Positions 1 to 45,442 of a DNA stretch of 45,442 bases are shown piece after piece. The translations under genes and the position numbers were made by a program. The notes beneath the pieces are model-generated. The model did no database searches, was not told where the DNA came from, and worked only from the letters and a program-made list of their open reading frames with translations. The stretch comes from Bacillota bacterium (GTDB lineage: Bacteria > Bacillota > Sulfobacillia > Sulfobacillales > Sulfobacillaceae). Numbering within the stretch: the stretch's first letter is position 1; each line of letters starts with the position of its first letter. The stretch covers positions 1 through 45,442 of the forward strand of contig JAIMAE010000005.1 in the NCBI GenBank assembly GCA_023512105.1. Reading direction: 5' to 3'.

Positions 1-75
1 GGCTGTGGCGCAGTTTGGTAGCGCGCTACCTTGGGGTGGTAGAGGTCGTGGGTTCAAATCCCGCCAGTCCGACCA
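1..75 (+). tRNA. tRNA-Pro (anticodon GGG), first two bases cut by the window edge
   Basis: The anticodon arm is CTACC / TTGGGGT / GGTAG, giving anticodon GGG (proline) followed by G37. The D arm (GCGC...GCGC) and the T arm (GTGGG-TTCAAAT-CCCGC) are intact, and CCA is encoded at 73-75. The 3' acceptor strand CAGTCCG (65-71) pairs with a 5' strand of which only GGCTG is visible, so two bases lie upstream of the window. A terminator hairpin follows directly. A prolyl-tRNA synthetase is encoded at 36372. Confidence 0.95.
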
Positions 76-80
76 TTTTT

Positions 81-109
81 TCCGGCCCTTGCGGCCGGAT
101 TTTTCTTTT
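81..109 (+). terminator. Rho-independent terminator after tRNA-Pro
   Basis: A perfect 7-bp stem (TCCGGCC / GGCCGGA) with a 5-nt loop is followed by TTTTTCTTTT. It ends the tRNA transcript and separates it from the CorA-like gene, so the reading frame that runs through the tRNA and this hairpin is not part of that protein. Confidence 0.9.
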
Positions 110-133
110 GGGAAGACTAGCGCTTCGGAGGTG

Positions 134-1048
134 TTGACCCTGGAGCGAGGCGTGCGGCGGCTGGATTTTCCGTCGGCCCCGGGAACGGAGCGGCTCTTTT
201 GGCGCCACTGCCAGCTAAGCGAGGGGGAAGACCTGTTGAAGGAGGCGCTGGCCGAGGCAGGGGTTGCCAGCCTGCCGAATGCCTCGTCAGACCAGGCTCG
301 GGTCGAAGACTACGGGGAGTATGTTCACGTGGTGCTCTTCACCTTCGCCGCCGACCCCCGGGGATTGCGCGAAGTTCCCTTTCACGTGGTCGCCTGTGCC
401 CGCGGGGTGGTGAGTTGGAGCGAGCAGCCGCTGGCCTTGGTCGACGAGCTGGAGCAGCGCCTGCGCCAGATGCAAAGCCGGATCGCTCGGGTTCCCATCT
501 TGCTGTATCACGTCTTGGACACCCTGCTCAACGACGCCTGGCATTTCCTGGATTACCTCAATGAACGGGTCTCGGCCCTAGAGCGAGCGGTCCTGCGGCG
601 AACCGGCACGGCGCAAGTCCAGAGCGAGATGCTGGAGCTTCGCCGGGTGATCCTCAGAACGCGCCGCCTGTTGGGCTCCATGCGCGACGCGGTCCACCAT
701 TTGGCCGGCCACCTTTGGCTGGAAGGAGCCGAGGTGGTGCTGTACTTCGAGTTATATGACCTGGTCTTGCGCCTGTTTGACGCCGTCGACACCTATCGCG
801 AGTTGCTCGACTCGTTGATGGACATTCACCTCGCTTCGGTCTCCAACCGGCTCAACGAGATCGTGAAGTCCTTGACCTTGGTGGCCACCGTTATGCTTCC
901 ACCCTCTCTGGTGGCCTCTTTATACGGGATGAATTTTGACCACATGCCGGGCTCTCGCCATCCCTACGGCTTCTATGTGGTGCTCGGTTTTGCTATGGTG
1001 GTTTCGATGTCCTTGGTGTGGTGGTTCCGGCGTCGCCGGTGGATCTGA
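134..1048 (+). CDS. corA: CorA-like magnesium/divalent cation transporter
   Basis: Inner-membrane channel of the CorA (2-TM-GxN) family, which takes up Mg2+ and sometimes Co2+ or Ni2+. The protein has about 304 residues. An alpha/beta N-terminal domain is followed by long charged helices (about residues 120-240). The first transmembrane helix ends in the signature YGMNF (Y264-G-M-N), and a second transmembrane helix leads into a basic RRRR tail, as in the family. The start is unsure: TTG 134 sits directly after a GGAGGTG, and GTG 131 and GTG 152 are also possible. Everything upstream is tRNA and terminator. The next gene begins 26 bases downstream and may be cotranscribed. Confidence 0.85.
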   Translation: MTLERGVRRLDFPSAPGTERLFWRHCQLSEGEDLLKEALAEAGVASLPNASSDQARVEDYGEYVHVVLFTFAADPRGLREVPFHVVACARGVVSWSEQPLALVDELEQRLRQMQSRIARVPILLYHVLDTLLNDAWHFLDYLNERVSALERAVLRRTGTAQVQSEMLELRRVILRTRRLLGSMRDAVHHLAGHLWLEGAEVVLYFELYDLVLRLFDAVDTYRELLDSLMDIHLASVSNRLNEIVKSLTLVATVMLPPSLVASLYGMNFDHMPGSRHPYGFYVVLGFAMVVSMSLVWWFRRRRWI

Positions 1049-1074
1049 GCCCAGGGTTGGCGGAGAGGAGTAAG

Positions 1075-2325
1075 ATGTCGGGGATGACGGATTGGGTGAC
1101 GCGCATGGAACGGGTCATGAACCCGGGATTGGCGCGCGTCTTTCGGTTTATGGGCCTGGGCGCGGTGGAGCACACCGGGCGTGGGGCGGAAGTGATCGAC
1201 GATGCGGGGCGTCGGTACATCGACTGCGCTTCGGGGTACGGTGTCTTGAACCAGGGGTATCTGCATCCCAGGATTGTGGCCGCCGCAAGGGCACAGCTGG
1301 CAGAGCTGGCGATGTCCTCTCGGGTGTTGATTAATCGGCAGGCGATTGAGCTGGCCGAATACCTGGCCCAGGTGACTCCGGGGGACTTGCAATATAGTTT
1401 CTTTGTTAATAGCGGAGCCGAGGCGGTGGAGGCGGCATTGAAGTTGGCCCGCTACGCCACCGGGCGCACCCGAGTGGTGACCACGGTGGGGGCGTTTCAC
1501 GGAAAGACCCTGGGGGCGCTCTCGGTCTCCGGCCGGGCCTTGTACCAAGATCCGTTTCGCCCGCTACTGAGCGACGTGATTCACGTGCCCTACGGCGATT
1601 TGGCGGCAGCGGAGGCGGTGATTGACCACCGGGTGGCAGCGGTGGTGGTGGAACCCATCCAGGGCGAGGCCGGCATCGTGGTGCCGCCCCAGGATTACCT
1701 GCCAGGCCTGCGCCAGGCTTGCGACCGGGTCGGCGCCGCCTTGGTGGCGGACGAGGTGCAGACCGGCATTGGGCGGACGGGGTATCTGTTTGCGGTCGAA
1801 GCCAGTGAGATCGTCCCGGACCTGCTCTGCCTAGCCAAGTCGCTGGGAGGCGGGGTGGTGGCAATCGGGGCGGTGGTGGGTCGTCCCTGGGTGTGGCGGA
1901 TGTTCTCGGAGCAGCCGCTGCTGCACACCTCGACCTTTGGCGGCAATCCGTTGGCAACCCGGGTGGCCTTGGAGGCGTTGAAGGTTACGGTCGAGGAAAA
2001 GCTGCCAAGCCGGGCCCGAGAGCTAGGGGCGTGGTTTTTGTCCCGGCTGCGCGACCTTGCTGAGCAATATCCTCACGTGGTCAAGGAGGTGCGCGGGCGC
2101 GGCCTGATGATTGGGGTGGAGTTTGTCGCCCCCGGGATGGCCGCGGCCGTGATCGCCGAGCTGTTTGAACGGGGGATTTTGGCGGTGTACACGCTGAACA
2201 ACGAACGGGTGATCCGCCTGATGCCGCCTTTGGTAATTGCCCGAAGCGAGCTTTCGACGGTGCTGGCGGCGCTCCAAGAGGTGTTGGCAGTGGTGGCAGA
2301 GATGGCGGCGGATTTGGAAGGGTGA
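1075..2325 (+). CDS. patA: Class III PLP aminotransferase, putrescine aminotransferase-like
   Basis: Fold-type I, class III aminotransferase of 416 residues. The PLP lysine is Lys255 in LAKSLGGG; VVVEPIQGEAG and ADEVQTGIGRTG are the cofactor-binding segments. The C-terminal half (HTSTFGGNPLA, EVRGRGLMIGVEF, LNNERVIRLMPPL) closely resembles putrescine aminotransferase YgjG/PatA, which converts putrescine to 4-aminobutanal. Ornithine or acetylornithine aminotransferase is the main alternative. Start ATG 1075 is preceded by GAGAGGAG at 7-nt spacing; longer versions would run into corA. It is followed after 6 nt by an SRPBCC gene, with speD further downstream, which fits a polyamine role. Confidence 0.82.
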   Translation: MSGMTDWVTRMERVMNPGLARVFRFMGLGAVEHTGRGAEVIDDAGRRYIDCASGYGVLNQGYLHPRIVAAARAQLAELAMSSRVLINRQAIELAEYLAQVTPGDLQYSFFVNSGAEAVEAALKLARYATGRTRVVTTVGAFHGKTLGALSVSGRALYQDPFRPLLSDVIHVPYGDLAAAEAVIDHRVAAVVVEPIQGEAGIVVPPQDYLPGLRQACDRVGAALVADEVQTGIGRTGYLFAVEASEIVPDLLCLAKSLGGGVVAIGAVVGRPWVWRMFSEQPLLHTSTFGGNPLATRVALEALKVTVEEKLPSRARELGAWFLSRLRDLAEQYPHVVKEVRGRGLMIGVEFVAPGMAAAVIAELFERGILAVYTLNNERVIRLMPPLVIARSELSTVLAALQEVLAVVAEMAADLEG

Positions 2326-2331
2326 TGCGCG

Positions 2332-2784
2332 GTGCCGACGGTGGACGTGATCGAACGAGTTCCGGCCCCTCTCCCTCGGGTGTACGGCATCCTACGGGAG
2401 ATGGAGCGCTTTCCCGAGTTTATGGAGAACGTGGAGTCGGTAACGGTGTTGGAACGGGGCGACGGTTACACCGTGACCCGCTGGGTGGCCCGGCTTAAGG
2501 GAAGCCGATTTGAATGGACGGAGCGCGACGCCTTTTATCCGGACCAGGGGCGGATTGAGTTTGAGCAGGTCGCCGGCGACCTCAAGGTGTTTCGCGGATT
2601 TTGGCAATTGACCAGCCACGGGGAGGCCGAGACCGAGGTGGTGCTCTCCACCACCTTTGAGTTTGGCCTGCCCATGGTGGCGGCCCTGCTGAACCCGCTG
2701 GCGCGGATCGCGCTGCGTGACAACGCCCGGGCGATGTTGACGGCGGTCGCCGCCGAGGTGCGGGGGTCTTCCCAGGACGGATAG
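2332..2784 (+). CDS. SRPBCC (START-like/polyketide cyclase) family protein
   Basis: A 150-residue protein with the helix-grip pattern of Polyketide_cyc/COQ10-type proteins. VDVIERVPAPLPRVYGILREMERFPEFMENVESV is the N-terminal strand and helix unit, shown here in words: a V-x-V strand, then 'AP..R.Y..L.DMERFPEFM' type helix. A central WTERDAFYPD strand and a long C-terminal amphipathic helix follow. Such proteins bind hydrophobic ligands such as lipids or quinones; the ligand cannot be told here. GTG 2332 starts 6 nt after the aminotransferase stop, with a GGAAGGG Shine-Dalgarno, so the two are probably one operon. Confidence 0.7.
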   Translation: MPTVDVIERVPAPLPRVYGILREMERFPEFMENVESVTVLERGDGYTVTRWVARLKGSRFEWTERDAFYPDQGRIEFEQVAGDLKVFRGFWQLTSHGEAETEVVLSTTFEFGLPMVAALLNPLARIALRDNARAMLTAVAAEVRGSSQDG

Positions 2785-2984
2785 CTTCCGATGAAAAACA
2801 GAGCAATCCAACATAAAATGGCGAGCGAGGGAGATGGCGCGGAGAATATCCTAGAGCAACCCGGTTTATTCCGGGAAAATGGATGATTTTGTTGACACGG
2901 CGCGGCTTTTTGATACAATGGTTCATGGCCGTCGGACAGATGCCCGGCGTATCCTACTCGGGGAACAAGGGGGTTGGGAATGCA
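2785..2984 (+). promoter_or_regulatory. Intergenic region with a strong sigma-A promoter for speD
   Basis: TTGACA at 2892-2897 and TACAAT at 2914-2919 are separated by 16 nt, a near-consensus vegetative promoter. It gives a leader of about 58 nt before speD. A CCCGG/CCGGG hairpin (2860-2875) lies just upstream of the promoter. No coding signal is seen in the rest of the gap. Confidence 0.8.
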
Positions 2985-3362
2985 ATGAATGCATTGGGTC
3001 GACACATCCTGGCGGAGATTCACGGATGTGATGGCGACATTTTGAACGACATCACCGGCGTGGAAGAAATTTTGGTGGAAGCGGCGTTGAAGGCCGGCGC
3101 CGAAGTGCGCGAGGTGGCGTTTCACAAATTCAGCCCGCAAGGGGTTAGTGGTGTCGTGGTCATATCCGAATCCCATCTGGCGGTCCATACCTGGCCAGAG
3201 CACGGGTATGCAGCGGTGGATGTGTTTACCTGCGGCGATAGTGTCAACCCCTGGGATGCCTGTAACCATATCGTGGAACGGTTCCGCGCCAAGAACTTTA
3301 CTGCCTCCGAAACCCTGCGCGGCGTGCTGGTGGAGGCTCCGACCGAAAAGGCGGCCGTGTAA
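2985..3362 (+). CDS. speD: S-adenosylmethionine decarboxylase proenzyme
   Basis: Pyruvoyl enzyme that makes decarboxylated SAM, the aminopropyl donor for spermidine. It is 125 residues, the normal length for the small bacterial class. Self-cleavage should occur between Glu62 and Ser63 in ISESHLAVH, Ser63 becoming the pyruvoyl group; His68 and Cys83 (in VFTCG) match the processing and catalytic residues of the Thermotoga enzyme. Start ATG 2985 gives the usual N-terminus [11 protein letters not shown] and follows an AAGGGGG Shine-Dalgarno; the upstream in-frame codons lie over the promoter. The own promoter suggests independent control. No spermidine synthase gene is in the window. Confidence 0.96.
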
Positions 3363-3378
3363 GTAAGGGGGGCAGGCA

Positions 3379-3792
3379 TTGGCATCGACTTTTGTGATGG
3401 TAAAGCCGGATGGGGTGCGGCGGGGGTTGGTGGGCGAGGTGATCCGCCGCATCGAAGCCAAGGGGTTGCGACTGAAGGGCATGAAGATGATACGGGTCGC
3501 CCCTGAATTGGCGGCCCAACATTATGCCGAACATCGGGACAAGCCATTTTATCCCGAGCTGATCGCGTTTATCACCTCCGGGCCGGTGGTGGCGATGGTG
3601 GTGGAGGGACGGGACGCGGTGAGCGTGGTGCGCAACCTGATGGGAGCCACTGACCCTGTGAAGGCTGCTCCGGGAACCATCCGCGGAGACTTCGGCCTGG
3701 AACTGACCGAAAATGTGGTCCACGGCTCGGATAGTCCCGAGTCGGCGGCCCGGGAGATCGGCCTGTACTTTACCGCCGAAGAATTGGTTTAA
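3379..3792 (+). CDS. ndk: Nucleoside diphosphate kinase
   Basis: Balances NTP and dNTP pools by phosphotransfer through a phosphohistidine. It has 137 residues, the usual short bacterial length. The catalytic histidine is His115 in [13 protein letters not shown], and the N-terminal [15 protein letters not shown] is the family signature. TTG 3379 is used as start, behind an AAGGGGGG Shine-Dalgarno, 16 nt after speD; the two are probably cotranscribed. Confidence 0.96.
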
Positions 3793-4593
3793 GTGGGCGA
3801 AGCCGTAGCGATGTGGTGGCCGTGGTGGCTGGCGTTGCTAGCCGGGGGGGCGGGATATGCCGGGTTGGTCGAGCCGTTTTGGCCCCGACCAGTCACTTAC
3901 GAGGTGGCCATCCCCGGATTGGCGGCCGAGCTCGACGGGTACACCATTCTCCACCTGTCCGACTTGCACGGACGGGTGGATTTTTTTGCGCGCCCGTGGT
4001 TTCAAGACTGGTTGCGCCAATCCCAGCTGATATGCGTCACCGGCGACCTGTACGCCCCCACCCTTCCGCGGCGCCGAGTGGCCCGCATCTTGCAGAGGCT
4101 GGCCCAGACCCGGCCGCTTTATTACTGCAGCGGCAACCACGACTGGCGAAGGGGGAAGCTGGCGGTGCAGCCCTGGGATCCCGGTGGCGCTTGGATCGAC
4201 AACCGGGTGGCGCTCCTGGCCGAGGGGCGGCTGGCGCTGGCCGGCCTTCCCGACCTCAGGCGTGGACAGCCCGACTGGGAGCGCGTCCTGTCCGCCTTGC
4301 CCAGCGCGGTGCCGGCGCTGTTGTTGTCCCACCGGCCTGACGTGGTGCTTGACCCGCGCGCCCGTCGCTTCGCCCTGGTGTTAAGCGGCCACACCCACGG
4401 AGGTCAAGTGGTGGTGCCCGGCTGGGGGGCGCCGATTCGGCACACCCGGATTCCCGGGCGTTACGTGGCGGGACGCTGGGAATGGGCTTCGGGACGATAC
4501 CTCATCACCTCGCGCGGCCTGGGGGAATCGGAACTACCGTTCCGCTTCTTCTGTCGCCCCGAGGTGGTGCGGGTGGTCTTGCGGGCACGTTGA
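3793..4593 (+). CDS. Membrane-anchored calcineurin-like metallophosphoesterase
   Basis: 266 residues. A hydrophobic Trp-rich N-terminal segment (about residues 7-27) looks like a membrane anchor. It is followed by the five metallophosphoesterase motifs: LSDLHG, VTGDLY, GNHD, LSHRPD and GHTHGGQ. The layout matches the YkuE/YaeI subfamily, whose E. coli member acts on lipid headgroups; the substrate here is unknown. GTG 3793 abuts the ndk stop; ATG 3811 is a possible start that would keep the anchor. Neither has a good Shine-Dalgarno, so translation may be coupled to ndk. Confidence 0.85.
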   Translation: MGEAVAMWWPWWLALLAGGAGYAGLVEPFWPRPVTYEVAIPGLAAELDGYTILHLSDLHGRVDFFARPWFQDWLRQSQLICVTGDLYAPTLPRRRVARILQRLAQTRPLYYCSGNHDWRRGKLAVQPWDPGGAWIDNRVALLAEGRLALAGLPDLRRGQPDWERVLSALPSAVPALLLSHRPDVVLDPRARRFALVLSGHTHGGQVVVPGWGAPIRHTRIPGRYVAGRWEWASGRYLITSRGLGESELPFRFFCRPEVVRVVLRAR

Positions 4594-4619
4594 TGGGAAG
4601 AATCTGGACATGGTACACT
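4590..4619 (+). promoter_or_regulatory. Possible promoter for the mtnP-ahcY-mtaD group
   Basis: TTGATG (4590-4595), an 18-nt spacer and TACACT (4614-4619) overlap the end of the phosphoesterase gene. The match is moderate. The gap to the next start holds no other gene. Confidence 0.4.
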
Positions 4620-4702
4620 GACCGCCGACGAAGTCGGAGCCCCCGCCGCTCTGGACGGAGGCATCCGGCCGGGGGAGATCACCGGACGAGGAGGCGATGG
4701 CG

Positions 4703-5494
4703 ATGGCGGGGGCAAAGGTTGCCATCATCGGGGGGTCGGGCGTCTACCAGTTGCCTGGTCTCTCCGGGCTGGTTGGACGCACCGTGGAGACCCCTTACGG
4801 GGAGGTAGAGCTGTGGGAAGGGGAGGGGCCGGATGGGGTGCCCCTGGTGTTTTTGAACCGCCACGGTCGCGCTCACCGCATTCCCCCTCACCGCGTCAAT
4901 TACCGGGCCAACCTCTGGGCGGTCAAGGCGCTGGGCTGCCATCGGGTGGTGGCGACCGGGGCGGTCGGGTCGTTGCATCGCGCGCTGGTACCCGGGTGGC
5001 TGGTGCTGGTAGACCAGTTTTTGGACTTCACCAAGGCCCGGCCGGCCACCTTCTTCGAGGGGGGAGAGGGAGGGGTCATCCACACCGACGTGACCGACCC
5101 CTATTGCGCCACCTTGCGCCGACACCTGGCCGAGGCCGCGCAGGCGTTGGGGTTTCCCTACTGGGAGCGGGGCACCTACGTGGCCACCGAAGGGCCGCGC
5201 TTTGAGTCTCGAGCCGAAATCGAGGCCTTCCGCCGGCTGGGGGGCGACGTAGTGGGCATGACCGGCGTGCCGGAGGTGGTGTTGGCCCGAGAGCTTGGGC
5301 TGTGTTATGCCACCGTGGCCTTGGTGACCAACCTGGCCGCCGGCTTGAGTGCCAATCCGCTGACCCATGAGGAGGTGCTCCAAGTGATGGCCGAGCACGC
5401 CGAACGCGTCAACCGCCTATTTTGGCAGGCGCTGCCGGCGTTGGCCGGGGCGTGGGAGTGTCCGTCCTGCCCTCCGCCGCCTGCGGGCGGGTGA
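4703..5494 (+). CDS. mtnP: Methylthioadenosine/methylthioinosine phosphorylase (PNP family)
   Basis: Purine nucleoside phosphorylase superfamily, trimeric type, 263 residues. IIGGSGVY and NRHGRAHRIPPH are the phosphate and ribose sites; VATEGPRFES and DVVGMTGVPEVVLARE are typical of MTA phosphorylases. The base-pocket segment is VTNLAAG (Asn210, Ala212), whereas MTA phosphorylases usually have T-D-x-D. Asn there is what 6-oxopurine enzymes and methylthioinosine phosphorylase carry, so the substrate may be MTI. ATG 4703 is preferred to ATG 4697 because GAGGAGG ends at 4694. The product would be methylthioribose-1-phosphate plus hypoxanthine (or adenine). The C-terminus ends in a Cys/Pro-rich tail (CPSCPPPP). 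Confidence 0.88.
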   Translation: MAGAKVAIIGGSGVYQLPGLSGLVGRTVETPYGEVELWEGEGPDGVPLVFLNRHGRAHRIPPHRVNYRANLWAVKALGCHRVVATGAVGSLHRALVPGWLVLVDQFLDFTKARPATFFEGGEGGVIHTDVTDPYCATLRRHLAEAAQALGFPYWERGTYVATEGPRFESRAEIEAFRRLGGDVVGMTGVPEVVLARELGLCYATVALVTNLAAGLSANPLTHEEVLQVMAEHAERVNRLFWQALPALAGAWECPSCPPPPAGG

Positions 5495-5542
5495 TGCCAA
5501 GAGCAGGGAAATCGTGGAAACGGCCAAGGAGGAGGAGACGCG

Positions 5543-6781
5543 GTGACCAACACCTTACGCGACCCGGGGCTGGCCTCGGAGGGACATCGCAAGTTGCAGT
5601 GGGTGCGGGAGCGCATGCCGGTCTTGGCGGCGCTGCGGGATCGTTACCAGCAGACCCGGCCATTTGCCGGCCAGCGGATCGCGGTCTCGTTGCATCTGGA
5701 AGCCAAGACCGCGGTCTTGGCCGAGTTGCTTCACCTGGGAGGGGCGGAGGTGGCGGTGACCAGCTCCAATCCCTTGAGCACCCAGGACGACGTGGCGGCG
5801 GCTCTGGCCGAGCTCGGGGTCGAGGTCCACGCTTGGCGCGGAGCCTCCGCTGAGGAGTTTGACCGCTTTCACCACCGGGTGTTGGACCTTGAGCCCACCC
5901 TGGTGGTCGACGACGGAGCGGAGCTCAGCGAACGGCTGCACGGAAGTCGACAGGCGCTGTTGCCCAATGTCCGCGGCGGGGCGGAGGAGACCACCACCGG
6001 GCTGATGCGCCTGCGCGCCTTGGCCCGGACCGGCCAACTGGCCTATCCCATGATCGCGGTCAACGATGCCGACATGAAACATTTGTTTGACAACCGCTAC
6101 GGGACTGGCCAGTCCACCTGGGACGCGATCATGCGCCACACCAACCTGGTGGTCGCGGGAGCGGTTGCGGTGGTGTCCGGCTATGGGTGGTGTGGCAAGG
6201 GAGTGGCGCAAAGGGCTCGCGGGCTGGGGGCACGGGTGGTGGTCACCGAGGTGGACCCGGTGCGGGCCAACGAGGCGTTGATGGATGGTTTTGAGGTCAT
6301 GCCGATGCTCGAGGCGGCCCGCATCGGCAAGTTTTTTGTCACCGTAACCGGGAATCGCGACGTGATTTCCCGTCCCCACTTCGACCGCATGGCCGACGGG
6401 GCGGTGCTGGCCAACGCCGGCCACTTTGACGTCGAGATCGACGTGCAGGCGTTGCGCCAAGGCGCCATCGGGACGGTGGCCGGGCGCACCGAGGCGATGG
6501 TGGGGTACCGCTGGCCGACCGGGGCCACCTTGTGGCTGATGGCCGAGGGCCGGCTGGTCAATTTGGCCGCCGGGGACGGCCATCCGGTAGAAATCATGGA
6601 CCTCTCGTTTGCCCTCCAGGCCCGCTCCCTCGAACACCTCCTGACCCATCCGCTTCCTCCAGGAGTCCATCCCGTCGATCCAGCGGTGGACCGCTGGGTG
6701 GCGCAGACCCGGCTGGACGCCCTGGGGGTGGCCATCGATCAGCTGACGCCTGGGCAAGTTGCGTATTTGCAAAGCGTGTGA
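5543..6781 (+). CDS. ahcY: Adenosylhomocysteinase, short form
   Basis: NAD-dependent enzyme that splits S-adenosylhomocysteine to homocysteine and adenosine. It has 412 residues. The Rossmann motif is GYGWCGKG (from Gly213); NDADMKHLFDNRYGTGQS and LANAGHFDVEID are hallmark segments. The protein ends soon after LTPGQVAYL and lacks the C-terminal K-x-x-x-Y-R-Y tail that reaches the neighbouring subunit's NAD in the long form, as in the short archaeal and Thermotoga-type enzymes. GTG 5543 follows GGAGGAGACGCG. Because an SAH/MTA deaminase gene follows, S-inosylhomocysteine is a possible alternative substrate. Confidence 0.92.
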   Translation: MTNTLRDPGLASEGHRKLQWVRERMPVLAALRDRYQQTRPFAGQRIAVSLHLEAKTAVLAELLHLGGAEVAVTSSNPLSTQDDVAAALAELGVEVHAWRGASAEEFDRFHHRVLDLEPTLVVDDGAELSERLHGSRQALLPNVRGGAEETTTGLMRLRALARTGQLAYPMIAVNDADMKHLFDNRYGTGQSTWDAIMRHTNLVVAGAVAVVSGYGWCGKGVAQRARGLGARVVVTEVDPVRANEALMDGFEVMPMLEAARIGKFFVTVTGNRDVISRPHFDRMADGAVLANAGHFDVEIDVQALRQGAIGTVAGRTEAMVGYRWPTGATLWLMAEGRLVNLAAGDGHPVEIMDLSFALQARSLEHLLTHPLPPGVHPVDPAVDRWVAQTRLDALGVAIDQLTPGQVAYLQSV

Positions 6782-6811
6782 GGGCCGGGCGCAGGGGGTA
6801 GGAGGAACGGG

Positions 6812-8101
6812 ATGCGGATTCGGGTGGAGGCCGCGGCGGTGTGGCCGGGCGGTGAGCAGGGATGGTGGACGCCGGGCCAGGTCACCTGGTCGGCGAACCG
6901 GATTGAATCGGTCGGTCCGTTGACGGGGGAGGCAGCGGACGTCGACCGGGTGATTCGGGTGGAGGATGGATTGGTCCTTCCGGGGTTGCTTAACGGACAT
7001 AATCATGCCGCCATGAGCCTGATGCGGGGCATCGCCGACGACAGCCCGTTGATGGAGTGGCTCACCCAACACATCTTTCCCCTGGAGGCCCACCTGACCA
7101 GTGAAGACGTCTATGTGGGCACGCTCCTGTCCTGCGCGGAGATGATCCGGGGCGGAACGGTGGGCTTTGCGGACATGTACTTTTTTGTCGATGCGGTGGC
7201 CCGGGCGGTGGAGACGAGCGGCCTTAGAGGGTGGATTGCCCGCGGGCTGGTGGAGGCGGACGACCCGGGCGGGGAAAAGCTGGCGGAGGCGGTGGAGTTT
7301 GCCCATCGCTGGCGAGGGCGGGCAGAGGGCCGAGTGGTGGGGATGCTCGGGCCCCACGCGCCCTACACCTGTGGACCGCGGTACTTGGAACGGGTGGCAG
7401 AATCGGCCAAGTCGGCCGACCTGGGGATCCACATTCACTTGGCGGAGAGTTGGCAGGAGGTCCAGGATTCCCAGCAGCGCTTTGGCTTGACTCCGGTGGA
7501 GCTGGCGGCTCGGGCTGGTATCCTGCAAAGCCGGGTCGTGGTCGCCCACGGCGTCCACCTGCAGGACCAGGACCGCAAGCTGCTGGCGGCCGCCCAAGGG
7601 GGCGTGGTGCACTGCCCGGTATCCAACGCCAAACTGGGCAACGGGACGATGGATGTGGTGCGGGCGCGGCGGGAGGGGGTTACGGTGGGGCTTGGCACCG
7701 ACGGGCCGGCCTCCACCAACACCTTGGACATGTTTTTAGAGATGAAAGCGATGGCCTGGGGCCAGAAGCTGTTGCACCGGGACCCGGCTAGCTTCCAAGC
7801 GGTGGAGGCCTTGCGGGCGGCCACCGAAGGTAACGCCCAGATCTTAGGCGGGGTGAGCGGACGGCTTGAACCTGGGGCTCCTGCCGACCTGATCGTGGTC
7901 GGAACCCGGGGGACCCATTTGACCCCTGTCCACGACTGGAGCTCCAATGCCGTCTATGCCGCCACTGCCGCTGACGTCCGCTACACCATCTGCAACGGAG
8001 TGGTCTTGATGGAAGAAGGTCGCCTGCTCACCATCGATGAGGAGGCGGTTCGGCGGGAGGCCGCTGCTCGGGCCCGGGCGCTTATAGACCGGAGCCGATG
8101 A
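6812..8101 (+). CDS. mtaD: 5-methylthioadenosine/S-adenosylhomocysteine deaminase
   Basis: Amidohydrolase-superfamily deaminase, 429 residues, related to Thermotoga TM0936. Metal ligands are visible as His63 and His65 in NGHNHAAM (the family more often has T between the histidines), a further histidine in the HIHLAES segment (His207/His209), and Asp297 in GTDGPAS. His246 in AHGVHL fits the catalytic histidine. It would convert MTA or SAH to the inosine forms. The start has a strong TAGGAGG Shine-Dalgarno, 30 nt after ahcY. The placement beside phosphorylase and SAH hydrolase argues for MTA/SAH rather than guanine or atrazine-type substrates. Confidence 0.9.
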   Translation: MRIRVEAAAVWPGGEQGWWTPGQVTWSANRIESVGPLTGEAADVDRVIRVEDGLVLPGLLNGHNHAAMSLMRGIADDSPLMEWLTQHIFPLEAHLTSEDVYVGTLLSCAEMIRGGTVGFADMYFFVDAVARAVETSGLRGWIARGLVEADDPGGEKLAEAVEFAHRWRGRAEGRVVGMLGPHAPYTCGPRYLERVAESAKSADLGIHIHLAESWQEVQDSQQRFGLTPVELAARAGILQSRVVVAHGVHLQDQDRKLLAAAQGGVVHCPVSNAKLGNGTMDVVRARREGVTVGLGTDGPASTNTLDMFLEMKAMAWGQKLLHRDPASFQAVEALRAATEGNAQILGGVSGRLEPGAPADLIVVGTRGTHLTPVHDWSSNAVYAATAADVRYTICNGVVLMEEGRLLTIDEEAVRREAAARARALIDRSR

Positions 8102-8108
8102 GGGAGGG

Positions 8109-8525
8109 GTGGGGTTGGCCTGGGTGGACTGGAGCGACAACCGCTGCATCATCTGCGGGAGCAAGAATCCTCATGGGCTCCAATTGCACTTTCCCCACCA
8201 AGAGGCAGGGGTTCGGCTTACGGTGACGGTGGGGGAGAAGTGGCAAGGGTTCGAAGGCATCGTCCACGGCGGGATCGTGGCCGGGATTTTGGACGACGCC
8301 ATGTGGCATGCCACCTACAGTCGCACCGGGCGATCGGTGGTCACGGCGCGGCTAGAGGTTCGCTATCGAAGACCGTGGCCGGTCGGCAGTCCGGTGGTGG
8401 TGGAAGCGCAGGTGGAGCGCCAAAAAGGTCGACTGGCGATTTGTTGGGCCACCGCCCATAAAGCGGATGACGGCGGATTGGTGGCCTCCGCCCGAGGGCA
8501 CTTCCTCCCCGCCGACTCCGTGTAG
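8109..8525 (+). CDS. PaaI-type hotdog-fold thioesterase
   Basis: About 138 residues. The N-terminal NRCIICGSKNPHGLQLHF is the CxxCG...NP.GL segment common in PaaI-like thioesterases, and EGIVHGGIVAGILDDAM is the hotdog helix with the HGG signature. It would hydrolyse an acyl-CoA; the substrate is unknown. GTG 8109 lies very close to GGGAGGGG, so TTG 8115 is a likely alternative start. It closes the mtaD operon with a 7-nt gap and converges on the next, minus-strand gene. Confidence 0.82.
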   Translation: MGLAWVDWSDNRCIICGSKNPHGLQLHFPHQEAGVRLTVTVGEKWQGFEGIVHGGIVAGILDDAMWHATYSRTGRSVVTARLEVRYRRPWPVGSPVVVEAQVERQKGRLAICWATAHKADDGGLVASARGHFLPADSV

Positions 8526-8574
8526 CGCGTAGGCACTGAGGGTCACTTGAGCCCAAGCGGTGATAGGGGAACGG

Positions 8575-8907
8575 CTAGAGGTGGCCTCCATACCGGCGGA
8601 TGATATCCCGAGCCCGTTCCGCCGCCTCGTCGGGAACTACCGCCGTCAAAAGCCAACCTTGTCCCCAAATCAACCCGCCGTGGTCCCAAGCGGAGGCCGC
8701 CGTCCATTTGTCGTCTAGGACGTCGGGTTGGTATCCGTAGCGACCCCATTCCACCAGGGCCGATTCGGTTGGGCCATCGGGCCCTGAGGAAACCGGGGCA
8801 ATTTGCACCACGTCTAGGCCCGCGCGCCGCAGGGCGGCCTGACAAGCCTCAGCGTCTTCGGGTAAGGTAAAGGAAGCCAACACGGTGACCTCTCGGCCCA
8901 CACCCAT
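8575..8907 (-). CDS. Small hypothetical protein with a ferredoxin-like pattern
   Basis: About 110 residues, not recognised. The N-terminus VTVLASFTLPEDAEACQAAL has the beta-alpha pattern of small ferredoxin-like domains in stress proteins. The middle is rich in Trp and acidic residues, and the C-terminus repeats a strand and helix (LLTAVVPDEAAERARDIIRRYGGHL, 25 residues, described only by its ends LLTAVV and RRYGGHL). GGGAGG lies just upstream; ATG 8907, GTG 8910 or GTG 8901 could start it. It is divergent from the DinG gene, sharing a 97-nt gap. Confidence 0.6.
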   Translation of the reverse strand: MGVGREVTVLASFTLPEDAEACQAALRRAGLDVVQIAPVSSGPDGPTESALVEWGRYGYQPDVLDDKWTAASAWDHGGLIWGQGWLLTAVVPDEAAERARDIIRRYGGHL

Positions 8908-9004
8908 CACCTCCCGCCTCTGGCCAGGCTAAGGACCTCCGCGCCAGGACAAGGCTAGCTTGTGTCATCGAACGACGAATCATGCGAGAGAGTGGGGGAT
9001 CGCG

Positions 9005-11674
9005 GTGCGATGGTTGGCCCTTGGCCTTGAGCGGCGGCCGGACTTGGGGCATCCACCCTACCGGGTGCTGGCCGCGCACATCGGAGCCGCCGGCCCGGAG
9101 CCGGTCTGGGAGTGCTGGATTGACGACGGCGCAGCCTTGCCTCCGGAGCGAGAAGATGCCTGTCGGAATGCCGGCTTTGCCCCGAGTCGACGGATGCCCT
9201 GGAGGGAGTTTTTGGCCATCTGGGCGGATGTCCTGACCCAACAGGACAGTCTTTTTGTCTGGCGCCTGGTCACTCGTTGGCCCGATTGGCAGCACTGGGC
9301 CCGCGGGTGGGCGCTTCAAGACCTTGAAGCCTGGGCCTCGATTGCCTTTCCGGGCAGTCCGGGGAAGGCGATCCAGGCCCAAAACCTGCTCCCGGAGGGC
9401 GAGGACGCCGCGGTGGTGGCCCTGACCTCGGCCGCCTTGACCCAGGCGGTCTTAAACCGACTGGCCTCCTTGCCTCGCGCGGTGCGCCAGGAGCTCGGCT
9501 ACGTGCTGGGGGTGCAAGGCGGGCTGCAATGGCTGTTGGAGCTGGAGGCTCCGCCATCCGCCTCGGATCAGGCTTCGCCTGCCCTGGCGCCCACTCCCCC
9601 AGTCACCGACGTCTTGGAGTTTTTCGGCCAGGACGGACCGCTTCAGGCCATCTTGCCAGGCTATCGACCGCGGGAGAGCCAGGTCGAGATGGCGTCGCGG
9701 GTGATGCAGGCCCTGCAAGAGGACAAGCTGCTGTTGGTCGAGGCGCCGACCGGCACCGGCAAGAGCTTGGCTTACTTGATGCCGGCGATGGCGATGGCGG
9801 CGCGCCATCACAAGCGGGTGGTGGTCTCGACCTACACCGTGGGGCTGCAGGAACAGCTCTGGGAGAAGGACTTGCCTTTGCTGCAGCGATGCCTTCCGCT
9901 GCCGGTGGCGTTGCTGAAAGGGCGCAGTCGTTACCTCTGCCTGCTGAAGATCGCGCAGCAACGCCAGCACTTTAGACCGCTGGCCGAGCCCGCGGGACGC
10001 CGGTGGGCGTGGGCCCGCCTGTTCAGTTACGCCGCGCAGTCCGATCACGGGGAGGTCGATGGGTTGGATGGCCGCTCGCCCGAACTGCGCGAGTTGCTCG
10101 AGGCGGTCTTGGTCGACCGCGACGCCTGCCGTGGGTCTCGCTGTCCCTGGGCTGCTCCATGCTTCTGGCGCAAGTCCCGCGCGCGAGCGGAGGAGGCTGC
10201 GGTGGTGGTGGTCAATCACGCCCTCTTGGCCAGCCACCTGGCCGAGGGGCAGGTGTTGCCCGACTTCGCCTGGCTGGTGGTCGACGAGGCGCATCATTTC
10301 GCCGAGGTGGCCGAGCAGGCATTCGGATTGCGTCTCGAGTTGGACCGATTTTCGCGGCGAGTCCTGGAAACCGAGGACCGGGGGTTCTGGGAGGCGCTGG
10401 CGGCCCGTCAGGAATTGACCCCAGGGATCCGGGCCTTTCGCCAAGCCCTTCAACCCTTGGCCGCGGCCACTGTGGAGTTGGCGCGGCGACTGGCGGGGTG
10501 GGCGAACGGCGAGGCGGGGGAAGGACGCCAGGCCTGGCGAGTGACTGACGCGGTGGTGGGCCAGTGGGAGGCGGATGGCACCGCGCAGGCTTTGCAGCGG
10601 GTTCGCGAATTGGGAGAAGCGGCGGCCCAGCGGGGTCTGGACTTGTGGGGAGCGGCCGAGGATCTCTTCGGATCCGACGTCGATGCCGAACCGGCCTGGT
10701 TTGGGTTGCGACAGCGCCTGGCCGACCTGGCCCGGGGAGTCAAAGGGCTGCAGAGTTGGGGAGCGGTACAATCCGGATGGGTCGACTGGTGGGAGGTGTC
10801 GATGCAAGACGGCGAAGACCTGTGCCTGAACCGGGTACCGCTCAACGTCGGTCCCGAGCTCGAGCGCACCTTGTGGAGCCGGGTGGAGGCGGCGGTTCTC
10901 ACCTCCGCCACCCTGAGTCAAAACGGCGACTTCCGCTTCGCCACCGAGCGATTAGGCTTGCCGGTGGAGCGGCTGCACACCCGCCGGCTGCCCTCACCGT
11001 TCAACTTAGCTCGGCAGGCGCGCTTGGCCGTTCCCACCGACTTTCCCCCGGTGGACAGCCCGCTGTACCTGCCGGCCTTGGCCGAATTTGTGCAGCAGGC
11101 GGCTGGCCTGATCCGAGGGCGTACTCTGGTCTTGGTCAATGCCCATCGGGTTTTGCGCCAACTTGCCGAGCTTCTCCGGGAGCCCTTGGCACAAAAGGGG
11201 ATCCGGGTGTTGGCCCAGGGGCTCGACGGCCCCGGTTCCCGTCTGGTCGAGCGCTTTCGCCTGCGCTCGCAGGCGGTGCTGATTGGAACCGCGGGCCTGT
11301 GGGAAGGGATTGACATCCCGGGCGCTGACCTCAGCCTGGTGGTGATTGCCCGCCTGCCGTTTCGTTCCCCGGCCGACCCCGTTGAGGCCGGGCACTGGGA
11401 GGCGTTGACGGAGGCGGGACGCTCGCCATTTTGGGAATGGGCCTTGCCGGCGGCGGTCTTGCGGTTTCAGCAAGGCTTTGGACGCCTGGTGCGTTCACAG
11501 CACGACCGAGGGATGGTGGTGGTGTTAGACCGCCGATGCCTTCCCGGAGTTACCCGGTATGGGCCATACTTTTTGCGGGCGGTCGGTTCGGTGCCCTGGG
11601 TGACGGCACCGACGGCCAATGTGCTGGAAGCTTTACAGCGATTTCTAGGTGTGGAGGGGGGCGTCGTGGATTAG
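9005..11674 (+). CDS. dinG: DinG-family ATP-dependent DNA helicase with degenerate N-terminal domain
   Basis: Superfamily 2, XPD/DinG-like 5'-3' helicase of 889 residues. Walker A is GTGKS (250-254) in EAPTGTGKSLAYLMPA and the DEAH box is 427-430. Cys312, Cys375, Cys380 and Cys386 are placed like the 4Fe-4S ligands of the family. Later motifs include VLTSATL, GLWEGIDIPG and QGFGRLVR. Residues 1-200 occupy the place of the DnaQ-like exonuclease found in Gram-positive DinG proteins, but I see no intact D-x-E motif. GTG 9005 follows TGGGGGAT. The stop overlaps the surE start region, so the two are probably coupled. Confidence 0.88.
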   Translation: MRWLALGLERRPDLGHPPYRVLAAHIGAAGPEPVWECWIDDGAALPPEREDACRNAGFAPSRRMPWREFLAIWADVLTQQDSLFVWRLVTRWPDWQHWARGWALQDLEAWASIAFPGSPGKAIQAQNLLPEGEDAAVVALTSAALTQAVLNRLASLPRAVRQELGYVLGVQGGLQWLLELEAPPSASDQASPALAPTPPVTDVLEFFGQDGPLQAILPGYRPRESQVEMASRVMQALQEDKLLLVEAPTGTGKSLAYLMPAMAMAARHHKRVVVSTYTVGLQEQLWEKDLPLLQRCLPLPVALLKGRSRYLCLLKIAQQRQHFRPLAEPAGRRWAWARLFSYAAQSDHGEVDGLDGRSPELRELLEAVLVDRDACRGSRCPWAAPCFWRKSRARAEEAAVVVVNHALLASHLAEGQVLPDFAWLVVDEAHHFAEVAEQAFGLRLELDRFSRRVLETEDRGFWEALAARQELTPGIRAFRQALQPLAAATVELARRLAGWANGEAGEGRQAWRVTDAVVGQWEADGTAQALQRVRELGEAAAQRGLDLWGAAEDLFGSDVDAEPAWFGLRQRLADLARGVKGLQSWGAVQSGWVDWWEVSMQDGEDLCLNRVPLNVGPELERTLWSRVEAAVLTSATLSQNGDFRFATERLGLPVERLHTRRLPSPFNLARQARLAVPTDFPPVDSPLYLPALAEFVQQAAGLIRGRTLVLVNAHRVLRQLAELLREPLAQKGIRVLAQGLDGPGSRLVERFRLRSQAVLIGTAGLWEGIDIPGADLSLVVIARLPFRSPADPVEAGHWEALTEAGRSPFWEWALPAAVLRFQQGFGRLVRSQHDRGMVVVLDRRCLPGVTRYGPYFLRAVGSVPWVTAPTANVLEALQRFLGVEGGVVD

Positions 11675-12437
11675 ACTCCTACTGACCAACGATGACGGAT
11701 ATGAGGCCCAGGGCCTTCAGACGCTGGCGGCGGTGCTGAGGCTGCGCCATGAAGTGTACGTGGTGGCCCCCGACCGCGAGCAGAGCGCGTCGGGACACGC
11801 GATTTCCGTCCGACGCCCGCTGTACGTCGAGCCGGACCCGGGCCAGGGCCCTGCCACCGATTTCAGGGTGGGGGGAACGCCGGCCGACTGCGTCAAGTTG
11901 GCGTTAGAGCGCCTGATGCCCGGCCCTCCGGACTTGATCCTGTCGGGGATCAACCACGGCACCAACCTCGGGCGGGACGTCTTTTACTCGGGGACGGTAT
12001 CGGCGGCGGTGGAAGGAATCTTTCAGGGGATTCCGGCGGTGGCGCTGTCCTGTCACTCTCCGGAGCTAAGCCAACTGGCCTGGATTGCGGCGTTTGTGGG
12101 GCGGTGGATCGAAGGGCCGCACTTTCCTCCTCCCCTGGGGGTACTTTACAACGTGAATTTTCCTGCCTTCGACCCGGCGCGCAATCCGCCCCGGCAGGTG
12201 GCCTGGGTACGCCTAGGACGTCGGGAATACCGAAACCGCTTCGAACGACGCCTGGATGCGGAGGGACGGCCGTACTTCTGGTTGATCGGGCAGCCGTGGG
12301 ATCGCCTGGGCGAGGTGGATACCGACGTCGAAGCCATAAGTCAGGGTTATGTCACCGTCACCCCAATCCACACAGACATCACCGAGTATCAGGTCCTGGC
12401 ACACAAACCCGAACGCGAGGTCATTTCCCAGGTGTAA
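11670..12437 (+). CDS. surE: 5'/3'-nucleotidase SurE
   Basis: Metal-dependent nucleoside monophosphatase, about 255 residues. The N-terminal LLLTNDDGYEAQG holds the metal-binding Asp-Asp, followed by VVAPDREQSASGHAI, GTPADCVKLAL and LSGINHGTNLG, all SurE signatures. The normal N-terminus M-R-I/L-LLTNDDG would fall on an ATT codon at 11670, preceded by GGAGGGGGG (11653-11661) and overlapping the dinG stop in GATTAG. The only conventional in-frame start is GTG 11649, which lacks a Shine-Dalgarno and adds 7 residues. It follows dinG and precedes a spore protein gene. Confidence 0.93.
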   Translation: MRLLLTNDDGYEAQGLQTLAAVLRLRHEVYVVAPDREQSASGHAISVRRPLYVEPDPGQGPATDFRVGGTPADCVKLALERLMPGPPDLILSGINHGTNLGRDVFYSGTVSAAVEGIFQGIPAVALSCHSPELSQLAWIAAFVGRWIEGPHFPPPLGVLYNVNFPAFDPARNPPRQVAWVRLGRREYRNRFERRLDAEGRPYFWLIGQPWDRLGEVDTDVEAISQGYVTVTPIHTDITEYQVLAHKPEREVISQV

Positions 12438-12479
12438 CCGCACCGGGAAGCGTCAAGCTAGGCTTGGGGGGTGGGAGAG

Positions 12480-12695
12480 ATGGCTCGCGCACGTCGCCCG
12501 CTGTTGCCCCAGGCTGAGCGGGCTCTCGACCGACTGAAGTATGAGGTGGCGGAGGACCTCGGACTGGACGATGACATCCGTGAACGCGGGTGGGAGAACA
12601 TGACCACCCGGGAGGTCGGACACATTGGCGGTCAGATGGTCAAACGCCTAATCCAAGCCGGGGAGGCCAGCTTGGCAGACGAGAAGGCGCCGTAA
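12480..12695 (+). CDS. Alpha/beta-type small acid-soluble spore protein
   Basis: 71 residues. It carries both conserved SASP blocks: KYEVAEDLGL, which includes the germination-protease region, and TTREVGHIGGQMVKRLIQ. Such proteins coat and protect spore DNA and are degraded at germination. ATG 12480 follows GGTGGGAG. The gene ends in its own terminator, with the stop codon in the hairpin loop. It marks the organism as an endospore former. Expression should be forespore-specific, but no sigma-G promoter is evident in the 42-nt gap after surE. Confidence 0.94.
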   Translation: MARARRPLLPQAERALDRLKYEVAEDLGLDDDIRERGWENMTTREVGHIGGQMVKRLIQAGEASLADEKAP

Positions 12696-12711
12696 CGGCG
12701 CCTTCTCTTTT
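12681..12711 (+). terminator. Terminator overlapping the end of the SASP gene
   Basis: A 12-bp perfect stem (GAGAAGGCGCCG / CGGCGCCTTCTC) closes on a three-base loop that is exactly the TAA stop codon (12693-12695), followed by TTTT. It is a strong intrinsic terminator built into the last codons. Confidence 0.92.
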
Positions 12712-12712
12712 C

Positions 12713-13048
12713 GGGCGGGGATGGACAGGCTCCATCATCCCTCGCGCTCCCGCGCTGACCGAGACGACGCCGGAAGGGGTTGCCTTCTGTCACTTAGCGG
12801 GAACCAGGCCGGTTTCCCTGGTGGGCGCCCCTGCGGTTGTTCTAAGCGGCGGGGGCTCTTCTGAGGGGGACTTGGCGTGGCTTCTCCTGCTGCGACGCCC
12901 TCGGGGCTCTGCCTGCTTTCCAGGTCCTTGTGACATGAACGCTGACACCCCCTCATAGCTTAAGGATGGCGGAGGGTTGGACGGACGGCGGTGGAGAGGT
13001 GCTGGGGTAGCGGGCGGCAGGGAGGTCGCGAGGCGGGGAGGGGCGGTC
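12713..13048 (+). other. About 335 bases without a convincing gene
   Basis: GC-rich, with an imperfect palindrome around GGGAACC...GGTTTCCC near 12800 and several short hairpins. No reading frame has a ribosome binding site or a recognisable product, and I cannot assign a riboswitch or known RNA class. The last part carries the GGGGAGGGG ribosome site of the next gene. Confidence 0.5.
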
Positions 13049-13399
13049 GTGCAGGTCTCGGCGATTTTAAAGGGAGCGTTGGCAGGTTTGGTCGCCGGCG
13101 CCGTGATCGCAGCGGCCCTGGCCAGCTTGCGTTTTTGGGGCGGCCTGGCCGGGATTGGATGGCAGGCTGGCCTTTGGATAGGAAAGTTCCTCAGTTTTCT
13201 GGCCGCTGGCCTGGTGGCAGGCCGGAGCGCGGAGGACCGGCTATGGCTGCACGGCGCGGTGGCCGCCCTCACCCTCAACCTGGTGGCGCAGGTGGCCTCG
13301 GAGCAGCTAGGGGTCAGCCAAGGCTCGCTCTGGCTGGAGTTGGCATTTGCCACCGGGGCGGGTTGGGCCGGTGGAATCTTCGCGGCGATTGCCCACTGA
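13049..13399 (+). CDS. TIGR04086/YrzE-like small membrane protein
   Basis: 116 residues with four hydrophobic, Gly/Ala-rich segments: AGLVAGAVIAAALASL, GLWIGKFLSFLAAGLVAG, HGAVAALTLNLVAQVA and LAFATGAGWAGGIFAAIA. The size and the four-helix pattern resemble the TIGR04086 membrane family of spore formers (YrzE in Bacillus), of unknown function. GTG 13049 follows GGGGAGGGG at 5-nt spacing; the in-frame ATG-like codons upstream lack such a site. It precedes the Pat-like fusion by 65 nt. Confidence 0.65.
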   Translation: MQVSAILKGALAGLVAGAVIAAALASLRFWGGLAGIGWQAGLWIGKFLSFLAAGLVAGRSAEDRLWLHGAVAALTLNLVAQVASEQLGVSQGSLWLELAFATGAGWAGGIFAAIAH

Positions 13400-13414
13400 C
13401 GCCGCAGGCGCGTT

Positions 13415-13438
13415 GGTGTATCTTTCCAAGTATACACC
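13415..13438 (+). promoter_or_regulatory. Inverted repeat upstream of the acetyltransferase/acyl-CoA synthetase gene
   Basis: GGTGTAT (13415-13421) and ATACACC (13432-13438) are perfect 7-nt inverted arms, extended by CTT/AAG towards the centre with one bulged T. The site lies 26 nt before the start codon at 13465. It could be an operator or a leader hairpin; there is no T-run, so it is not a terminator for this strand. Confidence 0.45.
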
Positions 13439-13464
13439 GACGCACGAGGGAGTGGGTTGCGCCC

Positions 13465-16233
13465 ATGAGCGAGTTTGCCGGCGAGCCGCCGGTGGTCCAA
13501 GACCGCCCCGAAGAAGGCCGGATGTTGCTGCGCGACGGCACCATGGTGTATGTGCGTCCGCTGTCGGGAGGGGATGCGGAGCGCCTTTATGCCTTTTTGC
13601 GCCGTCAGAGCCCGAGGACTTTGGCCTGGCGGTTTTTAGGAGCGGTGCGGGTCGACCGCGGTTTGGTCAATCAGCTGATGGCCACCAGCCAAGGGCTCGC
13701 CTCAGGCCTTTCGTTGGTGGTGACGGTGGGGCCTCCGGAGGCAGAGGAGATTATCGCCTTAGGGTCTTACGTCATCGAGGCCCCTTCCCAGCCAAACCGT
13801 TCGGCGAGCTATGGATCCGGAATGCGAGAGGCCGAGGTGGCGTTTTTGGTCGACGAGGGGTGGCAAGGGCGAGGGATCGGCACCGGGTTGCTGGAACGCT
13901 TGGCCACAATGGCCTGGCGCCAAGGGGTCGCCCAATTTCGGGCCGAGATGCGCGCCGACAACCTCTTGGTCCGCGAACTCCTAACCCACAGCGGCTTTAT
14001 CGTGCAACCGCAATCCCTGGTCGGGTCCGCGGGGGAGGCGGTGGTTCGACTGCACATCGTGCCCACGGCAGAGAGCGTGGCCCAATTCGACCTCCGGGAC
14101 CGCGCGGCCACGGTGGCGTCGTTGCGCCCGCTGTTTGTCCCCTCCGCGGTGGCGGTGGTGGGCGCGTCGCGCTCCCGCCAGAAGGTAGGGCGGCGGGTGT
14201 TGGACAACCTGCTGCGTTGGGGGTTCGAAGGGCCGGTCTACGCCATCAATCCTGCCACTTCCCACGTCGGGCCGGTCCCCGCCTTGGCCGATGTGCGCCA
14301 ACTGCCGGGTCCGGTGGACTTGGCGGTGGTGGCCGTGCCTCCCGCCCAGGTGGTGGAGGTGGTGGAGGCCCTGGCCGACGTCGGGGTGCGAGTGGCGGTG
14401 GTGCTGACCGCGGGATTTGCCGAGGTCGGTGAGGCCGGGCGACAGCTGCAGGACCGCTTGCGGGATTTGGCCCGCCATCGCGGGATTCGTCTCCTCGGTC
14501 CGAATTGCCTCGGCGTGCTCAATCCCAGCGAAGGGGTGCGCCTCAACGCCACCTTTGCCTCGGTGATGCCGCGCCCGGGCGTGTTGGCGGTGGCCTCTCA
14601 AAGTGGGGCGGTGGGGTTGGCGCTCTTGCATTACGCCGAGGCAGAAGGGCTTGGGGTGGCCAGTTTTGTCAGCCTGGGCAACAAGGCCGACATCAGCGGC
14701 AACGACCTGTTGCGCTATTGGGAGGATGACCCCACGGTGGGGGTGATCGCGCTGTACTTGGAGTCCTTCGGTAATCCCCGTCGCTTCGCCCACATTGCGC
14801 GCCAGGTGAGCCTGAAAAAGCCGATCCTGTTGATCAAAGCCGCTCGGACGCAAGCCGGGGCGCGAGCCGCCGCCTCCCACACCGCCGCCCTGGCCTCGGG
14901 AGAGGCGGCGGTTCAGGCGTTATGCGCCCAAACCGGCGTCATTCGGGTGGAGACGGTGGAAGAGCTATTTGAGGTGGCCAATTTGTTGGTCCGCCAGCCC
15001 TTACCGGAGGGACCCCGAGTGGCGGTGGTCACCAACGCCGGCGGGCCCGGGATCCTGGCCGCCGACGCCTTGGCGGGCGGGGGATTGGCGGTGGTCGCCC
15101 CTTCCTCGGCCCTTCGCCAACGCCTGGCCTCTGCCTTGCCGCCCACTGCCGGGCTGGACAACCCCTTCGATTTGATTGCTTCCGCCGGCCCCGCGGAGTT
15201 TGGACAAGCCTTGGCCACGCTCTTCGATGCCGGAGAGTATGACGCCTTGCTGGTGATCTTCGTGCCGTTGTCTTCTGGAGAGCGGGAGGCCATCCTGGAG
15301 ACCATCCATCAGCAGACGGTCTTGGCCCGGCGCCGGGGGAATGCCATGCCGGTCTTGGTCTCGGTGCTGGAAGAGCGGCCGCCGGCCGTCTTGGGCCCCG
15401 AAGAAGCTCAGGTGCCGGTGTTCGCGTTTCCCGAGTCGGCCGCCCGCGCTCTGGCCCACGCCTTTCGGTATCGTGCCTGGCAGCGGCGCCCGCGCGGACG
15501 CTACCTGACCGTGCCCACTGCAGGGGAGGACGAGGTCCGTCGACGGCTGTTCACCGCGCCCACGGACCAGGCGGGATGGGTGGAGGCGGTCGAGACCTTT
15601 GCCGTGCTCCAGGCGGCGGGCATTTCCGTCTTGACTCCCGCGTTCGCCCCTACGCCCGCTGAGGCGGCCCACTTGGCCCGCCAGGGGAGGGGACCGTGGG
15701 CGGTCAAAGGGGTCGCCGAAGGGGTCCTCCACAAATCGGATCTTGGCGGGGTGCGCTTAGGCCTGCCCGACCCAGCCGCGGTGCGGGCAGCCGCCGAAGC
15801 CATCGGGGAGGCGCTGCGCGCTGCGGGGCACGTGTGCCGCGGCTTTTTGGTCCAGCCGATGGCGTCGCCAGGGGTGGAATGCCTGGTGGGGATGACGGTC
15901 GACCCTGCCTTTGGTCCCTTGATCGCCTTTGGGTTGGGAGGGACCGCCGCTGAGGCCTTGGAGGATGTGGTCTTTCGGGTGCTCCCGCTCTCCGACCGCG
16001 ATGCCGAGGAGATGGTGGGCGGAATTCGCGGCCACCGGCTCCTGGAAGGTTACCGAAATCAGCCTCCGGTAGACCGCCAGGCCTTGTGCGACATCATCCT
16101 CCGCGTGGCCTGGTTGGCCGACCGATTTCCGGAGGTAGCCGAGCTCGATTTAAACCCGGTGGTGGCCCGACCGGCGGGCCAGGGTGTGGAGGTGGTGGAC
16201 GCGCGCCTGCGGCTGAAAAGCCCTAAGACTTAA
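13465..16233 (+). CDS. GNAT acetyltransferase fused to NDP-forming acyl-CoA synthetase (Pat-like)
   Basis: 922 residues. Residues about 18-200 form a GNAT domain; VDEGWQGRGIGTGLL (W133 onward) is its acetyl-CoA loop. From about 215 a CoA-binding Rossmann domain begins (PSAVAVVGASRSRQKVG), then succinyl-CoA-ligase-like domains with the conserved histidine region AASHTAALAS (His472), and from about 715 an ATP-grasp domain with AVKGVAEGVLHKSDLGGV and AELDLNPVVA. Such fusions (Pat/PatZ-type) acetylate lysines in enzymes such as acetyl-CoA synthetase. Here the GNAT domain is N-terminal, whereas in E. coli Pat it is C-terminal. The ATG 13465 start has only a distant GAGGGA Shine-Dalgarno. Confidence 0.86.
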   Translation: MSEFAGEPPVVQDRPEEGRMLLRDGTMVYVRPLSGGDAERLYAFLRRQSPRTLAWRFLGAVRVDRGLVNQLMATSQGLASGLSLVVTVGPPEAEEIIALGSYVIEAPSQPNRSASYGSGMREAEVAFLVDEGWQGRGIGTGLLERLATMAWRQGVAQFRAEMRADNLLVRELLTHSGFIVQPQSLVGSAGEAVVRLHIVPTAESVAQFDLRDRAATVASLRPLFVPSAVAVVGASRSRQKVGRRVLDNLLRWGFEGPVYAINPATSHVGPVPALADVRQLPGPVDLAVVAVPPAQVVEVVEALADVGVRVAVVLTAGFAEVGEAGRQLQDRLRDLARHRGIRLLGPNCLGVLNPSEGVRLNATFASVMPRPGVLAVASQSGAVGLALLHYAEAEGLGVASFVSLGNKADISGNDLLRYWEDDPTVGVIALYLESFGNPRRFAHIARQVSLKKPILLIKAARTQAGARAAASHTAALASGEAAVQALCAQTGVIRVETVEELFEVANLLVRQPLPEGPRVAVVTNAGGPGILAADALAGGGLAVVAPSSALRQRLASALPPTAGLDNPFDLIASAGPAEFGQALATLFDAGEYDALLVIFVPLSSGEREAILETIHQQTVLARRRGNAMPVLVSVLEERPPAVLGPEEAQVPVFAFPESAARALAHAFRYRAWQRRPRGRYLTVPTAGEDEVRRRLFTAPTDQAGWVEAVETFAVLQAAGISVLTPAFAPTPAEAAHLARQGRGPWAVKGVAEGVLHKSDLGGVRLGLPDPAAVRAAAEAIGEALRAAGHVCRGFLVQPMASPGVECLVGMTVDPAFGPLIAFGLGGTAAEALEDVVFRVLPLSDRDAEEMVGGIRGHRLLEGYRNQPPVDRQALCDIILRVAWLADRFPEVAELDLNPVVARPAGQGVEVVDARLRLKSPKT

Positions 16234-16980
16234 ACACGGGTTTTGGTCGTAGTCGCCCCATCTCCTTTTCCCCGCGTCGGGTCGGCTCGAGGGCAGCCTA
16301 GACCCTGGAGGTCCAAAGCTTTCCGGGGTAGCCGCCACGAACCGGTTGCCGCGGGGATGTCGCGGCTCGTCGCGCCGACCTTCGCCGGTGGCTCCGGTGG
16401 CTCTTTCCGCCCCGTCGCAGTGGGCACTGCCCCCCCTTGCCTGGCCAGTAGTCGGCCTACCGCGTGGACCGCGAGGCGGCTGGGAGAGGCCTTGCGAACA
16501 CCCTGGGTCGATGGGGAAGGCTGGGCGCCTTCCCCGGTGGCTTGGGTGCGCGTGGGGGATGGTTTCTGGGGCCCACCGTTTCGACCGCTGCCCCTCCTGG
16601 GAGCTAATCTGCCGGGCCATCTCTGGTGGCTTGGTTCCGCCATTCCCCGGTTTGTTTCCACCGCTGGCACCTCCTGGCCCGCCTTTCCCTTCCCATTTCC
16701 GCCTTGGTCAAGGGAGGGGAGCCTCTCTAGCTGGAGGGAGGCCTATGGCCCTGCCGTAATCCTCTACTTTTCCGACCTCGGGTCGAGAGGTTTTGCAACT
16801 CCGGTGAACCCCTGGGGCCTCGTAAGGCCATGCCCCTGGGCCTACCCGCCTGATCCGGTCCTCGCCAGGTAGCTTGCTTCAGTGCCAGTAAGGTGGGGAC
16901 TCCATTGTGTCAGAATCAGGCAAAGGCCGGGGCAGGGTAGCCATGATCTATGTAAGGGAGATTCGATACATCACCAAGAG
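16234..16980. other. Long non-coding region with several hairpins
   Basis: No reading frame here has a ribosome binding site or recognisable product on either strand; the open frames look like by-products of high GC. Structured pieces include GGGTCGGCT pairing with AGCC-TA-GACCC (16279-16305), a 9-bp hairpin GGGGAAGGC / GCCTTCCCC (16513-16535), GGCCT-CGTA-AGGCC (about 16820-16834), and self-complementary GGCC-TAT-GGCC near 16741. It could be a structured RNA or the remains of a mobile element; I could not match it to RNase P RNA, tmRNA, SRP RNA or 6S RNA. Confidence 0.5.
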
Positions 16981-16982
16981 AC

Positions 16983-17011
16983 TTGCATAACCTCACAGGA
17001 ATTGGTACGAT
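16983..17011 (+). promoter_or_regulatory. Promoter for the NCS1 transporter-formamidase operon
   Basis: TTGCAT (16983-16988), a 17-nt spacer and TACGAT (17006-17011) form a good vegetative-type promoter. The leader of about 70 nt carries a CTTCC/GGAAG hairpin (about 17024-17041) and the AAAGGAGG ribosome site. Confidence 0.65.
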
Positions 17012-17087
17012 ATTGGCGGAACCCTTCCACAACCGCGGAAGACTCCTTACACAACATGGCGTGAAAGCTTACAAAGGAGGCATGGCC

Positions 17088-18767
17088 GTGAGTTCGGTAG
17101 CAAGCCCAAGGAAGCATCGTACGTTTAACGCTCTGGTGAGCAATCCGGTCATTGAGGATTATGCGCTGCGCTACGCCCCGCGGTCATTCCGCAAGTGGAG
17201 TGAATTTGCGGTGGCCTCGGCGGCCCTGGGGGGCATCGCCTATCTAGCAGATTTTGCCATCGGCGGGTCGATTACCTTGTCGTATGGGTTCGCTAACGCC
17301 CTGTGGGGCATCTTGGTCACGGCGTTGATCATCTTCCTCACCGGGATTCCGATCGCCTACTACGCGGCCAAGTACAACATCGACATGGACCTCTTGACTC
17401 GCGGTGCCGGGTTCGGCTATTACGGCTCCACGCTGACCTCGCTGATCTACGCGTCGTTCACGTTCATCTATTTCTCCCTCGAAGGCTCGGTGATGGGGCA
17501 GGCCTTTAACCTGGCTTTTGGGTGGCCGCTGTGGCTCGCCTATCTCATCGCCGCCTTGTTGATCATTCCCCTGGTCATCTACGGCATGACCTTTTTGGCT
17601 AAGTTACAGGTGTGGACGCAACCGCTCTGGCTGGCCTTGCTGGTCTTGCCGCTGTTGGTGATTCTCCTCAAGGATCCCCAGGCGTTTTTGGTTTGGACGC
17701 ACTTTGCAGGGTCCTCAAAGTCCGGTCCCGGCTTTGACCCCCTGCTGTTCGGCTCGGCCGCCGGGGTGACGCTGTCCTTAATCGCCCAGATTGGGGAACA
17801 GGTGGACTACCTGCGCTTTATGCCGGATTTGACCGCCCAGAACCGGGGGCGCTGGTGGTGGGCGGTGATGTTGGCGGGTCCGGGGTGGGTCATCCTGGGG
17901 GCCGCGAAGCAGTTGGGAGGGTCGATGCTGGCCTCCTTCATCGCTCCGGTGGTCGGCATGGCCAAGGCCGATCAACCGATTCAAATGTACATTCACTCGT
18001 TGAGCATCTGGATCCCCGACGCGTCGATGGTGTTGGTCGTCGGGACCGTGTTCGTGGTGCTGTCCCAAATCAAGATCAACGTGACCAATGCCTACTCGGG
18101 CTCGCTGTCCTGGTCGAATTTCTTCTCCCGCATCTTCCACGCCCACCCAGGGCGGGTGGTGTGGTTGCTCTTCAACGTCGGCATCGCGCTCACCTTGATG
18201 GAGTTAAACGTGTTCGGGTTTTTAAACGCCGTGCTGGGCTTCTACTCCAATGTGGCCGTGGCCTGGATTGGGGCGGTGGTGGCGGACTTGGTGCTCATCA
18301 AGCCGATACTGAAGATTGGGCCCAGCTACATCGAGTTCAAACGCGGACACCTGTACAACTTCAATCCGGTGGGCTTCGGCTCGATGGTAATTGCCTCGGC
18401 GCTTTCGATTGCCGCCTTCTTTGGGGTCTTCGGACCCCTCTGGCAAGCGTTCTCGCCCTTTGTCTCGCTCGGTGTGGCGTTTGTGCTGGCTCCCATCATC
18501 GCCTGGGTGACACAAGGCAGGTATTACCTGGCCCGGGAACCGGAGACCGGGGTGGCCACGGTGGCCGGCGCCGACTTGAACCGCGAAGAGATTTCCTGTG
18601 TGAGCTGCTCCTATGACTACGAGGCGCTAGACATGTTGCACTGCCCGCATCACGAGGGAGCCCTGTGCTCGCTGTGCTGCAGCCTCAACGACGAGTGCCA
18701 CGACGTCTGCAAGCGCGGGGACGCCCTGACCGCAATCGCCATCCACAGTTCTCCCACCCGTTCGTAG
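17088..18767 (+). CDS. NCS1-family (purine-cytosine/allantoin-type) permease with Cys-rich C-terminal tail
   Basis: About 559 residues. Roughly 12 hydrophobic helices occupy residues about 45-490; YGFANALWGILVTA and YYAAKYNIDMDLLTRGAGFGYYG fit the NCS1 nucleobase/hydantoin transporter family. After residue 500 comes a soluble tail with eight cysteines (504, 507, 519, 527, 530, 531, 537, 541) and nearby histidines, in a pattern like CxxC...CPHH...CSLCCS...CHDVC, suggesting a metal-binding module. GTG 17088 is preferred because AAAGGAGG ends at 17080; ATG 17082 would leave 1-nt spacing. The following formamidase gene suggests the cargo is an amide or a compound degraded to one. Confidence 0.87.
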   Translation: MSSVASPRKHRTFNALVSNPVIEDYALRYAPRSFRKWSEFAVASAALGGIAYLADFAIGGSITLSYGFANALWGILVTALIIFLTGIPIAYYAAKYNIDMDLLTRGAGFGYYGSTLTSLIYASFTFIYFSLEGSVMGQAFNLAFGWPLWLAYLIAALLIIPLVIYGMTFLAKLQVWTQPLWLALLVLPLLVILLKDPQAFLVWTHFAGSSKSGPGFDPLLFGSAAGVTLSLIAQIGEQVDYLRFMPDLTAQNRGRWWWAVMLAGPGWVILGAAKQLGGSMLASFIAPVVGMAKADQPIQMYIHSLSIWIPDASMVLVVGTVFVVLSQIKINVTNAYSGSLSWSNFFSRIFHAHPGRVVWLLFNVGIALTLMELNVFGFLNAVLGFYSNVAVAWIGAVVADLVLIKPILKIGPSYIEFKRGHLYNFNPVGFGSMVIASALSIAAFFGVFGPLWQAFSPFVSLGVAFVLAPIIAWVTQGRYYLAREPETGVATVAGADLNREEISCVSCSYDYEALDMLHCPHHEGALCSLCCSLNDECHDVCKRGDALTAIAIHSSPTRS

Positions 18768-18782
18768 AAGGAGGAATCCCCG

Positions 18783-19946
18783 ATGCCAGAAGTGCTGTTT
18801 CACGTGGACCCGACCAAGTCGATGGCAGAACAGGATCTGCCCGGCCACAACCGTTGGCATCCCGACATCCCTGCCGAAGTTGCGGCCAAACCCGGGCAAG
18901 ACTTTCGCGTGGAGTGCCAGGAGTGGACGGATGGGCAAATTCGCAACAGCGACTCCGCCGAGGACGTGCGCGACGTCGACCTGACCCGCGCCCACATGTT
19001 GAGCGGCCCCATCGCCATCAAGGGAGCCGAGCCGGGCGACTTATTGGTGGTCGACATCCTGGACATCGGCCCGCTGCAACCCTGGGGCTACACCGGGATC
19101 TTTGCCCGAGAAAACGGCGGCGGCTTTTTAACCGACCTCTTCCCCGACGCCTATAAGGCGGTGTGGGACTTCCACGGCATCTACGCCACCTCCCGACACA
19201 TCCCGGGCGTGCGGTTCGCCGGACTCAGCCATCCGGGCTTGATGGGCTGTGCCCCCTCCTATGAGTTGTTGGCCAAATGGAATGCGCGGGAACGCGCTCT
19301 GATCGCCACCAGCCCGGCCCGAGTTCCGCCGCTGGCGCTGCCGCCACTGGCCGACAACGCGTTGCTAGGGACGCTAAAGGGCTACAAACGTGAGCTGGTG
19401 GCCCAAGAAGCGGCGCGGACGATTCCTCCGCGGGAGCACGGGGGCAACGTGGACATCAAAAACCTGTCCAGGGGCGCTCGGATTTATTTCCCGGTGTACG
19501 TTAAAGATGCCCTGCTGTCGGTGGGGGACTTGCACTTCTCCCAAGGCGACGGAGAAATCACCTTCTGCGGGGCGATTGAGATGGCCGGGTGGATCGACCT
19601 GGGGGTGGACCTGATCAAAGGGGGAATGGCCCGATACGGCATCACCAGCCCAATCTTTAAGCCGGGCCCGGTGGAGCCGCGGTTCTCCTCGTATCTCATG
19701 TTTGAGGGCATCTCGGTGGAAAACGACACCAACTACTATCTCGACGCCACAGTGGCGTATCGCCAAGCGGCCATCCAAGCCATCGAATACCTGACTCACT
19801 TCGGCTACACCCGCGAACAGGCCTACCTGCTCTTGGGGGCCGCTCCGGTGGAAGGGCGCATCGGCGGGATCGTCGACATTCCCAACGCCTGCGTGACCAT
19901 CGGGATTCCGACCGAGATCTTCGAGCGCGATATTTTTCCCCGATAA
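18783..19946 (+). CDS. fmdA: Formamidase/acetamidase (FmdA/AmdA family)
   Basis: 387 residues, close to the normal length of the family that hydrolyses formamide or short amides to ammonia and the acid. Typical segments are LSGPIAIKGAEPGDLLVVDILDI (N-terminal beta domain; 23 residues, so given here only as starting LSGPIAI and ending VDILDI), ENGGGFLTD, FAGLSHPGLMGCAPS, HGGNVDIKNL and GDLHFSQGDGEITFCGAIEM. ATG 18783 follows AAGGAGG. It lies 15 nt after the NCS1 permease, so uptake and hydrolysis are probably coupled for nitrogen supply. A terminator-like hairpin follows. Confidence 0.92.
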   Translation: MPEVLFHVDPTKSMAEQDLPGHNRWHPDIPAEVAAKPGQDFRVECQEWTDGQIRNSDSAEDVRDVDLTRAHMLSGPIAIKGAEPGDLLVVDILDIGPLQPWGYTGIFARENGGGFLTDLFPDAYKAVWDFHGIYATSRHIPGVRFAGLSHPGLMGCAPSYELLAKWNARERALIATSPARVPPLALPPLADNALLGTLKGYKRELVAQEAARTIPPREHGGNVDIKNLSRGARIYFPVYVKDALLSVGDLHFSQGDGEITFCGAIEMAGWIDLGVDLIKGGMARYGITSPIFKPGPVEPRFSSYLMFEGISVENDTNYYLDATVAYRQAAIQAIEYLTHFGYTREQAYLLLGAAPVEGRIGGIVDIPNACVTIGIPTEIFERDIFPR

Positions 19947-19969
19947 GCCTCCTTAAGGTGAGACCACTC

Positions 19970-20012
19970 GCCGCTCCGGCCCGTCCATGGGACCGGAGCG
20001 GCTTTGCCCTTG
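19970..20012 (+). terminator. Terminator-like hairpin after fmdA
   Basis: A 10-bp perfect stem (GCCGCTCCGG / CCGGAGCGGC) with a 13-nt loop is followed by TTTGCCCTT. The T-run is weak, but position and stem strength fit termination of the permease-formamidase transcript. Confidence 0.7.
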
Positions 20013-20092
20013 CCTGAAGCCCAGGGTGGCGTCCAGGCGACGATTAGGTCCGGCGGCCTACGGGTAGACTGAGGCAGGAGGTCTGGAAAAAG

Positions 20093-21304
20093 ATGGGGAA
20101 TCCGCTTGCGGCGGTAGGGCTGATGCTGGGCTACGCGCTCCTGGCCCCGGGAGGCCAGACCCCTCCGAGCTGGCAGTGGGGCCAAGAAGGGGCGGCGGTC
20201 GCCACCACTCAACTACAACTGCAGTGGCTGGGCAGCGGCCCATCGCAGGTCACCGGACGGATGGACCAATCGACAGTGGCCGCCTTGGCAGACTACGCGG
20301 CTCGTATGGGACGTTTGCCGACACCCGACGCCTTGAGCCAGGCCATCGCCACCACCACCCCCTCGCCGGGGTTCGTGCAGGACATCGCCCAGTGGTTGGA
20401 AAGTCGCGGGCTGGGAAAGCCGCCAGGGGGGTGGCAAGCCTTCCAACGCAGCGTGGGGATTACCCCCACCGGCAAGCCGGACCGGGCCACGCTCCTGACC
20501 GCTATCCATCTGAGGGCGATTGCGGTGGCTGCCGCCCACCGCTGGCCTTACCAGGCCCAGGCTGGCGACAGCTGGAGCCTTCTCGCCTGGGCCGCTAACC
20601 TGCCGGAGCAGGTCTTGGAGGCGAATAACCCGCTCCACGGCGGGGCGCTGTGGATTGGGCAGACCGTCCGTTGGCCGGCTGCGGATGCCACAACGGGCGG
20701 CCCGGCGACGCCCCAGCCGCCCAACGCCACCTTTGCCGGTCTTCGGCCCTTGGGGGCGCTGATTTTCACCGATCTTACGCCCGAGTCCGCCAGTCGTCTG
20801 GCGGCAGTGGAAGGGCGATATCGGTTGGGGGCGGCGGTGGCCATCTCCGGAACCTGGGGCCTTTTGCACCCAAACCGCTTAAAAGCCTTGGTGCAAGCGG
20901 GGACTTCGTTTGCGGTCACCGGCTTTTCGGATCCTCCGATGCTCTCGCAACTGCCGTTGGCCGGGGTCCGCCAGGAACTGCAGTGGGGCACCTCTGCCTT
21001 GGCCACCGTGGGAGCAGCGGCGGCCTATGTCTGGTCGCCCCAGCCATCGTCCGCGGTGAAGGAGGCGGTGCAAGCCTCTAAACTCTTCCTGTTGCCCGCA
21101 TCCCTGGAGGTTCGGGCGACCGGCGGCAATTGGAGCCAGATCGTCGAGCAGGCCGTGCTGTCCCATCCGGGTCAGTTGGTCTCGGTCTCGCTGGCCTCGG
21201 CGCCACCCAAGGGCCTCTCGGATTTATTTGCCGGCCTCAAGGCCCGGGGGGTGGTGCTGGAGTCGTTGAGCCAGATTTGGGCGGGCAGTTCGCCCGCCCC
21301 GTGA
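20093..21304 (+). CDS. Secreted peptidoglycan-binding/LysM protein with degenerate NodB-like domain
   Basis: 403 residues. A hydrophobic N-terminus (LAAVGLMLGYALLAPG) looks like a signal peptide. Residues about 36-75 resemble a peptidoglycan-binding-1 repeat (TTQLQLQWLGSG...MDQSTVAAL), and 153-196 a LysM (YQAQAGDSWSLLAWAAN...NPLHGGALWIGQTVRWP). Residues about 215-400 follow the layout of polysaccharide deacetylase (NodB), ending in LFAGLKARGVVLESLSQ, but the catalytic DD is TD (IFTDLTPE) and the metal-binding histidines are not seen. It is probably a wall or spore-cortex binding protein. ATG 20093 has an AGGAGG 12 nt upstream. Confidence 0.68.
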   Translation: MGNPLAAVGLMLGYALLAPGGQTPPSWQWGQEGAAVATTQLQLQWLGSGPSQVTGRMDQSTVAALADYAARMGRLPTPDALSQAIATTTPSPGFVQDIAQWLESRGLGKPPGGWQAFQRSVGITPTGKPDRATLLTAIHLRAIAVAAAHRWPYQAQAGDSWSLLAWAANLPEQVLEANNPLHGGALWIGQTVRWPAADATTGGPATPQPPNATFAGLRPLGALIFTDLTPESASRLAAVEGRYRLGAAVAISGTWGLLHPNRLKALVQAGTSFAVTGFSDPPMLSQLPLAGVRQELQWGTSALATVGAAAAYVWSPQPSSAVKEAVQASKLFLLPASLEVRATGGNWSQIVEQAVLSHPGQLVSVSLASAPPKGLSDLFAGLKARGVVLESLSQIWAGSSPAP

Positions 21305-21532
21305 TCAGCTGTCGGGAGAAGTCTGATTGGTCAATGCCTCCTCGGCGGCCCGGATCATCACTTTCACCATGTTACCACCGATTCTACCTCCGATTCGGCC
21401 CAAATCCCGAGTCTTCATGTCTGCCCAGCCCTTCTCGGCGATCTCTTCCTCGAGTCCCAGCTCCTCCGCAATTTCGTATTTGAAATGATTGCGCACCGAT
21501 TGCGGAAGGAGATTCGGCTTCAATTGGGCCAC
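21305..21532 (-). CDS. Alpha/beta-type small acid-soluble spore protein (second copy)
   Basis: 75 residues. FKYEIAEELGL and MKTRDLGRIGG...GGNMVKVMI are the two SASP blocks. The second block has a four-residue duplication (RIGGRIGG) compared with the usual G-x-I/V-GG-x-MV. GTG 21532 follows AAAGGAGGG at 8-nt spacing. It is convergent with the LysM gene, with no bases between the two stop codons. It differs well beyond a recent duplication from the copy at 12480. Confidence 0.93.
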   Translation of the reverse strand: MAQLKPNLLPQSVRNHFKYEIAEELGLEEEIAEKGWADMKTRDLGRIGGRIGGNMVKVMIRAAEEALTNQTSPDS

Positions 21533-21737
21533 GGCGCTTCCCTCCTTTCACCTTCCTCGAACCGTCTGACTGGCGCTGCCGTTGGCTGATTGGGGAGGAC
21601 CGGAGCGAGTCCGGTGCTAGTGTGACTCCTGGTCCGGGAGAGATGTTAGGAGTCGACTGTCTTTCATCCTGAAAACTGGCTTGAACGCCAAATTCCCTCC
21701 CGGCCTGCGGCGGCGTGTTCCCCGGTCTCAATCCGTG

Positions 21738-21743
21738 TATAAT
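21738..21743 (+). promoter_or_regulatory. Promoter -10 box for the YpmA-like gene
   Basis: A perfect TATAAT lies 24 nt before the start at 21767. The -35 region 17 nt upstream is weak, so activation or an unrecognised factor may be needed. The 21533-21737 gap also holds an ACCGGA/TCCGGT hairpin (21599-21615) in the leader of the minus-strand SASP. Confidence 0.55.
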
Positions 21744-21766
21744 GTCTCGATAGAGGGGGCGTGACA

Positions 21767-21958
21767 ATGCGGGTGGCGGCCGACCACGAGAAGTTGACGG
21801 TGTTGGGGCAGCGCCGGTTTTCGGGATTTACGCCTCACCAAGTGGTGACTTTTTTAAACGTCGTGCTCAAAGAACGCGGCCTCATCTTTGGCCTGCGCCA
21901 ATTGGACGGCGAGTATGAAGTAACCATTTATGATGCCGGAACCAAACGCGAATCCTAG
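21767..21958 (+). CDS. YpmA/DUF4264-like small protein
   Basis: 63 residues. HQVVTFLNVVLKERGLIFGL followed by EYEVTIYDA matches the layout of the Bacillus YpmA/DUF4264 family, small proteins of unknown function in spore formers: a long helix, then the phrase 'L.FGL' and a closing beta strand. ATG 21767 has AGAGGGGG at 7-nt spacing; GTG 21761 is too close to it. Its end overlaps the start of the Nudix gene by about 29 nt. Confidence 0.72.
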   Translation: MRVAADHEKLTVLGQRRFSGFTPHQVVTFLNVVLKERGLIFGLRQLDGEYEVTIYDAGTKRES

Positions 21959-22367
21959 GTTGGGGGTCGGGATCGCGGCCGTCGACGACCAAGGGCGCTT
22001 GGTGTTGGTTCAGCGCGGCCATCCGCCCGAGCTGGGTCGGTGGGCGGTGCCGGGGGGACGGGTGGAGCCCGGCGAGTCGTTGTTTGAGGCGGTAAGGCGG
22101 GAGCTTTGGGAAGAGACGGGACTCAGGCCGGAAAGTCTGCCGGAAGCGCTGTATGTAGTCGAGCTAGGCACTGTAGCAGACCGGATCGTGGTGGTCGACT
22201 TTGGGGTGCGGGTACGGGGGGAGCCGCGGGCGGCCTCCGACGCCGCCGCCGTCCGGTGGGTCACCCAAGACACGGTGTGGGAGCTTCCGCTGGCCCGCGG
22301 CATGGCCGAGTTTTTGCGGGCCCGCTGTGTACAGGCATTTTTAGGCTGGGCGCAGCTTGGAGGCTGA
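21930..22367 (+). CDS. Nudix hydrolase
   Basis: 145 residues. A complete Nudix box is present: G43-R-V-E-P-G-E...REL-W-EE-TGL, which binds the metal and cleaves an X-linked nucleoside diphosphate. LVLVQRGHPPELGRWAVPGG is the preceding strand region, like ADP-ribose or 8-oxo-dGTP type enzymes; the substrate is not clear. ATG 21930 or 21933 can start it, within the YpmA-like gene, so the two are translationally coupled. Confidence 0.9.
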   Translation: MMPEPNANPRLGVGIAAVDDQGRLVLVQRGHPPELGRWAVPGGRVEPGESLFEAVRRELWEETGLRPESLPEALYVVELGTVADRIVVVDFGVRVRGEPRAASDAAAVRWVTQDTVWELPLARGMAEFLRARCVQAFLGWAQLGG

Positions 22368-23122
22368 CCTGGGTCGGATTGGGAATCGTCCTCTTAGGCG
22401 GCTGCGCGCAGGCGACCTCCGCCGGCTATCAGGGGGCGGCGGGGGCGCACTTGTCGCAGGCCAAAACCGATGCCACGCGCGCGGTGGTCGATGCGGAAAG
22501 CGCACTGGCCGAGCATCCGGGCTCTCCAGCGGCGTGGGAGGCGCTGGCGTGGGCGTATGCGGCGGCCCAGGATGGCCAGGGGGCTTGGCAGGCGATGCAA
22601 ACGGCCTGTCGGCTGGCGCCTGAGGACGGCGGTTGCCAAGACCAGTTGGGCGCTTTGGCCTTGCGGGAAGGGCGCCTGGGGGAGGCGGTAGACGCCTTTC
22701 AACGCGCGACGCGGTTAAATGGGGCCGACTGGGTGGCCTGGGATGGCTTGGCCCAGGCACTGGTGGGCCAGCGCCAACTCGCGGGAGCCCATCGGGCGGT
22801 GGCCACCGCCCTGGCGGTGGGTGGACCACAGGCGGTCACCGATTGGGTGGCGGGGGAGTTGGCGCTGGAGGAACATCAACTGGAGGTGGCCCGAGCGTAT
22901 TTCGTCAACGCCCAGGCCGAGGCCCCGCGGTGGTGGGCTCCCTATTGGGGGCTGGCCTCGGTGGATGACCGGCTCGGACAGCCGCAAAAGGCTCGGGAGG
23001 AGGCGATGACGGCGCTCAAGCTCAACCCCACCAGTTCCCAAGCCTGGTTGTTCCTTCAACCACCAGCGCCTTTGCCTGGAGAGGCGTCCCATCCAGCCCC
23101 GTCTGCCGCCGAGGGGCGATAA
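22346..23122 (+). CDS. TPR-repeat lipoprotein
   Basis: About 258 residues. The signal peptide ends in the lipobox LLGGC. The mature part has tandem TPR-like helices: PAAWEALAWAYAAAQDGQGA, WVAWDGLAQALVGQRQLAGA and WWAPYWGLASVDDRLGQPQKA. It probably serves as an extracytoplasmic scaffold. No ATG, GTG or TTG gives a sensible signal peptide: in-frame choices are CTG 22346, CTG 22364 (overlapping the Nudix stop as CTGA) and TTG 22379. I use 22346 because it gives a charged n-region, but this is unsure. The next gene, miaB, follows after 27 nt. Confidence 0.68.
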   Translation: MGAAWRLTWVGLGIVLLGGCAQATSAGYQGAAGAHLSQAKTDATRAVVDAESALAEHPGSPAAWEALAWAYAAAQDGQGAWQAMQTACRLAPEDGGCQDQLGALALREGRLGEAVDAFQRATRLNGADWVAWDGLAQALVGQRQLAGAHRAVATALAVGGPQAVTDWVAGELALEEHQLEVARAYFVNAQAEAPRWWAPYWGLASVDDRLGQPQKAREEAMTALKLNPTSSQAWLFLQPPAPLPGEASHPAPSAAEGR

Positions 23123-23149
23123 GCGAAGGGAAAGAGGGGGTGATATCCC

Positions 23150-24532
23150 GTGCCGCGGTACTTTATACAAACCTACGGTTGCCAAATGAATGTGCGGGAC
23201 TCCGAGATCATCGCCGGCCAGTTGGAGGCGCTCGGCTATCAAGCCGCGTCGACGGAGGCCGAGGCCGACCTGATCGTGGTCAACACCTGTGCGGTCCGGG
23301 GCACGGCCGAGGATCACGCGTTTGGCTACATCGGGGCCTTGAAGCAGCGCAAAGACGAGCGCTCGGACCTAAGGCTGCTGGTGGCCGGGTGCATGGTGCA
23401 AGAGCCGAATACCGTGGCCTGGCTCCGGCGCTATGCTCCCCATGTCGACGTGGTGGTGGGAACGCACAATCTGCACCGGCTGCCCGAGCTTCTGCGCGAA
23501 GCCGAGGAGCGCCAGGAGATGTTGGTGGAGGTCTGGAAAGAGCCTGGGGACGTGGTGGAGCACCTGCCCTCGCGGCGGCCGGAAGGGGTTCAGGCCTTCG
23601 TCAACATCATCTACGGATGCGACAAGTTTTGCACCTTTTGCATCGTACCGTTCACCCGTGGCAAGGAGCGCTCGCGCGAACCCAAACACATCGTCCGCGA
23701 GGTGGAGGCGTTGGTGGAGGCTGGTTACCAGGATATCACCCTCCTCGGCCAAAACGTCAATTCCTACGGCCACGACCTCAACCCGCCCACCGACTTGGCG
23801 GACCTGTTGGCCAGCTTGGAACGGGTGGAAGGGGTGCGCTGGTTGCGTTTTACCACTTCCCATCCCCGGGACTTTAGTCAAAAGCTGATCGACACCATCG
23901 CCGCCAGTGACAAAATCAGTCATCAGATCCACCTGCCGGTGCAGTCGGGGGCCAACACCATCCTCAAACGGATGAACCGCAAGTACACCCGGGAGCAATA
24001 CCTGGACTTGGTGGAGCGGATTCGCCAGGCGATCCCGGATGTGACGCTGACCACCGACATCATCGTGGGGTTTCCCGGCGAGAGCGAGGGCGAGTTCGCG
24101 GAGACTCTCTCCTTGGTGGAAGCAGTGCGCTATGATTCGGCGTTTACCTTTCTCTATTCGGCCCGGGCCGGCACCCCGGCGGCCCGTTGGGAAAGTCGCG
24201 ACCCGGTGCCCGAGTCGGTCAAGCGAGAGCGCCTGAACCGCTTGATGGAGCTGCAGTATCAAATCAGTTGGGAGAACAATCAGCGTTGGGTGGGAAAGAC
24301 CGTGCTGGCGGTGGTGGAAGGCGTCTCCAAGAAGAATGAGGCGATGTGGACGGCCCGCACCCAGCACAACAAGGTGGTGTTGCTGCCGCGCCAGGCTGAG
24401 TTGTCGCTGCTGCATCGCTTTGTCCCGGTGAAGGTGACGGAGGCCAAGACCTTTTACTTGGTCGGCGAACAGGCCGGCGAACCGCTGCCCTCCCCGGCTT
24501 CGCCCATGCGACGCGCCCTGCCGGTGTTATAG
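23150..24532 (+). CDS. miaB: tRNA-2-methylthio-N6-dimethylallyladenosine synthase MiaB
   Basis: Radical-SAM enzyme that adds the methylthio group to i6A37 of tRNAs. 460 residues. The N-terminal UPF0004 domain has Cys11 (TYGCQ), Cys47 (NTCAVR) and Cys81 (AGCMV) for the auxiliary cluster. The radical-SAM cluster is Cys157, Cys161 and Cys164 in GCDKFCTFCIVP, followed by FTRGKERSR. The C-terminal part is the TRAM domain. GTG 23150 follows AAAGAGGGGG. It is followed 12 nt later by the kdpD-like gene. Confidence 0.96.
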   Translation: MPRYFIQTYGCQMNVRDSEIIAGQLEALGYQAASTEAEADLIVVNTCAVRGTAEDHAFGYIGALKQRKDERSDLRLLVAGCMVQEPNTVAWLRRYAPHVDVVVGTHNLHRLPELLREAEERQEMLVEVWKEPGDVVEHLPSRRPEGVQAFVNIIYGCDKFCTFCIVPFTRGKERSREPKHIVREVEALVEAGYQDITLLGQNVNSYGHDLNPPTDLADLLASLERVEGVRWLRFTTSHPRDFSQKLIDTIAASDKISHQIHLPVQSGANTILKRMNRKYTREQYLDLVERIRQAIPDVTLTTDIIVGFPGESEGEFAETLSLVEAVRYDSAFTFLYSARAGTPAARWESRDPVPESVKRERLNRLMELQYQISWENNQRWVGKTVLAVVEGVSKKNEAMWTARTQHNKVVLLPRQAELSLLHRFVPVKVTEAKTFYLVGEQAGEPLPSPASPMRRALPVL

Positions 24533-24544
24533 GAGGCTGCTCGG

Positions 24545-25687
24545 GTGGCCTTGGCGACAAGTTACAAACGGCGCACCCCGGAACAAATCCTGGAAGACAT
24601 CCGGCGCATGAGCCGGGGCAAGCACCGCATCTACCTCGGGGCGGCCCCTGGGGTGGGAAAGACTTACACCATGCTCAAAGATGCCCACGAGGCCAAGCAG
24701 CAGGGCGTGGACGTGGTGATCGGGGTGATCGACGCCCACGACCGCGCGGAGACGGCGGCCTTGGTCCAAGGGCTGGAGCAGGTGCCGCTGTTGCCGGCCT
24801 CCTACAAGGGGGTGCCGGTGTTCGAATTGAACGTCGACGCGGTGATGACCCGGGGGCCCGACGTGGTGCTGATCGACGAGCTGGCGCACACCAACGCCGA
24901 CGGCTGTCGGCACCTCAAACGCTACCAGGACGTCGAAGAGTTGTTGGCGGCAGGCATCAACGTGTGGTCCACTCTCAACATTCAACACCTGGAGTCGTTG
25001 AACGATACGGTGCGACAAATCACCGGGGTCAAGGTGCGCGAAACCATTCCCGACTCGGTGCTGCGCGGGGCGGAGGAAGTCCGGTTGATCGACCTCACCC
25101 CGGAGGCGCTGATCGACCGGCTGAAACGGGGCAAGATCTACCAGGGGGCGACCATCGACCGCGCCCTGCAGAATTTCTTCCGCACCGGCAACTTGACCGC
25201 CCTGCGCGAACTGGCGCTGCGGGCGGTCGCGGATGACACCGACGAGCGGCTGGAGCGCTACATGCATTACCACGCCATCGAAGGCCCGTGGCCAACCCAC
25301 GACCGGATCATGGTCGCGATCAGCCCCTCGCCGAACGGCGCGCGCCTGATCCGGCGCGGCTACCGGACGGTGCGTCGGCTGAAGGCGGAATTTTACGTGG
25401 TGTTCGTCCGCGCTCCCGACCGAAGGCTTCGGCCGGAAGATGAGCGACGTGTGGCCATGCACTTCGATTTGGCCCGGCAACTGGGGGCCAATGTGGTAGA
25501 ATTGCGGGGGAGTCACATCGCGCGCACGCTGGTCCAGTTTGCCCGCGAACACCACGTCACCGAGATCGTGATGGGGGAGTCCCTGCGGACCCGGTGGCAG
25601 GAGATCTGGCGCGGATCGGTCATCAATGAGGTCTTGCGGCTAACCAGCAACATCGACATCTTGGTCGTGGGACGAGAACCGGAGTAG
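24545..25687 (+). CDS. Stand-alone KdpD sensor (N-terminal KdpD plus UspA-like domain), no kinase
   Basis: 380 residues. Residues 1-215 match the KdpD N-terminal domain, with Walker A GAAPGVGKT (Lys39) and VVLIDELAHTN. Residues about 250-375 form the universal-stress-like domain. The protein stops there: the four membrane helices, GAF and histidine kinase parts of full KdpD are missing. Ala258-I-S-P-S then 20 residues then Phe283 fits the cyclic-di-AMP motif AxSxSx20F described for KdpD. It may sense c-di-AMP or potassium stress and act on a separate partner. GTG 24545 follows AGGAGG that overlaps the miaB stop. Confidence 0.88.
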   Translation: MALATSYKRRTPEQILEDIRRMSRGKHRIYLGAAPGVGKTYTMLKDAHEAKQQGVDVVIGVIDAHDRAETAALVQGLEQVPLLPASYKGVPVFELNVDAVMTRGPDVVLIDELAHTNADGCRHLKRYQDVEELLAAGINVWSTLNIQHLESLNDTVRQITGVKVRETIPDSVLRGAEEVRLIDLTPEALIDRLKRGKIYQGATIDRALQNFFRTGNLTALRELALRAVADDTDERLERYMHYHAIEGPWPTHDRIMVAISPSPNGARLIRRGYRTVRRLKAEFYVVFVRAPDRRLRPEDERRVAMHFDLARQLGANVVELRGSHIARTLVQFAREHHVTEIVMGESLRTRWQEIWRGSVINEVLRLTSNIDILVVGREPE

Positions 25688-25694
25688 GTCGACA

Positions 25695-26018
25695 ATGAGT
25701 TTAACCTTGGCACACGTCCTCACCGTGGTCCTGACCACCGCCGCCGGGGCATTCATGGGCCGAGCGGTGCGTAACCGGTCCAAACGGCTTCGCTTTTTGA
25801 ACGAAGGAGCCCGGGCCGTGTTGTTTTTGGCCGGAGGCATCGCCGTGGTGTGGTACCTGGCCTCCACCCCGGCCACCGGTTCGCAGAAGGCGGCCTTGGC
25901 CGGGCTGTACATCGGGGCGGTCTACGGATTGGTGGCCTCTGACCCTCGACCACGGCAACGCCCCCAAGAGCCAGGCCAAGGGGAGAACCAGCCGCCTTCG
26001 GCGGGGTCCTCCCGCTGA
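25695..26018 (+). CDS. Small membrane protein of unknown function
   Basis: 107 residues, not recognised. Three hydrophobic segments are visible: LTLAHVLTVVLTTAAGAFMG, AVLFLAGGIAVVWYLA and AALAGLYIGAVYGLVA, separated by basic loops (RNRSKRLR). The C-terminus is a soluble Pro/Gln-rich tail. ATG 25695 lies 7 nt after the KdpD-like gene, so it is a candidate membrane partner for that soluble sensor. A small CCGCC/GGCGG hairpin lies over the last codons. Confidence 0.65.
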   Translation: MSLTLAHVLTVVLTTAAGAFMGRAVRNRSKRLRFLNEGARAVLFLAGGIAVVWYLASTPATGSQKAALAGLYIGAVYGLVASDPRPRQRPQEPGQGENQPPSAGSSR

Positions 26019-26032
26019 CCCCAATCGTAGCC

Positions 26033-27142
26033 TTACGCCTTGGGCCGAATCGGCGCCCCGGGATGGCGGCTGGACAACAAGGCTTGGGCGACCGCCGTCC
26101 ACCACTTGGCGTCCTCGTAGCCTACCCGCCAGAAGGCCACCCCACCGAGGTGGTAGCGCTCGGCCAGACGGATGCGGGCCACCGCCGCCCGGTCGTTGAC
26201 GAACCAGATCACGTGGGACACGCCGCGGGTGGTCCAGCGGTCATACGCTTCCTGGTAGGTCGGATCCCACTGGTAGGAGCCGTACAGGTGTTGGTGCATC
26301 GCCTTGAGCGGAATGGTCTTGGCCGCGGTGGAGCCGTCGGTCCACTCGTACCCGTAGTTGGCGATGCCGAGGTACAACTTCGAGGCCGGCACCCCGTCCG
26401 CTAACACCTTGCGGATCGAAGAGGCCACCCATTGGTAGGGACTGACCGGTCCTGGAGGCGTGCCATCCCCATGGTGGTCGTAGGCCATCAACACCACGGC
26501 TCCGGTATTGGCAGCCAAGGCTTTGTAGTCGTAGGCCCTCATCGAGCCGTTGTTGGAGGCCGGCGGCATCACCGAGGTGGTCAACAAGGTGCCAGGCGGC
26601 ATGGCGCGGTGCAAGGCGGCCATGAAGGCAATGAGGTCGCTGCGGTCGCCGGGTTTCAAGAGCTGAAAGTCGATGTTCACCCCGGCGTAGTGGTTGCGGC
26701 GAATCAAGGCCACGATGTTGTCGACGGCGGTGGTGCGCAGCGCTGCGGTGTGGAGGAAGGCGTCGGTGCCCCCGGCGTTGTTGATCAGGGGCATCAGGGC
26801 GATGTGCTGAGCCCGAGCCAAGGCCGCGATGTCACCCTGCGGTTTCGACAAGATCTGACCGTTGGCTTTTACCTCATACCAGAAGGGGGCGAGGTAGTTG
26901 ACCAGTCCGGGATGAGCTGCCATCAAGGCCAAGGGATTGGGAGGGACCGCCTCCTGGCTTTGGTCGTAGAAGGCGATCACCTTCATTTTGGGCCACGGGC
27001 GGGTGCGGACCGCGGGGACGAAGGCGCGAGGAGACGGGTTTTGGGGCGCGGGCGCGGGAGCCGGCTTGGCAGCCGTGCCGCACCCGGCGAAAAGGGTGGT
27101 GGCCAGCATGGCCACCCAAAGAGGCCAACGTTTGACGGTCAA
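26033..27142 (-). CDS. GH18-like (YaaH-type) lipoprotein, catalytic Glu replaced
   Basis: About 369 residues. Signal peptide with lipobox LFAGC (Cys21) and a Pro/Ala-rich linker, then a glycoside hydrolase 18 barrel resembling spore-wall YaaH/YdhD proteins (MKVIAFYDQ, LMPLINNAG, VVLMAYDHHGDG, YLGIANYGYEW, GGVAFWRVGYED). The catalytic DxxDxDxE segment reads AGVNIDFQ, so the acid is Gln160. It may bind rather than cut glycan. TTG 27142 is chosen because GAAGGAGGGG lies at 7-nt spacing upstream; the in-frame codon at 27172 lies before that site. It is divergent from rpsB. Confidence 0.85.
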   Translation of the reverse strand: MTVKRWPLWVAMLATTLFAGCGTAAKPAPAPAPQNPSPRAFVPAVRTRPWPKMKVIAFYDQSQEAVPPNPLALMAAHPGLVNYLAPFWYEVKANGQILSKPQGDIAALARAQHIALMPLINNAGGTDAFLHTAALRTTAVDNIVALIRRNHYAGVNIDFQLLKPGDRSDLIAFMAALHRAMPPGTLLTTSVMPPASNNGSMRAYDYKALAANTGAVVLMAYDHHGDGTPPGPVSPYQWVASSIRKVLADGVPASKLYLGIANYGYEWTDGSTAAKTIPLKAMHQHLYGSYQWDPTYQEAYDRWTTRGVSHVIWFVNDRAAVARIRLAERYHLGGVAFWRVGYEDAKWWTAVAQALLSSRHPGAPIRPKA

Positions 27143-27372
27143 CCGAATTCCCCTCCTTCGGCGAGACTTCAAAACCGCTGCGTGTGCAATCCCAGGGCGG
27201 TTGGGTAGGCGTCTCCCCCGGCCAGGTCAGCGATCCCAAGACGCCCAGGGATGCCGATTCGCCGCTATTTTTGGCGAGACGTGGCGGAGGTCATACTGGA
27301 AGTGGGAGGAAGGACAAACGGTTGCAGGACCAAGGTCGAGGAAGGGGTGCGGGCCCCTGCCGCCCGCCTTCC
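27143..27372. other. Divergent intergenic segment between the lipoprotein and rpsB
   Basis: About 230 bases with no convincing gene. It must hold the promoter of the minus-strand lipoprotein, but I see no clear sigma-A, sigma-E or sigma-G match. The rpsB promoter begins at 27373. Confidence 0.5.
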
Positions 27373-27402
27373 TTGAAGGGCAAACTGGCGGTGTGCTATA
27401 CT
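27373..27402 (+). promoter_or_regulatory. rpsB promoter with extended -10
   Basis: TTGAAG (27373-27378), an 18-nt spacer and TATACT (27397-27402) with TG one base upstream of the -10 (27394-27395). Transcription should begin near 27409, giving a leader of about 107 nt. Confidence 0.75.
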
Positions 27403-27408
27403 GTCAAG

Positions 27409-27516
27409 GGTTTTTCCCCCTTTGGAAAATGACGCACGCAGCGGAAAGTCCTGGTTCGGTCGTCTGAAAGGCGACGTGGATCGCGCGCTGCGGAGGTAAA
27501 AACCAGGAGGTGTCGT
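27409..27516 (+). promoter_or_regulatory. rpsB leader, possible autoregulatory pseudoknot
   Basis: CGCAGCG (27437-27443) is complementary to CGCTGCG (27486-27492). TCCTGGTT (27449-27456) is complementary to AACCAGGA (27501-27508), which covers part of the AGGAGG Shine-Dalgarno (27505-27510). The order of the four arms makes an H-type pseudoknot if both helices form. A hairpin GTCGTC/GGCGAC with a TGAAA loop lies inside. This is what an S2-responsive leader might look like; it is inferred from base pairing only. Confidence 0.5.
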
Positions 27517-28239
27517 ATGTCTGTCATTTCGATGAAGCAGCTGCTCGAGGCCGGGGTGCACTTCGGCCACCAAACCCGCCGCTGGAACCCCAAGATGAAG
27601 CCCTACATCTTTACCGAGCGCAACGGCATTTACATCATCGACCTGCAAAAGACCGTCCGCAAGGTAGACGAAGCTTACCAATTTATGCGCCGGGTGGGCA
27701 TGGAGGGCGGCAAGGTGCTGTTCATCGGCACCAAGAAGCAGGCTCAAGAGGCCGTGGCCGAGGAGGCCCGCCGATCCGGGGATTTTTACGTCAACCAGCG
27801 TTGGCTGGGGGGCATGTTGACCAATTTTGAGACGATTAAGCGGCGGGTTCGCCGTTTGGCCGAGTTGAAGGAGCAGGAGGCCTCCGGGCAGTGGGAGCGG
27901 TTGCCTAAAAAAGAGGTCAGTCGGTTGAGCCGCGAAAAGGCCAAGCTGGAGAAGTATCTCGGCGGCATCGAAGGGATGCGGACGTTGCCGGCGGCGGTCT
28001 TCGTGGTCGACCCGCGCAAGGAGCACATCGCCGTCACCGAAGCCCGGCGGATGCAGATCCCGATCGTGGCCATCGTCGACACCAACTGCGACCCGGACGA
28101 AATCGACTATGTGATCCCGGGCAACGACGACGCCATTCGCGCCGTCCGCCTGCTGACGGCGAAAATGGCGGACGCCTTGTTGGAGGGGCGCCAAGGCGAG
28201 ACCGTGCCGAGCGAGGAGCCGGTGGCGGAAGCGCAATAA
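27517..28239 (+). CDS. rpsB: 30S ribosomal protein S2
   Basis: 240 residues, normal length. [44 protein letters not shown] and the D-P-R-K-E ([14 protein letters not shown]) segments are family hallmarks. It is the first gene of the rpsB-tsf-pyrH-frr set. ATG 27517 with AGGAGG at 6-nt spacing. Confidence 0.98.
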
Positions 28240-28251
28240 CCTGGGGGCTGC

Positions 28252-28279
28252 ACCGGCGGGGCGCCAGTCCCCCGCCGGT
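28252..28279 (+). terminator. GC-rich hairpin between rpsB and tsf
   Basis: Nine-bp stem ACCGGCGGG / CCCGCCGGT with a 10-nt loop, 12 nt after the rpsB stop. There is no T-run, so it may act as a processing or mRNA stability element rather than a terminator. Confidence 0.5.
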
Positions 28280-28324
28280 CATGTTTGCCTGCGAGTCGAG
28301 CGGCGACAAGAGGAGGTTTAGCGG

Positions 28325-28942
28325 TTGATTAGTGCACAAGACGTCAAGCGTTTACGCGAGCGTACGGGCGCGGGGATGATGGAGTGTAAGAAGGCGTTGA
28401 CAGACGCCGGAGGTGATTTCGAGCGAGCGGTCGACCTCCTGCGCGAACGCGGCCTGGCTCAGGCGGCCAAGAAGTCAGGGCGGGCGGCCAACGAGGGGTT
28501 GATCGAAAGCTACATCCACCTGCAGGGGCGGATCGGGGTGTTGGTGGAGATCAACTGCGAGACCGATTTTGTCGCCAACACGCCGGATTTCCGCAACCTG
28601 GCTCACGACGTGGCTATGCACATCGCCGCGGCGCGCCCGCGCTACATTCGGCGCGAAGACGTTCCGGCGGCTGAAGTGGAACACGAACGGGAGATCTTGC
28701 GCCGGCAGGCGCTGGCGGAGGGCAAGCCGGAGGCGATTGTGGCCAAGATGGTCGAAGGGCGCATGAACAAGTTCTATCAGGAAGTCTGCCTGTTGGAGCA
28801 GCCGTTCGTCAAGAATCCCGATGTCACCGTGGATCAGGTGATCAAGGAACATATCGCACGACTCGGGGAACAAATCGCAGTGAGGCGGTTTACCCGTTAC
28901 GAGCGCGGGGAAGAGCTGGAACCCGCCGGGGTGGGGGAGTAG
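28325..28942 (+). CDS. tsf: Elongation factor Ts, short form
   Basis: Guanine-nucleotide exchange factor of EF-Tu. 205 residues, like the short Thermus-type protein and shorter than the 280-290 residues of E. coli or Bacillus. The N-terminal UBA-like region is [19 protein letters not shown], and [14 protein letters not shown] is the core EF-Tu contact. TTG 28325 follows AAGAGGAGG. A terminator lies just after the stop. Confidence 0.97.
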
Positions 28943-28967
28943 GGCACCGCAAGTGCCCTTAATTTTT
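28941..28967 (+). terminator. Terminator between tsf and pyrH
   Basis: Stem AGGGCAC / GTGCCCT (28941-28947, 28953-28959) with loop CGCAA, followed by TAATTTTT. It starts inside the tsf stop codon and separates rpsB-tsf from pyrH, at least partly. Confidence 0.85.
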
Positions 28968-28998
28968 GAGGGGTGGCCATGCCAAGGGGGACGGGAGG

Positions 28999-29730
28999 AT
29001 GCAACTGAAACCCAAGTATCGTCGGGTCGTGCTAAAATTGTCCGGAGAAGCGCTGGCTGGAGAGGCCGGGTACGGCATCGACCCGGTGGTGGTGGACAGT
29101 ATTGCCCGACAGATTCAAGACGTGCTTCGACTTGGGGTCCAGATTGCGGTGGTGGTGGGAGGGGGCAACATCTGGCGCGGCTTGGCCGGGTCGTCGCAGG
29201 GGATGGATCGGGCGACCGCCGACTACATGGGGATGTTGGCCACCGTGATCAACGCGCTGGCGCTGATGGACGCGCTGGAGAAGCACGGGGTGGAAGTGCG
29301 GGTGCAAACGGCAATCGAGATGCGGGAGGTCGCGGAGCCCTACATCCGCCGCAAGGCGATCGCCCACCTGGAGAAGGGCTACGTGGTAATCTTCGGGGCT
29401 GGGACGGGGAACCCGTTCTTCTCCACGGATACCACCGCGGCCCTGCGCGCCGCCGAGATCGAGGCCGACGTGATGCTCAAAGCCACCAAGGAGGCCGGCG
29501 TCTACGATGCCGACCCGCGGCAAAATCCCGAAGCGCGCAAGTACGACGCCATTGGTTATTTGGATGTGCTCAAGGCCAATCTCAAGGTGATGGACGCCAC
29601 GGCTACCTCTCTGTGCATGGACAACCACATTCCCATTATCGTCTTTGACATGAACGTCTACGGCAATATTCGCAAGGTCATCTTGGGCGAGTCGATTGGC
29701 ACCCTGGTAGGGGGGGAGCGCAGTGTATAA
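28999..29730 (+). CDS. pyrH: UMP kinase
   Basis: Amino-acid-kinase-fold enzyme that phosphorylates UMP, 243 residues. [14 protein letters not shown] is the phosphate loop; [24 protein letters not shown] and [19 protein letters not shown] are signatures. ATG 28999 gives the usual length; GGGGGA lies about 8 nt upstream. Its end overlaps frr by 8 nt. Promoter between the tsf terminator and the start is not obvious, so read-through may supply it. Confidence 0.97.
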
Positions 29731-30280
29731 GGCCATTTTAGACAGCGCCGAGGCCAAGATGAAGAAGACGGTCGAAATCTTTGGCCGCGAGCTGGCCGGG
29801 ATGCGGGCGGGGCGGGCGCACCCCGCGCTGTTGGAGAAGGTTCAGGTGGAATACTACGGCACTCCGACTCCGTTGCAACATCTGGCCACCATCACCGCGC
29901 CGGAGCCGCGCAGCTTGGTCGTACAACCCTTTGACCGGGGAGCGGTGGGGACGATTGAAAAGGCGCTGTTAAAGGCCGATTTGGGGGTCTCGGTGCGCGT
30001 CGACGGGGCGGTGCTGCGGGTCACGGTTCCTCCCTTAACCGAGGAGCGCCGCAAGGACTTGGTGCGACAGCTCAAACGGCGGGCGGAGGAGGAGAAAGTG
30101 GCAGTCCGCAACATCCGCCGGGAGGCCCTGGAGGAGCTCAGGGCGGCCGAGAAAGAGCACCAAATCAGCGAGGACGAATTGCGCCGGGCGGAATCGGAGA
30201 TGCAAAAATTGACGGACCGCTACACCAAGGAGATCGACCAACTGGCGGAGGCGCGCGAGCAGGATATCCTCACGCCGTGA
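29723..30280 (+). CDS. frr: Ribosome recycling factor
   Basis: 185 residues, exactly the usual size. [41 protein letters not shown] and the long C-terminal coiled helices are typical. It releases ribosomes after termination with EF-G. GTG 29723 overlaps the pyrH end, with GGGGGGAG as ribosome site; its TGA overlaps the uppS GTG in GTGA. Confidence 0.98.
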
Positions 30281-31068
30281 TCAGGCGGCTAGGTCGAGGG
30301 AAGGGGAGAGGGCCCACGGAGGAACCACAACAAGCACCGGGCTTATCCGGGGCAGGGATCGCGACCGAACCTTCGCGGCTGCCCCGCCACGTGGCCATCA
30401 TCATGGACGGCAACGGCCGCTGGGCGCGGCAGCGCGGGATGCCGCGGGTGATGGGTCACCGCCAGGGCGTGTTGGCCTTGAAACCGATCGTGCGCGAGTG
30501 CGCCCGCCTCGGGATCGAGGTGTTGACCGTCTATGCCTTTTCTACCGAAAACTGGACGCGGCCTCGGCCCGAGGTGGAGGCCTTGATGAACCTGTTGTGC
30601 GAGTTCCTGGCTCGCGAGACGGCCGAGCTGAAGGCCGAGGGGGTGTCGATTCGGGTCATCGGCGACGTCTCCGGATTGCCGCCGGCCGCCCAGCGGGCGC
30701 TGGAGGAGGCAATTGCCGCCACCGCTAGCGCGAGCCGGATGATCCTCAACTTGGCCCTCAATTACGGCGCTCGCAACGAACTGGTTCGCGCCGTCAATCG
30801 TTGGTTGAAGGCTCAGCCGCCCGGGTCCAGGCCGGTGTTGACCGAGGCCGAGTTGGCGCGCTACCTTGACACGGCAGGGCTGCCCGACCCCGATCTATTG
30901 ATCCGCTCAAGCGGCGAGGAGCGCCTGTCCAACTTTTTGTTGTGGCAGGTGGCCTATACCGAGATCTACGTCACCAAAACCTTGTGGCCGGATTTTAATC
31001 CAGAGGAGTTACACCGGGCGATCGCCGAATACCAACGCAGACAGCGCCGGTTTGGAGGGATTGGCTAA
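30277..31068 (+). CDS. uppS: Isoprenyl (undecaprenyl) diphosphate synthase
   Basis: cis-Prenyltransferase that makes the C55 carrier for cell-wall synthesis. 263 residues. HVAIIMDGNGRWA holds the catalytic Asp; VYAFSTENW, RVIGDVSGLP and LLIRSSGEERLSNFLLWQ are the other conserved regions. An N-terminal extension of about 38 residues rich in Gly/Pro/Glu precedes the domain. GTG 30277 is in a GTGA overlap with frr; a later start would shorten the extension. Confidence 0.95.
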   Translation: MIRRLGRGKGRGPTEEPQQAPGLSGAGIATEPSRLPRHVAIIMDGNGRWARQRGMPRVMGHRQGVLALKPIVRECARLGIEVLTVYAFSTENWTRPRPEVEALMNLLCEFLARETAELKAEGVSIRVIGDVSGLPPAAQRALEEAIAATASASRMILNLALNYGARNELVRAVNRWLKAQPPGSRPVLTEAELARYLDTAGLPDPDLLIRSSGEERLSNFLLWQVAYTEIYVTKTLWPDFNPEELHRAIAEYQRRQRRFGGIG

Positions 31069-31081
31069 AGGGGCGAAGGGG

Positions 31082-31864
31082 TTGCTAAGGCCACGGATGT
31101 TGACGGCCGGTTTGGGCATTCCCATCTTGCTGGGGTTGATCTATGTAGGCGGATGGGTACTGGCGGCGGGAACGGCGGCGATGGCGGCCATAGGCGTGTT
31201 CGAACTCCATCGGATGTTTCAAAACCGCGGCCTGAGCTTCTTTCCCCGCTTGGCGGTGGTGTGGACGTGGGCCCTTTTGGCCGCCCCGTTGGCGGGTATT
31301 TCCTCCGACCTGGTACTCGGCGCGGGATGGGGTGTCGCGGCCATCTGGACCCTGACCTTCGCGGAGGGGTCGGGATTTCAAGGGGCTCTGACCACCAGCT
31401 GGGGGGCGATGTACCTGGGGTGGCTGTTCTCGTTTATGAACGCCATTCGGGGACTGCCGCACGGCCGCGCGCTTTTGTTCGGAGTATTCTTGGTAGTCTG
31501 GAGCACCGACACCCTGGCCTTCTTTGGGGGGCGGGCGTGGGGGCGGGCTCGGCTGTTGCCGCGGGTCAGCCCCGGGAAGACCTGGGTCGGGGCCATCATC
31601 GGAACCGCCGCGGGGACGCTGGCCGGGGTAGTGGCGGTGGCCGCAGTCGGCCGGCCCTGGCCCGAGGGATTGCTGATCGGTTTGGGGATTTCGGTGGTGG
31701 GCCAGCTGGGCGACCTGGTGGAATCCAACCTCAAGCGCTGGTGCGGAGTGAAAGATTCCGGTAACCTCTTGCCGGGACACGGAGGCATCTTGGACCGATT
31801 TGACTCCGCCCTATTCGCCCTTCCGTTGGCCTATTATTTATTAAGGGGGCTTGGCATAGGGTAG
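31082..31864 (+). CDS. cdsA: Phosphatidate cytidylyltransferase
   Basis: Integral membrane enzyme making CDP-diacylglycerol, about 260 residues with 6-8 hydrophobic helices. The signature VGQLGDLVESNLKRWCGVKDSGNLLPGHGGILDRFDS is complete: the S-x-x-KR-x4-KD-x5-PGHGG-x2-DR-x-D pattern. TTG 31082 has AAAGGGG at 8-nt spacing and begins LRPRMLTAG, the usual N-terminus; TTG 31052 and ATG 31097 are alternatives. Confidence 0.94.
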   Translation: MLRPRMLTAGLGIPILLGLIYVGGWVLAAGTAAMAAIGVFELHRMFQNRGLSFFPRLAVVWTWALLAAPLAGISSDLVLGAGWGVAAIWTLTFAEGSGFQGALTTSWGAMYLGWLFSFMNAIRGLPHGRALLFGVFLVVWSTDTLAFFGGRAWGRARLLPRVSPGKTWVGAIIGTAAGTLAGVVAVAAVGRPWPEGLLIGLGISVVGQLGDLVESNLKRWCGVKDSGNLLPGHGGILDRFDSALFALPLAYYLLRGLGIG

Positions 31865-31880
31865 GGGCGAGGGGTGAGCC

Positions 31881-32927
31881 ATGGACGCGCAAGGGCGAGG
31901 CGATTGGGGGCAGCGAGCCTGGAGTTGGATGGTGCTCGTCGCCTTGACCTATGTCTTTTGGCGGTGGATCGCCGGGTTCATCTTGCCGTTCTTGTTCGCG
32001 GCGGTGGCCAGCGCCTTGGTGGCGCCTTGGGCGAACCGGCTGGAGCGCTGGGGATTGCCCGCGGCCTGGGCCGGGGTGTTGGCCCTGGGCGCTGGGCTGA
32101 CCGCCACCGCTCTGGGCTTCGCGGCGGTGTTTGCGGTGTTGATTCGGGAGCTAGGGCACCTGGCCGCGGTGTTGCAACAGGCCTTTGCCAGCGAACCGAA
32201 TGCGGTCGCCCATTGGTCGCGGCTGTGGGCGGCGTGGCAAGGGTCGGTGGTGGGGGAGCGCGGGGATCTGCTGCGAAATCTTTTAAGCGGGCTGTATACC
32301 TTGACCGAAGCAACCTTGCGACAGATGTTTGCCTGGGCCAAGGTGCTGCCGGATAGCTTTCTGACCGCCGTGGTAGCGGTGATCGCCGCCTTTTTTTTGT
32401 TGCGAGAGCGCCATCAAGTGGCGGGGTTCCTGAGCCGGATGTTGCCACCTGGGGTGGCGCGGCGCCTGTTCGGGTTGCGTCGCGAGTTGGTCAGCGGCAC
32501 CGTCGGGTTTCTCAAGGCCCAGCTCGGGTTGGTGGCCACCACCGCGCTGGCGACCAGCCTGGGTTTACTGGCCATCGGCTCACCCTGGGCGGTCTTAGGG
32601 GGGCTGGCCGCCGGGTTGCTGGATTTGATTCCCTTCTTAGGTCCTACGGCGATCCTGGTGCCGTGGGCGGCGGGACTCCTCGTCTTCGGCCACCCGTTTC
32701 GGGCGCTGGAGCTGGTCGCAGTCCTGTTAGGGGTGGCGCTGGTGCGACAGCTGCTAGAGCCGCGCTGGGTCGGCAACAGCACCGGCCTTCACCCCCTCTT
32801 GGCGCTGTTCTCGATGTATGTAGGGATTCGCTTATTCGGCGCCGCCGGGTTCATCGTCGGGCCGGTATCTGCGGTGTTGTTAAAGGCGGCGGCGCCGCTG
32901 ATCGGTCCGCCAACAGAGGTGGCTTGA
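31881..32927 (+). CDS. AI-2E/PerM family transporter (YtvI-like)
   Basis: 348 residues with about 8 membrane helices, PF01594 family. The C-terminal segment LLEPRWVGNSTGLHPLLALF followed by GFIVGPV is characteristic, and resembles the sporulation membrane protein YtvI of Bacillus. Its role (export of small molecules or ions) is not settled for most members. It sits between cdsA and dxr, a place where Bacillus has no extra gene. ATG 31881 with GAGGGG upstream. Confidence 0.85.
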   Translation: MDAQGRGDWGQRAWSWMVLVALTYVFWRWIAGFILPFLFAAVASALVAPWANRLERWGLPAAWAGVLALGAGLTATALGFAAVFAVLIRELGHLAAVLQQAFASEPNAVAHWSRLWAAWQGSVVGERGDLLRNLLSGLYTLTEATLRQMFAWAKVLPDSFLTAVVAVIAAFFLLRERHQVAGFLSRMLPPGVARRLFGLRRELVSGTVGFLKAQLGLVATTALATSLGLLAIGSPWAVLGGLAAGLLDLIPFLGPTAILVPWAAGLLVFGHPFRALELVAVLLGVALVRQLLEPRWVGNSTGLHPLLALFSMYVGIRLFGAAGFIVGPVSAVLLKAAAPLIGPPTEVA

Positions 32928-32955
32928 GCCGCGGCGGGTAGGGGAGGGAGACGAT

Positions 32956-34143
32956 GTGGTAGAACCCATTCCAGTCATCGTACTTGGGGCCACCGGCTCG
33001 GTGGGCCAGACCGCGGCCCAGGTGATCGCTGGATTGGGCCCGAGGCGGGTGGCGGTCGAGGGGCTGGTGGCGCACCGCCGGGCCGAAGAGCTGGCCGCGC
33101 TGGGGCGGCGGTTAGGGGCGCGGTGGATTGGGCTCACCGACCCCGAGGCGGCTTTGCCGTTGGGTCCGCGCCTTGCCGCCGATGGCCCGCGAGTGCTGGC
33201 CGGCTGGGAGGCGATTTTGAGCGAGGGCATTGGCGGCGCACCGCCCGGCACCCGGGTGATTGGGGCGATGACCGGTTTCGCCGGCTTACGTCCGACCCTG
33301 GCCGCCCTGGAGCGGGGATTTGACGTGCTGCTGGCCAACAAAGAGACCCTGGTGGCGGCGGGGGAGCTCGTCACCGCGGTGGCCCGGGCCAGTGGAAGTC
33401 GCCTGGTGCCGGTGGATAGCGAGCACTCGGCCTTACTCCAGTGTCTGGGGTTGCCGCAGCCGTTTCGCCGTCTGATCCTGACCTGTTCAGGGGGGCCGTT
33501 TCGCGGATGGAGCCGGGAGCAGCTGGAAGCGGTGACCCCGGAGATGGCGCTGCGCCATCCCAACTGGCGCATGGGTCCGAAGATCACCATCGATTCAGCC
33601 ACCTTGATGAATAAGGGATTGGAGGTGATCGAAGCCCATTGGCTGTTTGGGGTACCCTATGACCAGATCGCGGTGGTGGTCCATCCCCAGAGCATCATTC
33701 ACTCGATGGTGGAGTTTGTGGACGGGGCGGTGATGGCCCAACTGGGGTGGCCGGATATGCGGGTACCGGTCCAAGTGGCCTTATCTTGGCCCGAACGGTG
33801 GCCGCTTGAGGGTCGCCCGCTCGACCTGACCGGACAGGCGCTGACGTTTGAAGCGGTCGATGACGCCACCTTTCCCGCCGTGCAGATGGCCCGCCAGGCG
33901 GGGGAAGCGGGAGGCTTGTATCCCACCGCGCTCAATGCCGCCAACGAGGTGGCGGTGGCCGCCTTCTTGGCCGGCGACCTGGCCTTTTTAGACATTGTGG
34001 CGGTGATCGCCGAGGTGTTGGAGCGCCCCTGGGCGGCGGGACCGGTGACCAGTCTGGAGATGGTGTTGGAGGCCGACCGCGCCGCCCGCCAGGCGGCCGA
34101 GTTGGCCGTGCGGCGGCGGGGAGGGCCGGTGGGCCTCGGTTAG
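32956..34143 (+). CDS. dxr: 1-deoxy-D-xylulose 5-phosphate reductoisomerase
   Basis: Second step of the MEP isoprenoid pathway, 395 residues. VLGATGSVGQTAAQV is the NADPH site, LLANKETLVAAGE and PVDSEHSAL hold metal and substrate residues, and MGPKITIDSATLMNKGLEV the signature loop. GTG 32956 has GGGGAGGGAG upstream. Together with ispG and uppS it forms an isoprenoid set inside this operon. Confidence 0.97.
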   Translation: MVEPIPVIVLGATGSVGQTAAQVIAGLGPRRVAVEGLVAHRRAEELAALGRRLGARWIGLTDPEAALPLGPRLAADGPRVLAGWEAILSEGIGGAPPGTRVIGAMTGFAGLRPTLAALERGFDVLLANKETLVAAGELVTAVARASGSRLVPVDSEHSALLQCLGLPQPFRRLILTCSGGPFRGWSREQLEAVTPEMALRHPNWRMGPKITIDSATLMNKGLEVIEAHWLFGVPYDQIAVVVHPQSIIHSMVEFVDGAVMAQLGWPDMRVPVQVALSWPERWPLEGRPLDLTGQALTFEAVDDATFPAVQMARQAGEAGGLYPTALNAANEVAVAAFLAGDLAFLDIVAVIAEVLERPWAAGPVTSLEMVLEADRAARQAAELAVRRRGGPVGLG

Positions 34144-34157
34144 GATAGGAGGAAGAC

Positions 34158-35204
34158 ATGGCCACCTTGGTGGCGTGGATTTTGGTGTTTGGCGTACTGG
34201 TGGCCGTGCACGAGTTTGGCCATTTTGCCATGGCCAAAGGGATGGACATGCGGGTGGACGAGTTTTCCCTGGGCTTTGGGCCGGCCTTGTGGGCGACGCG
34301 TCGGGGAGAGACGGAGTACGCGGTGCGGCTGATTCCCCTCGGCGGCTACGTGCGCCTGGCGGGAATGGACCGCATCGGGGAGGAGGTGGGGCCCCGGGAT
34401 CCCCGGGCCTTTCCGGAACGCCCGTTGTGGCAGCGCTTTTTGGTGATTGGCGCGGGTCCCCTGATGAACCTGGTGCTGGCCGCCGTCCTGTATGCGGCGG
34501 TGTTTGGGTTGGTCGGCGTCCCCCAGCCGACCACGGTGGTGGGCCGGACCTTGCCGCAATATCCAGCCTACGCGGCGGGGATTCGCCCAGGCGATCAGAT
34601 CGTCGCTATCGGCGGCCAGCCGGTGGAGACGTGGCCTGAGGTCCAGTCTTTGATTGCCGCCCATGCCCGTCAATCCTTTACCGTGACCATCGTGCGCGAC
34701 GGGCAGCGGCGGGAGGTGACGGTGGCCACCCGCTACGACCCCAACCAGCGCGCCTACATCATCGGCATCCAGCCGACCATGGCCGTGGTGCGCATGGGGC
34801 CCTTGCAGGCCCTGGCCTCCGGGGTCGGCCATACCTGGCAGCTGACGCGGGTCTGGTTCATCACCTTGGCCCAGCTGGTCACCGGCCGGGGCGGCTTTGA
34901 CGTGGCTGGGCCGGTGGGGATCGCGGTGATGGTGGGGCAGGCGGCCCAGGCCGGATGGAGTCAGCTGATGTTGTTAGCGGCCGCGCTCTCCGCCAATCTG
35001 GGCCTGTTTAACATTCTGCCGGTTCCGGTGTTGGACGGCAGTCGCCTGTTTCTGCTGGGGTTAGAAGGGGTGCGCCGCCGGGCGCTCGACCCCGGGCGGG
35101 AGAGCATGATCCACATGGTGGGGATGGTGGTCTTGTTGCTGTTTGTGGTCTTGGTCACCTACCACGACATCACCACCCTGCTGCTGAAGCGGCCCGCCTT
35201 CTGA
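34158..35204 (+). CDS. rseP: Site-2 intramembrane metalloprotease RseP/RasP
   Basis: 348 residues. HEFGH (His18, Glu19, His22) is the zinc site in the first transmembrane helix; a single PDZ domain spans about residues 115-195 (GIRPGDQIVAIGGQPVETW); the third zinc ligand is Asp293 in VPVLDGSRL. It cleaves membrane-bound anti-sigma factors or signal peptides. ATG 34158 follows AGGAGGAAGAC, 14 nt after dxr. Confidence 0.95.
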   Translation: MATLVAWILVFGVLVAVHEFGHFAMAKGMDMRVDEFSLGFGPALWATRRGETEYAVRLIPLGGYVRLAGMDRIGEEVGPRDPRAFPERPLWQRFLVIGAGPLMNLVLAAVLYAAVFGLVGVPQPTTVVGRTLPQYPAYAAGIRPGDQIVAIGGQPVETWPEVQSLIAAHARQSFTVTIVRDGQRREVTVATRYDPNQRAYIIGIQPTMAVVRMGPLQALASGVGHTWQLTRVWFITLAQLVTGRGGFDVAGPVGIAVMVGQAAQAGWSQLMLLAAALSANLGLFNILPVPVLDGSRLFLLGLEGVRRRALDPGRESMIHMVGMVVLLLFVVLVTYHDITTLLLKRPAF

Positions 35205-35213
35205 GGGGTTGAA

Positions 35214-35243
35214 TTGCGAGCCACCGGGGACAGCCGGTAAGAT
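35214..35243 (+). promoter_or_regulatory. Possible promoter in the rseP-ispG gap
   Basis: TTGCGA (35214-35219), an 18-nt spacer and TAAGAT (35238-35243). The match is moderate. It would give ispG, proS and following genes an additional start with a 70-nt leader. Confidence 0.4.
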
Positions 35244-35314
35244 AGGGTACAGCATGGAAATCGATCCTAATCCCCTCCCGGGCCAGGGCCGCCCAGGAGA
35301 AAGGAGGTACGGCG

Positions 35315-36403
35315 ATGCAGACGCGGAAGGCTGTGCGGGTGCGCGATGTCACGATTGGCGGCGGGGCGCCGGTGGTGGTCCAAGGGATGACCAAGACCGA
35401 TACCCGGGACGTCGCCGCCACCCTGGAAGAGATTCGCCGCTATGCCGAGGTGGGCTGCGAAGTGGTGCGGGTGGCGGTGCCGGACCGGGAAGCGGCAGAA
35501 GCCCTGGGGCCGATTGTGCGCCACTCTCCGATTCCGGTGGTGGCCGACATCCACTTCGACTATCGGCTGGCGCTGGAGGCGTTGCGGCAGGGAGTAGACA
35601 AGCTTCGGCTCAACCCCGGCAACATCGGGGGGCGGGAACGGGTGGAGGCGGTGGTCAAGGCGGCCAAGGAGCGCCAGGTGCCGATTCGCATCGGCGTCAA
35701 TGCCGGCTCGCTGGAAAAGGAGCTTTTGGCCACCCACGGCCGCACCGCGGAGGCGATGGTGGAGTCGGCCGCCCGCCACATCCGGATCCTGAACGACCTC
35801 GACTACGACGAGATCGTGGTCTCGCTCAAGGCCTCGGATGTTCCCACCATGATCGAGGCCTACCGGCTGATGGCGGAGCGTTACCCCTATCCGTTGCACC
35901 TCGGAGTCACCGAGGCCGGCACCCCCTTTCAGGGCATCATCAAGTCGGCGATTGGGATTGGCACCCTACTCGCCGAAGGGATCGGGGACACCATCCGGGT
36001 GTCCTTGACCGCCCCCGGGGAAGAGGAGATCCGGGTGGCTTGGGAAATACTGAAAAGTTTAAAGTTAAGGAATCGCGGAGCCAACTTGGTGGCCTGCCCG
36101 ACCTGTGGCCGCCTGCAGTTTGACATGTGGCCAGTGGCCGAGGAGTTGGAGCGCCGGCTGGCGACGATCGCCGAGCCGATCACGGTGGCGGTGATGGGTT
36201 GCGCCGTCAACGGTCCGGGGGAGGCCCGGGAGGCCCACGTCGGCTTGGCCGGCGGCAAAGAGATGGGCCTGATCTTTCGCCATGGTCGCATCGTCCGGCG
36301 GGTTGACCAAGCGGACATGGTGGAAGAATTATGGAAGGAGATCCTAGACGCGGCAGAGGAGGTTCGCCTGGGTGGAGAAGGCGCTGAAGGAGATCACGCC
36401 TAA
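35315..36403 (+). CDS. ispG: 4-hydroxy-3-methylbut-2-enyl diphosphate synthase
   Basis: Iron-sulfur enzyme of the MEP pathway, 362 residues (two-domain bacterial form). Cluster ligands are Cys261 and Cys264 in ACPTCGR and Cys296 in MGCAVNGPGE, with Glu303 as the fourth. VQGMTKTDTRD and RLNPGNIGG lie in the TIM barrel. ATG 35315 follows GAAAGGAGG. Its end overlaps the proS start by 32 nt. Confidence 0.97.
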   Translation: MQTRKAVRVRDVTIGGGAPVVVQGMTKTDTRDVAATLEEIRRYAEVGCEVVRVAVPDREAAEALGPIVRHSPIPVVADIHFDYRLALEALRQGVDKLRLNPGNIGGRERVEAVVKAAKERQVPIRIGVNAGSLEKELLATHGRTAEAMVESAARHIRILNDLDYDEIVVSLKASDVPTMIEAYRLMAERYPYPLHLGVTEAGTPFQGIIKSAIGIGTLLAEGIGDTIRVSLTAPGEEEIRVAWEILKSLKLRNRGANLVACPTCGRLQFDMWPVAEELERRLATIAEPITVAVMGCAVNGPGEAREAHVGLAGGKEMGLIFRHGRIVRRVDQADMVEELWKEILDAAEEVRLGGEGAEGDHA

Positions 36404-37805
36404 GTCGGAGGATTTTTCCCAATGGTATCAAGACGTGGTCAGAAAGGCGGACCTGATGGATTACGCCCCGATGAAGGGGTTTATGGTCATCAAGCCCTAC
36501 GCCTACCGGATTTGGGAGTTTATCCAGGCCGAGCTGGATGCCCGCTTTCGGGCCACCGGCCACCAAAACGCCTATTTTCCGCTTTTAATCCCGCAAAGTT
36601 TGCTGCAGCGGGAGGCCGAACACGTGGAAGGCTTCTCGCCGGAAGTGGCGTGGGTGACCCGCGGAGGAGAAGAGGAGTTGGCGGAACCGCTGGCCATTCG
36701 TCCGACCTCCGAGACCATTATCGGGGCCATGTATTCCCGTTGGATCCAATCTTATCGCGACCTGCCGGTGCTGATTAACCAGTGGGCCAACGTGGTGAGA
36801 TGGGAGAAGGCCACCCGTCCGTTTTTGCGCACCACCGAGTTTTTGTGGCAGGAGGGCCACACCGTGCACCGCACGGCCGAGGAGGCCCAGGCGGAAACCC
36901 TGCAACAACTCCAGATCTATCGGGAGACGTTGGAAGGGCTTTTGGCGATTCCGGTGCTGGCGGGGGTAAAAAGCGCGGGAGAACGGTTTGCTGGTGCCGT
37001 CGAGACCTACACCCTAGAAGCCCTGATGTCCGACGGACGCGCCCTGCAGGCCGCCACCTCGCATTTCTTGGGGCAAAACTTCGCCCGGGCCTTTGACATT
37101 CAATTTTTAGACGAAGATGGCACCCTGAAATACGGGTGGACGACCTCCTGGGGGGTCTCGACCCGGCTGATCGGGGGCCTGATCATGGTCCACGGCGACG
37201 ACCGGGGTCTACGGCTGCCCCCCCGGGTGGCGCCGATTCAGGTGGTGGTGGTGCCGATTGCCCGCGGAGGGGAGCGGGAGGCGGTGTTAGCGTATTGCCG
37301 TCAGGTGCTGGCCCGGATCGGGGCGATTGCCCGGGTCCATCTCGACGACCGCCCGGAGTGGACCCCCGGATACAAGTTTAACGACTGGGAGATGCGGGGG
37401 GTGCCGTTGCGGATCGAGGTCGGTCCGCGCGATTTGGCCAACCAATCGGTGGTGGTGGCGCGGCGCGACCTCGGCCAGAAAACCGCGGTGGCCCTCTCTG
37501 AGCTTCCGGCCACCATTGAGCGGTTGTTGGCGGAGGTGCAGGCGGAGCTGTTTCGCCAGGCCCAGACCTATCTGCGCGACCACAGCTACGCCATCGCCGA
37601 CCTTGGCGAACTGGAAGCGCACGGTTATCGCGGCTTCTTCTGGGCCAACTGGTGCGGTGAGGAGTCGTGTGCCGACCGGCTCAAAGAGCTGGCCGGCCTT
37701 ACCATTCGGTGTCTTCCCTTGGGCTCCCAGCCGGAGCCGGGTCAAGGTTGCGTGGTTTGCCATCAGCCGGGACGGCATCGCGCGGTGTTGGCGCGCGCCT
37801 ATTAG
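36372..37805 (+). CDS. proS: Prolyl-tRNA synthetase, archaeal/eukaryote-like type
   Basis: Class II synthetase, 477 residues. The sequence is of the short type 3 (archaeal/eukaryote-like) form: KSEDFSQWYQDVVRKADL, AIRPTSETIIGAMY, QWANVVRWE and RTTEFLWQEGHT, with no editing insertion between motifs 2 and 3. The C-terminal extra domain has a CGEESC...CVVC set of cysteines that may bind zinc. It ends in Tyr, as is typical for this type. GTG 36372 lies inside ispG behind AGAGGAGG. Bacillus has the bacterial type in this operon position. Confidence 0.96.
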   Translation: MEKALKEITPKSEDFSQWYQDVVRKADLMDYAPMKGFMVIKPYAYRIWEFIQAELDARFRATGHQNAYFPLLIPQSLLQREAEHVEGFSPEVAWVTRGGEEELAEPLAIRPTSETIIGAMYSRWIQSYRDLPVLINQWANVVRWEKATRPFLRTTEFLWQEGHTVHRTAEEAQAETLQQLQIYRETLEGLLAIPVLAGVKSAGERFAGAVETYTLEALMSDGRALQAATSHFLGQNFARAFDIQFLDEDGTLKYGWTTSWGVSTRLIGGLIMVHGDDRGLRLPPRVAPIQVVVVPIARGGEREAVLAYCRQVLARIGAIARVHLDDRPEWTPGYKFNDWEMRGVPLRIEVGPRDLANQSVVVARRDLGQKTAVALSELPATIERLLAEVQAELFRQAQTYLRDHSYAIADLGELEAHGYRGFFWANWCGEESCADRLKELAGLTIRCLPLGSQPEPGQGCVVCHQPGRHRAVLARAY

Positions 37806-37860
37806 GGCGCCGAAGGCGGTCGACGATTACCACGGTTGAGGCGGCGGGGGTGAACCATCG

Positions 37861-38496
37861 ATGCGGGAGCGGGTGGCGGCGATCATTCCGGCCTACAACG
37901 AGGAGAGCAACATCGGGGCGGTGCTGCGGACCTTAAAGCAGGTGCCCGAGGTCAACGAGGTGATCGTGGTCAACGACGGGTCCACCGACCGGACGGGGGA
38001 GGTGGCGCGTTCGTTCGGCGTGCGGGTGGTGGACTTGCCGGTCAACCAGGGCAAGGGAGCCGCGCTCAAGGCGGGGGCGGCCATAACCCGGGCCGAGGTG
38101 TTGCTGTTCTTAGATGCGGATTTGATTGGGCTGCGGCCCCGCCACGTGCGCGCCTTGGTGGCGCCCATCTTGTCCGGCGAGACCGACGCCACGGTCGGGA
38201 TCTTCGACGGCGGCCGCCCGACCACCGACTGGGCGCAGGCTTTAGCCCCCTTCCTGTCCGGACAGCGAGCCTTGCGGCGCGAACTGATAGCCGGCGCGGA
38301 CAGTCTGGACGACGCCGGATTTGGGGTGGAGCTGCAGATCCACCGGCTGTTGAAGCGGCTTGGCAAAGCGCCTAAAGAGGTGATCTTGGACGATGTCTCC
38401 CAGGTCATGAAGGAAGAAAAGTTGGGCTTGGTCAAGGGGCTGTACGCGCGCATGCGCATGTACTGGGAGATCATCCGGGAGATCCCGCGCATGTAG
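37861..38496 (+). CDS. Family 2 glycosyltransferase
   Basis: 211 residues. VAAIIPAYNEESNIGAVL is the GT2 nucleotide-binding strand, EVIVVNDGSTDRT and LFLDADLIGL contain the D-x-D metal site. It lacks membrane helices, though RMRMYWEIIREIPRM is amphipathic. It resembles GT2 proteins of the polyprenyl or glucosyl-phosphoglycerate type; the acceptor is unknown. ATG 37861 lies in the 55-nt gap after proS; the following polC starts 42 nt later. Such a gene is not usual in this operon. Confidence 0.86.
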   Translation: MRERVAAIIPAYNEESNIGAVLRTLKQVPEVNEVIVVNDGSTDRTGEVARSFGVRVVDLPVNQGKGAALKAGAAITRAEVLLFLDADLIGLRPRHVRALVAPILSGETDATVGIFDGGRPTTDWAQALAPFLSGQRALRRELIAGADSLDDAGFGVELQIHRLLKRLGKAPKEVILDDVSQVMKEEKLGLVKGLYARMRMYWEIIREIPRM

Positions 38497-38537
38497 TAGA
38501 CCCCGGCGCATTTCCGCTGACCACCAGGAGGGAGACC

Positions 38538-41500
38538 ATGGACCCGGCCTTGAGCCAGTTGTTGCAAGACCTTGGGCTGCGTCCCGAAACGTTTGTTCCC
38601 ATCGTGGCCGAGTGGGACGGGGTGGCAGGGGTGCGCGTCACCCTGGCCCGCTATCCGGAGGGGTGGGACCAAGCCGAGGCAAGCGTGACCCGTTGGCTGG
38701 GACAAGCCTGGGGGGTGCCGGTGCGCTGGACGGTTCCTGCCTGGCCAGATGCGCCGGCTGAGCGGCTGATGGCGACCCTGCAGGCGCTTGCCCCCACTCA
38801 AGCCGCCTTGTGGACCGACCTCGAGGTCCGCGCCGAGGCCAATCGGCTCCACCTGCGGGTGCAAAGCCCTTGGGTCAAGGAGCTCTTTGAACGCTGGGGC
38901 GGAGCGGAGCGCCTGCGGCGGGTGTGGCCGGAGATGCCTGAGCTGCTGGTGGAGTGCCAGACCTTGCCTGAGCCGGAGCCGGATCCGGTGATCCCGGTCG
39001 AGGTGGGATCCGCCAATGGGCGTCGAGCCCCGGCGGGCGATCCCATGCCCTACGATGCGTTGGTCGAAGGGGCTCGGGCGCTGATCGCCGGGAAGGTGTT
39101 CGCTCGAGAGCTGAGAGTGACCCGGGACGGTCGCCAAACCCTGGCGCTGGCCCTCACCGACGGGCAGCGGGCGGTGCGCGCGCGCCTGTTTGAGCGGGAC
39201 CCGGCCGACCGCGAGGTCTTTCGGGAGGTCGAAGAGGGTCAGTGGCTGAAGCTGCAAGGGCAGGTGGAGCGAGACAAGTACCATGAAGAGTTGGAGCTGC
39301 GGGTGGAGGAGTGGGGGCCGGTCGATCCCCCTCGCCTGGCCGACGACGCCGCCGTGCCGCGGGTGGAGCTTCACCTGCACACCAAGATGAGCGCGATGGA
39401 TGGGCTGATCGAGGTGGGCGACGCCTTTATGCTGGCCAAGCAACTTGGCCATCCGGCGTTGGCGGTGGTCGACCACGGGGTGGTGCAGGCCTATCCGGAG
39501 GTGGAGAGCTGGGCAAAGCGGACGGGGGTCAAGGCGATTTACGGGCTGGAGGCCTACATGGTCCCCGACGCGGTGAAAATCGCCGAGGGGACCCCGAAAG
39601 CGGGATTCTGGGACGTGCCCTGGGTGGTGGTGGACGTCGAGACCACCGGGCTCACCCCCTGGAGCCACGAGGTGATGGAGATCGGCGCGGTGCGCTGGGA
39701 AGGTGGCGAGGTGGTCGGTCGCTTCCAGCGGTTGATTCGGCCGCGCCGCTCGGTGTCCAAGGCCAGTGTCAGGATCACCGGTATCGACGCCCGCTCCTTG
39801 GAAGCCGCAGAGCCCCCGGAAGCGGTCTGGCCGGAGTTTTTCCGCTTCGCCCAAGGGGCGGTGCTGGTGGCTCACAACGCCCGCTACGACATCGGATACC
39901 TTCGGCGGGCGTGGGCCGAGTACGGGGTGGGCCCCTGGCCCCACGCCTATCTCGACACCCTGAACTGGGCGCGGGTGGCCCTGCCCGGGCAGAAAAGTTA
40001 CGGGCTGGAGCCGCTGTGCGAGCACTTCAAAATCGCGTTAAGCCAGCACCACCGGGCCTTGGCGGACGCCGAAGCCACCCTCTACGTGGCGTTGAAGCTC
40101 AAAGAGGTCGACCACGCGGCCTTGCAGGACCCGGAGCTCCTGCCCAGGCCGCGGGCGGTGGACTGGCAGGCCTTGCGCCCGCTGCCGGTGGTCTTGTTGC
40201 TGCGCGACCCCGCGGGGATTGAGCCGCTCTACCAGCTGGTCAGCCGCTCGCACCTGGAGACTTTCCACCGCGTTCCTCGAGTGATGCAGTCGTGGATCGC
40301 CGAGCTGCGGGAATACCTGTGGGTGGGTTCTCCGATGCACGGGGGAGAAGTGGTGGAGGCCTTGTACCGCGGGGCGGAGGACGCGGAGTTGGACCAGGTG
40401 GTGGGATTCTACGACTACCTGGAGATCGCCCCGGTGCAAGGGGGCCATAATTGGCTTCGCGAAGAGGAGTTCGGCTCGATGGAGGCCGTGCAAGCCTTTC
40501 TCACCCGCTACCTGGAGCTGGGACAGCGCTGGCGAAAGCCGGTGGTGGCCGTCTCCGACGCCCACTATCTGCGGCCGGAAGACGGGGTGTTGCGGGAAAT
40601 TTTGGCCGATACCGCCAAAGGGGAGCTGCACGACCGGGACGCCGCCCTGTACTACCGCACCACTGGGGAGATGTTGAACGCCTTTGCCTGGCTCGGCCAG
40701 GAACAGGCCGAGGAGGTGGTGGTCCACGCCCCACGTCGCTTGGCCGAGTCCATTCCCGCGATCGCGCCGGTGCCCGACGGGCTGTATGCGCCCCACTTGG
40801 AGGAGGCGGAATCGGTCGTCTCCGAAGTGCCTTGGCAGCGGGCCCGAGCCTGGTACGGCGACCCGCTCCCCGAGGTGGTCAGCGACCGACTGAAGCGGGA
40901 GATTTCGGCCATCGTCACCCACGGCTTTGCCAGCATTTACTATATCGCCCACCGGCTGGTGGAAAAGTCGCTACAAGACGGCTACCTGGTGGGATCGCGG
41001 GGTTCGGTGGGATCTTCCTTGGTGGCCACCCTGCTCAACATTACCGAGGTCAACCCGCTGCCGCCCCACTACCGTTGCCCCGCCTGTGCCTTCAGCCAGT
41101 TCGAAGGGCTGGAAGGATACGGCTCGGGGTTCGACCTACCGCCTCGGCCCTGCCCTCGCTGCGGGCAGCCTTTGCTCGGGGACGGGCACGACATTCCCTT
41201 CGAGACCTTTCTGGGGTTTGAAGGAGACAAGGTTCCCGACATCGACCTCAACTTCTCCGGGGAGTATCAACCGGAGATCCACCGTTATGCCGAGGCCTTG
41301 TTTGGCAAAGGGCACGTGTTTCGGGCCGGCACCATCGCCACCGTGGCCGACAAGACCGCCTTTGGTTTGGTTCGCGCCTGGGCCCGCGACCGTGGGCGCC
41401 AATTGTCCAGCGTGGAGGTCGAGTGGCTGGCTCGAGGGCTCAGCGGGGTCAAGCGTACCACCGGCCAGCACCCGGGAGGGCTGATGGTGGTGCCCAAGCA

Positions 41501-42656
41501 AGAGCGGGTCTACCGGTTCACCCCCATTCAACACCCGGCCGATGACCACGAGGCCGAGGTGATCACCACCCACTTCGATTATCACGCCATCGAGGGGCGC
41601 CTGCTCAAGCTAGACCTGTTAGGCCACGACGACCCCACGGTGATTCGGATGTTGGAAGAGTTGACTGGAGTCTCGCCCAAGGCGGTGCCGTTTCAAGATG
41701 AGGCCACCATGTCGCTGTTTTCCGGCACCAGTGCGCTGGGGGTGTCGCCCGAGGCGATCGGCACGCCGGTGGGCAGCTTAGGGATTCCCGAGTTCGGGAC
41801 CCGTTTTGTGCGCAACATGTTGGTGGAGACCCGTCCTTCCACCTTTGCCGAGCTGATCCGCATCTCCGGCCTCTCGCACGGCACCGAGGTCTGGGCCAAC
41901 AACGCCCAAGACCTGATCCGCCGCGGGGTGGCCAACCTCTCCCAAGTCATCGCCACCCGGGACGATATCATGACTTACCTCTTGAAAATGGGCCTAGAGC
42001 CGCGCACCGCCTTCGGGATTTCTGAGGCGGTTCGCAAGGGCAAGGGGCTCAGCGCCGAACAGCAGGCAAAGATGCGGGAGCACGGGGTCCCCGAGTGGTA
42101 TCTGGAGTCGTGTCGGAAGATCACCTACCTCTTTCCCAAGGCTCACGCCGCGGCGTATGTGATGATGGGATGGCGGATCGCCTGGTTCAAGGTGCATCAT
42201 CCGCTGGCCTTCTACGCCACCTACTTCTCGGTCCGGGCCGACGACTTCGACCCCGAGGTGGCGCTGGAGGGGCTGAAGGCGGTCAACCGTCGCCTGAGCG
42301 AACTGGAGGCCAAGGGCAATGGGCTGACCGCCAAGGAGCGCAATCTCATCACCATCCTGGAGATCATGCGGGAGATGATGGCCCGCGGCTATCAGTTTTA
42401 CCCGGTCGACCTGATGCGTTCCCACGCCACCCGCTTTGCGCCCGAGCGCGACGGGCTGCTGATTCCGTTTGCGGCCTTGCCCGGGCTGGGGGCGGCCGCG
42501 GCGGAGGCGATTTTGCAGGCTCGGGCCGAGGGTCCTTTTCTCTCCGTCGATGACCTGCGCACCCGCGCCCGCCTTTCTCGACCGGTGTTGGACTTGTTGC
42601 GCAAATACGGAGCCTTGGGGGGGTTGGGCGAGACCAGTCAGCTGGTCTTCTTCTAA
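38538..42656 (+). CDS. polC: DNA polymerase III alpha subunit, PolC type
   Basis: Replicative polymerase of low-GC Gram-positive bacteria, 1372 residues, near the usual 1430. In order: N-terminal domain; OB fold (about 170-265); PHP domain (ELHLHTKMSAMDG, His279/His281), interrupted by a DnaQ-like proofreading exonuclease with D366-V-E368; zinc-binding cysteines 847, 850, 872 and 875; catalytic PDIDLNFSGE (Asp901, Asp903); C-terminal duplex-binding domain. ATG 38538 follows AGGAGGGAGACC. All active-site residues I can check are present. Confidence 0.98.
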   Translation: MDPALSQLLQDLGLRPETFVPIVAEWDGVAGVRVTLARYPEGWDQAEASVTRWLGQAWGVPVRWTVPAWPDAPAERLMATLQALAPTQAALWTDLEVRAEANRLHLRVQSPWVKELFERWGGAERLRRVWPEMPELLVECQTLPEPEPDPVIPVEVGSANGRRAPAGDPMPYDALVEGARALIAGKVFARELRVTRDGRQTLALALTDGQRAVRARLFERDPADREVFREVEEGQWLKLQGQVERDKYHEELELRVEEWGPVDPPRLADDAAVPRVELHLHTKMSAMDGLIEVGDAFMLAKQLGHPALAVVDHGVVQAYPEVESWAKRTGVKAIYGLEAYMVPDAVKIAEGTPKAGFWDVPWVVVDVETTGLTPWSHEVMEIGAVRWEGGEVVGRFQRLIRPRRSVSKASVRITGIDARSLEAAEPPEAVWPEFFRFAQGAVLVAHNARYDIGYLRRAWAEYGVGPWPHAYLDTLNWARVALPGQKSYGLEPLCEHFKIALSQHHRALADAEATLYVALKLKEVDHAALQDPELLPRPRAVDWQALRPLPVVLLLRDPAGIEPLYQLVSRSHLETFHRVPRVMQSWIAELREYLWVGSPMHGGEVVEALYRGAEDAELDQVVGFYDYLEIAPVQGGHNWLREEEFGSMEAVQAFLTRYLELGQRWRKPVVAVSDAHYLRPEDGVLREILADTAKGELHDRDAALYYRTTGEMLNAFAWLGQEQAEEVVVHAPRRLAESIPAIAPVPDGLYAPHLEEAESVVSEVPWQRARAWYGDPLPEVVSDRLKREISAIVTHGFASIYYIAHRLVEKSLQDGYLVGSRGSVGSSLVATLLNITEVNPLPPHYRCPACAFSQFEGLEGYGSGFDLPPRPCPRCGQPLLGDGHDIPFETFLGFEGDKVPDIDLNFSGEYQPEIHRYAEALFGKGHVFRAGTIATVADKTAFGLVRAWARDRGRQLSSVEVEWLARGLSGVKRTTGQHPGGLMVVPKQERVYRFTPIQHPADDHEAEVITTHFDYHAIEGRLLKLDLLGHDDPTVIRMLEELTGVSPKAVPFQDEATMSLFSGTSALGVSPEAIGTPVGSLGIPEFGTRFVRNMLVETRPSTFAELIRISGLSHGTEVWANNAQDLIRRGVANLSQVIATRDDIMTYLLKMGLEPRTAFGISEAVRKGKGLSAEQQAKMREHGVPEWYLESCRKITYLFPKAHAAAYVMMGWRIAWFKVHHPLAFYATYFSVRADDFDPEVALEGLKAVNRRLSELEAKGNGLTAKERNLITILEIMREMMARGYQFYPVDLMRSHATRFAPERDGLLIPFAALPGLGAAAAEAILQARAEGPFLSVDDLRTRARLSRPVLDLLRKYGALGGLGETSQLVFF

Positions 42657-42692
42657 ACCCGCTCGCACCGGAACCCTGAAGGTTGCGGGGTA

Positions 42693-42721
42693 TTGGACCG
42701 GGGCCCACCATGTGATAGAAT
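42693..42721 (+). promoter_or_regulatory. Upstream promoter in the polC-nusA gap
   Basis: TTGGAC (42693-42698), a 17-nt spacer and TAGAAT (42716-42721). A transcript would start near 42728 and run towards the hairpin at 42863-42891. Confidence 0.55.
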
Positions 42722-42727
42722 TTGCAT

Positions 42728-42892
42728 GGAGAGAACGGCGGCGGTTGCTGCCGGTCGAAGGTCTTGACGTGGGCAAGCGCCATCCTGGGTCGCGAGATCG
42801 CGAGGGATTCGCTCGAAGGCCGGAAGGGGAACCGACTGGGCCTGGGAGGTCCTCGGCTTACGGAGTGGGGGGGATGAAGAACCCACTCTTTC
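42728..42892 (+). ncRNA. Possible short transcript or leader between polC and nusA
   Basis: About 165 nt between a promoter and a hairpin (GAGTGGG / CCCACTC, 42863-42869 and 42882-42888) followed by TTTCTGCTT. No rimP or other frame is recognisable here. The T-run is weak, so it may be an attenuator for nusA rather than a free RNA. I could not match it to 6S or SRP RNA. Confidence 0.35.
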
Positions 42893-42895
42893 TGC

Positions 42896-42923
42896 TTGAC
42901 AGGGGTAATGCGCCGTTTACGAT
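42896..42923 (+). promoter_or_regulatory. Strong promoter for nusA
   Basis: Consensus TTGACA (42896-42901), a 16-nt spacer and TACGAT (42918-42923). It starts transcription about 20 nt before the nusA TTG, directly after the hairpin. Confidence 0.8.
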
Positions 42924-42949
42924 CACCACCAACGAGGGGGGAGCGAAGG

Positions 42950-43996
42950 TTGAACGCCGAGTTGTTAATGGCGTTAGATGATCTCGAGCGGGAGAAGGGG
43001 ATCGACAAGGAGACCCTGTTTTTGGCCATCGAGTCGGCGTTGATTTCCGCCTATCGGCGCAACTTCGGGTCGGCTCAGAACGTGCGCGTGCACATCGACC
43101 GCGAGTCGGGGGCAACCCAGGTATTGGCCCAAAAGACGGTGGTCGAGCACGTGACCGATCATCGGCTCGAGGTGACGCCTGATGAGGCGCGCCAGGTCAA
43201 CCCCCTAGCCAATGTCGGCGACATCGTGGAATTCGAGGTCACGCCGAAGAACTTTGGCCGGATCGCCGCCCAGACCGCCAAGCAGGTGATCGTACAGCGC
43301 ATCCGCGAGGCCGAGCGCGGATTGGTCTACGAAGAGTTTGCCAGCCGGGAAGGCGACATCGTCAACGGGCTGGTCCACCGCGCCGAGCGGGGCCTGGTGT
43401 TCGTCGACCTTGGGCGCACGGAGGCCTTGTTGATGCCGAGTGAACAGGTGCCGGGAGAACATTTGCGGCCGGGGGAGCGAGTCAAGCTCTACGTGGTCGA
43501 GGTCAAAAAGACCACCAAGGGACCGCAGGTATACGTCTCGCGCAGTCATCCAGGATTGATCAAGCGCTTATTCGAGTTAGAAGTGCCGGAGATTCACGAC
43601 GGCGTGGTGGAGATCAAGGGAATCGCCCGCGAGGCCGGGGCGCGCACCAAAATCGCGGTGTGGTCGGAGGACCCAGACGTGGACCCGGTGGGCGCCTGCG
43701 TCGGGCCCAACGGGGCCCGGGTGCGGGCCATCGTCCAGGAGTTGCGCGGGGAAAAGCTGGATATCATCCGCTGGGACCCCGACCCCAGCACGTTGGTGGC
43801 GCATGCGCTCTCCCCGGCCGAGGTGGACGAAGTCATCGTCGACCCGTTAAGTCGCGTGGCCCGGGTGGTGGTTCCTGACGACCAGCTCTCCCTGGCAATC
43901 GGCAAGGAAGGGCAAAATGCTCGCCTGGCGGCCAAGTTGACTGGCTGGAAGGTGGACATCCGTTCCCGGTCTCAGGCGGAACGCGGAGGATGGTAA
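42950..43996 (+). CDS. nusA: Transcription termination/antitermination factor NusA
   Basis: 348 residues. The N-terminal RNA-polymerase-binding domain (LNAELLMALDDLEREKGIDK), the S1 domain (REGDIVNGLVHRAERGLVFVDLG) and two KH domains (DPVGACVGPNGARVRAIVQEL; LAIGKEGQNARLAAKLTGW) are all present. It lacks the C-terminal acidic repeats, as in Bacillus. TTG 42950 follows GGGGGGAGCG. It overlaps ylxR by one base in TAATG. The usual upstream partner rimP is absent. Confidence 0.97.
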   Translation: MNAELLMALDDLEREKGIDKETLFLAIESALISAYRRNFGSAQNVRVHIDRESGATQVLAQKTVVEHVTDHRLEVTPDEARQVNPLANVGDIVEFEVTPKNFGRIAAQTAKQVIVQRIREAERGLVYEEFASREGDIVNGLVHRAERGLVFVDLGRTEALLMPSEQVPGEHLRPGERVKLYVVEVKKTTKGPQVYVSRSHPGLIKRLFELEVPEIHDGVVEIKGIAREAGARTKIAVWSEDPDVDPVGACVGPNGARVRAIVQELRGEKLDIIRWDPDPSTLVAHALSPAEVDEVIVDPLSRVARVVVPDDQLSLAIGKEGQNARLAAKLTGWKVDIRSRSQAERGGW

Positions 43997-44271
43997 TGGA
44001 ACGCGCGCGCAAGGTGCCGATGCGGACCTGTATCGCTTGTCGCCAGACCCGGCCCAAGCGCGAATTGATGCGAGTGGTGCGCACGCCCGAACAGCGGCTG
44101 GTGGTGGACCGCCGGGGTAAGCTGTCGGGCCGGGGAGCTTACGTCTGCCCGACCGCCCAATGCGTGACTCGCGCCCTTGAGGGGCACCGGTTGGAGCGGG
44201 CGTTGGACGTCACCGTTACCCCGGACCTGGTGGCCGCCCTCTGGGAGAACGTCGAGGCCCACGGTGGCTAA
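43996..44271 (+). CDS. ylxR: YlxR/RnpM-like RNA-binding protein (DUF448)
   Basis: 91 residues. MRTCIACRQTRPKRELMRVV and SGRGAYVCPTAQCV are the family signatures with four cysteines. YlxR-family proteins bind RNA, including RNase P RNA in Bacillus. ATG 43996 overlaps the nusA stop (TAATG), with GGAGGA 5 nt upstream; ATG 43990 is too close to that site. It leads into ylxQ with an 8-nt overlap. Confidence 0.94.
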   Translation: MERARKVPMRTCIACRQTRPKRELMRVVRTPEQRLVVDRRGKLSGRGAYVCPTAQCVTRALEGHRLERALDVTVTPDLVAALWENVEAHGG

Positions 44272-45034
44272 GGCAGAACTTGGCCCCGCGGTGGCCTGGA
44301 TTGGGCTGGCGCGTCGCGCCGGCAAGTTGGCCCCAGGGGATCAGGCGGTGCATCTGGCGCTGAAGTATCACCGGGCGCGGCTGGTCTGGTTGGCCGAGGA
44401 TGGCGGCCAGGCGACCCGACGCAAATATGAGTTTTGGGCGAAGACGGAGGGAGTCCCGGTGGTGCAGGCAGGCACCAAGGTAGAGCTCGGCTCTGCCGCC
44501 GGGATGGCGCCGCTCGCGGTATTAGCGATTGAAGACCGACGGATGGCCGAACGGGTGCTTGACGCGTTGGAAGTCGCAATGGGGGGATTGGAATTTGGCA
44601 GAGAAGGACAAAATCCGCGTATACGAACTGGCCAAAGAGTTGAAGTTGGACAGCCGGCGCCTGATCGACCTGCTGCACCGACTGCACGTGGAAAACATCA
44701 AAAATCACATGAGCACCGTGGAACCGGCGGCGGTGCAGACGGTTCGGGACATCATGCAAGGCAAGCTGCCACCAGACCCCAAGCCAGCCGCTCCGCCTCC
44801 CCGACCGGCGCCTCCGCCCGCACCCGCGAGTCGTCCGGCGGGCCCGCCGCGTCCCGCATCCCCTCCGACCTCAGCGTCCGCGCCGGGAGGGGTAAGAACC
44901 CCAGCCGCCTCGGCACCCGCGCCGGCAGGGGTGAGACCGCGTCCAGAGGGAGCCAGGCCGGCCGCGCCCCCCGTGGTTCCCAGAAGCAGCGGAGAGCCGC
45001 GGGCGGCCGCTCCGACCGCAGGCGGCCGCGTTGA
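44264..45034 (+). CDS. ylxQ: YlxQ-like L7Ae-family ribosomal protein with long C-terminal extension into infB
   Basis: The first about 110 residues match the L7Ae/YlxQ fold: WIGLARRAGKLAPGDQAVHL, ARLVWLAEDGGQATRRKYE, then VPVVQAGTKVELGSA. Family members are about 100 residues, but no stop occurs until 45034, giving 256 residues. The last about 145, rich in Arg, Gly, Ala and Ser, overlap infB in another frame. The overlap may be a real out-of-frame run-on, or a sequencing slip near residue 110. The start is GTG 44264, within the end of ylxR. Confidence 0.75.
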   Translation: MAKAELGPAVAWIGLARRAGKLAPGDQAVHLALKYHRARLVWLAEDGGQATRRKYEFWAKTEGVPVVQAGTKVELGSAAGMAPLAVLAIEDRRMAERVLDALEVAMGGLEFGREGQNPRIRTGQRVEVGQPAPDRPAAPTARGKHQKSHEHRGTGGGADGSGHHARQAATRPQASRSASPTGASARTRESSGGPAASRIPSDLSVRAGRGKNPSRLGTRAGRGETASRGSQAGRAPRGSQKQRRAAGGRSDRRRPR

Positions 45035-45442
45035 GCGACCCGAGTTGGCCCGCGGAGGAGCCGCCGGAGCGCCGCGCCCGGCGGGCCCGCCGCGCTCCCA
45101 GGGCGCCCACCCGGCGGGGACCGCTCCGGCTCCCCGGCCGGCGGGCGGCAGCCCGGTGCCGCGCCCGGGGGGACGTCCGATGCCTTCCGGCGGGGGACCG
45201 CGCCCGGCCGGTGGCCCCCGGCCGCCGATGGGGCCTCCCCGCCCGCGGACAGAGGGCGGGCCTCGGCCGGCCGGCCGCCCCGGCCTAGTCCCGCCGCCAC
45301 CGCCTCCTTGGGCGGCGCCCAAGCCTAGCAAGGATGCCCAGCGCCGAGGCGGGGTCCATCACCGGGGGCGCAAGGGCGGGCTCAAGGACGAAGAAGAGCG
45401 GTTTGGCCGCGATTGGGACGAGGAGGGGTTCGGCAGCAAGCG
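44595..45442 (+). CDS. infB: Translation initiation factor IF-2, 5' part only
   Basis: Runs off the end of the window without a stop. TTG 44595 follows GGGGGA at about 7-nt spacing. The N-terminal IF2_N domain is clear: KIRVYELAKELKLDSRRLID and HVENIKNHMSTVE. Residues about 60-245 form a very long Pro/Ala/Gly/Arg linker, ending in KDAQRRGGVHHRGRKGG and an acidic stretch, as in other high-GC IF-2 proteins. The GTPase domain lies beyond the window. It closes the nusA-ylxR-ylxQ-infB operon. Confidence 0.93.
   Translation, partial: MAEKDKIRVYELAKELKLDSRRLIDLLHRLHVENIKNHMSTVEPAAVQTVRDIMQGKLPPDPKPAAPPPRPAPPPAPASRPAGPPRPASPPTSASAPGGVRTPAASAPAPAGVRPRPEGARPAAPPVVPRSSGEPRAAAPTAGGRVERPELARGGAAGAPRPAGPPRSQGAHPAGTAPAPRPAGGSPVPRPGGRPMPSGGGPRPAGGPRPPMGPPRPRTEGGPRPAGRPGLVPPPPPPWAAPKPSKDAQRRGGVHHRGRKGGLKDEEERFGRDWDEEGFGSK

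Follow-up and report, generated by a model that had tools for sequence, protein, structure and literature searches.

A compact form of the rpsB leader motif in the Sulfobacillus-containing family of Bacillota, with a predicted pseudoknot that overlaps the Shine-Dalgarno sequence

The rpsB locus

The gene for ribosomal protein S2, rpsB, lies on the forward strand at 27517-28239 (PF00318, E 1.7e-101; ATG at 27517) of the window, the whole stretch of 45,442 nucleotides analysed here, which comes from a family that includes Sulfobacillus. The next gene, tsf (28325-28942, forward strand; PF00889, E 9.7e-46), encodes elongation factor Ts. Divergent from rpsB is the gene for a glycosyl hydrolase family 18 protein with a lipoprotein-like start (26033-27172, reverse strand; PF00704). 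Another nearby gene (24545-25687, forward strand) encodes a stand-alone KdpD sensor plus universal-stress domain (PF02702, PF00582), a protein of 380 aa that lacks the histidine-kinase part.

The intergenic region contains a single promoter (one found, 0.0 expected). This is of the sigma-A type and occupies 27373-27402 on the forward strand, with TTGAAG and TATACT separated by 18 nt and an extended TG. Transcription is expected to start near 27409, about 7 nt past the -10 box, and on that assumption the leader would be about 108 nt long. Transcription attenuation was considered and rejected: the lone terminator-like match (27386-27406) lies across part of the promoter and does not exceed chance level.

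Two perfect helices had been predicted in this leader from the window alone, and their sequences and coordinates are exact to the base. The first, P1, pairs CGCAGCG (27437-27443) with CGCTGCG (27486-27492) over 7 bp; the second pairs TCCTGGTT (27449-27456) with AACCAGGA (27501-27508) over 8 bp. All arms are on the forward strand. The arms interleave, forming a potential pseudoknot with loops of 5, 29, and 8 nt, lengths that suit an H-type pseudoknot, and 27428-27516 contains no other perfect helix of at least 6 bp. As also predicted, the second helix hides part of the Shine-Dalgarno sequence AGGAGG (27505-27510): four of its six bases (27505-27508) are paired.

Further subelements are apparent. 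A conserved unpaired box, CGCA or CACA, lies directly 5' of P1 (27433-27436), and a GAGG box lies 3' of P1 (27493-27496); both are defined by leader alignments and shared with Escherichia coli, and the latter belongs to the motif rather than to the Shine-Dalgarno sequence itself. The 5' arm of the second helix occupies the place of a conserved NGGTG box. Finally, a small hairpin, P3 (27459-27475), is predicted inside the loop, with 7 bp and a GAA loop; it is missing from several relatives, whose loops span just 7-14 nt.

Could such complementarity arise by chance in a G+C-rich leader? Interleaved helices as long as these two, or longer, formed in one of 5000 dinucleotide shuffles of 27428-27516, in 22 of 5000 shuffles of the longer leader (27405-27516), and in nine of 3024 tiles of the window, grouped in a few clusters. 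The signal from the window sequence alone is therefore moderately unusual, and relatives are needed to decide. (Other such pairs are possible at 39001-39615 and 44986-45150, and probably reflect chance in G+C-rich sequence.) The ordinary folding energy of the leader is not unusual (z -0.19), a value that is uninformative alone.

Covariation across the Bacillota

A covariance model, R1, was built from 36 leaders, with the window's family left out and with no pseudoknot information. In the window it finds a single match (27432-27512, forward strand; 29.7 bits), taken here as the extent of the whole element. In the genome of the window the rpsB leader ranks best (E 2.6e-4), and no convincing match was found elsewhere, the next having E 3.55. 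R1 has matches at E 0.01 or better in at least 254 of the 299 Bacillota genomes, a minimum count because the strict filters miss even the window itself. R1 also matches the E. coli rpsB leader (L141:279-357), inside the region for which S2 autoregulation has been shown in vivo. Since this family-blind model finds the window, most sampled Bacillota, and E. coli alike, the window element is identified as the known rpsB motif. Its common order in the other Bacillota and E. coli is CRCACG, P1, NGGTG, P1', GAGG, AACC, and the Shine-Dalgarno sequence.

Covariation was evaluated in 99 distinct Bacillota leaders, with positions taken from the R1 alignment and the pseudoknot counted via its GT and AAC anchors, independent of the variable bases. 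P1 is paired in 97.0% of cells over six pairs, with double changes at all six. All four variable pseudoknot pairs likewise show compensatory changes. The covariation score is 0.556, compared with 0.150 +- 0.011 after shuffling, and none of 500 shuffles attained 0.556. Sliding the partners by a single base lowers the share of paired cells from 86.8% to 40-44%, and slides of one to three bases leave at most 57.7%.

Shuffles leave relatedness in place, but the slid-partner control keeps it. GC, UA, CG, AU, and GU all occur at the first variable pseudoknot pair, which is canonical in 118-124 of 137 leaders as against 95-98 after shuffling; such variety of pair types would be hard to explain by relatedness. 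For a few leaders (for example L069, L077, and L092) the AAC anchor could be chosen in more than one way, but the two anchor rules agreed in outcome, and the result of permuting the pseudoknot arms did not depend on whether the window's family was included.

Compensatory changes in both helices argue that the pairing is real, which bears out the original prediction of a leader pseudoknot. Chance complementarity, for which the shuffles of the longer leader and the few other sites in the window might have spoken, is thereby ruled out, its residual probability being very slight indeed.

Some leaders depart from the common form. Seven from Selenomonadales/Selenomonadaceae (L063, L066, L067, L070, L078, L083, and L089), which R1 misses, have an altered P1 and a 3' box resembling GCGAAAG rather than GCGGAGG; CCTGT/ACAGG(AGG) pseudoknots are suggested in most. 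In more distant members of the class (L048, L053, L054, and L055) the motif contains unusual or long insertions, and in two of these (L054 and L055) additional G+C-rich sequence seems to separate P1 from AAC.

The compact form in the family

Among 61 related genomes, rpsB was located in 59. P1 is kept in all 31 family leaders, with 214 of 217 stem cells canonical, so the uncompensated loss of complementarity that might have undone the prediction was looked for and did not appear. Five of the seven P1 pairs show double changes, up to 24 at one pair. The pairing CCTGGT/ACCAGG before the start codon is also kept in 31 of 31. Because it is invariant there, the pairs that overlap the Shine-Dalgarno sequence are conserved, rather than proven by covariation, inside the family. 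L003, the nearest relative, has an altered P1 that still pairs, and its second helix is identical to that of the window.

Across the family the pseudoknot has 6-9 bp and, in 27 of the 28 leaders scored, covers two to six Shine-Dalgarno bases. (The lone exception, L003, results from anchor placement; read directly, its pseudoknot is that of the window.) The family leaders have no long upper stem and no clear bulge. In some relatives the loop shrinks to 7-14 nt and P3 disappears (short loops in L004-L013; 8 nt in L007).

Whether the two helices coexist deserves consideration. The leader might instead switch between two nested folds, the P1 hairpin or a long second hairpin, with the helices never formed simultaneously. 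The minimum-energy fold indeed has the second helix without P1, and a nested fold without P1 is predicted to be stabler than folds with it (-46.1 versus -42.7 kcal/mol, pseudoknots not being scored); moreover, covariation is blind to the difference between simultaneous and alternative helices. However, loop lengths across the 31 leaders stay mostly within the H-type range despite sequence change, and Meyer et al. (2009; PMC2704228) depicted the same crossing pair as a pseudoknot. A nested switch thus seems distinctly unlikely, and the pseudoknot is the preferred reading. On comparative grounds, then, P1 and the pseudoknot helix are conserved by compensatory change between the promoter and rpsB, and in the family the pseudoknot helix overlaps the Shine-Dalgarno sequence.

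Relation to known S2 leaders

Meyer et al. (2009; BMC Genomics 10:268, PMC2704228) described the rpsB motif as a P1 stem, variable P2 and P3, and a pseudoknot between the junction and the 3' extension after P1. They reported it from Alphaproteobacteria and Gammaproteobacteria, from Cyanobacteria, and from some of the Firmicutes; its pseudoknot has three pairs in the last group and five in the others. The earlier supposition that Firmicutes have no described equivalent was therefore mistaken, and R1 finds the motif in most sampled Bacillota. (A Firmicutes study of S2 autoregulation itself was not found in the open-access literature searched.)

The window element resembles this motif in its P1, its pseudoknot between junction and 3' extension, its place before rpsB, and the absence of P2: it lies directly 5' of rpsB, with a covarying P1 (lower stem only) and the pseudoknot. 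It differs in that its pseudoknot has 8 bp and reaches into the Shine-Dalgarno sequence, it lacks the long upper stem, and some relatives are without P3 as well.

The E. coli rpsB leader answers to S2 in vivo (Meyer et al. 2009, PMC2704228, among other papers); its S2 autoregulation is credited to Aseev et al. (2008) in PMC10931766. The likeness to this gammaproteobacterial leader, proposed at the outset, holds: the E. coli leader (RF00127, t44) and the window share the order of boxes and helices, CACACGTATC..GGGGTGCC..GATACGTGGAGGCATAACCCC. The E. coli pseudoknot arm, however, stops about 22 nt short of the start codon and so does not touch the Shine-Dalgarno sequence, part of which the arm in the window covers. 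According to a recent review, the E. coli ribosome-binding site lies outside the operator, S1 is required, and a conserved bulge is essential.

A search of Rfam with the window gave no match, even at E up to 10. The t44 model has a gathering cut-off of 44 bits, which the window does not reach; the E. coli leader scores 83.5 bits. Run in reverse, t44 does find the rpsB leaders of three family members in the right place (E 0.0013-0.008), at up to 27.4 bits and so below the cut-off. Since t44, the only Rfam model seen matching an rpsB leader here, misses the window element, many Bacillota rpsB leaders probably are unannotated.

Among the 109 other Bacillota leaders, 18 have a pseudoknot that covers the Shine-Dalgarno sequence. 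Some of these (for example L079, L104, L106, L088, and L098) run into AGGAGG as the window does, but their pairing sequences differ and the upper stem usually is kept. The arms elsewhere include CCTGT/ACAGG (L079, L104, and L106), CTTGT/ACAAGG (L090, L096, and L098), and CTGGT/ACCAG. The compact form, with 6-9 bp rather than three to five and extending into the Shine-Dalgarno sequence, seems to be new; it occurs in the family of the window and, built from other sequences, in some Bacillota outside it.

A model for control by S2

These comparisons suggest that the compact rpsB motif is probably a cis-acting S2 leader, whose pseudoknot, stabilised by S2, would occlude the ribosome-binding site. 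S2 in excess over nascent 30S subunits would bind the folded leader and hold the pseudoknot shut, hiding AGGAGG from the 30S subunit. Synthesis of S2 would thereby be lowered and, through the shared message, that of EF-Ts as well. Scarcity of S2 would presumably let the second helix open and translation go ahead.

The pseudoknot might be real and yet not sense S2, setting a fixed or growth-dependent initiation rate or protecting the 5' end of the message. The upper stem and the bulge on which S2 control is reported to depend in E. coli are absent from the compact forms, and the motif sits at the very start of the message: an extended -10 element, TGnTAnnnT, lies 5' of it in 124 of 127 leaders, at a median distance of 17 nt. 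Against this, the unpaired boxes CRCA, GGTG, GAGG, and AACC are kept from E. coli to the family, although bare stability or protection would not need them, and the genome of the window has no convincing match outside the rpsB leader (next E 3.55). A pseudoknot without S2 sensing thus appears unlikely, and the S2 leader is favoured. Recognition of S2 in the family may nevertheless differ from that in E. coli, because the long upper stem and clear bulge are absent.

The S2-leader model has a bolder version. The ancient S2 leader may have shrunk, in the family of the window and separately in a few Bacillota outside it, to a minimal H-type pseudoknot, measuring about 50 nt in L007, that both senses S2 and directly plugs the Shine-Dalgarno sequence, a mode of switching unlike that of E. 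coli. The case for this version is evenly balanced.

Implications

How the E. coli S2 leader shuts off translation is unclear, according to the recent review, as the ribosome-binding site sits outside the operator. If the model is correct, a compact leader that plugs the Shine-Dalgarno sequence would differ from it in mode. The compact form also reveals what may be the common core of these leaders: CRCA, P1, GGTG, GAGG, and AACC. It would offer a small, directly testable version of the S2 switch.
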